Assembly: GCF_003233655.1 (NCBI RefSeq)
Contig: NZ_CP029829.1
Location: forward strand, 692,978-756,977
Reading direction: 5' to 3'
DNA from: Azospirillum ramasamyi
GTDB lineage: Bacteria; Pseudomonadota; Alphaproteobacteria; Azospirillales; Azospirillaceae
Length of the DNA stretch: 64,000 nucleotides
The first letter of the stretch is position 1. Each line of letters starts with the position of its first letter. The translations under genes were made by a program, and so were the position numbers. Positions 1 to 64,000 of the stretch are shown one piece after another. Below the pieces are notes generated by a model. It saw nothing but the letters and a program-made list of their open reading frames with translations. It ran no database searches and was not told the DNA's origin.

Positions 1-1
1 T

Positions 2-1075
2 TGCGAATTCGTCGACGTGGCGGAAAACCTGGCCATCGAGCGCGCCTGCAAGCTGTTCGGCTGCGACTTCGCCAACGTGCAGCCCAACTCCGGCTCCCAG
101 GCGAACCAGGCGGTTCTGCTGGCCCTGCTGCAGCCGGGCGACTGCGTCCTGGGCATGTCGCTGGCCGCCGGCGGCCACCTGACCCACGGCGCCGCGCCGA
201 ACATGTCGGGCAAGTGGTTCAAGGCCGTGCAGTACGGCGTGCGCAAGGACGACCACCTGATCGACTTCGACCAGGTCGAGGCGCTGGCCCGCGAGCACAA
301 GCCGAAGCTGATCATCGCTGGCGGCTCCGCCTATCCGCGCGTTCTCGACTATGAGCGTTTCCGCGCCATCGCGGACGAGGTGGGAGCCATCTTCATGGTG
401 GACATCGCCCACTATGCCGGCCTGATCGCCGGCGGCGTCTATCCGAACCCGTTCCCCTACGCCGACGTGGTCACCACCACCACCCACAAGACGCTGCGCG
501 GCCCGCGCGGCGGCATGGTGCTGACCAACAAGGAGGACATCGCCAAGAAGATCAACTCGGCGGTGTTCCCCGGCCTGCAGGGCGGTCCGCTGATGCATGT
601 CATCGCCGCCAAGGCGGTGGCCTTCGCCGAGGCGCTGCGTCCGGAGTTCAAGACCTACGCCCAGGCGGTGGTCGACAACGCCCAGATCCTGGCCAAGACG
701 CTGATCGACGGCGGGCTGGACATCGTGTCGGGCGGCACCGACAGCCACATCGTGCTGGTCGACCTGCGTCCGAAGAACCTGACCGGCAAGGCGGCGGAAG
801 CCAGCCTGGAGCATGCCGGCATGACCTGCAACAAGAACGGCGTGCCGTTCGACCCGCAGAAGCCGATGATCACCTCCGGCGTCCGCCTGGGCAGCCCGGC
901 GGCGACCACCCGCGGTTTCGGCACCGCCGAGTTCCGCCAGGTCGGCGAGATGATCGTCGAGACCCTGGACGGGCTGGCCGCCAGCAACTCCGGCGACAAC
1001 ACGGCGGTGGAAGCGGCGATGCGTGAGCGCGTGCGCGGACTGTGCCGCCAGTTCCCGATCTATCCCACCCTCTGA
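2..1075 (+). CDS. glyA: Serine hydroxymethyltransferase, 5' end outside window
   Basis: This PLP enzyme interconverts serine plus tetrahydrofolate with glycine plus 5,10-methylene-THF and supplies one-carbon units in the cytosol. The reading frame is already open at base 2 ([10 protein letters not shown]), so the GTG at 17 is internal and the first part of the gene lies outside the window. Visible family signs are the folate-site region after the start, the PLP-lysine motif [14 protein letters not shown] (lysine in THKT) and the C-terminal segment [15 protein letters not shown]. About 358 codons remain of a usual 420-430. nrdR follows 20 bp downstream on the same strand, the normal alphaproteobacterial order. 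Identification is firm; only the N-terminus is missing. Confidence 0.97.
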
Positions 1076-1095
1076 CGCGACAAGGTGATCGACAG

Positions 1096-1563
1096 ATGCG
1101 CTGCCCGTTCTGCGGAAACGAGGATACCCAGGTCAAGGACTCGCGCCCGACCGAAGACAACTCGGCAATCCGCCGGCGGCGCTTCTGTCCCAGTTGCAGC
1201 GCCCGCTTCACCACCTTCGAACGCGTCCAGCTGCGCGAATTGACGGTGGTGAAGAGCAACGGCCAGCGCGAGCCCTTCGACCGCGAGAAGCTGTTGCGGT
1301 CGATGAGGATCGCGCTGCGCAAGCGCCCGATCGATGCCGACCGCATCGACCGGGTGGTGAACAGCATGGTCCGTCAGCTGGAGTCCTCCGGCGAAAGCGA
1401 GATTCCGTCGAAGCAGATCGGCGAGAAGATCATGGAGGCGCTGCAGACGATGGATCAGGTCGCCTACATCCGCTACGCCTCCGTCTACAAGGACTTCCGC
1501 GAGGCGTCAGACTTCAACGAGTTCGTCGAACAGCTGGCGCCGGAAGCCTCGCCGGGAATGTGA
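1096..1563 (+). CDS. nrdR: Transcriptional repressor NrdR
   Basis: NrdR is a nucleotide-sensing repressor of ribonucleotide reductase genes. The 155-residue protein opens with the zinc ribbon [17 protein letters not shown], with the second cysteine pair in [14 protein letters not shown]. The ATP-cone domain follows from about residue 49 ([19 protein letters not shown]). Length and domain order are typical. The ATG at 1096 is chosen because the zinc-ribbon methionine is the conserved family start; an upstream extension to 1042 overlaps glyA and has no family match. The gene probably shares the glyA transcript and ends just before a perfect 16-bp inverted repeat. Confidence 0.97.
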
Positions 1564-1565
1564 TA

Positions 1566-1604
1566 CCGGCGAACGCTTGAACCGACCTTTCAAGCGTTCG
1601 CCGG
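1566..1604. terminator. Perfect 16-bp inverted repeat between convergent nrdR and hppA
   Basis: The arms CCGGCGAACGCTTGAA (1566-1581) and its exact complement (1589-1604) enclose a 7-base loop, three bases after the nrdR stop. It lies between converging genes and would form the same hairpin on both transcripts. No T run follows, so it may be a bidirectional terminator or an RNA-stabilising hairpin. Confidence 0.65.
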
Positions 1605-1754
1605 CGCCGCGACGGCGGCGGCGCGCCCCCATGGGCGCGGTAAAGCCTGCGTGGCGTTTGAACGCGATACGGCAGGTCAATTCATTGGCCCGCCGGTATG
1701 AGCGCATTTTGGGGGAGGGGGGCACATGACGATGCCCCGCCCCCGCTCGATCCC

Positions 1755-3857
1755 TCACCCGAACTGCGCCAGGATCGCCAGCAGCAGGATCGCCACGATG
1801 TTGGTGATCTTGATCATCGGGTTCACCGCCGGGCCGGCGGTGTCCTTGTAGGGGTCGCCGACGGTATCGCCGGTCACCGCCGCCTTGTGGGCGTCGGATC
1901 CCTTGCCGCCGTGGTTGCCCTCTTCGATGTATTTCTTGGCGTTGTCCCAGGCGCCGCCGCCCGACGTCATCGAGATGGCGACGAAGATGCCGGTGACGAT
2001 GGTGCCCAGCAGCATCGCGCCCAGCGCGGCGAAGCCCGCCGCCTGACCGCCGATGGCGGCGATGACGATGTACAGAACCACCGGAGCCAGCACCGGCAGC
2101 AGCGAGGGGATGACCATCTCCTTGATGGCGGCACGGGTCAGCATGTCCACCGCCCGGCCGTAGTCGGGCTTGGCGGTGCCCTCCATGATGCCGGGGATCT
2201 CGCGGAACTGGCGGCGCACCTCCACCACCACCGAACCGGCGGCGCGGCCGACGGCGGTCATGCCCATGGCGCCGAACAGATAGGGCAGCAGGCCGCCCAC
2301 CAGCAGGCCGACGACGACATAGGGGTCGTTCAGCCGGAACTCCACCGGCACGTTCGGGAAGTAATGGCTCAGATCCTGGACATAGGCGGCGAACAGGACC
2401 AGCGCAGCCAGACCGGCGGAGCCGATGGCATAACCCTTGGTCACCGCCTTGGTGGTGTTGCCGACGGCGTCGAGAGCGTCGGTGGTGACGCGGATGCTGG
2501 CGGGCATGTCCGACATCTCGGCGATGCCGCCGGCATTGTCGGTGACCGGCCCATAGGCGTCGAGCGCCACCACCATGCCGGCCAGCGCCAGCATCGTCGT
2601 CGCGGCGATGCCGATGCCGAAGACGCCGGCCTGGCCATGGGCGATCAGGATGCCGGCGCAGATGACGATCACCGGCAGGGCGGTCGATTCCATCGACACC
2701 GCAAGGCCCTGGATGACGTTGGTGCCGTGCCCGGTCTCCGACGCCTTGGCGACGCTGCGCACCGGGCGGAAGACGGTGGAGGTGTAGAACTCCGTGATCC
2801 AGACCAGCAGCCCGGTGACGCCCAGGCCCACCAGGGCCGAGACGAACAGGTTGACGCCGTTGATCGAGGTTCCGTCCGCCATCGGGATGGCGCGGGTGAA
2901 GCCGAACATGATCGCGGTGACGATCAGGATCAGCACCAGCGACAGCCCGGCCGCGACGATCAGCCCCTTGTACAGCGCCTTCATGATGGCGTTGTCGGCG
3001 CCCAGCTTCACCGCGAAGGTGCCGGCGACCGAGGCCAGGATGCACACCGCGCCGATCAGCAGCGGATAGACCAGCATCAGCCGCAACACGCCGCCAGAAA
3101 AGAAAATCGCCGCCAACAGCATGGTGGCGACGATGGTGACGGCGTAGGTTTCGAACAGGTCGGCGGCCATACCGGCACAGTCGCCGACATTGTCGCCGAC
3201 ATTGTCGGCGATGACCGCCGGGTTGCGTGGGTCGTCCTCCGGGATGCCGGCCTCCACCTTGCCGACGAGGTCGGCGCCGACGTCGGCCCCCTTGGTGAAG
3301 ATGCCACCGCCCAGCCGGGCGAAGATGGAGATCAGCGACGCGCCGAAGCTGAGCGCCACCAGCGCCTCCAGGATCGTGCGGACCTCCACCGGGTCGTTGA
3401 CGCGGTAGACCAGGGTCAGGATGCCGAAATAGCCGCCGACTCCCAGCAGCCCCAACCCGACCACCAGCATGCCGGTGATCGCCCCCGATTTGAAGGCGAT
3501 GTCCAGCGCCGGCGCCAGCCCGTTGGTCGCCGCTTCCGCCGTGCGGACGTTGGCGCGGACCGACACGTTCATGCCGACATAGCCGGCGCTGCCCGACAGC
3601 ACGGCGCCGATCAGGAAGCCCAGGGCCACCGGAAAGCCCAGCGTCACCCACAGGATGACCAGGAGGGCCACGCCGGCGATGGCGATGGTCGTGTATTGGC
3701 GGTTCAGATAGGCACGCGCCCCTTCCTGCACCGCTGCGGCGATGGCCTGCATCCGCTCCGATCCCGGCGATGCGGCCATGACTTCTTTTCCGGTGCGATA
3801 ACCGTAGGCCAGCGCGAGCAGGCCGGCGGCGATGATGACGATGAACGCTAAAGCCAT
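1755..3857 (-). CDS. hppA: K+-independent proton-translocating pyrophosphatase
   Basis: This polytopic inner-membrane pump couples pyrophosphate hydrolysis to proton export. The 700-residue length and roughly 16 hydrophobic segments fit the H+-PPase family. The substrate-site block is clear around residues 190-240 ([14 protein letters not shown], then a run containing [19 protein letters not shown]). The motif GNTTKA carries lysine where K+-dependent enzymes carry alanine, which by family knowledge predicts the K+-insensitive subtype. The C-terminal conserved stretch [14 protein letters not shown] is present. It is the last gene of the minus-strand block, converges on nrdR, and has about 240 bp without a gene upstream. 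Confidence 0.97.
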
Positions 3858-4101
3858 CGCATCCCCCGATTGATTTCAAGGTCGCGCCCAGGAAAGGCTG
3901 TCTCCCAACCGTAATCAAATGGGGGAGAAGTCGGGCGCAAGTATTCCCGGAAAAAGCATGCTCTCGGTGCCGCCGCTTTGCAACCGTCGCCCGGTCCAGG
4001 GCGGCGCGACGAATCGGCGGCAGGCGGACCTGTCCTTTATGGGTAGTGGCGATATTCTGCGCCGCACAACAGGCGTGGGTTTCAGGAAAACAGGCGCGGG
4101 A

Positions 4102-4560
4102 TCAGAGATTGCGCTGCGTAACCGCCTGAACCAGAACGTCCTGCACGGCGTCCTTGCCGATGACTTTGCCGGCGGCCTCGATCAATTTGGCCTTTACGGC
4201 AGGAATATTGACCAATGCACCGCTGAGGATCGATTGGTCGGCGATGCCCCCATAGAGAGCGGTAAGGAAGGCGTCGGTCAGGCGCGGCTGGTTGGCCTGG
4301 GCCATCGGCTGCTTGTCCAAACGCACCTCGACCGCCACGACGACGGTCACGAACTGCTCGACTCGGGACGGGCCGATCATCGGCACCACCAGCGGCGGCA
4401 GACGGACGAAGGCGGTGGGGGGCTTCGGCGGCGGCTCCACCTTCTTCGGCGGCGCGTCCGCCTGTTCGGTAAAATACTTTTGGTAGACGAACCAGCCGCC
4501 GAAGCCTGCGCCGCCCAGCAGCACGATGCCCAGGACGAGCACGATCAGGGCCTTGACCAC
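4102..4560 (-). CDS. FliL-like single-pass membrane protein
   Basis: The 152-residue protein starts with one transmembrane helix (about residues 3-28, VKALIVLVLGIVLLGGAGFG), then a proline/lysine linker (APPKKVEPPPKPPTAF) and a soluble domain of about 100 residues with the feel of the FliL/stomatin-like fold (VRLPPLVVPMIGPSRVEQFVTV). FliL proteins sit around the flagellar stator. No other flagellar gene is visible here, so a flagellar role is not supported by context. It lies between thiL (separated by the first 117-bp repeat) and hppA. Confidence 0.75.
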   Translation of the reverse strand: MVKALIVLVLGIVLLGGAGFGGWFVYQKYFTEQADAPPKKVEPPPKPPTAFVRLPPLVVPMIGPSRVEQFVTVVVAVEVRLDKQPMAQANQPRLTDAFLTALYGGIADQSILSGALVNIPAVKAKLIEAAGKVIGKDAVQDVLVQAVTQRNL

Positions 4561-4621
4561 CTCGGAACACCTTTGCAGACACGGAATTGCCGAACCCTGC
4601 GCCGGTCATGCTTTCGATTGT

Positions 4622-4738
4622 CTTAAAGCGAATTTGCATTCGCTTTGGATTCAGATGGCCTCATTCGCCGGTCGGGCTTCGGCCGCATGGGCGGCCGGGA
4701 CCGCCGTCGCGATCCAAATCGGATTGCAATGCGCTTTA
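4622..4738 (+). repeat. 117-bp dispersed repeat, copy A
   Basis: This intergenic element aligns without gaps to a second copy at 6916-7032; by hand count 104 of 117 bases agree. It opens with a small palindrome (AAAGCGAA, 5 bases, TTCGCTTT) and ends in GGATTGCAAT plus GCGCTTTA, so the two ends are imperfect inverted copies of each other. The central part (GCCGGTCGGGCTTCGGCCGC) can itself fold. It lies between the thiL stop and the fliL-like start. No transposase or ORF of its own is present, so it looks like a REP- or MITE-type element. Confidence 0.85.
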
Positions 4739-4764
4739 AAGGAGCGGGGGAGGGGAGCAGGCGG

Positions 4765-5757
4765 TCAGAAATGGTCCCAGCCGCGGCGGGTCAGCGGCAG
4801 GCTGGCTCCGGCGCCGTCCAGTACCGTGACCTCGCCGGGCAGGCCGGGCGTCAGTTCGCCGATCTCGGTGATTGCGACCCCGCTGTGTGCGGCCAGTGCG
4901 GCGAGCGCATCCCGCGCCGAGGGCGGGGCGGTGAACAGCAGCTCGTAATCGTCGCCGCCGGTGATGGCCAGCGCCAGCCGGGCGGGGTCGCCGTCGATGG
5001 CGTCACGCGCCGCATCCGACAGCGGCACCATGCCGGTCCGCAGCAGGGCGGCGCAGCCCGACTCCTCACAGAGATGCCCAAGGTCGGCCACCAGCCCGTC
5101 CGACACGTCCATCGCGCCGCTGGCGAGCCCGATCAGGCGCGGCCCCACCGTCATGCGCGGGTCGGGCCGGCGCAGGCGGCGCAGCAGTTGGGCGCCGGTT
5201 TCCTCATCCGGGATGTCGAGCCGGCCATAGGCGATCTCCAGCCCCAGGGCGGCGTCGCCGATGCAGCCGGTGACGAAGACGCGATCTCCCGGCCGCCCGC
5301 CCCAGCGCGGCAGGGCGCGGCCGGTGGGGACCAGGCCGAAGGCGGTGACCGACAGGGTGATCGGGCCGGTGGTGGAGACCGAATCGCCGCCGGCCAGTGC
5401 GATGCCGAACTGCCGCTGCTCCTCGCCCAACCCGGCGGCGAAGCCTTCCAGCCAGGATTCGTCCAGCCCACGGGGCAGGGCGGTGACCAGCGTGTAGGCC
5501 AGCGGCTCCGCCCCCATGGCGGCGAGGTCGGACAGGTTGCTGCGCATCAGCTTGGCCGCGATGTCGGCCGGCGCATCGTCGGGGAAGAAATGCACCCCGG
5601 CCACGATTGCGTCGGTGGTGACCACCAGTTCCCGCCCCTCCGGCACCCCGAATACGGCGGCATCGTCCCGAAGGCCGCGGGCGCCGGGAAACCCGGCGGC
5701 CAGCGGCTTGAAGAAACGCGTGATGCGGCCGAACTCACCGAGGGGGGGAATGGTCAT
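4765..5757 (-). CDS. thiL: Thiamine-monophosphate kinase
   Basis: ThiL phosphorylates thiamine monophosphate to the active cofactor thiamine pyrophosphate. The 330-residue protein shows the family's N-terminal GEFGRITRFFKPL and the nucleotide/Mg motif RDDAAVFG, followed by the AIR-synthase-type fold with GDSVSTTGPITLSVTAFG, a DVSDGLVADLGHL block near residue 215 and GGDDYELLFTAPP near residue 265. The ATG at 5757 is chosen because MTIPPLGEFGRI is the family start; an 18-codon extension upstream runs into the intergenic gap. nusB lies 50 bp upstream on the same strand, the standard alphaproteobacterial nusB-thiL pair. Confidence 0.97.
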   Translation of the reverse strand: MTIPPLGEFGRITRFFKPLAAGFPGARGLRDDAAVFGVPEGRELVVTTDAIVAGVHFFPDDAPADIAAKLMRSNLSDLAAMGAEPLAYTLVTALPRGLDESWLEGFAAGLGEEQRQFGIALAGGDSVSTTGPITLSVTAFGLVPTGRALPRWGGRPGDRVFVTGCIGDAALGLEIAYGRLDIPDEETGAQLLRRLRRPDPRMTVGPRLIGLASGAMDVSDGLVADLGHLCEESGCAALLRTGMVPLSDAARDAIDGDPARLALAITGGDDYELLFTAPPSARDALAALAAHSGVAITEIGELTPGLPGEVTVLDGAGASLPLTRRGWDHF

Positions 5758-5807
5758 GGGTGCCTTCACGCACTCACCCTCTCCCGCCCCGGGAGAGAGC
5801 GGTTCTA

Positions 5808-6398
5808 TCACTCCTCGCCCGAGCCGCGGCCGGGGTCGGGCTTGGCGAGGTCGTCGGCGCGCAGCGCGCGGGCGACGTGGTCGAGCACGCCGTTCACCAT
5901 CGCCGGCTCGCGGCCGGAGAAGAAGGCGCGGGCGACGTCGACATACTCGCTGATGAGGATGCGCGGGTGGGTGTCCATATGGACCGCGATCTCATAGGCG
6001 CCGGCGCGCAGGATGGCCCGCAGCAGCAACTCCAGCCGGTCGAGCGGGAAGCGCGGGTCGAGCGCCGCGCCCAGCACCCCGTCCACCTCGGCCCGGCGGT
6101 GGACGACGCCGCGGACGATGTCGGCGAACAGCTGCGGGTCGCCGGCGACGAACTTGTCGCCGTCGATCTCCTCGCCCAGCCGGTGGGCGACGAACTCGCC
6201 GACGACATTCTCGACCGGGGCCTGGGCCAGATCGATCTGATACAGCGCCTGGGCCGCGGCCAGACGGGCGGCCTTGCGGCGCGCCTTGGCGGAGCCGCCG
6301 CCGGTCTTGTTCTTGCGGGACTTCGATTTGCCCTTGGAGTCGCCGCCCTTGGGGGTGTGATCGGGTGTCACGGGGCTGCCCGCGTCGTCGTTGCTCAT
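5808..6398 (-). CDS. nusB: Transcription antitermination factor NusB
   Basis: NusB binds boxA RNA with NusE (S10) and helps assemble the rRNA antitermination complex. The 196-residue protein has a lysine-rich, probably disordered N-terminus of about 40 residues (KGKSKSRKNKTGGGSAKARR) followed by the all-helical NusB fold: RKAARLAAAQALYQIDLA, then RLELLLRAILRAGAYEI and the C-terminal YVDVARAFFSGREPAMVNGVLDHVAR. It is longer than the usual 140-165 residues only because of the basic tail. The gene lies 35 bp downstream of ribH and upstream of thiL. Confidence 0.96.
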   Translation of the reverse strand: MSNDDAGSPVTPDHTPKGGDSKGKSKSRKNKTGGGSAKARRKAARLAAAQALYQIDLAQAPVENVVGEFVAHRLGEEIDGDKFVAGDPQLFADIVRGVVHRRAEVDGVLGAALDPRFPLDRLELLLRAILRAGAYEIAVHMDTHPRILISEYVDVARAFFSGREPAMVNGVLDHVARALRADDLAKPDPGRGSGEE

Positions 6399-6433
6399 GA
6401 TCTGCTGTCGCTAAAAGAGAGGAGATGTCGGGG

Positions 6434-6898
6434 TCAGCGCGGATAGAGGCGGAATTTGCGCTTCAGGTCAATCATGTCAAGGCAGGCCCGCGCGGCGCGG
6501 CCCCCCATATTGACCGATCCGACATTGGCGCGCCCCCAGGCCTGTTCGCGGTTTTCCACCGTCAGGATGCCGTTTCCGATCGCCAGACTGTAGCGCAGGG
6601 CAAGATCCTGAAGGCCGCGGGCGCTTTCGGCACAGATCGTTTCGTACCGCGTCGTTTCGCCCCGGATCACGCAGCCCAGCGCCACATAGCCGTCGAAGCG
6701 CTTGCGGGCGGTGAAGAAATCCATCGAGCGGATGGCGTACATGATCGCCGCCGGAAGTTCCAGACAGCCGGGCACGCCGTACCGGATGTGCGTGGCGCCG
6801 GCGCGGTCCAGTTCCGCGACGGCGCCACGCGCCAACTCATCGGCGATGTCCTCGTGGAGGCGGGCATCCACGACCATGATATGGGGCGTGTCGGTCAT
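6434..6898 (-). CDS. ribH: 6,7-dimethyl-8-ribityllumazine synthase with altered active-site residues
   Basis: Lumazine synthase joins the pyrimidine intermediate with 3,4-dihydroxy-2-butanone-4-phosphate in riboflavin synthesis. The 154-residue length and the blocks GCLELPAAI, GYVALGCVIRGET and LAIGNGILTVENREQAWGRA identify the family. Two positions are unusual: the residue after GETT, normally histidine (the general base, e.g. VIRGATTHY), is arginine (GETTRYE), and the lysine of the usual N-K-G phosphate-site motif is methionine (VNMGGRAA). The enzyme may still work, more slowly, or a second RibH may exist elsewhere. It sits between the second 117-bp repeat and nusB. Confidence 0.93.
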   Translation of the reverse strand: MTDTPHIMVVDARLHEDIADELARGAVAELDRAGATHIRYGVPGCLELPAAIMYAIRSMDFFTARKRFDGYVALGCVIRGETTRYETICAESARGLQDLALRYSLAIGNGILTVENREQAWGRANVGSVNMGGRAARACLDMIDLKRKFRLYPR

Positions 6899-6915
6899 CC
6901 GGCGGCGTTCTGTTC

Positions 6916-7032
6916 CTTAAAGCGAATTTGCGTTCGCTTTGGCTTCATCTGACCTCATCCGCCGGTCGGGCTTCGGCCGCATGGGCGACCGGGGCCGCCG
7001 TCGCGGTCCATAGCGGATTGCAATCCGCTTCA
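6916..7032 (+). repeat. 117-bp dispersed repeat, copy B
   Basis: Same length and orientation as copy A at 4622-4738, about 89 percent identical by hand alignment with no indels. It fills the ribB-ribH gap, and its last three bases are the ribB stop codon (TCA on the plus strand, TGA when read on the minus strand). Its right end, GCGGATTGCAATCCGC, is a perfect 16-base palindrome. The two copies flank ribH-nusB-thiL as direct repeats. Confidence 0.85.
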
Positions 7033-8169
7033 GTCGTCGCCGAAGTCGGCTGCACCCGGATTGATGGCGCGGTGGCCGACCACGGTCAGGCCGTAGCCCT
7101 CAAGCCCGATGATCGGCTTCTTGCGGTTCGACAGCAGGATCATCCTGCGCACGCCGAGATCCAGCAGAATCTGCGCGCCGATGCCGTAGTCGCGCAGTTC
7201 CGGCGCGCTGCCGGACTGCCCCTCCAGCCGGGCCTTCAGGACGGTGGACAGTCCGTTGGGGTTCGGCTCGCGCAGCAGCACGACGACGCCGCGTCCTTCC
7301 TTGGCGATCAGCTCCATCGAGGCATGGAGGTCGTTTTCGCGGCCGGAGTTGCGGTCGCCCAGCACGTCGTCCAGCACCGACTGGGCATGCATGCGCACCA
7401 GCACCGGCTCGTCGCCGGAGATGTCGCCGCGCACCAGCGCGATGTGCTCCGCGTACTGGATCTTGTTGATGTAGACGTAGGACTGGAAACGGCCGCCGAA
7501 GCGGCTGTCCAGCGTGCCGGCCAGCACCTGTTCGACGATGGTCTCGGTGCGGCGGCGGTAGGCGATCAGGTCGGCGATGGTGCCCACCTTCAGCCCGTGG
7601 AACTGGGCGAACTGCACCAGATCCGGCAGGCGGGCCATGGTGCCGTCGTCGTTCATGATCTCGCAGATCACCGCCGACGAGGAATGGCCGGACAGCCGGG
7701 CGATGTCGACCGACGCCTCGGTATGGCCGGCGCGGACCAGCACGCCGCCGTCACGCGCCAGCAGCGGGAAGATGTGGCCGGGGGTGGCGAGATCCTGCGG
7801 GCCGGACGCCGGGTCGATGGCGACCGCGATGGTGCGGGCGCGGTCGGCGGCGGAGATGCCGGTGGTGACCCCCTCGCGCGCCTCGATCGAGACGGTGAAG
7901 GCGGTCTGGTGGCGCGACGCGTTCTGCTGCGCCATCAGCGGCAGGCGCAGCCGCTCGATGTTCGGCCGGTCCATGGTGAGGCAGATCAGGCCGCGGCCAT
8001 GCTTGGCCATGAAGTTCACCGCTTCCGGCGTGGCGCAGGAGGCGGGGATCACCAGATCGCCCTCATTCTCCCGGTCCTCGTCGTCGACGAGGATGAACAT
8101 CCTGCCTTGACGCGCCTCTTCGATGATTTCTTCGGCCGTCGACAGGTATTGGTGAAACTCGGACGTCAT
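7030..8169 (-). CDS. ribB: 3,4-dihydroxy-2-butanone-4-phosphate synthase with degenerate GTP cyclohydrolase II domain (RibBX type)
   Basis: The first ~205 residues are a complete DHBP synthase: DDEDRENEGDL, the substrate-site HQTAFTVSIEAREGVTTGIS, GHIFPLLARDGGVLVRAGHTEASVD. It converts ribulose 5-phosphate into the four-carbon riboflavin precursor. The second half resembles GTP cyclohydrolase II but lacks the zinc cysteines: HSEC is replaced by HAQS and the RCDCG region by RNSGREND. It should therefore lack cyclohydrolase activity, matching the RibBX variant known in Proteobacteria, so a separate ribA is expected elsewhere. The start ATG overlaps the ribE stop by 4 bp (ATGA), implying translational coupling. 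Confidence 0.95.
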   Translation of the reverse strand: MTSEFHQYLSTAEEIIEEARQGRMFILVDDEDRENEGDLVIPASCATPEAVNFMAKHGRGLICLTMDRPNIERLRLPLMAQQNASRHQTAFTVSIEAREGVTTGISAADRARTIAVAIDPASGPQDLATPGHIFPLLARDGGVLVRAGHTEASVDIARLSGHSSSAVICEIMNDDGTMARLPDLVQFAQFHGLKVGTIADLIAYRRRTETIVEQVLAGTLDSRFGGRFQSYVYINKIQYAEHIALVRGDISGDEPVLVRMHAQSVLDDVLGDRNSGRENDLHASMELIAKEGRGVVVLLREPNPNGLSTVLKARLEGQSGSAPELRDYGIGAQILLDLGVRRMILLSNRKKPIIGLEGYGLTVVGHRAINPGAADFGDD

Positions 8170-8753
8170 TCCTGCCCCGCGAGCCGGGCGACATAGCGCG
8201 CCAGCATATCGATTTCGAGATTGACCGCATCGCCCTCCTTCAGCCCGCCGAAGGTGGTGGCGGTCTGGGTGTGGGGGATGATGTTGACGCCGAAGCGGCT
8301 GCCGTCGACCTCGTTGACGGTCAGCGACACGCCGTCGATGGCGACCGAGCCCTTCGGCGCGATGTATTTGGCGAGGGTGGCCGGCGCCTCGAAGGTCAGG
8401 CGCAGCGACTCGCCTTCAGGACGGATCGACAGGAGCCGGCCGACGCCGTCGACATGGCCGGACACGATGTGCCCGCCCAGCTCGTCGCCGACCTTCAGCG
8501 CGCGTTCCAGGTTGATGCGCGTGCCGGCTTCCCACCCGCCGAGCGTCGTCTTCGACAGGGTTTCCCGCGACGCCTGGATGACGTAGGTCCCCGGCCCCTT
8601 TTCGATGACCGTCAGACAGACGCCGTTATGGGCGATGGACGCCCCGATCGCGATCGTCTCCGTGTCGAAGGCGGTCTCGATGGTGAACCGGGTGTCGCCC
8701 TGCCGCTCCACGGCCCGGACGCGCCCGACATCGGTGATGATTCCGGTGAACAT
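8166..8753 (-). CDS. ribE: Riboflavin synthase, alpha subunit
   Basis: This enzyme dismutates two lumazine molecules into riboflavin. The 195-residue protein consists of two tandem lumazine-binding repeats, the first starting MFTGIITDVGRV and containing SIAHNGVCLTV, the second containing GHIVSGHVDGVG and SVAIDGVSLTVNEVD. The start at 8753 is fixed by the universal family N-terminus MFTGII; the frame extends 31 codons upstream without family similarity. It is coupled to ribB by a 4-bp overlap and lies 102 bp downstream of ribD. Confidence 0.97.
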   Translation of the reverse strand: MFTGIITDVGRVRAVERQGDTRFTIETAFDTETIAIGASIAHNGVCLTVIEKGPGTYVIQASRETLSKTTLGGWEAGTRINLERALKVGDELGGHIVSGHVDGVGRLLSIRPEGESLRLTFEAPATLAKYIAPKGSVAIDGVSLTVNEVDGSRFGVNIIPHTQTATTFGGLKEGDAVNLEIDMLARYVARLAGQE

Positions 8754-8855
8754 GGCGGCGAATTTAGCAGGTTTCGCGGCCAGGGGAAGCGCGCGCGACA
8801 CCGCAGCGGACGCAACGGTCTGTTGCGTGGCCTGAACCGACGGCATATCCGGTCC

Positions 8856-9986
8856 TCAGGAGGCGATGCGGCGATAGCTTTCGGCCAGATCGGCGCCGGC
8901 ACGGCGGACGGCGGTGCGTTCGAAGCGGGCCATCGCCGACAGCGCATCGACTCCGAAGCCGGCAACCGCCGGCAGCCCGTCTCCCCCGATCAGCGACGCG
9001 GCGCGGAACCACTCCAGCCGGTCGACCAGACCGGCGCCGAGCAGGGCGCCGGCCATCGCGGCGCCTCCTTCCACCAGGACGCGGGTGATGCCGCGGGAAG
9101 ACAGGGCGGAAAGGGCGGCGGCGGGATCGACCCGGCCATCCGCACCGGCGGCGACCGCGATCACCTCCACGCCAAGCGCGGTGAGGGCTTCGGCACGCGC
9201 GGCGTCGGGGCTGGGGCCGGTGACGACCCAGGTCGGGATGCGGCCAGCGCCGGCGGCCAGCTTCGCCGCCGGGGACAGGCGCAGGCTGCTGTCCACCACC
9301 ACGCGCACCGGGCTGCGGTCGCCGAGGCCGGGCAGGCGGCAGGTCAGTTCGGGGTCGTCGGCCAGCGCGGTGCCGATGCCCACCAGGATCGCGTCATGGC
9401 CGGCGCGCAGACGGTGGCCCCAGGCGCGGGCGGTCGGGCCGGTGATCCATTGCGACTCGCCGGTCCGGGTGGCGATGCGGCCGTCCAGCGTGCTGGCGAC
9501 CTTCAGCGTGACCAGCGGGCGGCCCAGCGTGATGCGGTTGAAGAACCCTTCGTTGAGGGCCAGCGCCTCGGCCTCGCGGACGCCGGTGACGACCTCGATC
9601 CCGGCGTCGCGCAGGCGGGCCAGCCCGCCGCCGGCAACCCGCGGGTCGGGATCCTGGCAGGCGACGACGACGCGCGCCACCTTCGCCTCCACCAGCGCCA
9701 GGGCGCAGGGCGGCGTCTTGCCGTAGTGGTTGCAGGGTTCGAGCGTGACGTAGGCGGTCGCCCCCTCGGCCCGGCCCGGCAGGTCACGGACGCGGGCCAG
9801 CGCCTCCGTCTCGGCATGGGGACGGCCGCCGGGTTGGGTCCAGCCGCGGCCGATCACGGCGCCGTCGCGGACCAGCACGCAGCCGACCGCCGGATTCGGC
9901 CAGGTCCGCCCCAGCCCCCGCGCGGCGAGCGACAGGGCGGCCTGCATATGGTGCAGGTCGGTGTCGGGATCGGGGAGGACGGGCAC
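8856..9986 (-). CDS. ribD: Bifunctional pyrimidine deaminase/reductase RibD
   Basis: RibD carries out the deamination and side-chain reduction steps of riboflavin synthesis. The N-terminal deaminase (about residues 5-145) has TWPNPAVGCVLV, the zinc motif HAETEAL and the second zinc cluster PCNHYGKTPPC. The C-terminal reductase (about 150-370) has RPLVTLKVASTLDGRIAT, GESQWITGP and VLVEGGAAMAGALL. Length (376) is normal. The start is only 16 bp from the bamE stop, so the rib genes may be read from a bamE promoter. No FMN riboswitch core was recognised upstream. Confidence 0.96.
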   Translation of the reverse strand: MPVLPDPDTDLHHMQAALSLAARGLGRTWPNPAVGCVLVRDGAVIGRGWTQPGGRPHAETEALARVRDLPGRAEGATAYVTLEPCNHYGKTPPCALALVEAKVARVVVACQDPDPRVAGGGLARLRDAGIEVVTGVREAEALALNEGFFNRITLGRPLVTLKVASTLDGRIATRTGESQWITGPTARAWGHRLRAGHDAILVGIGTALADDPELTCRLPGLGDRSPVRVVVDSSLRLSPAAKLAAGAGRIPTWVVTGPSPDAARAEALTALGVEVIAVAAGADGRVDPAAALSALSSRGITRVLVEGGAAMAGALLGAGLVDRLEWFRAASLIGGDGLPAVAGFGVDALSAMARFERTAVRRAGADLAESYRRIAS

Positions 9987-10002
9987 CGAAGCCGGCCTCA
10001 GG

Positions 10003-10497
10003 TCAGCTGCCGGGGCCCTTGCCCTTGGTGTCCTTGGCGGAGAAGCGGCCGACGTTGCCCATCATCTGTTCCAGGAAGCCCATCTCGCGGCCGGCGGTGG
10101 GCGTCGTGCGCTCCACCAGATCGATGTCCTGGCCGTTCGACTTGTCCAGCGTCCTGATCTCGCGCAGGACGCCGGCATCGTCGAAGCGGGCGATGACGAC
10201 GCGGCGCTCCGTCACCTCCGGCTCGAAGAAGGCGGTCTTCTCGGTCTTCTGGCCGATGTAGTACCAGACATTCGGATCGAAGGTGCCCACCGAGGTCGGC
10301 GTGCCGAGAACCGCGGCGACGTCGTCGCGCCGGCTCTGGCCCGGCTGCAGCTCCGCCACCTGCTGCGGGTCCGTCAGGTTGCCGCGGGTGGCGACGACGG
10401 GGGAGCAGCCGGTCGCGGCGAGGCCGGCGAACAGGACGCTTCCCAGAAGGACAGTGCGAATGACGACGCGCGGAGCGGAAAAGTTCGATCTGGTCAT
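10003..10497 (-). CDS. bamE: Outer-membrane assembly lipoprotein BamE (SmpA/OmlA)
   Basis: BamE is the small lipoprotein of the BAM complex that inserts beta-barrel proteins into the outer membrane. The 164-residue protein has a signal peptide and lipobox (LAATGC, cysteine near residue 31). The BamE core follows: LQPGQSRRDDVAAVLGTPTSVGTFD, then NVWYYIGQKTEKTAFFEPEVTERRVV and FDDAGVLREI, which match the SmpA/OmlA pattern. It is divergent from the cytochrome bc1 chaperone gene to its right, so the gap at 10498-10630 should hold both promoters. Confidence 0.93.
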   Translation of the reverse strand: MTRSNFSAPRVVIRTVLLGSVLFAGLAATGCSPVVATRGNLTDPQQVAELQPGQSRRDDVAAVLGTPTSVGTFDPNVWYYIGQKTEKTAFFEPEVTERRVVIARFDDAGVLREIRTLDKSNGQDIDLVERTTPTAGREMGFLEQMMGNVGRFSAKDTKGKGPGS

Positions 10498-10631
10498 GGT
10501 GCTCGGGCTATGATGGAGCCGGCGGGGCAGGGAGGCCTTTCACCAAAGTGAATGTCCTCATCGATCGGGACAATCGCACCGGCTGCTTCGCCCTGTCAAC
10601 GAGACTCCGAGTCGGGGAAGGGCTGCCGTTC

Positions 10632-11201
10632 GTGTCAGGAAGTTTTATCGGCCGTTTGCTTGACCGTGTCGGCGGCGGCGCGCGCGCCCGGAATGCCGAG
10701 GCGGTGGGCGGGCTGTTCACCGGCATCGTCGCCCAGGCCCGCCAGCCGGGCTTCTACGCCGCACTGGGCGTGCCGGACACGCTGGACGGCCGGTTCGAGA
10801 TGGTGGCGCTGCACCTGTTCCTGGTGATGCGCCGGCTGAAGGGGCAGGGGGCCTTGGCGGCCAAGCTGTCGCAGCGCCTCTACGAGACGATGGTCGACGA
10901 CTTCGAGAAGTCGATCATGGAGCTGGGGGCCGGCGACAGCGGCATCGCCCGGCGGGTGAAGACGATGGCGCGCGGCATGGCCGGGCGAATCCGCGCCTAT
11001 GACGAGGCGCTGGCCGAATCCGGCGATAGCCGGCTCGAAGTGGCGCTGGACAACAACCTCTATGGGACGGTGGATCCGGTGCCGGACGGAGCGCTTCCCG
11101 CCATGGCCGGCTATGTGCGCGCCTGCGTCGCGGCGCTCGACGCCCAGCCGCTGGAGGCGCTGATGCGCGGCGAACTGCGCTTCGCTCCCGCGCCGGCCTG
11201 A
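10632..11201 (+). CDS. Ubiquinol-cytochrome c chaperone (CBP3-like)
   Basis: Members of this family help assemble cytochrome b in the bc1 complex. The ~189-residue protein contains the recognisable core FYAALGVPDTLDGRFEMVAL, HLFLVMRRLKGQG, LSQRLYETMVDDFEKSIMEL and the C-terminal YVRACVAAL. Start choice is uncertain: GTG at 10632 gives the family-like MSGSFIGRLL and has a purine-rich GGGAAGGG 11 bp upstream, while ATG at 10548 adds 28 residues with no similarity. In alphaproteobacteria this gene commonly sits beside bamE and yceD, as here. Confidence 0.85.
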   Translation: MSGSFIGRLLDRVGGGARARNAEAVGGLFTGIVAQARQPGFYAALGVPDTLDGRFEMVALHLFLVMRRLKGQGALAAKLSQRLYETMVDDFEKSIMELGAGDSGIARRVKTMARGMAGRIRAYDEALAESGDSRLEVALDNNLYGTVDPVPDGALPAMAGYVRACVAALDAQPLEALMRGELRFAPAPA

Positions 11202-11366
11202 CGGCACACTATATATATCGCTTTTGAATATACTGCGCCTGTGGGGCCGCCGGCACCGCAGAGGGCTTGCCTTTCGCGGCCGGCGGCTGCATGTGAATCG
11301 AGGGGGCGATTGCTCCCGCCCGTTCGTTTAGACCGCCGCCTTGGTTTCATCAGAGAGTCCTTCGCC

Positions 11367-11954
11367 ATGAGTCCTGTCAACGGCGGCCTGCCGGCCCCGG
11401 AATTCTCGCGCATCGTCAATGCCGACGCGGTGCGCCGCACCGACGTGACCGAGACCATCGAGGCGACGGAGAAGGAGCGCCGCGCGCTCGCCGAGCGGCT
11501 GGAACTGGAGGCGATCGGCAGCCTGACCGCCACGGTGAAGCTGCACGCGGTGCGCGGCGGCCAGATGATCCGGGTGTCCGGCAAGCTGGAGGCCGACGTG
11601 GTCCAGACCTGCGTCGTCACGCTGGAGCCGGTGCCGGCCCATGTCAGCGAGAGCTTCGAGGCGCTGTTCGCCCCGCCCTCGATGGTCGAGGACCAGGGGC
11701 TGGAGATCGATTTCGACCCCTCCCTGTCGGACGAGGACATCCCCGAGCCGATGGAGAACAATCGAATCGACATCGGCGAACTGACCGCGCAGCACCTGTC
11801 GCTGGGTCTCGATCCCTATCCGCATGCCGAGGGTGTGGAATTCGAGGGCTATGACGAGGGTGACGAAGGCGGGGCGACCGAAGACGAGGCGGCGGAAGAG
11901 GCGGAAAAGCCGAACCCCTTCGCCGTTCTGCAGCAGTTGAAGCAGCCGAAGTGA
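11367..11954 (+). CDS. yceD: YceD/DUF177 family protein
   Basis: YceD-family proteins are encoded directly upstream of rpmF across bacteria; an RNA-related role in 23S rRNA accumulation has been described for homologues. The 195-residue protein shows the family features: LTATVKLHAVRGGQMIRVSGKLEADVVQTCVVTLEPV, including the single conserved Cys-x-V segment, and an acidic C-terminus (DEGDEGGATEDEAAEEAEK) ending in PNPFAVLQQLK. The ATG at 11367 is preferred over the ORF start at 11241 because MSPVNGGLPAPEFSR begins the conserved N-terminal strand. Confidence 0.93.
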   Translation: MSPVNGGLPAPEFSRIVNADAVRRTDVTETIEATEKERRALAERLELEAIGSLTATVKLHAVRGGQMIRVSGKLEADVVQTCVVTLEPVPAHVSESFEALFAPPSMVEDQGLEIDFDPSLSDEDIPEPMENNRIDIGELTAQHLSLGLDPYPHAEGVEFEGYDEGDEGGATEDEAAEEAEKPNPFAVLQQLKQPK

Positions 11955-12095
11955 CTGCGGACTTGCGTCCCCCGCTGTTCCTTGTATAAGGGCCGGCATT
12001 TCCACCCCCTCCAATGAGCGGCGCGGGGTTGCGAAATGGGGGTTGTTCGGGCTTGCCCTTCGGGAGCATTTGCCTTATTGAATGCCGCTCGCGCT

Positions 12096-12122
12096 GGGCG
12101 GCCCCTGTTCGGGCCGCCCTTT
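12096..12122 (+). promoter_or_regulatory. Perfect 9-bp hairpin with T run in the rpmF leader
   Basis: The arms GGGCGGCCC (12096-12104) and GGGCCGCCC (12111-12119) are exact complements around the loop CTGTTC, followed by TTT. It ends 22 bp before the rpmF ATG and is the typical shape of an intrinsic terminator, yet rpmF, plsX and fabH follow in operon order. It may attenuate read-through from yceD or protect or process the rpmF mRNA. Confidence 0.7.
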
Positions 12123-12144
12123 CCAATGAAGAGAGTTTACGGTC

Positions 12145-12333
12145 ATGGCTGTTCCGAAGAAGAAGACCTCCAAGTCGCGGCGCAACATGCGGCGTTCGCA
12201 CCATGCTCTGCCGACCTCGGCCTACAACGAGTGCCCGAGCTGCGGCGAGCTGAAGCGTCCGCACCACGTCTGCGGGTCTTGCGGCCAGTACGACCAGCGC
12301 GAAGTGGTTCAGAGCGGCACCGCGGCCGCTTGA
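12145..12333 (+). CDS. rpmF: 50S ribosomal protein L32
   Basis: The 62-residue basic protein begins [20 protein letters not shown], the universal L32 start. It has two CxxC pairs (CPSCGE and CGSCGQ), so it is the zinc-binding C+ form, not the zinc-free paralogue. It sits in the usual yceD-rpmF-plsX-fabH order linking ribosome and lipid synthesis. A strong hairpin lies in its leader. Confidence 0.98.
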
Positions 12334-12364
12334 TCCCGATCGCGTTGTCTGAGGTCCCGATGAT

Positions 12365-12385
12365 CAGGGGCGTATCTCGCCCCTG
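12365..12385 (+). promoter_or_regulatory. 8-bp hairpin in the rpmF-plsX gap
   Basis: CAGGGGCG (12365-12372) and CGCCCCTG (12378-12385) pair perfectly around TATCT. There is no T run, so termination is not evident. An RNA-processing or stability element between the ribosomal protein and the lipid gene is possible. Confidence 0.45.
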
Positions 12386-12415
12386 CCGGGGTCGTAGCCG
12401 GGGAGCCTGCTCGCG

Positions 12416-13468
12416 GTGAGCCAGCGTCTGACCATCGCCCTGGATGCCATGGGTGGCGATCTCGGTCCCGACATGGTCATTGCCGGGGCGGAGATCGCGC
12501 GGGAGCGCCATCCCGATGTGCGCTTTCTGCTGTATGGCGACCGGGAGCGGATCGAACCGCTGCTGAGCCAACGCCCCGCGTTGAAGGCGGTGGCGGAGAT
12601 CCGCCATACCGCCGACTTCGTGGCGGGGGACGCCAAGCCCGCAGTCGCCCTGCGTGCCGGGCGCCAGTCCAGCATGAGGCTTGCCATCGACGCCGTGGCG
12701 TCGGGCGAGGCCGCCTGCGTGGTCTCGGCCGGCAACACCGGCGCCCTGATGGCGATGGCGAAGTTCGTGCTGAAGACGCTGCCGGGCATCGACCGGCCGG
12801 CGATGGCTTCCTTCTTCCCGACGCAACGGGGCGAGAGCGTGATGCTGGACCTCGGCGCCAATGCCGAATGCCAGTCGGAAAATCTCGTCCAGTTCGCCGT
12901 GATGGGGGCCGTCTTCGCGCGTGCCATCCTGGGGCTGCCGGAGCCGACGATCGGTGTGCTGAACATCGGTTCGGAAGACATGAAGGGCAACGAGGTGGTG
13001 CGTGCCGCGGCGGCCAGCCTGCGCGACATGCCGCTGCCCGGCCGCTTCCATGGCTTCGTCGAAGGCACCGACATCGGGCTGGGGACGGTCGACGTCATCG
13101 TCACCGACGGCTTCACCGGCAATGTCGCGCTGAAGACGGCGGAGGGGACGGCCAAGCTGTTCTCCGAGTTCCTGCGCCGCACCTTTGCGACATCCTTCCT
13201 GGCACGGATCGGCTATCTGCTGGCAAGGGGCGCCTTCAAGCGCTTCCGCGAGCGGATCGACCCGCGGCGCTACAACGGCGCGATGTTCCTGGGCCTGCGC
13301 GGCGTCTGCGTGAAGAGCCATGGCGGCACCGACCCGGTCGGATTCGCCAATGCCGTCGCGGTCGCGATCAATCTGGCGACTCACGGTTTCAACGAGCGCA
13401 TCAAGGAAGAGATGGGGCGCATAGCCGACGCGAACCCTCTTCCCGACACGAAGGCGGCGGCGGGCTGA
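12416..13468 (+). CDS. plsX: Phosphate acyltransferase PlsX
   Basis: PlsX makes acyl-phosphate from acyl-ACP, the first committed substrate for phospholipid synthesis by PlsY. The 350-residue protein starts at GTG 12416 with the family N-terminus MSQRLTIALDAMGGDLGPDMVI. Further signatures are VSAGNTGALMAMAKFVLKTL, MLDLGANAECQ, the block GFVEGTDIGLGTVDVIVTDGFTGN and the C-terminal RRYNGAMFLGLRGVCVKSHGG. fabH starts 3 bp after its stop. Confidence 0.97.
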   Translation: MSQRLTIALDAMGGDLGPDMVIAGAEIARERHPDVRFLLYGDRERIEPLLSQRPALKAVAEIRHTADFVAGDAKPAVALRAGRQSSMRLAIDAVASGEAACVVSAGNTGALMAMAKFVLKTLPGIDRPAMASFFPTQRGESVMLDLGANAECQSENLVQFAVMGAVFARAILGLPEPTIGVLNIGSEDMKGNEVVRAAAASLRDMPLPGRFHGFVEGTDIGLGTVDVIVTDGFTGNVALKTAEGTAKLFSEFLRRTFATSFLARIGYLLARGAFKRFRERIDPRRYNGAMFLGLRGVCVKSHGGTDPVGFANAVAVAINLATHGFNERIKEEMGRIADANPLPDTKAAAG

Positions 13469-13471
13469 ACC

Positions 13472-14443
13472 ATGGTCATGCGTTCCCGAGTTCTTGGTTG
13501 CGGTATCTTCCTGCCGGCCAACGTCGTCACCAACCAGGATCTGGAACAGCGGGTCGACACGTCGGACGAGTGGATCGTCCAGCGCACCGGCATCAAGTCG
13601 CGCCACATCGCGGCTGAGGGGGAGAAGACCTCCGACCTCGCCATCGCGGCGGCGACCCGCGCGCTGGAGCATGCCGGCATTCCGGCCGCCAGCATCGACT
13701 GCATCGTGCTGGCGACCACCACGCCCGACAACACCTTCCCGGCCACGGCCACCAGGGTTCAGGCCGCGCTCGGCACCGTCGGATTCGCCATGGACATCCA
13801 GGCGGTCTGCGCCGGATTCGTCTATGCCATGGCTGTCGCCGACAATTTCCTGCGCAGCGGCCAGGCGCGCCGGGCCCTGGTGATCGGGGCGGAAACCTTC
13901 TCCCGACTGCTGGACTGGAACGACCGCACCACCTGCGTGCTGTTCGGCGACGGTGCCGGCGCCATCGTGCTGGAGGCCTATGAGGCCAAGGGCGATTCGT
14001 CCGATCGCGGCGTGCTGTCCACTCATCTGCATTCCGACGGCAGCCAATACGACCTGCTCTATGTCGACGGCGGCGCGTCCTCGACCGGCACCATCGGCCA
14101 TGTCCGCATGCACGGGCAGGAAATCTTCCGCCATGCCATCTCCAAGCTGTCGGCGGTGGTGGATGAGGCTTTGCTCGCCAACGGCCTGGAATCCACCGAC
14201 ATCGACTGGATGGTTCCGCACCAGGCCAACAGGCGCATCATCGACGGACTGGCCCGCAAGATGAAGCTGTCGCCGGAAAAGGTGGTGCTGACGGTGGACC
14301 GCCACGGCAACACGTCGGCGGCGTCGATCCCGCTGGCGCTGGGCGAGGCGGTGGCCGACGGCCGGGTCAAGCGCGGCGACCTGATCCTGATGGAAGCCAT
14401 CGGCGGCGGCCTGACCTGGGGCTCGGCGCTGATCCGCTGGTAA
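13472..14443 (+). CDS. fabH: 3-oxoacyl-ACP synthase III
   Basis: KAS III condenses acetyl-CoA with malonyl-ACP to start fatty-acid chains. The 323-residue protein has the full catalytic triad in context: Cys in [13 protein letters not shown], His in [13 protein letters not shown] and Asn in [15 protein letters not shown]. The N-terminal [18 protein letters not shown] and C-terminal [13 protein letters not shown] are typical. It is translationally close to plsX and precedes ihfA. Confidence 0.98.
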
Positions 14444-14595
14444 GCGGCCCCTGCTTTTTCCATACTCTCTTCGATGCTGCACCGCACGCGCAGCCCGCCT
14501 TCGGCCGGGCTGTATGCGGCTGCCAAGCTTTTGAATTGACGGACCTTCTTTCCCCGGATTACCGTCTTCGCAATGGTTGCGGGGGAGGTCGAACC

Positions 14596-14928
14596 ATGTC
14601 TCAGAACACCGTCACGCGGGCCCAGTTGAGCGAGGCCGTCTACCAGGAAGTCGGTCTGTCGCGCAACGAATCGGCCGATCTGGTCGAAACCGTCCTGGAC
14701 GAGATTTCCGACGCGCTCGCCCGGGGGGAGATGGTGAAGATTTCCTCATTCGGCAGCTTCCAGGTTCGCCAGAAGGGCGAGCGGGTCGGCCGGAACCCCA
14801 AGACCGGGGAGGAAGTGCCCATCCTGCCGCGGCGGGTGCTGGTCTTCCGTGCCAGTCATGTGCTGAAGAACCGCATCAACGATGTCCAGGAGGGTGGGGC
14901 GCCGACGCCCGCGCGGGCTCTCTCCTGA
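14596..14928 (+). CDS. ihfA: Integration host factor subunit alpha
   Basis: IHF-alpha bends DNA as a heterodimer with IHF-beta and assists sigma-54 activation, recombination and replication. The 110-residue protein has the HU/IHF fold: [30 protein letters not shown], then [30 protein letters not shown] with the DNA-intercalating proline in the following arm. The ATG at 14596 gives the family-sized protein; the frame extends 20 codons upstream without similarity. A promoter of its own is likely, since 150 bp separate it from fabH. merR follows 118 bp downstream. Confidence 0.96.
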
Positions 14929-15046
14929 GGCCGGCCGTCAGTTATGACGCCGCTTCCAGGGAGATGGGCTCCCAGCCCAATGCCGTTCCGTGCCCGTCTG
15001 CGGATCGTCGCATCCGGTCGCTGCCGGGTGGCGGCCTGATCCTGCC

Positions 15047-15529
15047 ATGAAATCCGCCACCGCCTATCGCACCATCAGCGAGGTCTCGACCGACCTGAAC
15101 GTGCCCCAGCATGTGCTGCGTTTCTGGGAAACCAAATTCCCCCAGATTCGCCCGCTGAAGCGCGGCGGAGGCCGGCGCTATTACCGGCCGGAGGATGTCG
15201 AGCTTCTGCGCCGGATCCAGGCGCTGCTGTATGAGGACCGCTACACCATCAAGGGCGTGCAGCGCCTGCTGAAGGAAGGGCGCATGTCCGATCCGACGCC
15301 GCCCTTGCCCGAGGATGCCGATGAGCCCGGCGATTCCGGTGCCGGAGCGGGAGAGCAAGGCGCATTCGACGACGGCGTCGAGGACGGCCCGGATGACGGA
15401 CCGCATTACGGTACGCAGCCCCCTTTGTCCGCCGCCCTGCGGCACGAGATCACCATGGTGGTGGACGAACTGAAATCGCTGCGTTCGGTGCTGTCGCGCC
15501 TCTCCGAAATCGGGGACAAAAAAAGCTGA
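15047..15529 (+). CDS. MerR-family transcriptional regulator
   Basis: The 160-residue protein has an N-terminal MerR winged helix ([28 protein letters not shown], then [37 protein letters not shown]), an acidic low-complexity linker (residues ~85-125) and a C-terminal coiled-coil ([25 protein letters not shown]). There are no metal- or drug-binding cysteines. This MerR is nearly always found after ihfA in alphaproteobacteria; its target is unknown to me. A tRNA-Pro promoter starts right after its stop. Confidence 0.93.
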
Positions 15530-15548
15530 AAAATCATCACGGGAGATG

Positions 15549-15577
15549 TTGCATCGGCAAAAGTCCGCGGCTATAGT
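15549..15577 (+). promoter_or_regulatory. Sigma-70 promoter of tRNA-Pro
   Basis: TTGCAT, 17 bases, TATAGT. The spacing is ideal and transcription would start near 15584, 40 bases before the tRNA. Confidence 0.7.
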
Positions 15578-15623
15578 CCCGTTCCCTTCCGGAGCCAAGC
15601 CGCAAGCACTGCGGTGAAGTTGA

Positions 15624-15700
15624 CGGAGCGTAGCGCAGCCTGGTAGCGCATCAGACTGGGGGTCTGGGGGTCGCAGGTTCGAATCCTGTCGCTCCGACCA
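15624..15700 (+). tRNA. tRNA-Pro (GGG anticodon)
   Basis: A 77-nt cloverleaf with acceptor CGGAGCG paired to CGCTCCG, discriminator A and encoded CCA. The anticodon stem CAGAC/TCTGG encloses TGGGGGT (anticodon GGG). The T arm contains GTTCGAATC. It forms the left boundary of the CRISPR-Cas region. Confidence 0.97.
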
Positions 15701-15716
15701 GTTCCGGAAGGATCGG

Positions 15717-15752
15717 AAAAGCCTTGGAACCCAAAGGTTCCAGGGCTTTTTC
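15717..15752 (+). terminator. Intrinsic terminator after tRNA-Pro
   Basis: AAAAGCCTTGGAACC pairs with GGTTCCAGGGCTTTT (one G-T wobble) around a CAAA loop and runs into TTTTT. It would end the tRNA-Pro transcript. Confidence 0.85.
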
Positions 15753-15919
15753 TTTGCCCGCATCATTGGGTGACGATGCGGCATCTATCGGCGCCGTGTG
15801 AAACCCTTGGGTGGAAGTCGAACCAATTCCCAAAGGGAGCGCAGCCTTGTGCGCGCCGGCAGCCGCAACGGCCCGCCGTTCCGCGGCCTTCTGGCCTATC
15901 TGTCCGCCAAGCTCCGACC

Positions 15920-16039
15920 AAAAAGAACGCGGCGGGCCGAAGCCCGCCGCACATCTTGTGCCGCAAAGGGAAAACCCCCGCGACGTGTTAACGGAAGGAC
16001 CCCGATCCCCCAGCGGCTAAGCAAGGTGATTGTCTTTCC
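15920..16039 (-). ncRNA. Predicted tracrRNA of the type II-C CRISPR-Cas system
   Basis: Read on the minus strand, bases 16019-15997 match 23 consecutive bases of the CRISPR repeat, and similarity continues to GTTAAC at 15992-15987 with a small bulge, so the anti-repeat covers almost the whole repeat. This gives the lower stem (GUU with AAC), an internal bulge and a long upper stem. Downstream come a GGG/CCC hairpin with a TTTT loop (nexus position), a GCACA-AGA-TGTGC hairpin and a 9-bp GC stem with a UUCG loop (15950-15929) ending in TTCTTTTT, a clear intrinsic terminator. The 5' end near 16039 is inferred from a weak promoter. It is divergent from cas9, 150 bp away. Everything except the exact 5' end is visible in the sequence; expression is not shown. 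Confidence 0.88.
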
Positions 16040-16045
16040 GCGGCA

Positions 16046-16074
16046 AACATCTCATGAGGGATTGTCTCCGTCAA
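16046..16074 (-). promoter_or_regulatory. Candidate tracrRNA promoter
   Basis: On the minus strand TTGACG (16074-16069) is followed after 17 bases by GATGTT, a poor -10 (3 of 6). The position fits a start about 15 bases before the anti-repeat, but the -10 is weak. Confidence 0.3.
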
Positions 16075-16187
16075 TCAGGTTGTAAAACTCTTTGATATGG
16101 ACATACCAGCGGTGCGTTTGGACAATTCCGCTCTTGAAATGCGAGCCCATGCTTTTCGGCTGCATCAATTGCGGGAGGAAGTCTGTC

Positions 16188-19100
16188 GTGTCCAAGCGTC
16201 TCCGCTATCGCCTTGCCCTGGATCTCGGCACAAACAGCATCGGGTTCTGTCTGCTCGATCTGAACGGGGATGGCAGGCCCTGCGGAGTGCGCCGCATGGG
16301 CGTTCGCATCTTTCCCGATGGCCGGGATCCGAAATCGCAGCAGTCGCTGGCGGCGGATCGGCGTTTGGCGCGGTCTATGCGCCGGCGCCGCGATCGTTAC
16401 CTTCGTCGGCGCAAGGCCCTGATGAACGCCTTGGTCGCCGCCGCCCTGATGCCGGAGACCCGGCAGGCGCGCAAGGCGTTGGAAGCGCTGGATCCCTATG
16501 AGCTGCGCGCCGCGGCGGTCGCCGGTCCGCTGCCGGCACACCAACTCGGCCGCGCCCTGTTCCATCTGAATCAGCGTCGCGGCTTCAAGAGCAACCGCAA
16601 GGCCGCCGGGGATGAGAATGAGGCGGGCAAGGTCAAGAGCGGCATCTCCGCCCTGAAGGCCGAATTGGCGGCCAGCGGTGCCGGCACGCTCGGCCAATGG
16701 CTCGCGGCCCGTCATGCCTCCCGCCAGCCGGTGCGGGCGAGGCTGACCGGCACCGGGGCCAAGGCGGCCTACAGCTTCTATCCGGACCGCGCGCTGGTCC
16801 ATGAGGAATTCCAGGCGATCCGCGCCGCCCAGGCGCCGCATCATCCCTGCGTCACCGCCGAACAGTGGGACCGGATCGAGAGCGTCATCTTCCACCAGCG
16901 TCCGCTGAAGCCGGTGAAGCCGGGCAAATGCACCCTTTATCCTGCGGAGGAGCGGGCGCCATGGGCGCTGCCGATCGCACAGCGCTTCCGCATCCTGCAT
17001 GAACTGCACAATCTCCGCATCGTCCGGCCGGGGCAGGGGGAGGAGGGGCTGTCGCCGGTTGACTTCGACCGCTTCTATGACCGGCTGTGCCGCAAGGGCG
17101 ACCTGACCTTCAAGACGCTGGCCAAGGAGCTGAAGCTTCCCCCCGACGCCCGCATCAACCTGGAGGATGACAAGCGTGACCGGCTGAAGGGCGACGCCAC
17201 CGCCGACGCGCTGTCGGCCGAAAAGGGCAAGCGCCGGCGGATCGGCGCCGCCTGGCATGGCTTCCCGGCCGACCGGCAGCGCGGGATCGTCGGCCGCCTG
17301 ATCGATGCCGAGGATGAGGGGGAACTGGCCGGCTGGCTGGTGGAGGAACTGGGGCTGCCGTGGGAGGTGGCGATCCTGACGGCCGAGCGGCCGGGCCTGC
17401 CGGACGGCTATTGCCGGCTCAGTGAAAAGGCGCTGGAGCAGGTGGTGCCGCTGATGCACGAGGAGCATCTGCCCTATGACGAGGCGGTCCGCGCGCTCGG
17501 CCTGCATCATTCCGACCATCGCCCGGACGATCTGCTCGACGAGCTGCCTTATTACGGCGTCCCGCTGGAGCGCTTCATCGCCTTCGGCACCGGCGAGGCG
17601 GATGACCCGCCGGAACTGCGGATCGGCCGCTTTCCCAACCCTACCGTCCATGTCGCGTTGAACGAGTTGCGGCGGGTGGTGAACCGGATCATCCGGCGCT
17701 GGGGCAAGCCGGAGGAGATCGTGGTGGAGCTGGCCCGCGATCTCAAGCAGAGCCGCGCCGACCGTGACAAGGAACAGCGCGAGCAGGCGCTGAACCAGAA
17801 GAAGAACCGGACGCGGGTCGAGCAGCTTCGCGAATTGGGCATTGAGCCGACCGGCGAGGCGCTGCTGCGGCTGCGGCTGTGGGAGGAACTGCCGCGAATC
17901 GGCAGCGCCCATGTCTGCGTCTATACCGGCCAGCCGATCAGCATGACGCAGCTGCTGCAAGGCGATGTGGACGTCGATCACATCCTGCCCTTCAGCCGGA
18001 CGCTGGCCAACGGCGCCGACAACAAGATCGTCTGCCACCGCCGCGCCAACCGCATCAAGCGCAACCGGACGCCGTGGGAGGCGTTCGGCGTCGTCCCCGC
18101 CGACGGCTATGATTGGTCCGCCATCGCCGAACGCGCCGAGTCGCTTCCCCAGAACAAGCGCTGGCGCTTCCTGCCCAATGCGATGGAGCGATTCGAGAAG
18201 GACCGGGGATTCATCGACCGGCAACTTGTCGAAACCCGGCACCTGTCCAGGGTTGCCCGCGAGTATCTCGGCTGCATCGTGCCGCTGGAGAAGGTGAGGG
18301 CCGCCCCCGGCCGGCTGACGGCGATGCTGCGCGGCCGATGGGGGCTGAACGCCATCCTGTCCGACGCCAATCTGAAAAACCGGTCGGATCATCGCCACCA
18401 TGCCGTCGATGCCGCCGTGCTGGGGGTGATCGACCAGCGGCTGGTGCAGAGGGTGGCCGACGCCGCCAAGCGGGCGGAAGAGAGGGAACTGGAAAAGCTG
18501 TTCGACGGTCTGCCCGACCCGTTCGACGGCTTGCCCGGCCCGTCCTTCCGGGAACAGGTCCAGGACAGGGTGCAGGGGATCATCGTGTCCCACAAGCCCG
18601 AACATGGCTGGCAAGGGCGGATGCACAACGACACCGCCTATGGCCCGGTCGAGCGGCTGCCCGACGGAACCCATCGGGTGGTGACGCGCAAGCCGCTGGG
18701 GTCGCTCGTCGAAAAGGACTTCGGGAACATCCGCGACCGTGCCCTCGCCGCGGCGCTGGAACGCCATGTCGCCGAACAGGCGGCGCAGGGGCGCGGCCTG
18801 GGCGAGGCGCTGTCCTGCTTCACCTGGACGGGCGGAGAGGTGCGCCGCGTCCGCATGCTGGACAAGCTGGGCAGCCCCGTCGCGGTCCGGGACGAGGGTG
18901 GGCGGACCTTCAAGTTCTACAAGGGCGACAGCAACGCCTGGTACGAGATCCTGCGCGACGGGCGCGGGCGTTGGACGGGACGGGTCGTCAGCACCTATGA
19001 GGCCTACCGGCTTCACGCCGAATGGCTGGCCGAGAGGACCGACCGTGGGCGGGACGATGCCGCTTTCCCGGACTGGGCGGCGGGCCGGCTGTGCGCCGGC

Positions 19101-19373
19101 ATCGGCACGCCGCTGTTCCGCCTGTTCAAGGGCGACATGCTGGCCTTCGGAACCGCGCCGAATCGGGAAATCCTGCGGGTGGTCAAGTTCACGGACGGGC
19201 AAATCACCTTCGCCGGCCATCGGGAGGCTGGAAACCTCAAGGCGCGGGATGCCGACAAGGAGGATCCGTTCAAGTACCGCTACTGTTCGCCCGAGGCCTT
19301 GCGCAAGGCGCAGGCGCGGCCGGTGGGGGTGGACCCCGCCGGCTTCGTCCATGACCGCGGGCCGTTGGAGTAG
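16188..19373 (+). CDS. cas9: CRISPR-associated endonuclease Cas9, compact type II-C
   Basis: RNA-guided nuclease of 1061 residues that would cut DNA matching the crRNA with its tracrRNA partner. Domains in order: RuvC-I with D12 (RLALDLGTNSIGFCL); an arginine-rich bridge helix near residues 60-80 (RSMRRRRDRYLRRRKAL); a recognition lobe to about 480; RuvC-II with E514 (EEIVVELARDLKQSR); HNH with H598 (VDVDHILPFSRTL) and N621; RuvC-III with H738 and D741 (HRHHAVDAAVL); then about 300 residues of wedge and PAM-interacting region. All expected catalytic residues are present, so it should be active. Start GTG 16188 is chosen because GGGAGGAA ends 7 bases upstream and the RuvC motif follows at once; ATG 16149 would add 13 residues. 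cas1 starts 3 bp after the stop. No csn2 or cas4 is present, which defines subtype II-C. Confidence 0.97.
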   Translation: MSKRLRYRLALDLGTNSIGFCLLDLNGDGRPCGVRRMGVRIFPDGRDPKSQQSLAADRRLARSMRRRRDRYLRRRKALMNALVAAALMPETRQARKALEALDPYELRAAAVAGPLPAHQLGRALFHLNQRRGFKSNRKAAGDENEAGKVKSGISALKAELAASGAGTLGQWLAARHASRQPVRARLTGTGAKAAYSFYPDRALVHEEFQAIRAAQAPHHPCVTAEQWDRIESVIFHQRPLKPVKPGKCTLYPAEERAPWALPIAQRFRILHELHNLRIVRPGQGEEGLSPVDFDRFYDRLCRKGDLTFKTLAKELKLPPDARINLEDDKRDRLKGDATADALSAEKGKRRRIGAAWHGFPADRQRGIVGRLIDAEDEGELAGWLVEELGLPWEVAILTAERPGLPDGYCRLSEKALEQVVPLMHEEHLPYDEAVRALGLHHSDHRPDDLLDELPYYGVPLERFIAFGTGEADDPPELRIGRFPNPTVHVALNELRRVVNRIIRRWGKPEEIVVELARDLKQSRADRDKEQREQALNQKKNRTRVEQLRELGIEPTGEALLRLRLWEELPRIGSAHVCVYTGQPISMTQLLQGDVDVDHILPFSRTLANGADNKIVCHRRANRIKRNRTPWEAFGVVPADGYDWSAIAERAESLPQNKRWRFLPNAMERFEKDRGFIDRQLVETRHLSRVAREYLGCIVPLEKVRAAPGRLTAMLRGRWGLNAILSDANLKNRSDHRHHAVDAAVLGVIDQRLVQRVADAAKRAEERELEKLFDGLPDPFDGLPGPSFREQVQDRVQGIIVSHKPEHGWQGRMHNDTAYGPVERLPDGTHRVVTRKPLGSLVEKDFGNIRDRALAAALERHVAEQAAQGRGLGEALSCFTWTGGEVRRVRMLDKLGSPVAVRDEGGRTFKFYKGDSNAWYEILRDGRGRWTGRVVSTYEAYRLHAEWLAERTDRGRDDAAFPDWAAGRLCAGIGTPLFRLFKGDMLAFGTAPNREILRVVKFTDGQITFAGHREAGNLKARDADKEDPFKYRYCSPEALRKAQARPVGVDPAGFVHDRGPLE

Positions 19374-19376
19374 GTC

Positions 19377-20360
19377 ATGGCGAGCGCCGCCGGAATCGTG
19401 GTGGAGGTGGCCGAGGACGGACGGCATCTGTCGCTCGACCGTGGTTTCATGGTGGTGTCGGAAAAGGGGCGCGAGCTTGGCCGCGTCCCTCTCGACGACA
19501 TGGCGGTGCTGATCGCCACCGCCCATGGGTTGACCTATTCCAACAATCTGCTGCTGGCCCTGCTGGAACGGGATTGTTCGGTCATCCTGTGCGGGCGGAA
19601 TTTCACCCCGGCAGCCATCCTTTGGCCGCTGGACGGCCATCACATCCAGGCCCAGCGCATGCGGGCGCAGGCGGACATCACCGATGCCTTCAAGCGCCGG
19701 CTGTGGCAGGCCATCGCCCGTGCGAAGGTCCGCAATCAGGGGGCGATCCTCCAGGCGCTCGGCCATTCCGCCGGCGCGTTCGAGGAACTGGCCCGAAAGA
19801 TGCGGACCGGCGACCCGGAGAACATCGAGGCGCAGGCGGCGCGGCGCTACTGGCCCCTGCTGTTCGGGCCGGATTTTCGGCGCGATGCCGAGGAACCGGG
19901 TATCAATGGGCTGTTGAACTATGGCTATGCCGTGCTGCGCGGCGGTACAGCGCGGGCGACTGCTGCCGCCGGACTGCATCCGAGCCTTGGGCTGAAGCAT
20001 TCCAACCGCTCCAACCCCATGTGTCTGGTCGACGATCTGCTGGAGCCGTTCCGGCCCATGGTGGATATCGCCGTCCACCGTATGGTCTCGGATGGGCTTC
20101 TGGAGGTCGATCGCGAGACGAAGCGGATCCTGGCCGGGCTGCTGGTGCAGGACTTGCGGACGGATGCCGGGGTGACGCCGCTTTCCACCTGCCTGTTTCG
20201 GCTGGCGACATCGCTCGCACAGGTTCTTTCCGGCGAACGCCAGGTTCTCGACCTTCCGCTGTCGCCGCTTCCCCTCGAAATAATTCGTGGTCCGTCAGCC
20301 AAGGAGGGCGCGCATGTCACTCAGCGCGTATCGGCTCATGTGGATGATGGTGATGTTTGA
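19377..20360 (+). CDS. cas1: CRISPR integrase Cas1
   Basis: Cas1 with Cas2 inserts new spacers into the array. The 327-residue protein has an N-terminal beta domain (LDRGFMVVSEKGRELGRVPLDDMAVL) and the helical catalytic domain with the metal ligands E151 (NIEAQAARRYWPLLFG), H208 (GLKHSNRSNPMCLVDDLL) and E223 (LLEPFRPMVD). The motif GINGLLNYGYAVLRG is also diagnostic. Its C-terminus overlaps the cas2 start by 47 bp, so the two are likely translated together. Length is slightly above the usual 300, because of the overlapped tail. Confidence 0.96.
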   Translation: MASAAGIVVEVAEDGRHLSLDRGFMVVSEKGRELGRVPLDDMAVLIATAHGLTYSNNLLLALLERDCSVILCGRNFTPAAILWPLDGHHIQAQRMRAQADITDAFKRRLWQAIARAKVRNQGAILQALGHSAGAFEELARKMRTGDPENIEAQAARRYWPLLFGPDFRRDAEEPGINGLLNYGYAVLRGGTARATAAAGLHPSLGLKHSNRSNPMCLVDDLLEPFRPMVDIAVHRMVSDGLLEVDRETKRILAGLLVQDLRTDAGVTPLSTCLFRLATSLAQVLSGERQVLDLPLSPLPLEIIRGPSAKEGAHVTQRVSAHVDDGDV

Positions 20361-20643
20361 CCTGCCGACCGTCACCAAAGCCGATCAGAAAGCGGCGACT
20401 CGGTTCCGTAATTTTCTGTTGGATGAGGGCTTCGAGATGTCGCAATTCAGCGTCTACATGCGCTTCTGCGCCGGCGCTCCGCAGGTCGAGGCGCGAATCG
20501 GACGGATCAGGTCCAACCTGCCGAAGCGGGGAAAGGTGCAGATCCTGACCTTCACCGACCGTCAGTATCAGACGATGGTGTGCTTCGACACGCGCACGAA
20601 ACAAGAACCTGCCGCAAAATATGAACAGTTCAAGCTGTTTTGA
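20314..20643 (+). CDS. cas2: CRISPR-associated protein Cas2
   Basis: The 109-residue protein has the ferredoxin-like Cas2 fold, with the conserved aspartate in MWMMVMFDLPTVTKADQKAA and the second half GFEMSQFSVYMRFC and RGKVQILTFTDRQY. It scaffolds the Cas1 integrase. ATG 20314 is chosen for its excellent AAGGAGG 6 bases upstream, which lies inside cas1. The first CRISPR repeat begins 74 bp after the stop. Confidence 0.96.
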   Translation: MSLSAYRLMWMMVMFDLPTVTKADQKAATRFRNFLLDEGFEMSQFSVYMRFCAGAPQVEARIGRIRSNLPKRGKVQILTFTDRQYQTMVCFDTRTKQEPAAKYEQFKLF

Positions 20644-20717
20644 CGGGCGTTCCGTGGAGGGTTTTCAGAAAAGAAACCCAGATAACCTTTTTGTTTCAGT
20701 GAGTTACCTGGGATCCT

Positions 20718-21609
20718 ATTGTAGCCGCTGGGGGATCGGGGTCCAGCCGCAACACTACAATGCGCTGGGCCGCACCGAAGGGCATTGTAGCCGCTGGGGG
20801 ATCGGGGTCCAGCCGCAACGGTCCACCAGTTCCACACGTTGTGTTCCGGATTGTAGCCGCTGGGGGATCGGGGTCCAGCCGCAACACATCCATGCGATGG
20901 TGGTGCCGCTGGACAATTGTAGCCGCTGGGGGATCGGGGTCCAGCCGCAACTGGAGACAGACAGATGACCGACAAGATTTCATTGTAGCCGCTGGGGGAT
21001 CGGGGTCCAGCCGCAACGACGACGCTCGACACGCTGAACGAACTTGCATTGTAGCCGCTGGGGGATCGGGGTCCAGCCGCAACTGGACGGGCATGGTGTC
21101 GATGCGTTCGGCATTGTAGCCGCTGGGGGATCGGGGTCCAGCCGCAACCTCACGCATGGCAAATCATGAACAAAACCAATTGTAGCCGCTGGGGGATCGG
21201 GGTCCAGCCGCAACCGCCGGCCGAGCGGCCCGCGTCATGGGCGAATTGTAGCCGCTGGGGGATCGGGGTCCAGCCGCAACTCATGGAAGTCATTGCCGTT
21301 GTGGACCGGGATTGTAGCCGCTGGGGGATCGGGGTCCAGCCGCAACTCTGGCTTGATCGACTTGGACCGGCGCTTAATTGTAGCCGCTGGGGGATCGGGG
21401 TCCAGCCGCAACCATGATGAGAAGCAGGTACGCGCCGTGCAGATTGTAGCCGCTGGGGGATCGGGGTCCAGCCGCAACGTCCACCACGTCCGGTCTCGTG
21501 ATGGCCCCATTGTAGCCGCTGGGGGATCGGGGTCCAGCCGCAACACCGTGGTGCTCAAGGTGCGGGCGTCGGGTATTGTAGCCGCTGGGGGATCGGGGTC
21601 CATCTCAAC
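20718..21609 (-). CRISPR. Type II-C CRISPR array: 14 repeats of 36 bp, 13 spacers
   Basis: Repeats start at 20718, 20784, 20850, 20916, 20982, 21048, 21113, 21179, 21245, 21311, 21377, 21443, 21509 and 21575. The first 13 are identical; the last (21575-21609) is degenerate over its final bases. Twelve spacers are 30 nt and one (21084-21112) is 29 nt. In crRNA orientation (minus strand, set by the anti-repeat match and by similarity to the Neisseria repeat, GTTG...CTACAAT) the repeat starts GTTGCGGCTGGACC and ends CAGCGGCTACAAT. TGGACC and TACAAT lie 16 bases apart within each repeat, resembling an internal promoter. Transcription thus runs towards cas2. Spacer targets cannot be told from here; all spacers differ from each other. 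Confidence 0.98.
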
Positions 21610-21691
21610 TTCAGCTTCTCGTGTGTTGTCCAGGCCAGAGGAGCTTCTTCGCCACATGGCGTCGAGCGACGCCAACGGCGGACCGCGCCAC

Positions 21692-21717
21692 ATTGTAGCG
21701 GCGGGGCAGGGGGGCTG
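21692..21717 (-). repeat. Decayed CRISPR repeat remnant beyond the array
   Basis: The plus strand reads ATTGTAGCGGCGGGGCAGGG here, matching the first eight bases of the repeat (ATTGTAGC) and then resembling its G-rich middle. It lies 82 bp beyond the last repeat. In crRNA orientation it keeps the CTACAAT end, so it looks like an older repeat that has lost the rest. Confidence 0.55.
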
Positions 21718-21748
21718 AAAGAAGCATTGGAAACAGTGATTTTTGTGT

Positions 21749-21777
21749 TTGCGTCTCCGAATGCCTTGGGCTATGTT
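21749..21777 (+). promoter_or_regulatory. Sigma-70 promoter of tRNA-Arg
   Basis: TTGCGT, 17 bases, TATGTT, placing the start near 21784, about 11 bases before the tRNA. Same architecture as the tRNA-Pro promoter at 15549. Confidence 0.6.
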
Positions 21778-21794
21778 GCGCCTCCACCAGCGAT

Positions 21795-21871
<77 letters not shown>

Positions 21872-21878
21872 TTGATTT

Positions 21879-21919
21879 GCGTTAGAGCGTTGATTTAGCA
21901 GTTAAATCCGCTCTAACGC
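21879..21919 (+). terminator. Long hairpin after tRNA-Arg
   Basis: GCGTTAGAGCG (21879-21889) and CGCTCTAACGC (21909-21919) are exact complements; inside them GATTTA and TAAATC pair as well, giving a 17-bp stem with a TT bulge. Only GTTTC follows, so it is either the tRNA terminator or an intergenic palindromic repeat. Confidence 0.6.
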
Positions 21920-22287
21920 GTTTCTCCCCACTTCTGATTTCTCCATATTTCCGTGGCTGCCGGCAGACGATAGCGCATGTCGTTCAATCGTCGGTTCACG
22001 ATCCACGATTTGCCGCCCGACGTGATGTGGCGATCGCAGATACCTCCTCGCGATTGTCCAATCCCAAACCGGATAATTCACCAGAGCTGAAGCTCGGGCG
22101 GCCGCCTCTTCTCCGACCCCGGTGTTCCGCTGCTGGCGGAGATGATCCGCTTTCATTGCCTGCTGTTCGCCGCCGGTCATGCCGATGCCGACGGCTGTGA
22201 CGCCCTGCACGGCGACCCCGCCTTCAGGAAAACCGGGGCGGTTCAGCCGACCAGTGGAGGCGGTATGGAGTGCCATTGGGCAGATGC

Positions 22288-22348
22288 ATTGCGCGCAATT
22301 CGATCGCGCATAACAAAAATCATTGCGCACAATCAAATTGCGTGCGAT
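22288..22348. promoter_or_regulatory. Candidate OhrR operators upstream of ohr
   Basis: Between 21920 and 22445 no gene is supported; the readable content is three related 12-mers: ATTGCGCGCAAT (22288-22299, a perfect palindrome), ATTGCGCACAAT (22322-22333) and ATTGCGTGCGAT (22337-22348). A similar TTGCGCGCGAT lies at 22937-22947 ahead of ohrR. Shared motifs before a repressor gene and its usual target suggest binding sites; this is inference. Confidence 0.5.
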
Positions 22349-22401
22349 GTTCTTCCCACGAGATCAGCGGCGGGGTTCCTCCCGCCGACGGCCAACCAAG
22401 C

Positions 22402-22431
22402 CCCGACATCCAATGTCCCGACATCCAATGT
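22402..22431 (+). repeat. Exact 15-bp tandem duplication before the ohr ribosome binding site
   Basis: CCCGACATCCAATGT occurs twice in immediate succession (22402-22416 and 22417-22431), directly followed by AAGGAG and the ohr start. Confidence 0.9.
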
Positions 22432-22445
22432 AAGGAGAACGCACC

Positions 22446-22865
22446 ATGAAGACCCTGTATTCGACGAAGGTTTCCGCCACCGGTGGCCGCGACGGCAAGG
22501 CCGTCAGCGAGGACGGACTGCTGTCGGTCGCGCTGGCCGCGCCGAAGGAATTGGGCGGGCAGGGCGGGGCCACCAATCCCGAGCAGCTGTTCGCCGCCGG
22601 CTATTCGGCCTGCTTCATCGGCGCCATCAAGTTCGTCGGAAACCGCGACAAGATCGCCGTTCCGGCCGATCTGTCGGTGACCGCCACGGTCGGCATCGGC
22701 GCCCGCGACGACGGCGAGGGTTTCGGCCTGACGGTGGATTTCGTCGTGTCGCTGCCGGGCATGGACAAGGCCGCCGCCGAGGATCTGCTGGCCCGCGCCC
22801 ACAAGGTCTGCCCCTACAGCCATGCCACCAAGGGCAACATCCCGGTCACCACGACGCTTGCCTGA
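22446..22865 (+). CDS. ohr: Organic hydroperoxide resistance protein Ohr
   Basis: Ohr is a thiol peroxidase that reduces organic and lipid hydroperoxides. The 139-residue protein has both redox cysteines in their family context: AAGYSACFIGAIKFV (peroxidatic) and LLARAHKVCPYSHATKGNI (resolving). The N-terminal MKTLYSTKVSATGGRDGKA is typical. A strong AAGGAG precedes the ATG. It is followed 154 bp later by an OhrR-type repressor on the same strand. Confidence 0.97.
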   Translation: MKTLYSTKVSATGGRDGKAVSEDGLLSVALAAPKELGGQGGATNPEQLFAAGYSACFIGAIKFVGNRDKIAVPADLSVTATVGIGARDDGEGFGLTVDFVVSLPGMDKAAAEDLLARAHKVCPYSHATKGNIPVTTTLA

Positions 22866-23019
22866 GGCGCGTGCAAGGTTCTTTGATAGGGTGATTGCCT
22901 GAGGCGGACCGCCTTCAGGATTGCGCCGCCGGGCTGTTGCGCGCGATTGTGCCGAACGCATGATCGTCCGGCGCGCCACCGCCCGGCGGCGCGCGCCGTT
23001 TCGAAGGTTCCGCATAGCC

Positions 23020-23475
23020 ATGACTGCCGACAGGAACGATCCGCTTCTGCTCTCCAACCAGGCCTGCTTCGCCCTGTATTCGGCGAATCTGGCGATGACC
23101 CGCATCTATCGTCCGCTGCTGGAGGCGCTCGGCCTGACCTACCCGCAATATCTGGCGATGCTGCTGCTGTGGGAGGAGGACGGACGGTCGATGAAGGCGC
23201 TGGGCGAAAGGCTGGGGCTGGACAGCGGCACGCTGACCCCGCTGCTGAAGCGGTTGGAAGGGCAGGGGCTGGTCAGCCGCGCCCGCGACCCGCAGGATGA
23301 ACGGCTGGTCCGCATCCGCCTGACACCCGAAGGCGCCGCGTTGCGCGACAAGGCCGAATGCCTGCCGACCCACATCGCCGCTGCCGCCGGCTGCTCGGTG
23401 GAGGAGTTGGCATCCCTGCGCGACGCGCTGCTGAAGCTGCGCGACGACCTGAACCGCGCCGCCGATCGGGGCTGA
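23020..23475 (+). CDS. ohrR: OhrR-type MarR-family repressor
   Basis: A 151-residue winged-helix dimeric repressor, expected to release ohr when its cysteine is oxidised. The sensor cysteine is C16 in LLLSNQACFALYSANLAMTR, followed by the typical LLEALGLTYPQYLAMLLLWE. The DNA-binding wing reads LDSGTLTPLLKRLEGQGLV and RDPQDERLVRIRLT. C114 and C125 offer partners for the two-cysteine mechanism. ATG 23020 matches the family length; the longer frame upstream is arginine-rich non-family sequence. Candidate operators are shared with ohr. Confidence 0.94.
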   Translation: MTADRNDPLLLSNQACFALYSANLAMTRIYRPLLEALGLTYPQYLAMLLLWEEDGRSMKALGERLGLDSGTLTPLLKRLEGQGLVSRARDPQDERLVRIRLTPEGAALRDKAECLPTHIAAAAGCSVEELASLRDALLKLRDDLNRAADRG

Positions 23476-23572
23476 ACCGAACCGGACCGAACCGGACCGG
23501 ACCGGCGCTGTTGAAAGGGCTGGAAATCGGCGGCCGGACGGCCTTTCCTGTCCTGCCGCCCCCGGAAGCAAG

Positions 23573-24184
23573 GTGCCTGCCGTGACGCCCAATTTCATCG
23601 ACGACCGTCTCCGCATCCGCGCGGCCGATGCCGACGACGCGCCGGACCTCGCCCGGCTGATCGACATTGCCGGCGGCGGGGTCTACGGCTTTCTGCTGGA
23701 CGGGCTGGTGCCGGGGCTGACGGCGGCGGAAATGCTGATGCCGGGCCTTGCCGGGCGCAGCGGTTCGCTGTCCCATCGGCAGAGCGGGGTCGCCGAACTG
23801 GACGGGCGGGTCGTCGGCATCGCCCACGGCTATCCCACCGACTGGATCCGGACGGAGGATTACAGCGGTCTGCCGCCCGACCGCGTCGCCCATATGGCCG
23901 CATTCTCCGAAACGCTGGACGGGGGCAGCTATTTCCTGTCGGCCCTGGCGGTCGATCCGGCGCAGCGGCGCCACGGCATCGCCGGACGGCTGCTGGGCTG
24001 GTTCTATGAACGGGCGCGGACCGGCGGGTTCGACCGCGTCACCCTGCATGTCTGGGCCGACAACGACCCGGCCCGCCGCCTTTATGCCGGCGAAGGGTTC
24101 GAGGAGATCGGCCACGCCGACATCCCCTGGCACCCCCGCCTGCCGCACCAGGGCGGCAGCATCCTGATGCGGCGCTATCTCTGA
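23573..24184 (+). CDS. GNAT-family N-acetyltransferase
   Basis: The 203-residue protein has an acetyl-CoA binding core LSALAVDPAQRRHGIAGRLL (the Q-R-R-H-G-I-A pyrophosphate loop), followed by VTLHVWADNDPARRLYAGEGFEEIGHADIP, the classical C-terminal GNAT strand and helix. The N-terminal part (RIRAADADDAPDLARLIDIAGGGVYGFLLDGL) is also family-like. Start is GTG 23573 or GTG 23582. Substrate unknown; the neighbours (ohrR and a hydrolase on the other strand) give no clue. Confidence 0.85.
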   Translation: MPAVTPNFIDDRLRIRAADADDAPDLARLIDIAGGGVYGFLLDGLVPGLTAAEMLMPGLAGRSGSLSHRQSGVAELDGRVVGIAHGYPTDWIRTEDYSGLPPDRVAHMAAFSETLDGGSYFLSALAVDPAQRRHGIAGRLLGWFYERARTGGFDRVTLHVWADNDPARRLYAGEGFEEIGHADIPWHPRLPHQGGSILMRRYL

Positions 24185-24303
24185 TGCCATCGAGCTGAAG
24201 CTTCATGCTCGCCCTCAAGCGGCGGGCGCGGCCGTCCGGCCGCTTGCCTTCGCAGGCACGGGCCTGCGGGGCCGCGGTCGCGGCCCTTACCGCCGGCCGC
24301 AAG

Positions 24304-25299
24304 TCAGGACTTGCGCCCGGCAGTATGAGCGGCCTCCCGCAACGGCGGGCTTTCGGCCGACAGTTCGTCGATGCGGCGCACCACCAGATCGGGGGCGGCG
24401 TAATGCACCATATGCCCGCAGTCCGGCACCCAATGCAGGGTGCTGTTCGGCAGCACGTGATGCAGGCGGCCGCTCTGCTCCTCCTGTGAAACGATGCGGT
24501 CCTCATGGCCGGCGAAGATCGCCACCGGGACGGTCACGTCGGCATAGCGGTGCTGCAGCCGCTCCGCGCCTGGCGCCAGGGTGACGCCGTCCTCGGCGTT
24601 GGCGCGCAGCTGGCTCGGCCGGGTGGTCAGGGCGACGGGGAAGGTTTCGGTCAGATGGTCCGGCACCGGCCGCGGCGAGAACAGGGTCTTCAGCATCGCC
24701 GGCATCACCGCCTTGGAGAAGGGCGGAGTCACGGTGTAGCGCAGCAGATCGCCCAGCACTGGCGCCGCGACCGGCGCCACCATCACGGCGTCCACCCGCT
24801 TGGTCGGGAAGTAATAGCCGGCGATCAGCGCCAGCCCCTTGACCGTGCGCGGATGGTCCAGCGCCAGGGCCAGCGCCACCAGCGTCGCATAGGAATGGCC
24901 GGCGACCACCGCGTTCTCGATCCCCAGCACGGCGAAGGCCTCGGCCAGCAGGTCCGCCTGTTCCTCCGGCGTCCAGGCGCGGTCGCGGGGACGGTCGCTG
25001 TGGCCCATGCCGGGGCGGTCGAAGGCGATGACCCGATGGTTCTTCGCCAGCCGGTCGAAAAGCCCGCTCGCCAGCGAATCGCCGAGCGCGGAGACGTTGC
25101 CGTGCAGCAGCACGACCGGCGGTCCCTCGCCGGCTTCCGTGTAATGCAGGCGGACCCCGTCGACGGTCACGAAGCGGCCTTCGGGTGGGTAGCGCCGCTC
25201 CGCCGCGCGGGCCGCCAGCGTGTTGGCGACGGCCAGCCCGCCCAAGGCCAGCGCGGTGATGCCCAGGGTCTTGAGGATGGTGGATTGGCGGTCGGTCAT
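24304..25299 (-). CDS. Alpha/beta-hydrolase with N-terminal membrane anchor
   Basis: The 331-residue protein starts with a hydrophobic segment (ILKTLGITALALGGLAVANT), probably a signal anchor. The hydrolase core follows: VVLLHGNVSALGDS (oxyanion region), the nucleophile elbow AVVAGHSYATLVAL, FAGHEDRIVSQEE with the acid, and CGHMVHYAAPD with the catalytic His. This is the epoxide hydrolase/haloperoxidase type; substrate unknown. It converges on the GNAT gene across a 120-bp gap containing only GC-rich palindromic sequence. Confidence 0.85.
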   Translation of the reverse strand: MTDRQSTILKTLGITALALGGLAVANTLAARAAERRYPPEGRFVTVDGVRLHYTEAGEGPPVVLLHGNVSALGDSLASGLFDRLAKNHRVIAFDRPGMGHSDRPRDRAWTPEEQADLLAEAFAVLGIENAVVAGHSYATLVALALALDHPRTVKGLALIAGYYFPTKRVDAVMVAPVAAPVLGDLLRYTVTPPFSKAVMPAMLKTLFSPRPVPDHLTETFPVALTTRPSQLRANAEDGVTLAPGAERLQHRYADVTVPVAIFAGHEDRIVSQEEQSGRLHHVLPNSTLHWVPDCGHMVHYAAPDLVVRRIDELSAESPPLREAAHTAGRKS

Positions 25300-25404
25300 G
25301 GCGGTTGTCCTCTCAAGCGGTTGCTGCGATGCAGCATCGTCGAGAGGACAACCGGGGGAGGGGGGAAGGGTTCCCGGGGGTATCGTCAGCCGACGATCAC
25401 CCGA

Positions 25405-26337
25405 TCACTTCCCCGCCTTCAACTGCTCCCGCGTCAGCCAGAACACCTCGCCGAAGCTGTTGGCGGTCTGCAGCCACAGGAAGTCCAGATGGGGATATTC
25501 CGCCTCCAGGATCTCGCGGCCGGTGCCGAACTCGCAGAGCAGGCCGCCCTCCGGGGTCAGGTGCTTGGGAGCTTCCTTCAGGATGCGGCGGACGATGTCC
25601 AGCCCGTCATGGCCGCCGGCCAGCGCCATTTCCGGCTCGGCCCGGAATTCGGGCGGCAGGGCGTCCATCGCCTCGGCGTCGACATAGGGCGGGTTGGTGA
25701 TGATGACGTCGTATTTCCGCGTCTTCAGCGGCGCGAACAGGTCGCCCTGGTGCAGGGTGATGCGGTCCTCGAACCCGCTGTCGGCGACGTTGCGCTTTGC
25801 CACCTCAAGCGCGTCGGGCGACAGGTCCACCGCGTCCACCTGGGCTTCCGGGAAGATGCGGGCGGCGAGGATGGCGAGGCAGCCGGAACCGGTGCACAGA
25901 TCCAGCACCCGCTCCACCGAGGTCGGATCCTCCACCAGCGTGAATTCGTCGCCGCCGAACAGGTCGGAGAACAGCAGCTCCCCGATGTAGGAGCGCGGGA
26001 CGATCACCCGCTCGTCCACATAGAAGGGGATGCCCTGGATATAGGCCTTGTTCAGCAGGTAGGGCGCCGGCTTGCGGGTGTCGATGCGGGCATGGAGGAT
26101 GCCGGCCACCGCCTCGCGCTCCGCCGCGGTCAGGCGGGAGTCGAGATAGGGATCGAGCTGGTCGACCGGCAGGTGCAGCGTCTCCAGCACCAGGAACACC
26201 GCCTCGTCGAAGGCCGTGGTGGTGCCGTGGCCGTAATCGAGATCGGCCTCGTTGAAGCGGCTGACGCCGTAGCGCAGGAAATCGCGGATGGTCGACAGCT
26301 CGGCGGCGGCTGTGGCGGCGGTGTGCTTGGCGGTCAC
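25405..26337 (-). CDS. prmB: Ribosomal protein L3 N5-glutamine methyltransferase
   Basis: PrmB methylates a glutamine of ribosomal protein L3. The 310-residue protein has an N-terminal helical domain (FLRYGVSRFNEADLDYGHGT, ARIDTRKPAPYLLNKAYIQG) with the PrmB-specific YIQGIPFYVDERVIVPRSYI. The SAM-binding VLDLCTGSGCLAILAAR and the catalytic NPPY in DVIITNPPYVDAEAM complete it. The RSYIGELL segment separates it from PrmC. Thirty-four bp upstream lies the ArsC-like gene on the same strand. Confidence 0.94.
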   Translation of the reverse strand: MTAKHTAATAAAELSTIRDFLRYGVSRFNEADLDYGHGTTTAFDEAVFLVLETLHLPVDQLDPYLDSRLTAAEREAVAGILHARIDTRKPAPYLLNKAYIQGIPFYVDERVIVPRSYIGELLFSDLFGGDEFTLVEDPTSVERVLDLCTGSGCLAILAARIFPEAQVDAVDLSPDALEVAKRNVADSGFEDRITLHQGDLFAPLKTRKYDVIITNPPYVDAEAMDALPPEFRAEPEMALAGGHDGLDIVRRILKEAPKHLTPEGGLLCEFGTGREILEAEYPHLDFLWLQTANSFGEVFWLTREQLKAGK

Positions 26338-26371
26338 GGGCGGCAGGCTCCGGTCGGGAACGGGAAGGGGG

Positions 26372-26713
26372 TCAGAGGAGGTCCAGAACCGAGTCCGGCG
26401 GACGGCCGACGCGGGCGCGGTCGCCCTTCACCACGATCGGGCGTTCGATGGCGGACGGGTTGGCGGACAGGGCGGCGATCAGCGCCTCGCCGTCGAGGTC
26501 CTTGGCGATGCCGGCCTCCGCCGCCGCCTTGGCGCGGGTGATGTCGCGCGGACCCTTGCCCAGCTTGGCGAGGATGGCGGTCAGCTCCGCCGGGGAGGGC
26601 GGGGTCTTCAGATACTCGATCACCGCCGGCTCGACGCCGCGGGAGCGCAGGAGTTCCAGCGTCTCGCGCGATTTGCTGCAGCGCGGATTGTGATAGATCG
26701 TCACGTCGCTCAT
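26372..26713 (-). CDS. arsC: ArsC-family arsenate reductase (glutaredoxin type)
   Basis: The 113-residue thioredoxin-fold protein starts MSDVTIYHNPRCSKSRETLELL, with the active cysteine in N-P-R-C-S-K-S-R, and ends with NPSAIERPIVVKGDRARVGRP containing the conserved R-P. ATG 26713 is the family start; the frame upstream is unrelated. It would reduce arsenate with glutathione and glutaredoxin. No arsenite pump or ArsR is nearby, so the true role could be a related Spx/YffB-type function. Confidence 0.88.
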   Translation of the reverse strand: MSDVTIYHNPRCSKSRETLELLRSRGVEPAVIEYLKTPPSPAELTAILAKLGKGPRDITRAKAAAEAGIAKDLDGEALIAALSANPSAIERPIVVKGDRARVGRPPDSVLDLL

Positions 26714-26817
26714 GGCGGGATTTCCAAAATGGAAGGTCGATCCGACTGATACACCCAACCCGCGTCCCGCGCCAATCCGGCATGCGGAAAGCGATGTGGC
26801 GGCGCAACATCCGTCAG

Positions 26818-26846
26818 GTGACAAGGGCTGACTTTGGTATTATTTT
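26818..26846 (+). promoter_or_regulatory. Candidate serA promoter
   Basis: GTGACA, 17 bases, TATTTT in the 210-bp gap between divergent arsC and serA; a start near 26853 leaves a ~70-base leader. Confidence 0.45.
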
Positions 26847-26923
26847 GCGCGCTCGTTTTTCCGTGGCCCATCGCGCCGTTTCCGGCAGGCGGGCTGCCGA
26901 TCAGTCCCGATGCCCAGATACGG

Positions 26924-28177
26924 ATGCCGGCCGTGACCAAGCTCTCGCTCTCCAAGGACAAGATCAACATCCTTCTTCTTGAAGGTGTCCACGACAACGC
27001 CATCGACGAGCTGGCCCGTGGCGGCTACGCCTCGGTCGAGCGGCTGCCTGGCGCCCTGGACGAGGACGAGCTGCTGGAGCGAATCGGTTCGGTCCATATC
27101 CTGGGCATCCGGTCGCGCACCCATCTGACCGCCAAGGTGTTCGAGGCGGCGAGCAAGCTGATCACCGTCGGCTGCTTCTGCATCGGCACGAACCAGGTCG
27201 ATCTGAAGGCGGCGCGGCGCACCGGCATCCCCGTGTTCAACGCCCCCTATTCCAACACCCGGTCGGTGGCGGAGCTGGTGATCGGCGAGATCATCATGCT
27301 GATGCGCGGCATCTTCGAGAAGTCGCAGCTGGTTCACGGCGGCGGCTGGATGAAGTCGGCGAAGGACTCCTACGAGATCCGCGGCAAGACCCTGGGCATC
27401 GTCGGTTACGGCCATATCGGCACCCAGGTGTCGATCCTGGCCGAGGCGATGGGCATGCAGGTCCGGTTCTACGACGTCGTGCGCAAGCTGGCGCTCGGCA
27501 ACGCGCGGGCCTGCGATTCGCTGGAGGAGCTGCTGTCGGTGTCCGACGTGGTGACCCTGCATGTGCCGGACACCGCGCAGACCCGCAACATGATCGGCGC
27601 GCGTGAACTGGCGACGATGAAGAAGGGCAGCCATCTGATCAACGCCGCCCGCGGCCAGGTGGTGGACATCGAGGCGCTGGCCGCCGCGCTGAACAGCCGC
27701 CACATCCTGGGCGCCGCCATCGACGTCTTCCCGGTCGAGCCCGGCTCGGACAAGGAAGAGTTCCAGAGCGCGCTCCGCGGCATCAGGAACGCCATCCTGA
27801 CCCCCCATATCGGCGGCTCGACGATGGAGGCGCAGGCCAACATCGGCACCGAGGTGGCGCAGAAGCTTCTCGAATATTCGGACAACGGCTCCACCGTCGG
27901 CGCGGTCAACTTCCCGCAGGTGGCGCTGCCGGTTCAGGCCGGCTGCACCCGCTTCCTGCACGTCCACGAGAACCGGCCGGGCATCCTGCGCAAGGTGAAC
28001 GAGGTGTTCTCCGCCCGCGACCTGAACATCGCCGCCCAGTATCTCCAGACCGATCCAGAACTGGGCTATGTAGTGGTCGACGTCAACGGAGACGTGGAGG
28101 AGTTGGAGGTCGTCAACGACCTGCGCGCCATCGAAGGCACGTTGAAGGCGCGCTTCCTGTTCCCGGCGCATCCCTGA
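26924..28177 (+). CDS. serA: D-3-phosphoglycerate dehydrogenase, short (E. coli-like) form
   Basis: SerA starts serine synthesis by oxidising 3-phosphoglycerate. The 417-residue protein follows the E. coli enzyme closely: LSLSKDKINILLLEGVH, GCFCIGTNQVDL, FNAPYSNTRSVAELVIGE, the NAD site GIVGYGHIGTQ, INAARGQVVDIEALA, the catalytic His in LTPHIGGSTMEAQ, and an ACT domain (FLHVHENRPGILRKVNEVF, NIAAQYLQTDPELGYVVVDV). Most alphaproteobacterial SerA proteins are ~525 residues with an extra ASB domain, so this is the less usual type for the class. The start could also be GTG 26933. Confidence 0.95.
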   Translation: MPAVTKLSLSKDKINILLLEGVHDNAIDELARGGYASVERLPGALDEDELLERIGSVHILGIRSRTHLTAKVFEAASKLITVGCFCIGTNQVDLKAARRTGIPVFNAPYSNTRSVAELVIGEIIMLMRGIFEKSQLVHGGGWMKSAKDSYEIRGKTLGIVGYGHIGTQVSILAEAMGMQVRFYDVVRKLALGNARACDSLEELLSVSDVVTLHVPDTAQTRNMIGARELATMKKGSHLINAARGQVVDIEALAAALNSRHILGAAIDVFPVEPGSDKEEFQSALRGIRNAILTPHIGGSTMEAQANIGTEVAQKLLEYSDNGSTVGAVNFPQVALPVQAGCTRFLHVHENRPGILRKVNEVFSARDLNIAAQYLQTDPELGYVVVDVNGDVEELEVVNDLRAIEGTLKARFLFPAHP

Positions 28178-28271
28178 GCGGGTAGGGGTGTCGGCGGAAG
28201 GCTTCCGTCGGCACCCGCCTTGCCCCTCCATGTCTCTTGTCCGCCGGCGGTTTCCTGATAACTCTATCGGG

Positions 28272-29003
28272 ATGACCGTTCGCTTCCTGTTCCTCCTTCC
28301 GGCCGTGCTGCTCGCCGCCCTGCCGACCGCGTCGCCCGCCGCGGCGCAGTCCAATGGCTGCAGCGGGTTTCCGACGACGAAACTCGTGCTCGACAGCGTG
28401 CTGGCGCCGATCCAGCGTGACGATGCGCCGACGATCGCGCAGCTCACCCGGCTGCCGGGCCGCACGCCGGGGCCGGCCGGGAGCGCCGGGGGCCATGTGC
28501 TGGGGCTGACCCAGGCGCGCTACGGCGAACAGTCGCAGATCTCCGCCCTGTTCAAGCAGATGGGCGACGGCACCTATTGCGCGGCGGCCAGCACGGTGAC
28601 CATCAGCTTCGGCTTCCAGCAGCGCATCGTCCATGTCGCCAGCGAGATTCCCGCCAACTCCTGCCTGCATGGCGAGGTGCTGGCCCACGAGATGCGCCAT
28701 GTCGCGGTGGACGAGGCTCTGTTGCGCGAGATGATGCCGCAGATCCGCAGCAGTCTGGAACAGGTGGTCGACGGCATGGCGCCGGTGCGCTCGCGCAGCC
28801 AGGCCCAGGCGATGGCGGCGATCCGCCGGCCGCTCGAATCGGCGATGCGGCGGATCATGCGGGAATTCGGGCGCGAGCGTGACCGCCGGCAGGCGCAGGT
28901 CGATACGGTCGAGGAGTATGAGCGGGTCAGCCGCATCTGCAACGGCGAGGCCCGCAACTACCTGCCGAAGTCCGGCCAGAAGCAGACCGTGCGCCGGGGG
29001 TGA
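28272..29003 (+). CDS. Secreted protein with HExxH zinc-protease motif
   Basis: The 243-residue protein begins with a clear signal peptide (MTVRFLFLLPAVLLAALPTA, then SPAAAQS), predicting export. The only sharp motif is H139-E-M-R-H143 in GEVLAHEMRHVAVDEALLREM, the zincin pattern, with acidic residues a few positions later. Four cysteines (for example NGCSGF, TYCAAA, NSCLHG, SRICNG) suggest disulfides. The helical C-terminal half is rich in arginine. ATG 28272 is chosen so that the signal peptide is N-terminal. I do not recognise a named family; a DUF922-like putative protease is possible. Confidence 0.75.
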   Translation: MTVRFLFLLPAVLLAALPTASPAAAQSNGCSGFPTTKLVLDSVLAPIQRDDAPTIAQLTRLPGRTPGPAGSAGGHVLGLTQARYGEQSQISALFKQMGDGTYCAAASTVTISFGFQQRIVHVASEIPANSCLHGEVLAHEMRHVAVDEALLREMMPQIRSSLEQVVDGMAPVRSRSQAQAMAAIRRPLESAMRRIMREFGRERDRRQAQVDTVEEYERVSRICNGEARNYLPKSGQKQTVRRG

Positions 29004-29024
29004 GGCGGGGGGCCGATCCGCCCC

Positions 29025-29366
29025 TCAGCGCTTGCGCCGCCGCCGGTCGGCGGCGTGTCCGCCGGTGAACTCCGGCGGCTTGCGGCGGACCCAGCGGATG
29101 AAGGCGGCGATGTCGGGATGACCGCGCAGAGCCTCGATCTCGTGGTAGTGGTCGCGAAGCTGCTGCTCGGTCAGCACCGCGTGGATCTTGGCGTGGCAGA
29201 TGCGGTGCATCGTCACCGTGTCGCGTCCGCCATAGGTTCGCGGAACCAGATGGTGTTCGTTCAGGCTGGCGCCCGGCACCATCGGCCGGCCGCAGAGCGG
29301 GCAGGCCGGATGGTCTTCCTGTGGGGCGGCGGGGACGGTGATCGGCGGTGGAGGCAGGCTGCGCAT
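29025..29366 (-). CDS. Small HNH-motif protein
   Basis: The 113-residue protein has a zinc pair CPLCGRP followed by NEHHLVPRTYGGRDTVTMHRICHAKIHAVLTEQQL, the histidine and cysteine spacing of an HNH nuclease fold (EHH, N/R, H-x3-H). The N-terminus is proline-rich and the C-terminus (RWVRRKPPEFTGGH) is basic. Similar free-standing proteins are common in alphaproteobacteria; whether it cuts DNA is unknown. It converges on the secreted HExxH gene. Confidence 0.8.
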   Translation of the reverse strand: MRSLPPPPITVPAAPQEDHPACPLCGRPMVPGASLNEHHLVPRTYGGRDTVTMHRICHAKIHAVLTEQQLRDHYHEIEALRGHPDIAAFIRWVRRKPPEFTGGHAADRRRRKR

Positions 29367-29442
29367 GAGGTCCGGGGCAGGGGCGGGGCATGCCGGGGGC
29401 CTGGATGATATGGCGCAGTAGCGACGCCGGAAAAGCCCGCCT

Positions 29443-30330
29443 TCAATTCCGCGCGTCTGCCGTCGCGGCCTTTGGGGCGACGGGTGCCGCCTGCGCCCGC
29501 TGGCCGACCCAGACGCTGCCGAGCGCCAGAACGATCCCGGCGATCTGAAAGCCGGTCAGCGATTGGCCGAGCAGCGCCCAGCCCAGCACCACCGCCGTGA
29601 CCGGGCTGAGGAAGCCCAGCGGCGCCACTGCGGACGGCTCCAGCCGTGACAGGCCGCGGAACCACAGGATGTAGGTCAGCGCCGCGCCGATCAGGCCGAG
29701 ATAGACGAAGCCCATCAGGTTGGCCGCCGTCGGCATCGGCAGCGCCGGTTCCAGAAGCAGCGCCACCGGCACCAGCAGCAGCCCGCCCGCCGTCAGTTGC
29801 CATGCCGTGAAGGTCAGCGGCGACACCGGCGGACGCCAGCGCCGGCTCAGCACCGTGCCGGCGGCCATCGAACCGGCGCCGGCCAGCGCGGCGATCACGC
29901 CGATGCCGTCAAGCGCCGCGCTCGGCTTCAGCACCAGCAGGGCTACCCCGCCGATGCCGGCCAGCGCGGCGGCAACCGCCAGCGGACGGATCGGCGTGCC
30001 CAGCAGCGGACGCGACAGGGCGATGACGATCAGCGGCTGGACCGCTCCAACCGTGGCGGCGACGCCGCCGGGCAGGCGGTAGGCCGACACGAACAGCATC
30101 GCCCAGAAGAAGGAGAAGTTCAGCGCCCCCAGCACCAGCGAACGGCCCCACCAGCACCCCCAGGGCAGCCGGCGGACCAGCAGCAATAGCAGGAGCCCGG
30201 CCGGCAGGGCGCGCAGCAGCGCGACCGTCATCGGGTAGCCCTGCGGCAGCAATTCGGTTGTGACGATGTAGGTGCTGCCCCAGATCGCCGGGGCGATGGC
30301 GGTCAGCAGCAGGTCGGTGGACCGGGCCAT
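29443..30330 (-). CDS. EamA/DMT-family transporter
   Basis: The 295-residue integral membrane protein has two EamA repeats with about ten helices: LLLTAIAPAIWGSTYIVTTE opening the first, LGALNFSFFWAMLFVSAYRLPGG containing the typical proline-glycine turn, and GFVYLGLIGAALTYILWFRGLSRLEPS near the end of the second. Drug, metabolite or amino-acid export is usual for the family. It lies downstream of carA on the same strand, but a strong terminator separates them. Confidence 0.9.
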   Translation of the reverse strand: MARSTDLLLTAIAPAIWGSTYIVTTELLPQGYPMTVALLRALPAGLLLLLLVRRLPWGCWWGRSLVLGALNFSFFWAMLFVSAYRLPGGVAATVGAVQPLIVIALSRPLLGTPIRPLAVAAALAGIGGVALLVLKPSAALDGIGVIAALAGAGSMAAGTVLSRRWRPPVSPLTFTAWQLTAGGLLLVPVALLLEPALPMPTAANLMGFVYLGLIGAALTYILWFRGLSRLEPSAVAPLGFLSPVTAVVLGWALLGQSLTGFQIAGIVLALGSVWVGQRAQAAPVAPKAATADARN

Positions 30331-30362
30331 GATCCGGCGTTCCCTTGAAGCGGGGCGTCAAC

Positions 30363-30393
30363 GAAAAGGGCGCCCCACCGGGACGCCCTTTTC
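30363..30393 (-). terminator. Bidirectional-type terminator after carA
   Basis: GAAAAGGGCG (30363-30372) and CGCCCTTTTC (30384-30393) pair exactly; on the minus strand the hairpin ends in TTTTCG, 24 bases after the carA stop. Confidence 0.85.
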
Positions 30394-30416
30394 AGCGGAA
30401 ACGCTGCGCTCGACCG

Positions 30417-31589
30417 TCAGGCCGCCTTCTTCTCGGCGATCAGCTGGACGAAGCGGTCGAACAGATAGTGGCTGTCCTGCGGGCCGGGCGAGGCTTCCGG
30501 GTGGTACTGCACCGAGAAGACCGGCTTGCCCTTCAGGCGGATGCCCTCGTTGGTGCCGTCGAACAGGCTGACATGGGTGACCTCGGCGTCGGCCGGCAGG
30601 GTTTCCGGCACCACGACGAAGCCGTGGTTCTGGCTGGTGATCTCCACCCGGCCGCTGGCGAGATCCTTGACCGGATGGTTGGCGCCGCGGTGGCCCTGCT
30701 GCATCTTGGTGGTCTTGGCGCCGAGCGCCAGAGACAGCATCTGGTGGCCCAGGCAGATGCCGAACATCGGCACGCCGGTGTCGAGCAGGCCCTTGATGGT
30801 CGGCACGGCGTATTCGCCGGTGGCGGCGGGGTCGCCGGGGCCGTTGGACAGGAAGACGCCGTCCGGCTGGTGCCGCATCACGTCCTCGACCGTGGCGGTG
30901 GACGGCACCACCGTCACCTTGCAGCCGGCAGCGGCGAGGCAGCGCAGGATGTTGCGCTTGGCGCCATAGTCGATGGCGACGACATGGTACTGCGGCTTGT
31001 CCTGGGTGGCGTAGCCGCCGCCGATGGTCCAGCCGGCCTCGGTCCAGTCATAGGTCTGGCGGCAGGACACGTCCTTGGACAGGTCCATGCCCTCCAGCCC
31101 CGGCCAGCCCTTGGCCTTGGCGACCAGCGCCTCGATGTCGAAATTGCCGTCCGGCGCATGGGCGACGACGCCGTTGGGCGCGCCCAGGTCGCGGATGCGG
31201 CGGGTCAGGCGGCGGGTGTCGACGCCGGCCAGACCGACGAGGCCGTAGCTCTTCAGCCAGTCGTCGAGATGGCGGGTGGCGCGCCAGTTCGACGGATCGG
31301 TGATGTCGGCGCGCAGGATCAGGCCGCGGGCGGCCGGGGTGATCGTCTCGATGTCTTCGGTGTTGGCGCCGGTGTTGCCGATGTGCGGGAAAGTGAAGGT
31401 GATGATCTGGCCGGCATAGCTGGGATCGGTCAGGATCTCCTGATAGCCGGTCATGGAGGTGTTGAAGCACACCTCGCCCACCGAATCCCCCGTGGCGCCG
31501 ATGCCTCGGCCGCGGAACACCGTGCCGTCGGCCAGTACAAGCACGCCGGTGTGAACCGCATTGTCGGAGGGGGGAGTGGCGAGAGTCAT
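30417..31589 (-). CDS. carA: Carbamoyl-phosphate synthase, small (glutaminase) subunit
   Basis: CarA feeds ammonia from glutamine to CarB for arginine and pyrimidine synthesis. The 390-residue protein has the N-terminal swivelling domain (LVLADGTVFRGRGIGA, CFNTSMTGYQEILTDPSYAGQI) and the class-I amidotransferase with nucleophile Cys in FGICLGHQMLSLALG and the His-x-Glu in SVQYHPEASPGP. ATG 31589 is the conserved start region. carB is not in the window. It is divergent from yqeY, as in many alphaproteobacteria. Confidence 0.97.
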   Translation of the reverse strand: MTLATPPSDNAVHTGVLVLADGTVFRGRGIGATGDSVGEVCFNTSMTGYQEILTDPSYAGQIITFTFPHIGNTGANTEDIETITPAARGLILRADITDPSNWRATRHLDDWLKSYGLVGLAGVDTRRLTRRIRDLGAPNGVVAHAPDGNFDIEALVAKAKGWPGLEGMDLSKDVSCRQTYDWTEAGWTIGGGYATQDKPQYHVVAIDYGAKRNILRCLAAAGCKVTVVPSTATVEDVMRHQPDGVFLSNGPGDPAATGEYAVPTIKGLLDTGVPMFGICLGHQMLSLALGAKTTKMQQGHRGANHPVKDLASGRVEITSQNHGFVVVPETLPADAEVTHVSLFDGTNEGIRLKGKPVFSVQYHPEASPGPQDSHYLFDRFVQLIAEKKAA

Positions 31590-31933
31590 TCCTGTGAACC
31601 TTCCCAAAAACCGCGGCCGGCGACGGATCGGGTGATCGGCGGAACGGCGACGGCCTAGCGTCCCGCCGGGCGCGCACACGGAACCGCTCGCACCCCACCT
31701 CCGCCTGCATGGGCGACGTCGTGGGATCGAGTGGGCTGATCGGGTGGGCCGGTCATCCTATATGACGATTGGATGCCGGATTTCCAGCAATAGCTTTGCA
31801 ATGCGGCCCTGATCCGGCGACAGGTGCGGCTCCGGGCGGCCTCCGGGGCTTTTGTATGGAAATCGGCAGGCGCTTTCCGGATAGTCGCCTTGTCCGGCCG
31901 GACGCCGGGCACGATGAACAAGGAACACAGGAC
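31590..31933. other. Gap between divergent carA and yqeY
   Basis: This 344-bp gap should carry both promoters. I see no RNA gene or convincing promoter pair; open frames across it are extensions of the two flanking genes without family similarity. Confidence 0.4.
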
Positions 31934-32398
31934 ATGACTCTGCGCACGCAGTTCAACGACTCCCTGAAGGACGCGATGCGCGCGAAGGACATGCGCGCGG
32001 TGTCCACCCTGCGCTTGATCCTGACCGAGCTGAAGAACCGCGACATCGATGCCCGCAGCCGCGGCGTGACCGACGGCATCGACGAGGCCGGCATTCTGTC
32101 GATGCTGCAGACGATGGTGAAGCAGCGCAACGAATCGGCCGGGATGTACGAGCAGGGCGGCCGTCCCGAGCTGGCGCAGCAGGAGCGCGAGGAGATCGCG
32201 GTGATCGAACGCTTCCTGCCCAAGCAGATGAGCGAGGAGGAGTCCGCCGCTGCCATCGACGCCATCGTGGCCGAGCTGGGCGCTTCCAGCATCAAGGACA
32301 TGGGCAAGGTGATGGCCGAGCTGAAGGCCCGCCATGCCGGCCAGATGGATTTCTCCAAGGCCGGCGGCCTGGTGAAGGCGCGGCTGTCGGGGAAGTAA
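31934..32398 (+). CDS. yqeY: GatB/YqeY domain protein
   Basis: The 154-residue helical protein matches the family throughout: MTLRTQFNDSLKDAMRAKD, VSTLRLILTELKNRDIDAR, MLQTMVKQRNESAGMYEQGG and FLPKQMSEEESAAAIDAIVAE. It corresponds to the tRNA-binding tail of GatB as a free protein; its exact role is unsettled. ATG 31934 is the family start, 55 codons inside a longer frame. It leads the conserved yqeY-dnaG-rpoD neighbourhood. Confidence 0.94.
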   Translation: MTLRTQFNDSLKDAMRAKDMRAVSTLRLILTELKNRDIDARSRGVTDGIDEAGILSMLQTMVKQRNESAGMYEQGGRPELAQQEREEIAVIERFLPKQMSEEESAAAIDAIVAELGASSIKDMGKVMAELKARHAGQMDFSKAGGLVKARLSGK

Positions 32399-32495
32399 GC
32401 GGCCGGGGAGCAAGGCAAGCGGCGCTGGACGCAGCGGGACGACTCAGGCCAGGCTGCTCGGATCGGCGGGTGGAACGGGTCAGGGGGACGATGGA

Positions 32496-32889
32496 GTGGT
32501 CGCGATCCGTAAGCCAACCTCTTCCGGGATGACCGTCGCCCAATTCCTGGACTGGAACGGCGACGGGCACCGTCGCCCGCCTGATCGGCAACCATCTGGC
32601 CGAGAGGATGCCCGGCTGCCATGTCGTGACCGCTCCCGGCGTTCAGCCGCGCGTCCGGTCGAGCCGCAATCTGCGCATTCCCGATCTGGGCGTGACCTGC
32701 GCCGCCGATGAAGGAGGTTTGCGCACGCTGCCCGATCCGATCCTGCTGGTCGAAATCCTGTCGCCCGGCAACGAGGCGGAAACCTGGGAAAATGTCTGGA
32801 CCTACACAACGCTGCCGTCGGTCCGTGAGATCCTGATGCTGCGGACCGCGGGGGCCGGCGCCGAGCTTCTGCGGCGGCAGACGGATTGA
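32496..32889 (+). pseudogene. Broken Uma2/DUF820-family gene
   Basis: A start-like piece in one frame (SSGMTVAQFLDWNGDG, ATG at 32529) breaks near 32565 and continues in the +1 frame as TVARLIGNHLAERMPGCHVV, RSSRNLRIPDLGVTCAADEG, LPDPILLVEILSPGNEAETW and VWTYTTLPSVREILMLRTAG before stopping at 32889. In intact Uma2 proteins about 30-40 residues (the ELVDG region) separate the first two parts and about 40 follow the last. So there is an internal deletion with frameshift and a C-terminal truncation. The remaining PDLGV and VEILSP motifs make the family clear. Confidence 0.82.
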
Positions 32890-33008
32890 CGCATTCCACC
32901 TGTGCCATCCGCGCACTTGGGGCCGGCGGCGCTGGTTCCCATACTATGCCTCTGCTATAGCCTGGCGCCCGTCGCGCCCCTCCTTCGTTCTCCGGTGACC
33001 GCTCGACC

Positions 33009-34925
33009 ATGGCCTTCCCGCCCCAATTCCTGGAAGAACTGCGCACCCGACTTGCCTTGTCGGAAGTGGTTTCCAAGCGCCTGCGCCTGATCCGCGCCGG
33101 GCGGGAGTACAAGGCGCCCTGCCCATTCCACAATGAGAAGTCGCCGTCCTTCTACGTCAACGACCAGAAGGGCTTCTTCCATTGCTTCGGCTGCGGCGCC
33201 CATGGCGACGTCATCGGTTTCGTCATGCGCCACGACAATCTCGGCTTCCCCGAGGCGGTCGAACACTTGGCCGGCGAGGCCGGACTGCCGGTGCCGCGCC
33301 CGACGGAGGAGGACCGGCAGCGCTACGAGCGGCGCAAGACCCTGCACGACCTCGTGGAGCAGGCCGCGCGCTGGTTCGAACAGCAGCTTCACACGCCGGC
33401 CGGCCGTCCGGGGCTGGAGTACCTCATGCGGCGCGGGCTGGACGGCGACACCATCGCGCGCTTCCGGCTGGGCTATGCGCCCGGCGACTCGAACACGCTG
33501 CGGACATATCTGGGCAAGCAGGGTTTTTCCGATGAGGACATGGTCAATGCCGGGCTGCTGAAGCGGCCGGACGACGGCCGGGCGCCCTACAGCTTCTTCC
33601 GCAACCGCGTGATGTTCCCGGTCACCGACCGGCGCGGGCAGGTGGTGGCCTTCGGCGGGCGCATCCTGGAGGGCGACGGGCCGAAATACGTCAACACCGC
33701 CGACACGCCGCTCTTTCATAAGGGCACGCTGCTCTACGGCCTGTCGCGGGCGCGGCAGGCGGCGGCGGACGGCAAGCCGGTGATCGTCGCCGAAGGTTAT
33801 ATGGACGTGATCGCCCTGGTGCGCGCCGGCTTTGAGGGGGCGGTGGCGCCGCTGGGCACAGCGCTGACCGAAACCCAGGTGCAGGAACTGTGGAAGCTGA
33901 TCCCGGCGGCGGAGAAGGTGCCGTTCCTCTGCTTCGACGGCGACAATGCCGGCCGGCGCGCGGCGTGGCGGGCGGTGGAGCGCATCCTGCCGCATCTCGC
34001 CCCCGGCCAGTCGGCCCGCGTCGCCTTCCTGCCGGAGGGCGAGGATCCCGACAGCCTGATCCGGGCCCAGGGGCCCAAGGCGATGGGCGCGGTGCTGGAG
34101 GCCGCCATTCCGCTGTCCGACGCCCTGTGGCGGATGGAGAGCGAGGGCCGGCCGACCGACACGCCCGAAGCCAAGGCGGCGGTGAAGGCGGCGCTGGAGG
34201 CCCGCGTCGCCACCATCGCCGACCGCGACGTGCAGGGTTTCTACCGGACCGAGATGCGCCGCCGCGTCGACGAGGCCTTCGCGCCCGCGCGGCCGGCCTA
34301 CAACCGCGGACCCTGGGTGCCGGGGCAAGGGCAGGGGCGGGGGCGTTTCGGCGAAGCGCCGCGCCGCCATGTGCCGGGCGTGCCCGGCCGCCTGACCTCC
34401 AAGCCGGTGGGAGAGGGGCGTGGCCGCGCCTCCCGCCTCGCCTCGATGCGGGAGCGGATCCTGCTGGCGACGATCATCAACCATCCCGATCTGTTCGGCG
34501 AATTGGCCGAGCCGTTGGGGCTGTTGCCGTTCGGTGACCCGGAGCTCGAAAAACTGCGCTGGGCGGTGATCGAATGCCTTTCGGACGAACGTAACCACGA
34601 CTCGACACTTGACGCCGCTGCGCTTTGTCGCCACTTGTCATCCGCCGGCCATGAGACGATGGTCGGTGCTTTGCTAGGCGAGTCGACCTATGTCCATGCC
34701 GGCTTCGCCCGTCCGGAGGCCTCTACGGAGGACGCCCGGAAGGGATGGTGGCCTGCGTGGCGGCATCTGCATCACGAGCGGGTGCTCGACGATCTTAGGG
34801 AAGCGAAGGCGGCTTTGACCCGTGACAACAGCGAGGCGAACTTCGCGAGGGTCGTGGCTCTTCAGCAGGAGGTCATAAAGTCCGGGCTGGGTATGACGGA
34901 TGATGGTGACTTTGACGATGTCTGA
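33009..34925 (+). CDS. dnaG: DNA primase
   Basis: DnaG synthesises RNA primers at the replication fork. The 638-residue protein shows the N-terminal zinc-binding domain (CPFHNEKSPSFYVNDQKGFF, HCFGCGAHGDVIGF), the RNA-polymerase core (GFSDEDMVNAGLL, FRNRVMFPVTDRRGQVVAFGGRIL), the Toprim motif VIVAEGYMDVIAL with FLCFDGDNAGRRAAWRA, and a variable C-terminal helicase-interaction region after a glycine/arginine-rich linker near residues 440-475. It sits upstream of rpoD as in the macromolecular synthesis operon, without rpsU. Confidence 0.98.
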   Translation: MAFPPQFLEELRTRLALSEVVSKRLRLIRAGREYKAPCPFHNEKSPSFYVNDQKGFFHCFGCGAHGDVIGFVMRHDNLGFPEAVEHLAGEAGLPVPRPTEEDRQRYERRKTLHDLVEQAARWFEQQLHTPAGRPGLEYLMRRGLDGDTIARFRLGYAPGDSNTLRTYLGKQGFSDEDMVNAGLLKRPDDGRAPYSFFRNRVMFPVTDRRGQVVAFGGRILEGDGPKYVNTADTPLFHKGTLLYGLSRARQAAADGKPVIVAEGYMDVIALVRAGFEGAVAPLGTALTETQVQELWKLIPAAEKVPFLCFDGDNAGRRAAWRAVERILPHLAPGQSARVAFLPEGEDPDSLIRAQGPKAMGAVLEAAIPLSDALWRMESEGRPTDTPEAKAAVKAALEARVATIADRDVQGFYRTEMRRRVDEAFAPARPAYNRGPWVPGQGQGRGRFGEAPRRHVPGVPGRLTSKPVGEGRGRASRLASMRERILLATIINHPDLFGELAEPLGLLPFGDPELEKLRWAVIECLSDERNHDSTLDAAALCRHLSSAGHETMVGALLGESTYVHAGFARPEASTEDARKGWWPAWRHLHHERVLDDLREAKAALTRDNSEANFARVVALQQEVIKSGLGMTDDGDFDDV

Positions 34926-35123
34926 CGGTTGATGGCTTAGGCCGTCTGCCCGCGGGACGTCGGTTGACGGGCACGGAATTGACAGGACGGGGCCGCATGA
35001 CAGCTTCTGTGATGGCGGGTTCTGGGTAGATACATGGTTGGGGGTGGGGCGGACGGGCCGGGCAACCGGGACCGGGCGCTCCTTTCGTCTTTTTCAATGG
35101 GGTAATGCGGGGGCACCGATCGC

Positions 35124-37130
<2,007 letters not shown>

Positions 37131-37156
37131 TCCGGGGCGGTATCGTATGAGACGAA

Positions 37157-37187
37157 GCGGGGGCCTTTCGGTCCCCGTTTTCGTTTT
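37157..37187 (+). terminator. Intrinsic terminator of rpoD
   Basis: CGGGGGCC and GGTCCCCG pair (one G-T wobble) around TTTC and are followed by TTTTCGTTTT, 27 bases after the rpoD stop. Confidence 0.85.
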
Positions 37188-37262
37188 GGGGCCGATGCGC
37201 CGGAACGATGAACGAGGGGTTGCAATTCCCCAAAGCTTTGTCGCAAAGTGCGCCCCGCGGTA

Positions 37263-37338
37263 GGGCCTGTAGTTCAGCGGTTAGAACGCGCCGCTCATAA
37301 CGGTGTTGTCGTCGGTTCGAATCCGGCCGGGCCCACCA
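37263..37338 (+). tRNA. tRNA with CAT anticodon, probably Ile2 (lysidine type)
   Basis: A 76-nt cloverleaf: acceptor GGGCCTG pairs with CGGGCCC, discriminator A and encoded CCA. The D stem is GTTC/GAAC in place of the common GCTC/GAGC, with both sides changed so that pairing holds. The anticodon loop is CTCATAA. The GGGCCTG acceptor fits alphaproteobacterial tRNA-Ile2, whose C34 is modified by TilS, better than elongator tRNA-Met, but the choice is not certain. Confidence 0.9.
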
Positions 37339-37687
37339 CCTCCTCCATTCCGGTCAAAGCTCCCCGCCATCATTGAAGATGGGCGCAGCCGTTCAGTTGA
37401 CGGCGCCATCGATGTCGCATGGGATCATCGACGCGCAGTGCCTGAAGCCTTTTCGGCACAAGCCTGGCGGTTCCCCATAAATTTTGCTGCAAGCCCGAGA
37501 AAGTCTGGAATAAAGGATGCGCGGCGCGCGTTCGCACCCATATGCATCGGGTCTCCGCTTTGGCTGAAAGGCCGAACGGGCCGGCCCGGCCCTGGATATG
37601 CGACGCCGTGTCGTCCCGTCCGGCCTTGGCCGGAAGGTGAGGCCATGGCGTGAGCCGTGGCGTGATCGGTAAGGATCGGGTGCGCGG
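37339..37687. other. Gap between the tRNA and the ECF sigma gene
   Basis: This 349-bp gap has no supported gene. Small frames on the minus strand are shadows. I could not identify an ECF-type autoregulatory promoter or a terminator in it. Confidence 0.4.
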
Positions 37688-38197
37688 TTGAGCAAATTCG
37701 GGGTCGATCTGGAGGTCCACATCGCGTCCTTGCGGCGTTACGCCCGTGCGCTGATGCGCAACGGTGCGGATGCGGAGGATCTGGTGCAGGAGGCGCTGAC
37801 GCGCGCGGTGGCGCGCGCCGACAGCTTCCAGGCGGGGACGAACCTGCGGGCATGGCTTTTCACCATCCTGCACAACGTCCACGTCAATCAGGTCCGTTCC
37901 AAGGCCGCCCGGCCGCAGGAGGTCGACGTCGACGACGTCGAATCGAAGCTGGTCACCCCGGCCCGTCAGGAAGAGCGTGTCGAACTGCGCGAGATGATGC
38001 GCGCGGTCGACGAGTTGCCGGAGGAACAGCGGAAGGTGCTGCTTCTGGTGGCGCTGGAGGGCCTGAAATACGACGAGGTCGCCGACATGCTCGGTGTGCC
38101 GATCGGGACCGTCATGTCGCGCCTGTCACGGGCGCGCGAGGCGGTGCGGGCGAAACTGGCGAACGAGGGTGGCGTCACCCTCCGGCGGGTGAAGTGA
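37688..38197 (+). CDS. ECF-family RNA polymerase sigma factor
   Basis: A 169-residue group IV sigma factor. Region 2 reads LRRYARALMRNGADAEDLVQEALTRAVARADSF and RAWLFTILHNVHVNQVRSKA; region 4 reads VDELPEEQRKVLLLVALEGLKYDEVADMLGVPIGTVMSRLSRAREAVR. It begins with TTG 37688 (MSKFGVDLEVH), the only start that includes all of region 2. Its stop overlaps by one base the start of the anti-sigma gene (TGATG), a typical sigma/anti-sigma arrangement. Target regulon unknown; envelope or oxidative stress is usual. Confidence 0.94.
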   Translation: MSKFGVDLEVHIASLRRYARALMRNGADAEDLVQEALTRAVARADSFQAGTNLRAWLFTILHNVHVNQVRSKAARPQEVDVDDVESKLVTPARQEERVELREMMRAVDELPEEQRKVLLLVALEGLKYDEVADMLGVPIGTVMSRLSRAREAVRAKLANEGGVTLRRVK

Positions 38198-39141
38198 TGA
38201 GCGCGTATCAGGGAATGGGACGGGTCACCGAGGACGAACTCCACGCCTATGTGGATGGACAACTGGACGGCAGCCGCCGTCTGGCGGTGGAGCGATGGCT
38301 GGCCGAGGATCCCGAAGCGGCGCGCCGGGCCGAGGATTACCGCGCCCATGCGATGCTTCTGCACGACATGTTCGACACCGTCCTGCGCGAGCCGCCGAGC
38401 GATGCCGTTCAGGAACTGTCTGACAAGCTGAAGGGCCGGATCGCCCTCAACGACAACCGCCCGGCCTGGCATGCCCGCCCGCTGGTCCGCTTCGCCGCCG
38501 CGGTGATGCTGGTGGTCGCCGGTGCGGCCGGCGGCTGGATGGGCCGCGGCGCCGAACAGCAGGCCGCCGCCCCCGTCGCCCAGCAGCGCCAGACGCTGGC
38601 CACCTTCGCCCAGGAAGCCACCCAGGCGCACCGCTTCTACACCTCGGACGAACGCTTCCAGGTGGAGTTGGGGGCCGACAATCAGGACGAACTGAACGGC
38701 TGGCTGTCCAAGCGGGTCGGCCGCGACGTGTTCGGTCCCGATCTGGGCCGCATCGGCTACCGGCTGATCGGCGGCCGGTCGCTGCCGACCGACATGGGCG
38801 CCGGCGCGCAGTACATGTACGCCAACGACGCCAACAAGCGGATCACCCTGTTCGTCGGCGCGCCCCAGAGCGGCAACCAGTCCAGCTTCAGCTTCACCCA
38901 GAACGGCGACGTCGCCACCTTCTACTGGGTGGAAGGGCAGCTGGCCTACGCGCTGGCCGGCCGCCTGTCGAAGGAGGAGCTGCTGGAGATCGCCAAGGCC
39001 GTCTACCAGGACGTCAAGGCCGGCCCGCCGCGCCGCGAGCCGCCGCCCGACGAGCAGCAACAGCAGCAGCCCCAGCAGCAGCAGGACCAGCCGGCGGGCG
39101 TGCAGCCGATCAGCGACACGCACAAGCCGAAGGAAAGCTGA
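38197..39141 (+). CDS. Transmembrane anti-sigma factor
   Basis: The 314-residue protein has a cytoplasmic N-terminal anti-sigma domain (VTEDELHAYVDGQLDGSRRL, VERWLAEDPEAARRAEDYRA), one transmembrane helix near residues 97-117 (LVRFAAAVMLVVAGAAGGWM) and a periplasmic domain (FQVELGADNQDELNGWLSKR, GYRLIGGRSLPTDMGAGAQY, ATFYWVEGQLAYALAGRL). The tail is glutamine/proline-rich (DEQQQQQPQQQQDQ). It matches the COG5662 type without a zinc HxxxCxxC motif. One-base overlap with the sigma gene implies coupled translation and stoichiometric control. Confidence 0.92.
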   Translation: MSAYQGMGRVTEDELHAYVDGQLDGSRRLAVERWLAEDPEAARRAEDYRAHAMLLHDMFDTVLREPPSDAVQELSDKLKGRIALNDNRPAWHARPLVRFAAAVMLVVAGAAGGWMGRGAEQQAAAPVAQQRQTLATFAQEATQAHRFYTSDERFQVELGADNQDELNGWLSKRVGRDVFGPDLGRIGYRLIGGRSLPTDMGAGAQYMYANDANKRITLFVGAPQSGNQSSFSFTQNGDVATFYWVEGQLAYALAGRLSKEELLEIAKAVYQDVKAGPPRREPPPDEQQQQQPQQQQDQPAGVQPISDTHKPKES

Positions 39142-39154
39142 GAGGGGTCTCCTC

Positions 39155-39805
39155 CTACCGCTCCAGCAAATGCGCCTTCAGCCAGTCGCGCACCTCGCGG
39201 CAGACCGCCTCCGAGGCTTCGTCCATCGCGTGGCCGGTGCCGGGAACCAGGACCAGCTTCTTCGGTTCCCGCGCCTTGCGGTAGACGTGCAGGGAGCAGC
39301 TGGGCGATAGGATCTCGTCCGCTTCGCCGTGCACCAGCAGGATGGGGCAGGCGAGGTCGGTCACCGGGGCGGTGCCGTAACCCTGGGTCGCCAGAGTCAC
39401 CACGGAGCAGACGGCCCCCCGGTTGGAGGCCGCGGCCTGGATGACCACGGCGCCGCCGAAGGAATGGCCGACCAGCGCCACATGGTGGATGCCCTGGAGG
39501 CCGAGGAAGCTCAGCCCGCACAGCACGTCGTACACCGCCTCCTCCAGGTCGCGCGGATCGCGGAAACGCAGCCGCAGCGATGCGATGCCGTCCGCGTTCA
39601 GGTCGGCGGCCAGCCGTGGGTAGAGCCCGCGCGCCGGCGTGTCGAAACCGCCGCCCACCCCGCCGACCCACAGCACCGCCAACGCCCCGCCCGCAACCGG
39701 GTAATAGCGGGCCTGCACCGGGCCGCGGTCGGTTTCCAACGATGCCGGCCGGAACCCTTCGGCGTCGGCGGTGCCCACGGTGGCGTCCAGAAGTGGCACA
39801 GCCAT
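39155..39805 (-). CDS. Alpha/beta-hydrolase (dienelactone hydrolase-like)
   Basis: The 216-residue protein has a nucleophile elbow HHVALVGHSFGGAVVIQAA, the acid region ILLVHGEADEILSP and the catalytic His in VLVPGTGHAMDEASEAV. There is no signal peptide from ATG 39805 (MAVPLLDATVG), so it is cytosolic. The frame runs 95 codons further upstream without family similarity. It converges with the anti-sigma gene across 13 bp. Substrate unknown. Confidence 0.87.
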   Translation of the reverse strand: MAVPLLDATVGTADAEGFRPASLETDRGPVQARYYPVAGGALAVLWVGGVGGGFDTPARGLYPRLAADLNADGIASLRLRFRDPRDLEEAVYDVLCGLSFLGLQGIHHVALVGHSFGGAVVIQAAASNRGAVCSVVTLATQGYGTAPVTDLACPILLVHGEADEILSPSCSLHVYRKAREPKKLVLVPGTGHAMDEASEAVCREVRDWLKAHLLER

Positions 39806-39962
39806 CCTCCCTTCCGATCTTTGCTGCCGATGGTAACAGGCGGAACGCCGCAGGGTTGCCGCGCATCGGGGCAGGCGTAAGGCAACACATGCGTAAGGCA
39901 ACGAAGCCGCAACCCGGCTGTTCTCTGTCCACAGGCATTGTACAGACGGGAAAGGAGCGGCG

Positions 39963-40820
39963 ATGGCGTCGAACAGTTTGACCGGACGGGGCGGTTGGCC
40001 ACAGTCGGACTCCCTACGGTCGGGCATGAGCCTGATCGGGGCGGGCGATGCCGCGACCGGCGGCCGCTGGCTCGCCATGGTGGGCGGCACCGCGCTGGGC
40101 GTGCTGGGGCTTCAGCGCTCGGGCTGGGGCGGGGCGATGCTGGCGCTGGGCGGCGCCGGACTGTTCGCCGCCGGTGCCCTGGGCCTGCGGCCTTTCGGTG
40201 ACCGCGCCTTGCGCCCGATGCCCGATGCCGGCGGCTGGCGCAGCCATGTCCCGGCGTCGCGCCGACGTTCTCTGACGCCGGAACGCACCCAGGCGGTCGT
40301 GACCATCGCATCGGAACCGGGGACCGTGTTCAGATTCTGGCGCAACTTCGCCAACCTGCCGAAGCTGATGCCGCAGCTGGAGCGGGTCGACGTGCTGTCG
40401 GCCACCGAAAGCCGATGGCTTGCCAAGAGCGCCGCCAAGCACGGCAGGACGCCGGGCGGGGAAGTGCTGAGCTGGCGCTGCGTGCTCGACCGCGTTGACG
40501 AGGACCGGCTGCTGACCTGGCATACGGTGGGCGAGACGGCGCTGCCGCACCGCGCCTCGCTGATGCTGGCCCCGGCGCCGGGCAACCGTGGGACGGAAGT
40601 GCGGCTGACGCTGGTCTATCGCGTCCCGGCCACCGAGGTCGCGGCGCGCCTGGGCGTGACCCCGGAAGCGCAGGCGGAGGAGGCGCTGCGCCGGCTGAAG
40701 CAGCGGGTGGAGACGGGAGAGCTGTCCACCATCGACCGCCAGCCTCGTGGGAACGGCAGCGGGAATGAAAGCAGCGGGAATGAAGCCGGCAACGGTTCGT
40801 TCCGGGAGGCGCTGGAATGA
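39963..40820 (+). CDS. SRPBCC (cyclase/dehydrase-like) protein with N-terminal membrane helices
   Basis: The 285-residue protein starts with a glycine-rich membrane segment pair (GRWLAMVGGTALGVLGLQRS, GWGGAMLALGGAGLFAAGAL) and continues with an SRPBCC lipid-binding domain: VVTIASEPGTVFRFWRNFAN, LPKLMPQLERVDVLSATESR, DEDRLLTWHTVGE, RGTEVRLTLVYRVPA. Proteins of this type often stand beside zinc dehydrogenases in stress-induced cassettes. Its stop overlaps the next ATG (ATGA), so the two are co-translated. Confidence 0.85.
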   Translation: MASNSLTGRGGWPQSDSLRSGMSLIGAGDAATGGRWLAMVGGTALGVLGLQRSGWGGAMLALGGAGLFAAGALGLRPFGDRALRPMPDAGGWRSHVPASRRRSLTPERTQAVVTIASEPGTVFRFWRNFANLPKLMPQLERVDVLSATESRWLAKSAAKHGRTPGGEVLSWRCVLDRVDEDRLLTWHTVGETALPHRASLMLAPAPGNRGTEVRLTLVYRVPATEVAARLGVTPEAQAEEALRRLKQRVETGELSTIDRQPRGNGSGNESSGNEAGNGSFREALE

Positions 40821-41998
40821 AGGCGCTCTGCTGGAACGGAACCAACGACCTGCGGGTGGAGCGCGTGCCCGATCCGGTGCTGATCAATCCGCATGACGTG
40901 ATCGTCAAGGTGGCGCTGTCGTCGGTCTGCGGGTCCGACCTGCATCTGATCGACGGTTATGTCCCGACCATGCGGCCCGGCGACATCATCGGCCACGAGT
41001 TCCTGGGCGAGATCGTCGAGATGGGGCCGGAGGTCCGCTATCTGAACCGGGGCGACCGGGTCATCACCATCTCGGTGATCGGCTGCGGCCATTGCGGCTA
41101 TTGCCAGCATGGCGAAAGCTCGCTGTGCGACAACTCCAACCCCAACCCGGACTATGCCCGCACCGCCTACGGCCATTGCGGCGCCGGCATCTTCGGTTAC
41201 AGCCACGCCTTCGGCGGCTATGCCGGCAGCCATGCCGAATACATCCGGGTGCCCTATGCCGACTTCAACGCCGTCCGCGTGCCGGAAGGGGTGAGCGACG
41301 AGAAGGCGCTGTTCGTGTCCGACGCCGTGCCGACCGGCTACATGGCCGCCGACATGGCCGGCATCAAGCCGGGCGACGTGGTGGCGGTGTGGGGCTGCGG
41401 CGGCGTCGGCCAGATGGCGATCCGCAGTGCCGCCCTGCTGGGGGCGGAGCGGGTGATCGGCATCGACCGCTTCCCCGACCGGCTTCGCGCCGCGCAGATG
41501 AAGGCGGGGGCGGAGACGCTGGACTACAGCCGTGTCGACGTCTTCGACGCGCTTCAGGCGATGACCGGCGGGCGCGGTCCCGACGTGTGCATCGACGCCG
41601 TCGGCATGGAGGCCGACAGCGCGTCCAACCCGGTGGAGGATCTCTACGACCGCGCCAAGCAGGCGGTTGGGCTGCAGACCGACCGGCCGGCGGTTCTGCG
41701 CCAGATGATCGAGAGTTGCCGCAAGGGCGGCACCCTGTCGATCGTCGGCGTCTATGGCGGGCTGATCGACAAGTTCCCGATGGGGGCGGCGATGAACAAG
41801 GGCCTGACCTTCCGCATGGGACAGCAGAACGGCCAGCGCTATGCCGAGCGGCTGTTCGAGCACATCCGCAAGGGCGAACTGGACCCGTCCTACCTTCTGA
41901 CGCACCGGATGCCGCTGGACGAGGGGCCGCAGGGCTACCGCATGTTCAAGGATAAGACCGACGACTGCATGCGCGTCGTCTTCGCCCCGCAAGGTTAG
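40817..41998 (+). CDS. Zinc-dependent alcohol dehydrogenase (formaldehyde dehydrogenase-like)
   Basis: The 393-residue MDR-family enzyme has catalytic-zinc ligands C38 (SSVCGSDLH) and H60-E61 (GHEFLGEIVE), the structural zinc set C90, C93, C96 and C104 (CGHCGYCQHGESSLC), and the NAD-binding VVAVWGCGGVGQMAIRSA. The segment SNPVEDLYDRAKQAVGLQTDR, inserted before the C-terminal part, is typical of the formaldehyde dehydrogenase-like subgroup. It is coupled to the SRPBCC gene. Substrate unproven. Confidence 0.93.
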   Translation: MKALCWNGTNDLRVERVPDPVLINPHDVIVKVALSSVCGSDLHLIDGYVPTMRPGDIIGHEFLGEIVEMGPEVRYLNRGDRVITISVIGCGHCGYCQHGESSLCDNSNPNPDYARTAYGHCGAGIFGYSHAFGGYAGSHAEYIRVPYADFNAVRVPEGVSDEKALFVSDAVPTGYMAADMAGIKPGDVVAVWGCGGVGQMAIRSAALLGAERVIGIDRFPDRLRAAQMKAGAETLDYSRVDVFDALQAMTGGRGPDVCIDAVGMEADSASNPVEDLYDRAKQAVGLQTDRPAVLRQMIESCRKGGTLSIVGVYGGLIDKFPMGAAMNKGLTFRMGQQNGQRYAERLFEHIRKGELDPSYLLTHRMPLDEGPQGYRMFKDKTDDCMRVVFAPQG

Positions 41999-42016
41999 CA
42001 GAGAAGGGAGAGCGAG

Positions 42017-42271
42017 ATGGAACTGGTCTACGCCTATCCCGCCGAACGCGGCCGGGGTGTGGAGGCCGAGATCGTCGGCAGCCTGCGCGACCGCTTCGGC
42101 GACGTGGTGCAGACAGGACGCGAGGAGCGCGACGCCGAACGCGGCAACCGCTCGGACGTGCTGGTGACGCTGGAGGTCGCCGACGGAAAGGCGGAGGCGG
42201 CGCTGACCGCGCTCCGCGCCCACCCGCTGGTGATCGACGCCGCCGCGCAGAGCTTCGGCGAGCGGGTCTGA
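42017..42271 (+). CDS. Small hypothetical protein
   Basis: The 84-residue protein (MELVYAYPAERGRGVEAEIV...) follows the dehydrogenase by 18 bp and has a good AGAAGGGAG ahead of its ATG, so it is probably real and in the same operon. It is charged, with alternating strand-like segments (DVLVTLEVADGK) and no membrane or metal motif. No function assigned. Confidence 0.65.
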   Translation: MELVYAYPAERGRGVEAEIVGSLRDRFGDVVQTGREERDAERGNRSDVLVTLEVADGKAEAALTALRAHPLVIDAAAQSFGERV

Positions 42272-42467
42272 GGTTTGAGGGGGAGCCCCCCTTGCGAGGC
42301 TCCTCCACCTTTCCTCCCGCACCGGGTGGAGGAGGGGCTGCCGGTTCTCCCCCTGAACCCCCCTGGCCTTTAGGACAGTTTCCCGTGCTCCGCGTGACCA
42401 CGCGGCTCCGCTCCTGTTGACTATACCCACGAGGCAAGTCCGCATCACTCACCGGGGGCCAGTCGCC

Positions 42468-44480
42468 GTGAAGATGTCCGCCGCAGTTCCGCCTGTCGAG
42501 CAGGCGCAGGCCACCGTCAAACGCCGCTGGCCCATCGGGGTGGAACTGTTGCCCGGCGGCGTCCACGCCCGCGTCTGGGCCCCCAAGGCGGAGCGGGTCG
42601 AACTGGTGCTGGAGCCGGACGGGACCGCGACGGTGCTGGAGGGCGAGGGGAACGGCTACTTCTCCGGCTCCGTGACCGGGCTGGAGGCCGGCGGGCTCTA
42701 TCGGTTCCGGCTCGATGGCGGCGAGACGCTCTATCCCGACCCGATGTCGCGCTTCCAGCCCGACGGGCCGCATGGTCCCTCGCAACTGGTCGATCCGCAC
42801 CGGTTCGGCTGGACCGACCTGGATTGGCGCGGCCGGTCGATCAAGGGCCAGGTGATCTACGAGATGCACATCGGCACCTTCACGCCGGAAGGCGGCTGGG
42901 ACGCGGCGCTTCGGGAACTGCCGGCGCTGGCCGAACTGGGCGTCACGGTGCTGGAACTGATGCCGGTGTCGGATTTTCCCGGCCGCTTCGGCTGGGGCTA
43001 TGACGGGGTGAACCTGTTCGCCCCGACCCGGCTCTATGGCGATCCCGACGCCATGCGCCGCTTCGTCGACGGGGCGCACCGGCTCGGCCTCGCCGTCATT
43101 CTCGATGTCGTCTACAACCATCTCGGACCCGACGGCAATTACCTGAAGTGTTTCGCCGACGACTATTTCACCGACCGCTACAAGAACGAGTGGGGTGAGG
43201 CGATCAACTTCGACGGAGCCAATTCCGCTCCGGTGCGGGAGTTCTTCCTGACCAACGCCGCCTTCTGGATCGAAGAGTATCATTTGGACGGGCTGCGGCT
43301 GGACGCCACCCAGTCGATCTTCGACAGAGGCGAGCCGCATATCCTGACCGAGCTCTCCCGCGCGGTGCGCAAGGCCGCCGGCGACCGCGCCGCCATCCTG
43401 GTGGGGGAGAACGAGCCGCAGCACGCCAGCATGGTGAAGCCGGCCGAGGAGGGCGGCTGCGGACTCTGCGCCATCTGGAACGACGACTTCCACCACTCCG
43501 CCATGGTGGCGCTGGCTGGCCGGACAGAGGCCTACTACACCGACTACCGCGGCACGCCGCAGGAATTCGTGTCGGCGATGAAGCACGGCTTCCTCTATCA
43601 GGGGCAGTGGTATCGCTGGCAGGGCAAGCGGCGCGGCATGCCGGCCTTCGGCCTGCCGCGGCCGGCCTTCGTCACCTTCCTGCAGAACCACGACCAGATC
43701 GCCAACTCCGCCCGTGGATTGCGCGTGCATGCGCTGACCTCGCCGGGCCGGCTGCGCGCGATGACCGCGCTCACCCTGCTCGGCCCCGGCACGCCGATGC
43801 TGTTCCAGGGGCAGGAATTCGCCGCCAGCGCCCCCTTCCTCTATTTCGCCGACCACAAGCCGGAGCTGGCCGGTCTGGTGGAGAACGGACGGGCGGAGTT
43901 CCTGGCCCAGTTTCCCAGCATCGCCTCCCCGCCGCTGCGCGCCCGCCTGCCCAAGCCGCATGCGGAGGAAAGCTTCACCCGCTCCAAGCTGGACCATGGG
44001 GAGCGGGAGGCGAACGCCCATGTCTGGGCGATGCACCGCGACCTTCTGCGCCTGCGCCGGGAGGACCGGGTCTTCGCCGCCCAGCGCGTCGGCGGGTTGG
44101 ATGGGGCAGTTCTGGGGGATGAAGCCTTCGTCCTTCGCATCTTCGGTGAGGAGAGGGAGGGCGACGACCGGCTGCTGCTGGTCAATCTGGGGCGCGACCT
44201 GACCCTGAGGGTTCTGGCGGAACCGCTGCTCGCCCCGCCGCGGGACGGCGCCTGGACGCTTCTGTGGTCGAGCGAGGATCCGCTCTATGGCGGCTGCGGC
44301 ACCGCTCCGGTGGAACAGCCGGGCGGCGCATGGCGGCTGCCGGGGCATGCCGCCCTGGTTTTGCGCCCGGCGCGCGATTTTCCTACGAAAAGCGATGACG
44401 CCGGGGGCAACACAACCCCCGTCATCGTGGTTTCCAAGGGGTCGGAAACCGAAAGCGGATCGCAGGCTCACCATGTCTGA
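42468..44480 (+). CDS. treZ: Malto-oligosyltrehalose trehalohydrolase
   Basis: TreZ (GH13) releases trehalose from maltooligosyl-trehalose. Signatures: the N-terminal CBM48-like domain (RVWAPKAERVELVLEPDG), GQVIYEMHIGTFTPEGGWDAA, VILDVVYNHLGPDGNYL, the nucleophile Asp in DGLRLDATQSIFD, the acid Glu in ILVGENEPQH, and the third acid in FLQNHDQIAN. LLGPGTPMLFQGQEFAASAP is typical of TreZ. Start is uncertain among TTG 42417, GTG 42468 and ATG 42474. Its partner TreY is not in the window. It overlaps the next gene by 8 bp. Confidence 0.94.
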   Translation: MKMSAAVPPVEQAQATVKRRWPIGVELLPGGVHARVWAPKAERVELVLEPDGTATVLEGEGNGYFSGSVTGLEAGGLYRFRLDGGETLYPDPMSRFQPDGPHGPSQLVDPHRFGWTDLDWRGRSIKGQVIYEMHIGTFTPEGGWDAALRELPALAELGVTVLELMPVSDFPGRFGWGYDGVNLFAPTRLYGDPDAMRRFVDGAHRLGLAVILDVVYNHLGPDGNYLKCFADDYFTDRYKNEWGEAINFDGANSAPVREFFLTNAAFWIEEYHLDGLRLDATQSIFDRGEPHILTELSRAVRKAAGDRAAILVGENEPQHASMVKPAEEGGCGLCAIWNDDFHHSAMVALAGRTEAYYTDYRGTPQEFVSAMKHGFLYQGQWYRWQGKRRGMPAFGLPRPAFVTFLQNHDQIANSARGLRVHALTSPGRLRAMTALTLLGPGTPMLFQGQEFAASAPFLYFADHKPELAGLVENGRAEFLAQFPSIASPPLRARLPKPHAEESFTRSKLDHGEREANAHVWAMHRDLLRLRREDRVFAAQRVGGLDGAVLGDEAFVLRIFGEEREGDDRLLLVNLGRDLTLRVLAEPLLAPPRDGAWTLLWSSEDPLYGGCGTAPVEQPGGAWRLPGHAALVLRPARDFPTKSDDAGGNTTPVIVVSKGSETESGSQAHHV

Positions 44481-46509
44481 TTTCGTTCGTACCCTGTCGC
44501 ACGACCTGCTGGCCACCGATCCCGACAGTACCGGAACCCGGGAATGGCTCGTGGCGAACGGCCTCGGCGGCTACGCCTCGGGCGCCGTGTCGGGGGCGGT
44601 GACCCGGCGCTACCACGGGCTTCTGATCGCGGCGCTGCCGGCTCCGTTGGGCCGGGTGCTGATGCTGAGCCATCTGAGCGACGTCGTCGTCGGCGCCGAC
44701 GGGCATGAATACTGGCTGAGCAGCCCCGAGGCGAGCGGCCACCCTAGGGAGGATGCGCAGACCGCCGCCCTGCAGGAATTCCGCATGGAGGCGGGGCTTC
44801 CGGTCTGGCGGTTCCGGGCCGGCGGTGCGGTCATCGAGAAGCAGATCGTCCTGCCGCATGGCCAGAACATCGTCCATGTCACCTACCGCGTTCTGGAAAC
44901 CAAGGAGCCCATACGGCTGCGGCTGCGGCCCGTGCTGGCCTTCCGAACGCTGGAATCGGCGGTGGACCGACCGCTGGCGAGGGCCTACCGCATCACCGCG
45001 GCAGGCCAGCGCTACGAGGTGTCAGCCGGTCCCGATCTGCCGATTCTGCGCATGGCGATCGAGGGCGGCGACTTTCCGATGACGCTCGACGGCGGCGTCC
45101 GCAGCGAAATCTACTACCGTGTCGAGGACGAGCGCGGCTATCAGGCCCACGGCTCGCTGTGGACGCCCGGCTATTTCAGCGGCGTGGCCGGGGCGGGACA
45201 GAGCATCACCTTCGCCGCCGCGACCGAGGAGTGGTGGCGGCTGGAGGCGCTGCCGCCGACCGACGTGCTGCGGTTCGAGACCGGACGCCGCCGCCGCATC
45301 ATCCAGAACGCCCATCCCAGCCTGCGGCACGGCGCGATGGCGGAACTCGTGCTGTCCGCCGACAGCTTCCTGTTCGTGCCGGCCGGCCGTGTCGCCGACC
45401 AGATGCGGGCACGGGCCGAGGGGGACGAGGTGCGGACGGTGATCGCCGGCTACCACTGGTTCACTGACTGGGGCCGCGATACGATGATCGCGCTGGAGGG
45501 GCTGACGCTGGCCACCGGCCGCCACATGGAGGCGGGCTGGATCCTGCACACCTTCGGCCATTACATCCGCGACGGCCTGATCCCCAACATGTTCCCCGAC
45601 GGCAAGGACCGCGGGCTGTACCACACCGCCGACGCCACACTGTGGTTCTTCCACGCGCTGCACCGCTATCTGGCCGTCACCGGCGACCGCGACACGCTGC
45701 GCCTGCTGCTGCCCAAACTGCACGAGGTGATCGACTTCCACCGTCACGGCACCCGCTTCGGCATCGGCGTCGATCCCAAGGATGGGCTGCTGCGCCAGGG
45801 GCAGGAGGGCTACCAGCTGACCTGGATGGACGCCAAGGTGGACGATTGGGTCGTCACGCCGCGACGGGGAAAGGCGGTGGAGATCAACGCGCTGTGGTAC
45901 AACGCCCTGCGCCTGATGACGGACTGGCTGCGCGAGGAGGACGGCGAAGCCGCCGCCCTGCCGCTGGAGGAGTTGGCCGACCAGGCGCGCGCCTCCTTCA
46001 ACGCGCGGTTCTGGTGTCAGTCGGCAGGGCACCTGTTCGATGTGGTGGATGGCGAACATGGCGACGACATCGCCTGCCGTCCCAATCAGATCTTCGCCGT
46101 CTCGCTCGACCACCCGGTGCTGGAGCGGGAGCGGTGGAAGCCGGTGGTGGAGACGGTGCGCAAGCATCTGCTGACCCCGGTCGGGCTGCGGTCGCTGGCG
46201 CCCGGCTCCCGCGACTACAAGGCGAAGTATTTCGGCGACCTGCGGGCGCGCGACGCCGCCTATCACCAGGGTACCGTCTGGGGCTGGCTGATCGGCCCCT
46301 ATGTCGATGCGTGGCTGAAGCTGCACCCGCAGGACCATGAGGGGGCGCGCCGGCTGCTGGAGGGCTTCCTGCCGCATCTGGACGAGGCCGGCATCGGGAC
46401 CGTCAGCGAAATCTTCGATGCGGAACCGCCCTTCACGCCGCGGGGCTGCATATCCCAGGCCTGGAGCGTGGCGGAGGTGCTGCGGTGCTGGGTGAAGACC
46501 GACGGCTAA
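44473..46509 (+). CDS. Glycogen debranching enzyme (amylo-alpha-1,6-glucosidase type)
   Basis: The 678-residue protein has an N-terminal GDE domain (TREWLVANGLGGYASGAVSG, TRRYHGLLIAALPAPLGR) and an (alpha/alpha)6 barrel with YHWFTDWGRDTMIALEGLTL, LIPNMFPDGKDRGLYHTADA, LTWMDAKVDDWVVTPRRGKA, NALWYNALRLM and YHQGTVWGWLIGPYVDAWLK. These match the amylo-alpha-1,6-glucosidase family acting on branch points of glycogen or maltodextrin. The 8-bp overlap with treZ suggests that both act in turning glycogen into trehalose. Confidence 0.93.
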   Translation: MSDFVRTLSHDLLATDPDSTGTREWLVANGLGGYASGAVSGAVTRRYHGLLIAALPAPLGRVLMLSHLSDVVVGADGHEYWLSSPEASGHPREDAQTAALQEFRMEAGLPVWRFRAGGAVIEKQIVLPHGQNIVHVTYRVLETKEPIRLRLRPVLAFRTLESAVDRPLARAYRITAAGQRYEVSAGPDLPILRMAIEGGDFPMTLDGGVRSEIYYRVEDERGYQAHGSLWTPGYFSGVAGAGQSITFAAATEEWWRLEALPPTDVLRFETGRRRRIIQNAHPSLRHGAMAELVLSADSFLFVPAGRVADQMRARAEGDEVRTVIAGYHWFTDWGRDTMIALEGLTLATGRHMEAGWILHTFGHYIRDGLIPNMFPDGKDRGLYHTADATLWFFHALHRYLAVTGDRDTLRLLLPKLHEVIDFHRHGTRFGIGVDPKDGLLRQGQEGYQLTWMDAKVDDWVVTPRRGKAVEINALWYNALRLMTDWLREEDGEAAALPLEELADQARASFNARFWCQSAGHLFDVVDGEHGDDIACRPNQIFAVSLDHPVLERERWKPVVETVRKHLLTPVGLRSLAPGSRDYKAKYFGDLRARDAAYHQGTVWGWLIGPYVDAWLKLHPQDHEGARRLLEGFLPHLDEAGIGTVSEIFDAEPPFTPRGCISQAWSVAEVLRCWVKTDG

Positions 46510-46704
46510 GCGGGACAAGGGTTGCGGAGCCGCCTCTCACCAAGGTCATAGAGCGGCGGTCCGAGGCGGCTCCACCCGTAACGATGGTGCAATGTCCTTG
46601 GAGGCAGTTGTCAACAGGGCACAACCGGGTGTGAAATCCAAGGGCATGGCGGAATGTGACAGATTTCGGTTGACACGCCGGCCAAGCCCCTAGGGCGCTG
46701 AATG

Positions 46705-46870
46705 GACGTTTCTTGTTAAAATTCAATTACTTAACAAGAATGCCTAAATTTTGGGCAAACACATTGGGAGCGTTGAAACGCCTAGTGCGAATCGGTGCTG
46801 CCCACGGCTTGCCCACACAGTTATCCACAAGCTCTGTGGAGACCGCGGGTTCTGCCCGCGGCCAAAGCTT
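46705..46870. other. AT-rich inverted repeats with a perfect DnaA box
   Basis: The 600-bp gap 46510-47110 has no supported gene. Within it, TTCTTGTTAA (46710-46719) and TTAACAAGAA (46731-46740) form an exact inverted repeat around an AT-rich centre. A near-palindrome GCCTAAATTTTGGGC follows at 46742. TTATCCACA (46821-46829) is a consensus DnaA box, and TCCACA-N5-TGTGGA (46824-46840) is a palindrome containing part of it. CCGCGGG/CCCGCGG forms another hairpin at 46844-46862. Only one consensus box was found, so an origin is possible but unproven. Confidence 0.5.
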
Positions 46871-47110
46871 ATGACGTGCCCGCATGCCGAACCTGTACCT
46901 TCGATGCCTGTACTTTAGGCAGACAAACGGCACGGGGCATGCACAAGGAGGTAATCGGTTTGGATTTTAGCCAATCCGGAAAAAGCATCCTATAGTTCCC
47001 GAACGGATTCCTTCGGTGCCCCAACCAATCCGGTTGGATGGTTGATCGGATCGGGTCGATCGGATCCGCCCTAACGGACATGCGGAACAACAGCCAGAAC
47101 GGAGGTGCCC

Positions 47111-47470
47111 ATGCGGAGCGTTGTGCGAGGCGTCGCCGGCATACCGTACTCGACGATCCGCTCTGGGATGCCCCGGTCCGGTTGGCCGAAGAGTGGCGGC
47201 AGGGAGGCCGGGCGACCCCGGCAGGCGGGCGCCATTGCCCTGCTGACCGCCCTGATCGGTCCGTTGCTGGCCACGTCGGTGCTGGGTGCGCTGATCCTGC
47301 ATCTGCTGGCCGGACTGGCGGCGAGGCTTCCCACCTCCGACGCGTTGGGGGCGCTGTCGGTCATGGCCGGAATGGCGATGGTCCTCGTCACCCTGCTTCC
47401 CTTCGCCCTGTTGTCGGTCAGGCGGGCACATCGCGCCTGGGCCGATATGCAGGCCGCGCTGCGCCGCTGA
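47111..47470 (+). CDS. Small membrane protein, function unknown
   Basis: The 119-residue protein has an arginine- and glycine-rich N-terminus and two hydrophobic helices (IALLTALIGPLLATSVLGAL and SVMAGMAMVLVTLLPFALLS) followed by a short basic tail (VRRAHRAWADMQAALRR). GGAGG 6 bases ahead of ATG 47111 is an excellent ribosome site, which supports a real gene. No family recognised. Confidence 0.6.
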   Translation: MRSVVRGVAGIPYSTIRSGMPRSGWPKSGGREAGRPRQAGAIALLTALIGPLLATSVLGALILHLLAGLAARLPTSDALGALSVMAGMAMVLVTLLPFALLSVRRAHRAWADMQAALRR

Positions 47471-47676
47471 TCCTCCACGCACTCAGGCACCCACTCAAGC
47501 ACCCGCTCAGGGTTTTGCCTGAACGGGCTACCCCGAAGGCAGGAAACGATTGCCCTTGGCATCGTGCCCGCGTCTAATCGCAGGCATGGACGCCAGGGGG
47601 ACGGCAGGTGCTGGCAAATGGGCGGCGCTCGCCTGTTCCCTGCCTGCCGTACGAAGCGGATTTCTGGGGGCGCGGG

Positions 47677-48039
47677 ATGGGGCTTTTCGACTTCCTGAAG
47701 GTGACGGTGAAGGATCAGAAGCCGGCCAAGCCGGCCGGACGCATGCCGGTCAGCGTCGTGGAGTGCGACGGCAAGAGCTTCCCCATCGTGTCACTGACGC
47801 CCAAGGGCTTCGTCGCCCGCGGCTTCGACGGATCGCTGATCGTCGGACAGAATGCCCGGGTGTCGGTGCGCGTCGACGATCCGGCCGGCAAATTCACCTT
47901 CGCCGCGACCGTCGCGGTGGTGGAGGTGAAGGGACCGACCTTCGGCGCCACCTGGACGATCCTGCCGCCGGAGGTGGAGGGGGCTATCCGGCAATATGCC
48001 CAGAACCGCAAGCAGCAGGATGTCAAAGGAGCCCGGTAG
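47677..48039 (+). CDS. PilZ-like domain protein
   Basis: The 120-residue protein starts MGLFDFLKVTVKDQKPAKP and contains a single beta-barrel-like domain: MPVSVVECDGKSFPIVSLTPKGFVARGFDG, then ARVSVRVDDPAGKFTFAATV and TFGATWTILPPEVEGAIRQY. This resembles PilZ, but the RxxxR c-di-GMP motif is missing and the D/NxSxxG position reads LTPKG, so nucleotide binding is doubtful. It converges with the deacetylase gene. Confidence 0.7.
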   Translation: MGLFDFLKVTVKDQKPAKPAGRMPVSVVECDGKSFPIVSLTPKGFVARGFDGSLIVGQNARVSVRVDDPAGKFTFAATVAVVEVKGPTFGATWTILPPEVEGAIRQYAQNRKQQDVKGAR

Positions 48040-48063
48040 CGGCGCCCAGAGAGTTCCCGTCCC

Positions 48064-49653
48064 TTACTGGCGGTCGGACGGAGCGCTGCCGGCCGGCGCC
48101 GGCATGCCGGCGTTGACGATCTTCGGCAGGGCCAGATTGCGGGCGCGATCCAGCCACTCCGACAGGGTGACGAACTCGCAGCCCTTGGCCCGCAGATCCG
48201 CGATCACCTGCGGCAGTGCCTGTGCGGTGCTGGGATAGGTCGAGTGCATCAGGAAGACGTTGCCCGGCATGCCGCCCAGCTTGATCTGGCTGACGATCTT
48301 GTCGGCGTTGCGCACCTGCCAGTCGCGCGTATCGACCGACCACAGGACCGATCCCATGCGCTCTTCGCGCACGACGGTCAGAAGTTCTTCCGAATAGCGG
48401 CCATAGGGCGGGCGGAACAGCACCGGATTGGCACCGAACTCCCGCAGGATGCGATTGGCCTCCGCGATTTCATAACGCGCGGCGGCCGCGTCCATCTTGC
48501 GCAGGTCGGAATGGGTCAGGCTGTGGTTGCCGATCTCGTGCCCACCGGCGACGAAATCCCGGATCAGGTCGCCCTGCCGCTCGGCGATGCGGCCGACCGG
48601 GAAATAGGTGGCGCGCACGCCCTCCCGATTCAGGATGTCCAGAACCTGCCGGGTCACCGTGCGGTGCGGCCCATCATCGAAGGTCAGGGCGCAGAGGTTC
48701 CAGTTTTCCCTCTTCAGCGTCGCCGGCATCACGTCATAGCGCGAATCCGGCATCACCGAGCGCAGCCGGCCCTTGCGGCGGCTGTGCTGCTCGATGTCCG
48801 CCATCGTGCGGGCGTCTTCCTCGTTGTAGATGATCAGCCCTTCGGCCGGCGGGATGGCGGCGGCGACGGCCGGGGGTGGCGGTCCCAGCGGCGCCAGCGG
48901 CGCGGCGGCGGCGGAACCGATCGGCGCCAGAACCGAGGTCGTCGTCCCGGACGGCGCTTCCGGCTTGGCCGAAGGCCGCGGCGTCGCCTCGGCGGTTGCC
49001 GGGGCGGGCGGCGCGACGGCCACGGTCACGGCCGGAGCGGGCTCTGCCGGAGCGGGCGTTGACTGGGTGGGTGTTGCCAGAGCGGGCGCTGTTTGAGCGG
49101 TCGTTGCCGGGGCCGAGGTTTCCGGGGCCGGCGGACGGTCGACGACGAGGCAGCCGAAGCCGGCGCCGACGATGCGGCGGCACAGCGCCTTCGGATCGGT
49201 CCCTTTGGCAACCTGGGCGTAGAGCGCCACGCCCCCGGCCTCGCTCTTGCCGTCCAGCAGCGTGACGGACGCGGTCAGGCCCGCGGCCAGTTCGGGCCGG
49301 CGCCGCTGCAGGCTCTTCCAACTCCACCAAGCGTCGCCGTCGCGGGAATAGATGCCCAGTTGCAGAACCGGCCCGTTGGCCGGCTTGTCTTCCGCCTTCA
49401 CGGGCGTGGCGTTGGATTTCTCTGGCGCCGTTTTGGCGGCGGGCGGGCGCGCAGGACCGGAATCGGGTGCGGCGGCGGCGGGTAGGGCAGGCAGGGAGAG
49501 AGCGCAGGCCAGCAGAGCGGCACGCATCAGACCGCTGCCGGACCGGCCGGTGCGGAGCCCGGTGGCCGAAGCGGCGTCAAGGCCGCGGACGGCGCCGGAC
49601 ATCATAACGCTGGAGGCGGTGGAGGCGGTGCTCGGCCGGAAGATGCGCAACAT
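48064..49653 (-). CDS. Exported polysaccharide deacetylase with SPOR-like domain
   Basis: The 529-residue protein has an N-terminal export signal (LMRAALLACALSLPALPAAA), a SPOR-like domain near residues 110-190 (VLQLGIYSRDGDAWWSWKSL, YAQVAKGTDPKALCRRIVGA), a 100-residue alanine/proline/threonine linker and a C-terminal NodB domain with all motifs: ALTFDDGPHRTVT (catalytic Asp and metal Asp), GGHEIGNHSLTHSDL (metal His pair) and LFRPPYGRYSEEL. SPOR domains bind denuded septal peptidoglycan, so the pairing suggests a cell-wall deacetylase at the division site. ATG 49653 is preferred; the frame is open further upstream. Confidence 0.88.
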   Translation of the reverse strand: MLRIFRPSTASTASSVMMSGAVRGLDAASATGLRTGRSGSGLMRAALLACALSLPALPAAAAPDSGPARPPAAKTAPEKSNATPVKAEDKPANGPVLQLGIYSRDGDAWWSWKSLQRRRPELAAGLTASVTLLDGKSEAGGVALYAQVAKGTDPKALCRRIVGAGFGCLVVDRPPAPETSAPATTAQTAPALATPTQSTPAPAEPAPAVTVAVAPPAPATAEATPRPSAKPEAPSGTTTSVLAPIGSAAAAPLAPLGPPPPAVAAAIPPAEGLIIYNEEDARTMADIEQHSRRKGRLRSVMPDSRYDVMPATLKRENWNLCALTFDDGPHRTVTRQVLDILNREGVRATYFPVGRIAERQGDLIRDFVAGGHEIGNHSLTHSDLRKMDAAAARYEIAEANRILREFGANPVLFRPPYGRYSEELLTVVREERMGSVLWSVDTRDWQVRNADKIVSQIKLGGMPGNVFLMHSTYPSTAQALPQVIADLRAKGCEFVTLSEWLDRARNLALPKIVNAGMPAPAGSAPSDRQ

Positions 49654-49920
49654 ATCGGTCCCGTCACTTGGCCCAGCCACAATTTGCGGGACCGCCGGTT
49701 GATCGCGGTGCAATATCATTCCAAAGGTATTAATTCAAACGTCAAGCGGCGGAATTGGGGCAATTCCGGCGGATTTCGGGCAGGCGTTGCCAATCGGAAA
49801 CGGTGGAATGCCACGTGGGCGGCTTTGCTGCACAACCGTTGGGCAAAGACCGGACCGGAACCGGCGGGGCCGTGGCGGGGTTCAATAGGGGAAACCCCAG
49901 CCGTGAAGGAGACGACCCGT

Positions 49921-50289
49921 ATGGCCGAGGATTTGGAAAGCCGCATCCGTCGGCGCGCGCATGAGATTTGGGAACGCGAAGGCCGGCCTGAGGGGCGCGC
50001 CGAAGCCAATTGGGAATTGGCCAAAGAAGAGATCGCGATCGAGGACAATTACCTGGACACGCTGAAGCCCAACCCGGCCGGCGGCCCGGAAGCGACCGCG
50101 ATGCGGACGGAGCCGGTGGAGCCGGTGCTGGCCGTGGCCAATCAGGGCGAACCGCCGGGGCTGGCCGATCAGGGCGACGAGTTCGGCATGCCCATGCGCG
50201 GCGACCGTGAAGCCTGGCCCACGCCGGAGGAAGCGGCCTCTACCGCGGTGCCGCCCAACCGCAGCAAGAAGACCCGCCGCCGGGTGTGA
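49921..50289 (+). CDS. DUF2934 protein
   Basis: The 122-residue protein opens with the DUF2934 motif RIRRRAHEIWEREGRPEGRAEANWELAK and continues with a low-complexity acidic and proline-rich region ending in a basic tail (RSKKTRRRV). AAGGAG lies 11 bases before the ATG. DUF2934 proteins are small and of unknown function, common in rhizobia and relatives. Confidence 0.85.
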   Translation: MAEDLESRIRRRAHEIWEREGRPEGRAEANWELAKEEIAIEDNYLDTLKPNPAGGPEATAMRTEPVEPVLAVANQGEPPGLADQGDEFGMPMRGDREAWPTPEEAASTAVPPNRSKKTRRRV

Positions 50290-50337
50290 CCGTTACTGTT
50301 CGAGCAGCCCTGACCGTTCGATTGGATGCCCCGGCCG

Positions 50338-51657
50338 TCAGGCCGGGGCTTTCTCCGTTGCGGCCGGCCCGCCTTCGGCAGTGCCCGACTTTTCCATCGG
50401 AGCGGTGGCGCGGCCGGTGTCGCCCGGCTGGGATGCCGGCGTCGGAGTGGCCGCGGGTGCAAGGGCAGGCGCTTGCGAATCCGGCGCGGGCGCGGGGAAG
50501 GATGCGGTGGCCGGCGCATCGTCCAGCCGGTCGTAGATGTCCGGGTGCAGGCGGACGGCGCCGTCGGCTTCGACGGTCGCGATCCAATAGACGAATTGCA
50601 CCGGCATCGGCGTCGCCAACTTAACCCATTGCGGTTGCATCCGTTCCAGCATGCGGTCGATCCGCGCGGGCGTCACCGTGGTGCCCTGCAGCAGCAATTC
50701 CGCCAGACGGCGCGGATCCTCCAGACGGACGCAGCCGGAACTGATCGAGCGGAGTTCCCGCGAGAACAGGCGCGGCTCGTTGGTGCCGTGCAGATAGATG
50801 TCGTAGGGATTGGTCAGGTTGAAGCGGAAGCGGCCCAGCGCATTGTGGTCGCCCGGCTTCTGGACGATGCGGACCCGTCCGGGAGTGACGCCGTACCAGT
50901 CGACCGTCTCCGGCATCACCTCCTGCCCGTCGAGATAGACGGTGGCGTTCTGGATGCCGGGAACCCCCTTGGCCCGCAGCATCGGCAGTTTGTCCTCCTT
51001 GAGGATGGTAGGCGGCACGGTCCAGGTCGGGTTGACGATGATGTGGGTGATTCGGTCGGTCAGCAGCGGCGTCTCGCGCGACGGCCGGCCGACGATCGCG
51101 CGCATCGTCAACTCCTCCTCCCCGCCGCGGACCAGCGTGGTGGTCTGGTCGGTCAGGTTCACCACAAGCACATCGTCTGGAGCGGTGTCGCGGAAACTGC
51201 GCATGGCCACCGCGCTCTGCCGCATCAGGCTTGCCGCCTCGGCCGGCGTGCGGTCCAGCGCGGCACGGGTGCCGGCCCCGACCAGCCCGTCCGGCTTCAG
51301 GCGCTGCGAGAGCTGGAAGGCCCTCACCGCATGGTCGACGTCCGTCGTGAAGGTGTCGGACAGCTTGTCGGCCGGCAGCAAGCCGAGTTCCAGCAGCCGC
51401 TGGGACAGGCGGGCGACCCGCTCCCCCCGGCTTCCCAGCTTGAGCGTCCCGCCTTCGCCGATTCGGGTGGAAACCTGGGCGGGAACGCTTTCCAGCTCCA
51501 TCGCGGCACCGTCGAGCCGGTCGGCCCATTGGGTCAGCATGTCGCGGTAGGGCAGGGCGTCAGCCGAGGCCGGACCGAACAGCGCCAGCGCCGATGCGGC
51601 CGCCATGGCCAGGACGGCCAGTTTGCGGGGCTTGCGGAAGTCGGCGGATACGGTCAT
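50338..51657 (-). CDS. L,D-transpeptidase (YcbB/LdtD-like)
   Basis: The 439-residue exported protein has a signal peptide (KLAVLAMAAASALALFGPAS), a peptidoglycan-binding domain (RLSQRLLELGLLPADKLSDT, VRAFQLSQRLKPDGLVGAGT) and a YkuD catalytic domain with the His and Cys in YDIYLHGTNEPRLFSRELRS and ISSGCVRLEDPRRLAELL. It would make 3-3 cross-links. The C-terminus is proline/alanine-rich. A divergent YcbK-like peptidase gene lies 380 bp away; in E. coli ycbB and ycbK are also neighbours. Confidence 0.93.
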   Translation of the reverse strand: MTVSADFRKPRKLAVLAMAAASALALFGPASADALPYRDMLTQWADRLDGAAMELESVPAQVSTRIGEGGTLKLGSRGERVARLSQRLLELGLLPADKLSDTFTTDVDHAVRAFQLSQRLKPDGLVGAGTRAALDRTPAEAASLMRQSAVAMRSFRDTAPDDVLVVNLTDQTTTLVRGGEEELTMRAIVGRPSRETPLLTDRITHIIVNPTWTVPPTILKEDKLPMLRAKGVPGIQNATVYLDGQEVMPETVDWYGVTPGRVRIVQKPGDHNALGRFRFNLTNPYDIYLHGTNEPRLFSRELRSISSGCVRLEDPRRLAELLLQGTTVTPARIDRMLERMQPQWVKLATPMPVQFVYWIATVEADGAVRLHPDIYDRLDDAPATASFPAPAPDSQAPALAPAATPTPASQPGDTGRATAPMEKSGTAEGGPAATEKAPA

Positions 51658-52036
51658 GTCGAAACCCTCTGTCGCGGCGGGGCTGTTGCGCATCGGAAGG
51701 GATGCGTCGCGGCCCTTATGAACAATCTAGGCAACGCAATAATGGAAGGCGAGGCGTGCGGCGCGAAAACTCCGCGAACATTCGCCCAGTGTGGCTTTCC
51801 CGCCGTCGTCCTATGACCATGCCTATGCAATAAGGTCACAGTGCAAAATTTTTTGATTGCCTAGGCCGATGACCTTCCCTATACGAATATCCGTTCGGAG
51901 ACGTTTCCCGCGAAACGGAGCGCTCCGGATCAGCGTTGGTTACAAGGTTTACACCTAACGTGGGCGCAAAGCGACCCGCCAGACGCCAAACGGCCACATC
52001 GTAGAACGGCCAAACGCAAAACGACGAGGTTCGGGG
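51658..52036. other. Divergent promoter region between the L,D-transpeptidase and YcbK-like genes
   Basis: This 379-bp gap has no supported gene. It contains a T-rich stretch (AAAATTTTTTGATT at 51845) and a hairpin CGTTTC-CCGC-GAAACG (51902-51917). Both promoters are expected here, but I could not assign boxes. Confidence 0.4.
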
Positions 52037-52696
52037 ATGCTCTTGGGGGATGACGAGCGTGCCGCTCCGGCCATGGGGCGGCGCGGGTTCCTGGGTTTTG
52101 CCGCCGCGGCGGTGTCCGCGGCCGTTCCGGCCGCATCGGGGATGGTGACGAGCGTCGCGGCCAGGGTCGTGACGGGTGGCGTGGTAACCGGCGTGACCGC
52201 GGCTCCGGTCCTGCTGGGGTCGGGTTCGGCCGAGGCGGCGCCTCTGGCCGGCGGTGTCCGGCGCCTCAGCCTTCACAACATCAACACCAACGAGCGCTTC
52301 GACGGTGTCTATTGGGCCGACGGCAACTACAAGGCCGATGCCCTGCGCAAGCTCGACGTGCTTCTGCGCGACCACCGCGCCAAGCAGGTCTGCCGCTACG
52401 ACCCGCGCCTGTTCGACCTGCTCGCCCGCGTGCACCAGAGCGTCGGGTCCGACGATCCCTTCGAGGTCATCTGCGGCTACCGTTCCCGCCGTACCAATGC
52501 GATGGCGCGCCGCCGGTCGCGCGGGGTGGCGAAGGAAAGCTACCATACCCGCGGCATGGCCATCGACATCCGCCTTCCCGATACGCAACTGCGCGCCATT
52601 TCCGAGACGGCGAAGGCGATGCAGGGCGGCGGCGTCGGCTTCTACCCGCGCAGCGGCTTCGTTCATCTCGACGTCGGCCCCGTGCGCAGCTGGTAA
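52037..52696 (+). CDS. YcbK/DUF882-family murein peptidase, Tat-exported
   Basis: The 219-residue protein carries a twin-arginine signal (GRRGFLGFAAAAVSAAVPAA) and the M15-like DUF882 domain: LHNINTNERFDGVYWADGNY, VICGYRSRRTNAMARRRSRG, then SYHTRGMAIDIRL with the metal ligands H-x-x-G-x-A-x-D, and SGFVHLDVGPVRSW with the last His. E. coli YcbK (MepK) cleaves 3-3 cross-links, so it would counterbalance the neighbouring L,D-transpeptidase. Confidence 0.93.
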   Translation: MLLGDDERAAPAMGRRGFLGFAAAAVSAAVPAASGMVTSVAARVVTGGVVTGVTAAPVLLGSGSAEAAPLAGGVRRLSLHNINTNERFDGVYWADGNYKADALRKLDVLLRDHRAKQVCRYDPRLFDLLARVHQSVGSDDPFEVICGYRSRRTNAMARRRSRGVAKESYHTRGMAIDIRLPDTQLRAISETAKAMQGGGVGFYPRSGFVHLDVGPVRSW

Positions 52697-52728
52697 TAAC
52701 AGCGGTCATTGATGATGGCCGTTGTTAT
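52696..52728 (+). terminator. Hairpin at the ycbK-like stop
   Basis: ATAACAGCGGTCA (52696-52708) pairs with TGGCCGTTGTTAT (52716-52728), two G-T wobbles, loop TTGATGA. It starts in the stop codon; no T run follows. Confidence 0.55.
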
Positions 52729-52860
52729 CCGTGCCGACCGGCATGGCGGCGGCCCATGCCGCCGAAGCTTTTGTTCCTGAATGGGTCAGGATCAAAAGCC
52801 GCTGTTACAAGGCCGCGTGCCGGCGTTCGCGCCCGGCCGATTTCGAGCGTTCGTATTGAA

Positions 52861-52893
52861 AAATGCCCCGCATCAGGTGATGCGGGGCTTTTC
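52861..52893. terminator. Bidirectional intrinsic terminator
   Basis: GCCCCGCATCA (52865-52875) and TGATGCGGGGC (52878-52888) pair exactly, with AAA before and TTTT after, so it can terminate on either strand between two convergent genes. Confidence 0.85.
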
Positions 52894-52951
52894 GTATGGG
52901 ACATTCGCGAAGTTCCGCCGCATAGGCGAAACCGGCGACTGTCTTCTTCCG

Positions 52952-53683
52952 TCAATCGCGGGGCGATGGCTTGGACGCGCGCAGGATGTCGGTCGGATCC
53001 CACACGGCACCGTGGCGGCGACGCTTCCCCTTGTCCTTGCCCGATGCATCGTCCGATCCGGCGGCCTTGACCCGCGGCATGTCGCTGCGGATCGCCCGGC
53101 TGGTCGCGCGGGTGCCGTTCGCCTCGATCATCGCGCTTGCCGACACGCCCTTCCAGCCACCGCCCTGGCCGTTGTCGTCGGCCGGAGCGCCCTCGAAGGA
53201 CGGCGGTTGGCCATCATCCTCGTCGTCCTCGCCCGGCCCCTCCGCTGGTTCCCTGATTTCAGGGGAGAGGGCGGAGAGCAGCGACAACATTTCGTCCGAA
53301 ACATGTGACGGAGCGGCGCGCCAAAGGCGCAGCAACCGCGCCTCGCGCCGGCTGATCTGCGTGTCGTTGTCGTTGGATTCCTCGAAGCCGCGGCGGCGCC
53401 GTGATCCGTCGGGATCGTTGTAGGTGTCGAAGAAGAAGCTGACCGGAACGTCCAGAACCTGGCCCAGGCGATAAAGGGTTCCGGCTGAAATGCGGTTGGA
53501 ACCGCGTTCGTATTTCTGGACCTGCTGAAAGGTCAGGCCGATGGCCTCGCCCAGTTTTTCCTGGCTCATCCCCAGCAAGGTCCGGCGCATTCGCACGCGC
53601 TGTCCTACATGGGCATCCACAGACCAGGACTCCGGCGATCCGCGTCGTCCTCTTTTGCGCGCCGTCGGTTCACTCATGTCCAT
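52952..53683 (-). CDS. XRE-family transcriptional regulator
   Basis: The 243-residue protein has an N-terminal Cro/C1 helix-turn-helix (VGQRVRMRRTLLGMSQEKLG, EAIGLTFQQVQKYERGSNRI, SAGTLYRLGQVLDVPVSFFF) typical of the alphaproteobacterial PraR/PhrR-like group. Those proteins are usually ~140 residues; here the rest (from about 150) is a low-complexity acidic then basic extension (GPGEDDEDDGQPPS, KDKGKRRRHGAVWDPTDIL). The tail could modulate DNA binding or partners. Target unknown. Confidence 0.9.
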   Translation of the reverse strand: MDMSEPTARKRGRRGSPESWSVDAHVGQRVRMRRTLLGMSQEKLGEAIGLTFQQVQKYERGSNRISAGTLYRLGQVLDVPVSFFFDTYNDPDGSRRRRGFEESNDNDTQISRREARLLRLWRAAPSHVSDEMLSLLSALSPEIREPAEGPGEDDEDDGQPPSFEGAPADDNGQGGGWKGVSASAMIEANGTRATSRAIRSDMPRVKAAGSDDASGKDKGKRRRHGAVWDPTDILRASKPSPRD

Positions 53684-53699
53684 CGGTCTCCGATAGCCA

Positions 53700-54190
53700 G
53701 TCTACCATCGTCACTCTTTACGAGAATGCAAAGATTGATTGCATGTCCTTTTGCCGATTTCAAGAGAAAACTTTTAAATATTGGTATACGCGGGTCATAT
53801 TCCGATAGGTGTTGGTGAATGAGAAACATTCGCGGGGGTTGCTTTGTTACAGAATTGAATTATTACCGAAGTTGCCAGAGTCAATTCCACAGGCATTTTG
53901 TACACACTCTACACCCATCCCTTCGCGGAAATCTCCATGTCTTCCGACTCACCCAATGGTTAGATCGATAGCTTACGGGTTTCAGTCATCAACCGTTCGA
54001 AACCGGATGGTATTAGATCTGCTACAAATGGTGATGGCAAACCTTCTGGTTGCGGCAAATAATCATGCGCAAGCAAAGCAATTCTTAACTTGGGATAGGC
54101 CGATATAGAGTGTCACGCACCGGCTTCTGTTCGGCAAGGGCCGTAATCGTTGGGCAGGGAAGCATTAATAGATAATTAACCATGCCAACC
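53700..54190. other. AT-rich gene-poor stretch
   Basis: About 490 bp with clearly lower GC than the surroundings and no convincing gene. A 99-codon frame (53809-54108, plus) starts at a non-ATG codon, has no recognisable domain and no good ribosome site, so it is not called. The stretch may be decayed foreign DNA or a regulatory region. Confidence 0.55.
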
Positions 54191-54220
54191 GACCCCGTGG
54201 AGCGGGGGCCGGGGCCGGGT

Positions 54221-54943
54221 TCACCGGCTTTCCCGCCGTGATGCGTGACTATCCGTATCGGCCTTGGCGGCGTCCTTCGTTCGGACAGGCGCCGGCGTGG
54301 CGGTGACGCCGGGAGCCCATGGCCCGCCGGGGGCGGCGAACGCCTCCACATGGTCGCGCAGCTTCTGGACCTGGGAGGGCGTGACGCTGCGGCCGAAGCG
54401 CGACTTCAGCAGGGCGGCGAGCGCGCCGCGTGTCGGGCGCTCGCCGCCGGCCGAGAGGGTGCGATAGACGGCGAAGGCCTCGGCATAGAGCCGGATGCGT
54501 TCCGGCCGGCGGCGCAGTTGTATGGCCTGCGCGTCGGTGCTCCGCTCCAGATGACAGGTCAGGAGCCGGACGGCCTCGTCCTCGCTCAGGTCGGGCAGGG
54601 GAACCGCCGGGGAGAGCGGCGGCTCCGGCCGGCCGATGGATTCGCGCAGGCGACGCCGGCGCTGGCGCTCGCGGTCGCCGGCGCGCAGCCGCTCGGCATA
54701 GGCGGGGTCGGCGCCGCGGCGTTCGGTGCGGTTGCGGTTGGAGCGTGCGGCGCGCTCGGCCTCGCGCTCTCTCGCCGCCGGATCGCGCAGCAGGAAGGCC
54801 AACTCCTCCGCCGTCAGCCGATGCTCCTCCTCCGGCGCGGGGAGGGGAGGGGCGGGAGGGGGATCGTCGGTGCCGCCGTCGCTGTCCATTCCGGGACAAC
54901 GCTCCGCTTGCGCTTCCTGTTCCACCGGCGCCGCTCTTTCCAT
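54221..54943 (-). CDS. Hypothetical charged protein
   Basis: Up to 240 residues, rich in arginine and glutamate. The middle (RLTAEELAFLLRDPAAREREAERAARSNRNRTERRG) is predicted helical; the C-terminal part (SRFGRSVTPSQVQKLRDHVEAFAAPGGPW) may form a compact helical domain. An internal start at 54889 (MDSDGGTDD) is equally likely. It is divergent from the GTPase gene. Codon usage looks normal for the genome. No family recognised. Confidence 0.6.
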   Translation of the reverse strand: MERAAPVEQEAQAERCPGMDSDGGTDDPPPAPPLPAPEEEHRLTAEELAFLLRDPAAREREAERAARSNRNRTERRGADPAYAERLRAGDRERQRRRRLRESIGRPEPPLSPAVPLPDLSEDEAVRLLTCHLERSTDAQAIQLRRRPERIRLYAEAFAVYRTLSAGGERPTRGALAALLKSRFGRSVTPSQVQKLRDHVEAFAAPGGPWAPGVTATPAPVRTKDAAKADTDSHASRRESR

Positions 54944-55124
54944 GCGGTCCCACGGATGGTCCCCGCATGGAATGGGCCCGCATGGAGTAGGCGGGAGATT
55001 TCATGTCCGGGCACGGGCCCGCCCGTGCTAGACAGGGCCGGACTAAACCGGGCCGGCGCTCCGCCGCACCCGGCCCCGGTCCCGTGCCCCCCGTGTCCTG
55101 CGCCATTGTGGAATCAGACCGACC

Positions 55125-56597
55125 ATGACCCCCCGGCAAGCCCTTCAGCAGCGCCTTGCGGCCCTGGATGCCCATCTGCGCGAGGAAAATCCCAACCTGC
55201 TGCCGGTCCTCCCGACCTTCCGCGCCTTCGACCGGATCCTGGCCGGGCTGGGTCTGATCGACCGTCATGAATCGCTGACCACCCGCATTCCCTGGTGGCC
55301 GATGGTCGCGGTGCTCGGCACCTTCTCGGCCGGCAAGTCGACCTTCCTCAACGGCTATCTCGGCGAGCCCCTGCAGAACACCGGCAACCAGGCGGTCGAC
55401 GACAAGTTCACCGTCATCTGCCACGGGCCGGAGACGCGGAAAGAAGCGCTGCCGGGCACCGCGCTGAACGCCGACCCGCGTTTTCCCTTCTACCGCATCG
55501 CCGACGAGATCGAGAAGGTGGCGGCCGGCGAAGGCAAGCGGATCGACAATTACCTGCAGCTGAAGACGCTGGCCGGGCCGCGGACCAAGGGCAAGATCTT
55601 CATCGATTCGCCGGGCTTCGACGCCGACGACCAGCGCCGCTCCGTTCTGCGGCTGGTGGACCACATCGTCGAGCTGTCGGACCTCGTGCTGGTCTTCTTC
55701 GACGCCCGCCATCCGGAACCGGGCGCCATGCAGGACACGCTGCGCCATCTGGTCGCCAAGACGGTGAACCGTGCCGACGCCCGCAAGGTCTGCTACATCC
55801 TGAACCAGGTCGATACCACGGCCAAGGAAGACAATCTGGAGGCGGTGTTCGGCGCCTGGCAGCGGGCGATCGCCCAGGCCGGGCTGGTGTCCGGCCGCTT
55901 CTATGCCATCTACGACCAGCGTTCCGCCGTCGCCATCGAGGATGACGGACGCCGTGCCCGCTACGAGGCGCGGCGCGACCACGACCTTGCCGAACTCCAC
56001 ACCCGCATCAACGAGGTGGAGGTCGCGCGGGCCTACCGCATCATCGGCTCCATCGACAGCCTGACCAAGGAACTGGAAGGCGAGGTCATCCCCAAGCTCC
56101 GCGAGGCGATGGCGGCATGGCGCCGGCGGGTGCTGATCGGCGACGCGGTGTGGGGCGTGCTCCTTCTGGTGCTGCTGGGGACCTTCCTGCAGACGATCGG
56201 CGGCGGGATCGCCGGCTTCCTTGGCTGGCTGTTCGACAATCCCGACGGCGGCGTGCCGCTGCGCGTCGTCGGTGCGGCGGTGATTCTGGGCGGGCTGTTC
56301 CTGGCCGGCCATTTCAAGATCCGGCAGTTCTTCGCCCGCCGCATCGCCGCCGGCCTGAGCGACCGCTTCGGCGACGTCGATCTGAACCTGCGGCAGGCCT
56401 TCCTCGCCAACACTCGCTTCTTCCGCTCGATCTTCGCCAAGCAGCCGGCGGGCTGGGGCGGCAGGGCGCGCAAGGCGATCTTCGCCATCCGCGAAGCGAC
56501 GGCGGTGCATGTCCAGCGCATCAACGACCTCTACACCGACCCGGCCGGCCGCCGGGCGCGGGAGGCCGCCTCCACCCCCGCCACCGCCGCGGAGTGA
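55125..56597 (+). CDS. Dynamin/EHD-like GTPase with membrane segments
   Basis: The 490-residue protein has a P-loop MVAVLGTFSAGKSTFLNGYL near residue 62, a G3 motif KIFIDSPGFDADDQRRSV, a G4 motif CYILNQVDTTAKED, and the text DLVLVFFDARHPEPG between them. These resemble the EHD/dynamin-like group more than Era- or YihA-type GTPases. Two hydrophobic helices follow near residues 340-365 and 382-402 (AVWGVLLLVLLGTFLQTIGG, VVGAAVILGGLFLAGHFKIR), with a helical tail. Membrane remodelling is possible; function untested. It starts 180 bp from a divergent hypothetical gene. Confidence 0.85.
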   Translation: MTPRQALQQRLAALDAHLREENPNLLPVLPTFRAFDRILAGLGLIDRHESLTTRIPWWPMVAVLGTFSAGKSTFLNGYLGEPLQNTGNQAVDDKFTVICHGPETRKEALPGTALNADPRFPFYRIADEIEKVAAGEGKRIDNYLQLKTLAGPRTKGKIFIDSPGFDADDQRRSVLRLVDHIVELSDLVLVFFDARHPEPGAMQDTLRHLVAKTVNRADARKVCYILNQVDTTAKEDNLEAVFGAWQRAIAQAGLVSGRFYAIYDQRSAVAIEDDGRRARYEARRDHDLAELHTRINEVEVARAYRIIGSIDSLTKELEGEVIPKLREAMAAWRRRVLIGDAVWGVLLLVLLGTFLQTIGGGIAGFLGWLFDNPDGGVPLRVVGAAVILGGLFLAGHFKIRQFFARRIAAGLSDRFGDVDLNLRQAFLANTRFFRSIFAKQPAGWGGRARKAIFAIREATAVHVQRINDLYTDPAGRRAREAASTPATAAE

Positions 56598-56682
56598 CCG
56601 GGGGGATAGCCGGTACGGACGGGATGGGCGCGACGCCGGGGGGCCATCCCACGCTTTTCCGCGCCCAAACCCCGCGTTGCCA

Positions 56683-56710
56683 TGGACAGGACGGTGCATC
56701 GTGCTATAAA
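56683..56710 (+). promoter_or_regulatory. Strong sigma-70 promoter of aroQ-accB-accC
   Basis: TGGACA, 16 bases, TATAAA: five of six matches in each box. The start would fall near 56717, leaving a short leader before either aroQ start. Confidence 0.7.
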
Positions 56711-56746
56711 CGCGCGGTTTCGAACATGGGAAAAGGGGCGCGGGTC

Positions 56747-57196
56747 GTGGCCATCGACGCGTCGATTCTGGTCCTCAACGGGCCGAACCTCAACATGCTG
56801 GGCGTGCGGGAACCGCAAATCTACGGGTCCATGACCCTGGACGATCTGGAGGCCGCCTGCCACGAGCGTGCCGACCAGCTGGGTCTGACAGTGGATTTCC
56901 GCCAATCCAACCACGAAGGCGAACTGGTCTCGTGGATTCAGCAGGCCCGCACGGAGTGTGACGGCATCATCATCAACGCCGGCGCCTACACCCACACCTC
57001 GGTCGCGATCATGGACAGTCTGATCCTGTCGGAACTGCCGGTGATCGAGGTCCATCTTTCGAACATCTTCAAGCGCGAGCCGGTCCGCCATCACTCCTAC
57101 ATCTCGCCGGTGGCGAGTGGGATGATCTGCGGGTTCGGGCCGCACGGGTATCTTCTGGCGCTGGACGCCATCGCGAACATCATCGACCGCGATTAA
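56747..57196 (+). CDS. aroQ: 3-dehydroquinate dehydratase, type II
   Basis: AroQ dehydrates 3-dehydroquinate in the shikimate pathway. The protein has ILVLNGPNLNMLGVREPQIYG with the catalytic tyrosine, the loop FRQSNHEGELVSWIQQAR, INAGAYTHTSVAIMDSL, and IEVHLSNIFKREPVRHHSY with the catalytic His, then GFGPHGYLLALDAI. GTG 56747 gives 149 residues, close to the family size, with GGGGCGCGGG just upstream; ATG 56726 would add seven residues. accB starts 22 bp after the stop; this gene trio is common in alphaproteobacteria. Confidence 0.96.
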   Translation: MAIDASILVLNGPNLNMLGVREPQIYGSMTLDDLEAACHERADQLGLTVDFRQSNHEGELVSWIQQARTECDGIIINAGAYTHTSVAIMDSLILSELPVIEVHLSNIFKREPVRHHSYISPVASGMICGFGPHGYLLALDAIANIIDRD

Positions 57197-57218
57197 GGAA
57201 ACGGGAACGACTGACATC

Positions 57219-57671
57219 ATGGCGAGCTTCGACATCGACGGCGATCTGGTCCGCAAGCTGGCGGACCTCCTGCGTGAGACGGGCTTGAGCGAGATCGAGT
57301 TCGCCGAGGGCGAAAAGCGCATCCGCGTCACCCGCCCGACCGCCTCCCAGACGGTCGCCGTCCAGGCCGCCCCGGTCCTGGCGGCCGCCCCGGCCGCCGC
57401 CGTGGCCGCTTCGGTCTCGGCCAAGCCGGTGAGCCATCCGGGCGCGGTGACCTCGCCGATGGTCGGCACCGCCTATCTGGCGGCCGAGCCGGGCGGCACC
57501 CCCTTCGTCCGCGCGGGCGACGTGGTCAAGGCCGGCCAGACCATCATGATCATCGAGGCGATGAAGGTCATGAACCCGATCAAGGCCCCGCGCGGCGGCA
57601 CGGTCGCCGAGGTGCTGGTGTCCGACGCCCAGCCGGTCGAATTCGGCGAAGTTCTCCTCATCATCGAGTAA
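57219..57671 (+). CDS. accB: Biotin carboxyl carrier protein of acetyl-CoA carboxylase
   Basis: The 150-residue BCCP has the N-terminal helical region (DGDLVRKLADLLRETGLSEI), an alanine-rich linker (AAPAAAVAASVSAKPV) and the biotinyl domain with the lysine in IMIIEAMKVMNPIKAPRGG. It carries CO2 between biotin carboxylase and the carboxyltransferase for fatty-acid synthesis. It lies 19 bp before accC. Confidence 0.97.
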   Translation: MASFDIDGDLVRKLADLLRETGLSEIEFAEGEKRIRVTRPTASQTVAVQAAPVLAAAPAAAVAASVSAKPVSHPGAVTSPMVGTAYLAAEPGGTPFVRAGDVVKAGQTIMIIEAMKVMNPIKAPRGGTVAEVLVSDAQPVEFGEVLLIIE

Positions 57672-57690
57672 GCGGGGCATTCCCTTGGCG

Positions 57691-59031
57691 ATGTTCGAAA
57701 AGGTCCTGATCGCGAACCGTGGTGAGATCGCCCTGCGCATCCACCGCGCCTGCCGCGAGATGGGGATCCAGACCGTGGCGGTGCATTCCACCGCCGACGC
57801 CGACGCCATGCACGTCCGCCTCGCCGACGAGAGCGTGTGCATCGGTCCGGCGTCTGCGCGCGAGAGCTACCTCAACATCCCGGCCATCCTGTCGGCGGCG
57901 TCGATCACCAATGTCGACGCCATCCATCCCGGCATCGGCTTCCTGTCCGAAAACGCCCAGTTCGCGGAGATGGTGGAGGAGCACGGCTTCACCTTCATCG
58001 GCCCGACGCCGGAGCATATCCGGATCATGGGCGACAAGGTCACCGCCAAGAAGACGGTGATGGAGCAGGGGCTGCCGGTGGTTCCCGGATCCGACGGGCC
58101 GGTGACGACGCTGGAGGAGGCCGAGAGGGTCGCCCACGAGACCGGCTATCCGGTGCTGATCAAGGCGGCGGCCGGCGGCGGCGGCAAGGGGATGAAGGTC
58201 GCCCGCAACCCCGACCAGTTGAAGGAAGCCTATCAGCTGGCCCGTGGCGAGGCGCGCGCCGCCTTCGGCAACGACGAGGTCTATCTGGAGAAGTATCTCG
58301 GCCGGCCCCGGCACATCGAGATCCAGCTCCTGGGCGACACCCACGGCACCTGCGTGCATTTCGGCGAGCGCGACTGCTCCGTCCAGCGCCGGCACCAGAA
58401 GGTGATCGAGGAAGCGCCGAGCCCGGCCCTGAACGCCGAACAGCGCGAGTATATCGGCGCCCTGGCGGCCAAGACCGCGGCGGCCATCGGCTATCGCGGC
58501 GTCGGCACGATGGAGTTCCTGTTCGAGGACGGGCAGTTCTATTTCATCGAGATGAACACCCGCCTGCAGGTGGAACACACCATCACCGAGATGATCACCG
58601 GCATCGATCTGGTCCGCGAGCAGATCCGCGTCGCCGCCGGTGCGCCGCTGGGCTACGCCCAGTCGGACATCCGCTTCGAAGGCCATGCCATCGAATGCCG
58701 CGTGAACGCCGAGAACCCGGAAACCTTCATGCCGTCGCCGGGCAAGATCGACGGCTACCACGCGCCGGGCGGCCTGGGCGTGCGCGTCGATTCGGCGCTG
58801 TATGACGGTTACCGCGTTCCGCCGCATTACGACAGCCTGATCGCCAAGCTGGTCGTCCACGGCACCACACGCAACGAGTGCCTGATGCGGCTGCGCCGTT
58901 CGATCGAGGAATATGTGATCGGCGGCATCCAGACCACGCTGCCGCTGCATGACCGCATCATTGCCCAGCAGGCCTTCATCGACGGCAATTACGACATCCA
59001 TTGGCTGGAACAGCTGATGGCGAAGTCCTGA
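57691..59031 (+). CDS. accC: Biotin carboxylase of acetyl-CoA carboxylase
   Basis: The 446-residue ATP-grasp enzyme carboxylates biotin on AccB. Motifs: MFEKVLIANRGEIALRIHRA, the glycine-rich ATP loop IKAAAGGGGKGMKVA, ERDCSVQRRHQKVIEEAPSP, and the active-site FIEMNTRLQVEHTITEMITG. ATG 57691 matches the family start; TTG 57685 would add two residues. A strong terminator follows. Confidence 0.98.
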   Translation: MFEKVLIANRGEIALRIHRACREMGIQTVAVHSTADADAMHVRLADESVCIGPASARESYLNIPAILSAASITNVDAIHPGIGFLSENAQFAEMVEEHGFTFIGPTPEHIRIMGDKVTAKKTVMEQGLPVVPGSDGPVTTLEEAERVAHETGYPVLIKAAAGGGGKGMKVARNPDQLKEAYQLARGEARAAFGNDEVYLEKYLGRPRHIEIQLLGDTHGTCVHFGERDCSVQRRHQKVIEEAPSPALNAEQREYIGALAAKTAAAIGYRGVGTMEFLFEDGQFYFIEMNTRLQVEHTITEMITGIDLVREQIRVAAGAPLGYAQSDIRFEGHAIECRVNAENPETFMPSPGKIDGYHAPGGLGVRVDSALYDGYRVPPHYDSLIAKLVVHGTTRNECLMRLRRSIEEYVIGGIQTTLPLHDRIIAQQAFIDGNYDIHWLEQLMAKS

Positions 59032-59089
59032 CCGGCTGCTGAAGCCGACTTTACAGCGATAGCTGCCGCGGCAATCCGCCGCGGTCCTG

Positions 59090-59127
59090 AAGCCCCTCCC
59101 TCAAGTCGAGAGAGGGGCTTTTTCTTT
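59090..59127 (+). terminator. Intrinsic terminator after accC
   Basis: AAGCCCCTC (59090-59098) and GAGGGGCTT (59112-59120) pair exactly and run into TTTCTTT. Confidence 0.9.
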
Positions 59128-59509
59128 ACAAGATCTTTCTTTTGGAAAAGAGCTGCCACCCTTGATGTGGAGTTTATACTTTGCATTCTAGGAATTCGGC
59201 CGCTTTTTCGCGTTCCTGTTCGCAAACTGCGAGGCCGGTTGCATTTACCGACGATTGCCGGTGCATGACCAATTTCCGCACGACCCTTGAAGTTTATAGG
59301 GGTTTCCCCTGAAGGCCGATTTCAGGCCCAGCCGTTGTGCGTGGCACACTGTTTGCTCTTTTGATCTGGGTCAGTGCGGGCCGGCATCCACTCAGAGTAG
59401 ATGAACAGGCTGCCAGCAATCCGTAACCAGCATTCGTCCGGGCCGGCTGTGTCGTGCCGGCCTGTTCGTGCCCCCTGTCTAATGCCCCTTGTTTGACGAG
59501 GCTCCGTCC
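59128..59509. other. Gap upstream of the chemoreceptor gene
   Basis: About 380 bp without a gene. A small AGGGG-TTT-CCCCT hairpin lies at 59298. No sigma-28 type motif was recognised. Confidence 0.4.
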
Positions 59510-61993
59510 ATGCGCGTGAACGAACCGATCACCGACCGCGAAATCGTGATGGAGGACGGCGTCCTCCTGGTGTCGCGTACCGACACCGGCGGGCGCATCA
59601 CCTTCGTCAACAAGGCTTTCGTCGATATCAGCGGCTATACGGAGGCCGAGCTGATCGGCGCGCCGCACAACCTGATCCGCCACCCCCACATGCCGAAGGA
59701 AGCCTTCGCCGACCTTTGGGCGACGATCAAGGACGGGCGGCCTTGGGAAGGGCTGGTGAAGAACCGCACCAAGTCCGGCGACTTCTACTGGGTGCGTGCC
59801 AACGTCACGCCGGTGATCGAGGACGGCAAGGTGACGGGCTTCATCTCCATCCGCACCAAGCCCTCGCGCGAGCAGGTGGCGGCGACGGAGCGGCTCTATG
59901 CCGACATCCGCGAGGGCCGGTCGCGCCATCTGACGGTGCGCGACGGGCAGGCGGTGGGCCGTGGCGCCGGTGCGGCGTTCCGGCGCTGGACGGCCAGCGT
60001 GACCGGCCGGCTGACCCTGATCTTCGCCTTCATGATCCTGGCGATGCTTGTGGTCGGCGGCGTCACGTTGCGCGGCATGTCCGACAGCAACGCCTCCCTG
60101 AAGAGGGTGTACGAGGACCGGACGGTGCCGGCGGTGCAGATCGGCGAGATTCTGGACCTCATGCGCGACAATGTGCAGACGCTGCAGCGCCTGATCATCG
60201 ACACCCGCGACGGCACCGACGCCAAGGTGATGGCGGGGCGCGAGACGCGGATCACCGGCAATGACGCCGCCATCGACCGGCTGTGGAGCGGTTACATCAC
60301 CACCTATCTGACGCCGGAGGAGAAGGCGCTGACGGAGCGTTTCGCCAAGGAGCGCGCCGCCTTCCTGAACGAAGGCCTGAAGCCGGCGATGGAACTGGCG
60401 CGGCAGGGCGATTCGCTGCGGCTGGAGGTGCTGGTCCGCGACCGGGTCGAGCCGCTGTTCGCCGCCGCCTTCCAGACCAACAAGGCCCTGCTGCAGCTGC
60501 AGTTGACCGTCGCCAGCGCGGAATACGAAGGCGCGCTGGTGGATTTCCGGTGGCATCTGGTGTTCGCCGTGGCCGCCGGTCTGGGCGTGCTGGCGGCGGC
60601 GGTGCTGTGCGGGTTTCTGCTTCTGCGCACGGTGCGCCGGCCGCTGGCCGGCTTCTCCGGTGATTTCGACGCCATCGCCCGCAACGACCAGACCCACATC
60701 ATCGACCTGCCGGCGGCGTCCGAGTTCCACCCCGTGGCCGGCCAGCTGCGCGGGCTGAAGGCCCGGCTCTGCTATGCCGTGCAGGAGCGCGTCGAGCGCG
60801 CCCGACACGCCGACGAGGAGCGGCGCTGCGCGCTGGAGGCCATGGCCTCCACCGTGGAGCGCGAGGCCGGCCGCGCGGTGGAGGAGGTGGCCCAGCGCAC
60901 CGGCGCGATGGCCGACGATGCCGAAGGCATGTCCGGCTCGGCCGAGCGGGTCAGCATCAACGCGCAGACGGTGGCCTCGGCCGCCGGTCAGGCGCTGGCC
61001 AACGCCCAGACGGTGGCGGCCGCCAGCGAGCAGCTGGCCGCGTCGATCCGCGAGATCTCGTCCCAGGTCGCCCATTCCAGCGCGGTGACCCGCCGCGCGG
61101 TCGAGAGCGGCCACAACACCCAGGCCACCATCCGCTCCCTGTCGGAGACGGTGACGAAGGTCGGCGAGGTGGTGAACCTGATCCAGTCGATCGCCGGCCA
61201 GACCAACCTGCTGGCGTTGAACGCCACCATCGAAGCGGCGCGGGCGGGGGAGGCCGGCAAGGGCTTCGCCGTCGTGGCGCAGGAGGTGAAGAACCTCGCC
61301 AACCAGACGGCGACCTCGACCGAGGAGATCACCCGCCAGATCACCGCCATCCAGGCCGTGACCGACGAGGCGGTGAAGGCGGTGGAGGAGATTGGCCACA
61401 CCATCGCCGAGATCGACCACATCTCCAGCTCCATCGCCGCCGCGATGGAGCAGCAGACGGCTGCCACCCAGGAGATCAGCCGCAACGTGGTGGAAACCTC
61501 GACCGCCGCGCAGGAGGTGTCGTTCCGCATCGCCGCCGTGTCCGAGGAGGCCGACCGCACCGGCGAGCAGGCCACCCACGTCAAGAAAGGGTCCGGCGAC
61601 GTCGCCCGCTCGATCGAGGCGTTGCGCCAAGTCCTGGTGCGCATCGTCCGCACCTCCACCGGCGATGCCGACCGCCGGCGCAAGCCGCGCTATCAGGTGG
61701 AGGAAACCGGGATGCTTCTGATCGGCGGCGACCGTCTGGCGGTGACCGTCCGCAACCTGTCCATCGGCGGCGCCATGATCGATCCGGTGACCGCGACCGA
61801 CGGCCGTTCGCTCGCCGGCTCCACCGGCCACCTGCGCCTCGACCGCTACAGGGCGGAGGCGGCGGTCGTGGTCAAGGCGGTGGAGCACAACCGCATCCAT
61901 CTGGCCTTCGATGCGGAGGGCATGACGCGGGACTTCAGCCGGGCCGTGGAAGTCGCCACCAAGGACCGTACGCCCATCGATGTGGCTGCCTGA
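59510..61993 (+). CDS. Aer-like energy-taxis chemoreceptor with C-terminal PilZ domain
   Basis: The 827-residue receptor has, in order: an Aer-type PAS domain (residues ~20-120; [57 protein letters not shown]), which usually binds FAD; a transmembrane helix near 166-187; a four-helix sensor-like region to about 345; a second helix near 349-373; a HAMP-like linker; a methyl-accepting signalling domain with its tip at 562-592 ([38 protein letters not shown]); and a PilZ domain from about 722 with RRKPRYQV (RxxxR) and NLSIGGAMI, complete for c-di-GMP binding. Azospirillum receptors with PilZ tails are known. ATG 59510 is chosen as the PAS start. Confidence 0.94.
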
Positions 61994-62417
61994 AATGTCA
62001 AAGGCAATGACAGCAATCAGCATCGGTGATGGTCGAGCGTCTTCTTTTTCCCCTTGGTTGAGGACCGAGGCCCTGTGGCAATTTCTCAAGAGATTGCTTC
62101 CGGGTTGAAGAAGTGTGATTGGCTTCTTTTCAAGGGAAAGAACGGTCGTCCACGACGTCTTCCAGGTGAATGAAAGCGAGGCCCGGCCGCAACCATGGTC
62201 GAAGCAACCCGATCCGGCCCTCTCCCGGCCCGGCCTTTTCCGGCGCATCCGTTCCCGCCTCCATCGCGAGCTGACGGCATGTGCGGGTCCGACACAAATT
62301 GCAGGAAACCTTACAGCTCTAAAATCATATTCCACCTCACGGTAACCGGCCTTCGGTTGCCCGCCGCCGGTTCGGACGGTATCAGTGGAAGGCGCCGAAC
62401 TGGCTGGAGGATCGGGA
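61994..62417. other. Gap between the chemoreceptor and the response regulator
   Basis: This 424-bp gap is less GC-rich than its surroundings and holds no supported gene. I see no clear promoter or terminator with a T run in it. Confidence 0.4.
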
Positions 62418-62822
62418 ATGGATAGACAGGCGATCGACTACTCCCGGCACCGTATCCTGGTCGTGGAGGACCAGCCCTTCGTCCGCCGCACCATCGTCCA
62501 GATCCTGGGTCAGATCGGCTTCCGCGATGTCGCCGAGGCCGACAATGGCGAGTCGGCGATGTACGAGAACATCCGCGTCAATCCCGACCTGATCGTCTGC
62601 GACATCGACATGAAGCCGGTTTCCGGCCTGCAGTTCCTGGCCCAACTGCGCGCCAGCAGCGAGGCCGCAAACCCGCGCGCCCCGGTGGTGTTCCTGACCA
62701 ACCACACCGAATCCGAAATCGTGAAGCAGGCGATGGCGCTGGGCGTCAACGGCTTCGTGGTCAAGCCACCGTCCTTTGCCGCGCTGAAGGAGCGGGTGGA
62801 CAGACTGCTGGGGGCACGGTGA
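62418..62822 (+). CDS. Single-domain CheY-like response regulator
   Basis: The 134-residue receiver domain has the acidic pair E17-D18 (HRILVVEDQPFVRRTIVQIL), the phosphorylation site D62 (LIVCDIDMKPVSGLQFL), T94 (VVFLTNHTESE) and K116 (GFVVKPPSF). There is no output domain. The preceding receptor and the receiver-only form suggest a motility or taxis role; its kinase is not in view. Its stop overlaps the next GTG (GTGA). Confidence 0.92.
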   Translation: MDRQAIDYSRHRILVVEDQPFVRRTIVQILGQIGFRDVAEADNGESAMYENIRVNPDLIVCDIDMKPVSGLQFLAQLRASSEAANPRAPVVFLTNHTESEIVKQAMALGVNGFVVKPPSFAALKERVDRLLGAR

Positions 62823-63163
62823 GGCTCCGCACGGGCATTCCGGTCCTTGCGCTGATCCTGACGGCCTGCTCCGGCGAGCCGTCGGAGGGCGACATGCGCA
62901 AGCTGGTGGAGACGCACACCCGCCGCGCGCTGGAACGGCAGGGCAATTCCACCTTCCGCGCCTTCGACGACTTCCGCAAGCAGGGCTGCGTCGAGACGAA
63001 GCTGAAGAATGGGCAGGACGGCAGCGGGCAGTATGACTGCTATTACGCCGCCACCTTCGTGCCGCAGCCGGGGCGGCAGCCGCTGACCGTCAACGGCAAG
63101 GGGCGCTTCCGCCACACCGACAAGGGAATGGCCTTCGAGGATCTGGGCGCCCAACCGCGCTGA
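62819..63163 (+). CDS. Small lipoprotein, function unknown
   Basis: The 114-residue protein starts at GTG 62819, overlapping the regulator stop by 4 bp. It has a short signal and lipobox (IPVLALILTACSG, cysteine near residue 17), then a compact domain with two further cysteines (KQGCVETKL and QYDCYYAATFV) likely forming a disulfide. No family recognised. Confidence 0.7.
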   Translation: MRLRTGIPVLALILTACSGEPSEGDMRKLVETHTRRALERQGNSTFRAFDDFRKQGCVETKLKNGQDGSGQYDCYYAATFVPQPGRQPLTVNGKGRFRHTDKGMAFEDLGAQPR

Positions 63164-63208
63164 TGCCCGCCAGTCATTCCGGCTAGCCCTTCCCGTCAGC
63201 CGCTTCCG

Positions 63209-63838
63209 TCAGCCATTGCGGGCAAGGCGCGACAGCGTTGCCAGCGGATCGCCGGTCTCCTCGCCGAAGCAGACCTCCACGTCGTCGCACACCTCGCAAT
63301 TGGGCGATTTGCACAGCATCAGCCCCTCGCGCTCGCAAAGTTGCCGGTAGAAGAACTTCTTCCACTTCATGTCGCCGGCATTCAACGCCACCAGCGTCGG
63401 GAAATGGCGGCGGAACATCGTGTTGAGTTCGCCCCGGTCGTGGAACCCCATATCCTGCCACAGATGGTTCGGCTCCAGCGACCGGCGGGCCAGGATGGCG
63501 GCCAGCCAGCGCACCTCGTCCGTTCCGCCCGCGCCCGTACCCCTGCCCGCGCCATGATCGACCAGGAACGCGCGCAGGTCGGCCTCCTCGATGGCGTCCT
63601 CGCCGGCTTCCGCCTCATCGGGGAGGGCCGCGACGGCAGCGGCGAAATGCGGGGCGTGGCGGGCCGCCATCTCCGCAAGCTCGGCCTTGGTCAGGGCGAG
63701 CGCCCGGGGCATCGTCCGCGCCTCATCCGCGGCGGCAAATGCCAGGATGCGGCCGAAGATCATGCGGTCGGCGGCGGGATCGTCCGGGTCCGTGCAATCA
63801 GGAGCGCAGGCAGGCGAATGGGCTGAGAGTTTGGACAT
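63209..63838 (-). CDS. nifQ: Nitrogenase molybdenum-processing protein NifQ
   Basis: NifQ carries a Mo-Fe-S cluster and donates molybdenum for FeMo-cofactor synthesis. The 209-residue protein has the family core NHLWQDMGFHDRGELNTMFR, RHFPTLVALNAGDMKWKKFF, YRQLCEREGLMLCKSPNCEV and CDDVEVCFGEETGDPL, with the C-x7-C-x4-C-x2-C-x5-C cysteine pattern needed for the cluster. ATG 63838 is chosen (MSKLSAHSPAC); the frame continues 33 codons upstream without similarity. I found no clear -24/-12 promoter or NifA site upstream within the window. Confidence 0.94.
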   Translation of the reverse strand: MSKLSAHSPACAPDCTDPDDPAADRMIFGRILAFAAADEARTMPRALALTKAELAEMAARHAPHFAAAVAALPDEAEAGEDAIEEADLRAFLVDHGAGRGTGAGGTDEVRWLAAILARRSLEPNHLWQDMGFHDRGELNTMFRRHFPTLVALNAGDMKWKKFFYRQLCEREGLMLCKSPNCEVCDDVEVCFGEETGDPLATLSRLARNG

Positions 63839-63959
63839 GTCCATCTCCACCGGCTGGAAGCACCCGCGACGCCTGCTATCCTGACCCAGGATGCTGCATG
63901 TGCGAAAGATGCTCTCCCGATCGCCTGCCTGTGGCATTGCGCCGCATGAACCTGCCGCG

Positions 63960-63998
63960 TCAGCCCGGACGGGCGTCGATCTCCTCGGCGAAGCGTTC
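63960..63998 (-). CDS. C-terminal end of a gene beginning outside the window
   Basis: On the minus strand, one frame reads E-R-F-A-E-E-I-D-A-R-P-G and stops at 63960, about 120 bp upstream of nifQ. It looks like a protein end and is probably the preceding gene of a nif cluster, but only 12 codons are visible. Confidence 0.3.
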   Translation of the reverse strand, partial: ERFAEEIDARPG

Positions 63999-64000
63999 GA

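Follow-up and report, generated by a model that had tools for sequence, protein, structure and literature searches.

The question raised by this locus is whether the minus strand just upstream of a cas9 gene of Azospirillum ramasamyi encodes a tracrRNA and, if so, whether that RNA is out of the ordinary. An earlier note, made from the letters of the DNA, had proposed both. The window analysed here is a stretch of 64,000 nucleotides, and positions 15920–16039 on its minus strand almost certainly encode the tracrRNA for a CRISPR-Cas9 system of type II-C. This identification, and with it the earlier view that a complete tracrRNA adjoins cas9, is based on pairing with the CRISPR repeat, conservation of position and strand in related loci, covariation of the anti-repeat with the repeat and within the nexus, a promoter, a terminator and the gene context. 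The second proposal fared less well: the RNA is an ordinary, well-formed tracrRNA of an already known kind, to which that of EHCas9 also belongs. The features are collected in Table 1.

Table 1. Features of the cas9 locus in the window, and of single-guide-like elements in three related loci
Feature	Position	Strand	Basis and remarks
cas9	16188..19373	+	1061 aa, likely start GTG 16188; profile matches and motifs
cas1 (type II)	19377..20360	+	Profile matches
cas2	20314..20643	+	Profile matches
-35 element TTGACG	16069..16074	-	TTGAC kept in all of 7 aligned loci (window among them)
Extended -10 TGAGATGTT (TG-n-GATGTT)	16046..16054	-	Hexamer 17 bases after the -35
tracrRNA gene, ~120 nt	15920..16039	-	Predicted 5' end near 16039 from promoter; 3' end from terminator
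5' leader GGAAAGACAATCACCTTGCT, partly conserved (GGAAnGACAATnnCCTTGCT)	16020..16039	-	Alignment of loci
Anti-repeat upper stem, 23 consecutive repeat bases	15997..16019	-	Sequence and cofold
2x2 internal loop	15995-15996	-	Cofold
Lower stem CCGTTAAC	15987..15994	-	Cofold: CCG and UAAC pair with crRNA CGG and GUUG, one U bulged
Nexus-like hairpin, 10 pairs	15960..15984	-	Folds and compensatory changes in relatives
Conserved linker ACAAGATG	15952..15959	-	Conservation
Terminator hairpin GCGGCGGGC-UUCG-GCCCGCCGC	15929..15950	-	Terminator scan, conservation
T-rich tail TTCTTTTT	15920..15927	-	Sequence
CRISPR array	20718..21609	- (crRNA sense, spacer-GTTGCGGCTGGACCCCGATCCCCCAGCGGCTACAAT)	13 exact repeats (36 nt), then a degenerate repeat at the cas-distal end; 13 spacers
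Candidate -10 TACAAT of putative repeat-embedded promoter	21575..21580	-	crRNA-sense 3' end of terminal repeat
Relic repeat, retains ATTGTAGC exactly	21692..21727	+	Sequence
L092 element GTTGCCGCTGGAACC-ggat-GGTCCACCGGTTAAC, then nexus, linker, terminator	5411 to ~5300 (G056:C135)	-	Beside ordinary tracrRNA
L102 element, cut in terminator by contig end	69 to 1 (G024:C13)	-	Pattern search
L127 element, GTTGCAGA paired with TCTGCTAAC, compensated handle	3987 to ~3880 (G345:C1)	-	Locus scan

The gene context is that of a complete type II locus. Cas9 matches profile TIGR01865 at 1.2e-169, with domain matches to HNH_4 and RuvC_III, and carries the expected RuvC and HNH motifs (DLGTNS, VVELARD, DVDHILP and HHAVDA). 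Solved Cas9 structures are similar in sequence, the best being 9ar4 (4.4e-70), and Cas1 matches the type II model TIGR03639. The order cas9-cas1-cas2 is intact and leads straight into the CRISPR array. There is no csn2 or cas4 in this operon; of the flanking genes, the search covered four (plsX, IHF alpha, a MerR-like gene and ohr). The tracrRNA and cas9 are read divergently, as the earlier note had said. Of the Cas9 proteins from the eight named loci in the genome collection, the nearest are those of Azospirillum oryzae A2P (94% identical over the full length, with an identical repeat) and Azospirillum sp. B21 (95% identical over residues 1–770, up to a contig end).

The same 36-nt repeat is found in nine loci: the window, seven of the same genus including A. 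oryzae, and Skermanella aerolata (L083–L090 besides the window). The other eight Cas9 proteins that go with this repeat are just 71–94% identical to the window Cas9.

The anti-repeat starts some 170 nt ahead of the cas9 start codon, inside the CRISPR-cas locus and separate from the array. As claimed, 23 consecutive bases of the local 36-nt repeat recur there. Below them cofolding places an internal loop of 2x2 and then a lower stem of 7 bp (GUUGCGG with CCGuUAAC), which agrees with the bulged lower part ending in GTTAAC that had been described. The predicted duplex between the crRNA-sense repeat and the whole tracrRNA is at -65.4 kcal/mol. The earlier note had suggested a comparison with shuffled sequence, and the duplex lies far outside that range: 300 dinucleotide shuffles gave a mean of -34.3, a standard deviation of 3.8 and a minimum of -46.7 kcal/mol. 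Real sequence was used as a second background, by taking 6,248 other 120-nt stretches of the window on both strands in steps of 20, with the array and the tracrRNA's own place removed; the best of these reached -48.9 kcal/mol.

No rival anti-repeat turned up in the genome. Searching the 6.3 Mb of the eight contigs with a 92-nt RNA returned the RNA itself and the 14 array repeats. The 18-base core has exact matches in the anti-repeat and the array, and a further 44 places match with two or three mismatches, against 17 places for the reversed pattern. Neither search found a better anti-repeat elsewhere, which had been named as a possible objection. In Rfam there was no tracrRNA match between 14500 and 22500 at E values up to 1.

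To set the locus among its relatives, Cas9 searches were run at an E value of 1e-30 or better, and these found a match in 26 of 82 family genomes and 57 of 385 class genomes, the organism's own included. We examined 60 loci (8 named and 52 fetched), 46 with a readable array and 14 without one. Duplicates were dropped (L017 is L084, L018 is L090, and L019 is L091). Adding the window to the 46 and removing two duplicates leaves 45 loci with a readable array. In 44 of these, the window included, a minus-strand anti-repeat lies upstream of cas9: it is 66–481 nt from the gene in 41 loci, and L023, L092 and L109 were added later. The sole locus without one, L022, is on a contig that begins inside cas9.

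The anti-repeat changes together with the repeat. For the energy tests, L118 and L129 were left out because the repeat extracted from them was not 36 nt, and L022, L023, L092 and L109 were left out by position. In 28 of the remaining 39 systems, the best-pairing of 28 distinct 36-nt repeats was the system's own, and in the other 11 a repeat from elsewhere scored equally well or better, the own one ranking second to fifth. Over repeat positions 9–24 an anti-repeat pairs with its own repeat at 97% of positions on average (minimum 81%), compared with 66% when repeats are swapped, which argues that the anti-repeat follows the repeat in evolution. This bears on the idea that the element is a relic inverted CRISPR repeat and not a working RNA. 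Degenerate repeats do occur at the locus (at 21575 and 21692), but the relatives keep the position, strand, promoter, scaffold and terminator of the element while its anti-repeat tracks the repeat, and we regard a relic as very improbable.

The tracrRNA reading is further supported by the scaffold that follows the anti-repeat. In 37 of 41 predicted folds a single hairpin lies between GTTAAC and the terminator. The exceptions are L122 and L127, which have none, L121, which has two, and L132, which has three; in a few systems, for example L117, the single hairpin lies away from the usual place. In a second clade of seven sequences all 105 nexus and terminator cells pair, and both sides have changed in five pairs, four of them in the nexus. 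Among 500 shuffles the observed covariation score was reached by none, the pair count by 6 and the number of pair types by 203. In the window's own clade, all 10 nexus pairs are kept in the six loci that were paired by hand, with replacements of G-C by A-U, C-G by U-A, and G-C by A-U. Three close loci remain: L089 has the same nexus stretch as L087, and the folds of L084 and L090 are in another register. The comparison thus yields a covariation-backed consensus for the window's group of tracrRNAs.

The earlier note had drawn two small hairpins in this region, and here the folds differ from it. The window RNA when folded and the RNAalifold consensus of the nine close loci each show one nexus hairpin before the terminator, and neither has a second small one. 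The second was presumably the pairing GCAC/GTGC, which we reject: it overlaps the linker CACAAGATG, a stretch of conserved sequence in which no local hairpin is predicted. The terminator itself, a Rho-independent one, is as previously described, with a 9-bp stem, a UUCG loop and then a run of T; the stem is made of G+C.

At the other end of the gene there is a conserved promoter-like sequence. In the -10 region of seven aligned loci, window included, the TG and the second (A) and sixth (T) bases of the hexamer are invariant. The nine close loci all have a -35 of the form TTGAC(A/G) and a spacing of 17, with the TG in eight of them, and in all nine the -10 ends 26 bases before the anti-repeat match. 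More widely, TTGAC lies at most 70 bases upstream in 30 of 41 systems and is missing there in 11; the mean promoter score of the 41 systems is 8.9, compared with 6.3 for shuffles. The window -10, GATGTT, agrees with TATAAT at three of six positions, and a general promoter scan of the window did not list the tracrRNA promoter. The conserved arrangement TTGACG-17-TGnGATGTT is what we predict, from sequence, to be the divergent promoter of the tracrRNA, which would place the RNA start near 16039.

A further observation concerns L023 (a Methylobacterium MAG), where the tracrRNA promoter region, at 7690–7760, looks like a degenerate repeat in line with the anti-repeat. Another repeat-like stretch is found further upstream of it.

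A further possibility is that the element acts mainly in cis on the plus strand, as an attenuator or a structure in the 5' leader of cas9. Its place upstream of cas9 would suit such a role, as would its hairpins, which appear to be palindromic. However, the sole terminator from the scan is on the minus strand, and the pairing partner is an array 4.7 kb away that covaries with the element. A cis element is therefore scarcely credible, less so even than a relic, and we continue with a tracrRNA.

Is this tracrRNA unusual? It had been suggested that the high GC content and the long stem make a scaffold of exceptional stability. Comparison with 38 other systems rules this out. The duplex energy of the window is tied at ranks 7–12 of 39 systems (range -40.9 to -70.0, median -60.2 kcal/mol), and runs of at least 23 consecutive matches are found in 20 of the 38 others, 13 of them longer and the longest 28. 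Nor does the GC content stand out, the repeat being at 67% and the window as a whole at 67%. In S. pyogenes the tracrRNA is described as having 24 nt of complementarity to the repeat (PMC3890593). The same source describes RNase III as cutting inside the repeat/anti-repeat duplex in several type II systems; the native guide may therefore lack part of the stem.

The anti-repeat has the sense of the plus strand of the array. It can thus pair only with minus-strand transcripts, and by inference the crRNAs must be transcribed against the cas operon. An array read opposite to the operon is described as a possibility in types II-B and II-C (PMC3936727). The tracrRNA would in this way fix the crRNA strand, and with it the set of guide components is complete for this alphaproteobacterial Cas9, a GC-rich one.

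The repeats themselves offer a possible source for such transcripts. The TACAAT hexamer is identical in each of the 14 repeats of the array. Among 32 distinct repeats, read in the crRNA sense, T31 and A32 are found in all 32 and T36 in 31, positions 33–35 being variable; a TGGACC 16 bases upstream of this TAnnnT hexamer is mostly conserved (27 to 32 of 32 at each position). The pattern perhaps fits one predicted promoter per repeat. Promoters within repeats have been demonstrated in C. jejuni, and N. meningitidis is reported to have them too, according to the accounts in PMC3656092, PMC5006608 and PMC8616872. The decay of the terminal repeats points the same way. In the window the cas-distal copy (21575–21609) is degenerate at the handle end only, and over 34 arrays the cas-distal copies have no mismatches at plus-sense positions 1–7 and 68 at positions 29–36; cas-proximal copies have 8 mismatches in total, 6 of them in L097. 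The decay is only suggestive of embedded promoters, because the mismatches climb gradually towards the outer end. Erosion from that end would give a similar result, and some of the conserved repeat bases also pair with the anti-repeat.

The spacers of the array gave few clues to their origin: against phages, the best 20 of 32 matches were at E values of 0.3 or worse, and against plasmids, all of 14 matches were at 0.3 or worse apart from two strong ones. Those two adjoin a cas9 gene, one in Azospirillum thermophilum and the other in a Sphingobium, and we take them for the arrays of these bacteria.

We thus infer the following mechanism. The divergent promoter TTGACG-17-extended -10 would start an RNA near 16039, which would end at the terminator. 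Its anti-repeat would pair with the repeat part of minus-strand crRNAs, perhaps made from one promoter per repeat, to give the 23-bp upper stem, the 2x2 loop and the bulged 7-bp lower stem, and a host RNase would process the duplex. The nexus hairpin, linker and terminator would form the scaffold gripped by Cas9, and the guided Cas9 would cut DNA that matches the spacer. The predicted RNA ends can be tested, and the conserved scaffold could serve in designing guides.

The closest described system is EHCas9, from a metagenome. As described in PMC10281378, it is like the window in being of type II-C, with the genes cas9-cas1-cas2 and 36-bp repeats, and in having upstream of cas9 a tracrRNA gene with an anti-repeat, a predicted promoter and a terminator. 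EHCas9 has 1070 aa, close to the 1061 of the window Cas9, and its closest homologues are in Alphaproteobacteria. Its sgRNA has two stem-loops after the anti-repeat, as does the window RNA with its nexus and terminator. EHCas9 has been tested both in vitro and inside cells, with a guide modelled on the biochemically validated one of Sulfitobacter donghicola. The likeness of the window to both is one of description (PMC10281378).

Other systems share parts of this arrangement. The II-C locus of Bordetella pseudohinzii, as described in PMC4624362, also has a divergent putative tracrRNA upstream of cas9-cas1-cas2, 36-nt repeats with 29–30-nt spacers and an altered terminal repeat; its GC content is below that of its genome, whereas the repeat in the window matches the window. 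In C. jejuni every repeat is described as carrying a -10-like hexamer at its 3' end in the crRNA sense (PMC3656092, PMC5006608, PMC8616872), as here, but the window repeat is GC-rich, its TACAAT lacks the preceding GG of C. jejuni (GGTAAAAT), and a -35-like TGGACC lies 16 bases upstream. S. pyogenes belongs to type II-A, with its 24 nt of complementarity close to the 23 of the window. It has in addition a long form, tracr-L, which is described as repressing the cas promoter through an 11-nt match (PMC3890593, PMC8616872); none was found in the window. In its treatment of tracr-L, a 2021 review gives it as not found outside II-A (PMC8616872). Our literature search found no paper on a tracrRNA of Azospirillum, and an earlier prediction may exist; where PMC5006608 touches on the genus, it does so solely for plasmid matches.

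Three of the relatives go beyond the plain form. Natural elements resembling a single-guide RNA are present in 3 of 58 loci scanned (L092, L102 and L127). Each has a repeat-like handle (for example GTTGCCGCTGGAACC), a short loop, an anti-repeat and then the same kind of scaffold, and lies upstream of the ordinary tracrRNA. The 11–13 bases preceding the handle, as a candidate guide, match a place on the plus strand 50–235 nt away. In L092 the last 12 guide bases match 5462–5473 at 12 of 12 positions, followed by AGG; in L102 it is 11 of 11 at 201–211, followed by GCA; and in L127 12 of 13 at 4221–4233, followed by ACA. As the bases after the three matches differ, no common PAM is seen. Apart from the guide itself, each matched sequence is present a single time in its own locus, and it is absent from about 720 kb of other loci, duplicates included; the match lengths were chosen after the matches were seen.

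The elements were not all found in the same way. A regular expression for the scaffold found its motif in 46 of the 58 loci and missed the L102 and L127 elements, which came from later scans. One later scan gave 11 rows, of which four were the three elements and seven, downstream of cas9, were judged by eye to be array repeats or chance. A pattern search for the fusion of handle and anti-repeat matched 2 of 82 genomes in the family (G024, which is L102, and G056, which is L092) compared with 0 of 82 for the reversed pattern. In the class it matched 1 of 385 (G181) compared with 3 of 385 for the reversed pattern, so the class match may be due to chance.

We therefore weighed whether the window tracrRNA also regulates genes, in the way of a long-form tracrRNA or a scaRNA-like RNA. 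In favour are the three related loci, with their partial targets near cas9, and the partly conserved 5' leader of the window RNA. Against it, the window genome has no match to the fusion pattern, its locus being of the plain form. Self-pairing between leader and anti-repeat looks plausible by eye but does not rise above shuffles (z of -0.47 in the window; median z of -0.47 over 41 systems, with 6 of 41 below -1.5), and we reject it. A regulatory function of the window RNA is thus unlikely, and a tracrRNA serving as guide partner remains our reading. For the family as a whole we make a more open proposal, to which we give slightly less than even weight: that natural single-guide RNAs have arisen from it again and again in type II-C systems. 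Such RNAs may lead Cas9 to sites that it binds but does not cut, with repression of cas genes or their neighbours as the result, like that by tracr-L in II-A. If the three elements work, they would extend Cas9 self-regulation to type II-C.

A few minor observations may be added. In L106 (G044:C5), cas9 is annotated and matched as two pieces, and the locus nonetheless retains its tracrRNA and 31 identical repeats. Genome G037 has two type II loci (L091 and L101) from different clades, with Cas9 proteins 95% (a fragment) and 47% identical to that of the window. Finally, downstream of the matched place in L102 there is a plus-strand ORF (227–388) that ends in MISQLVILLILALSVIKRLLDLLG, which may be a small hydrophobic peptide starting at an internal ATG of the ORF.
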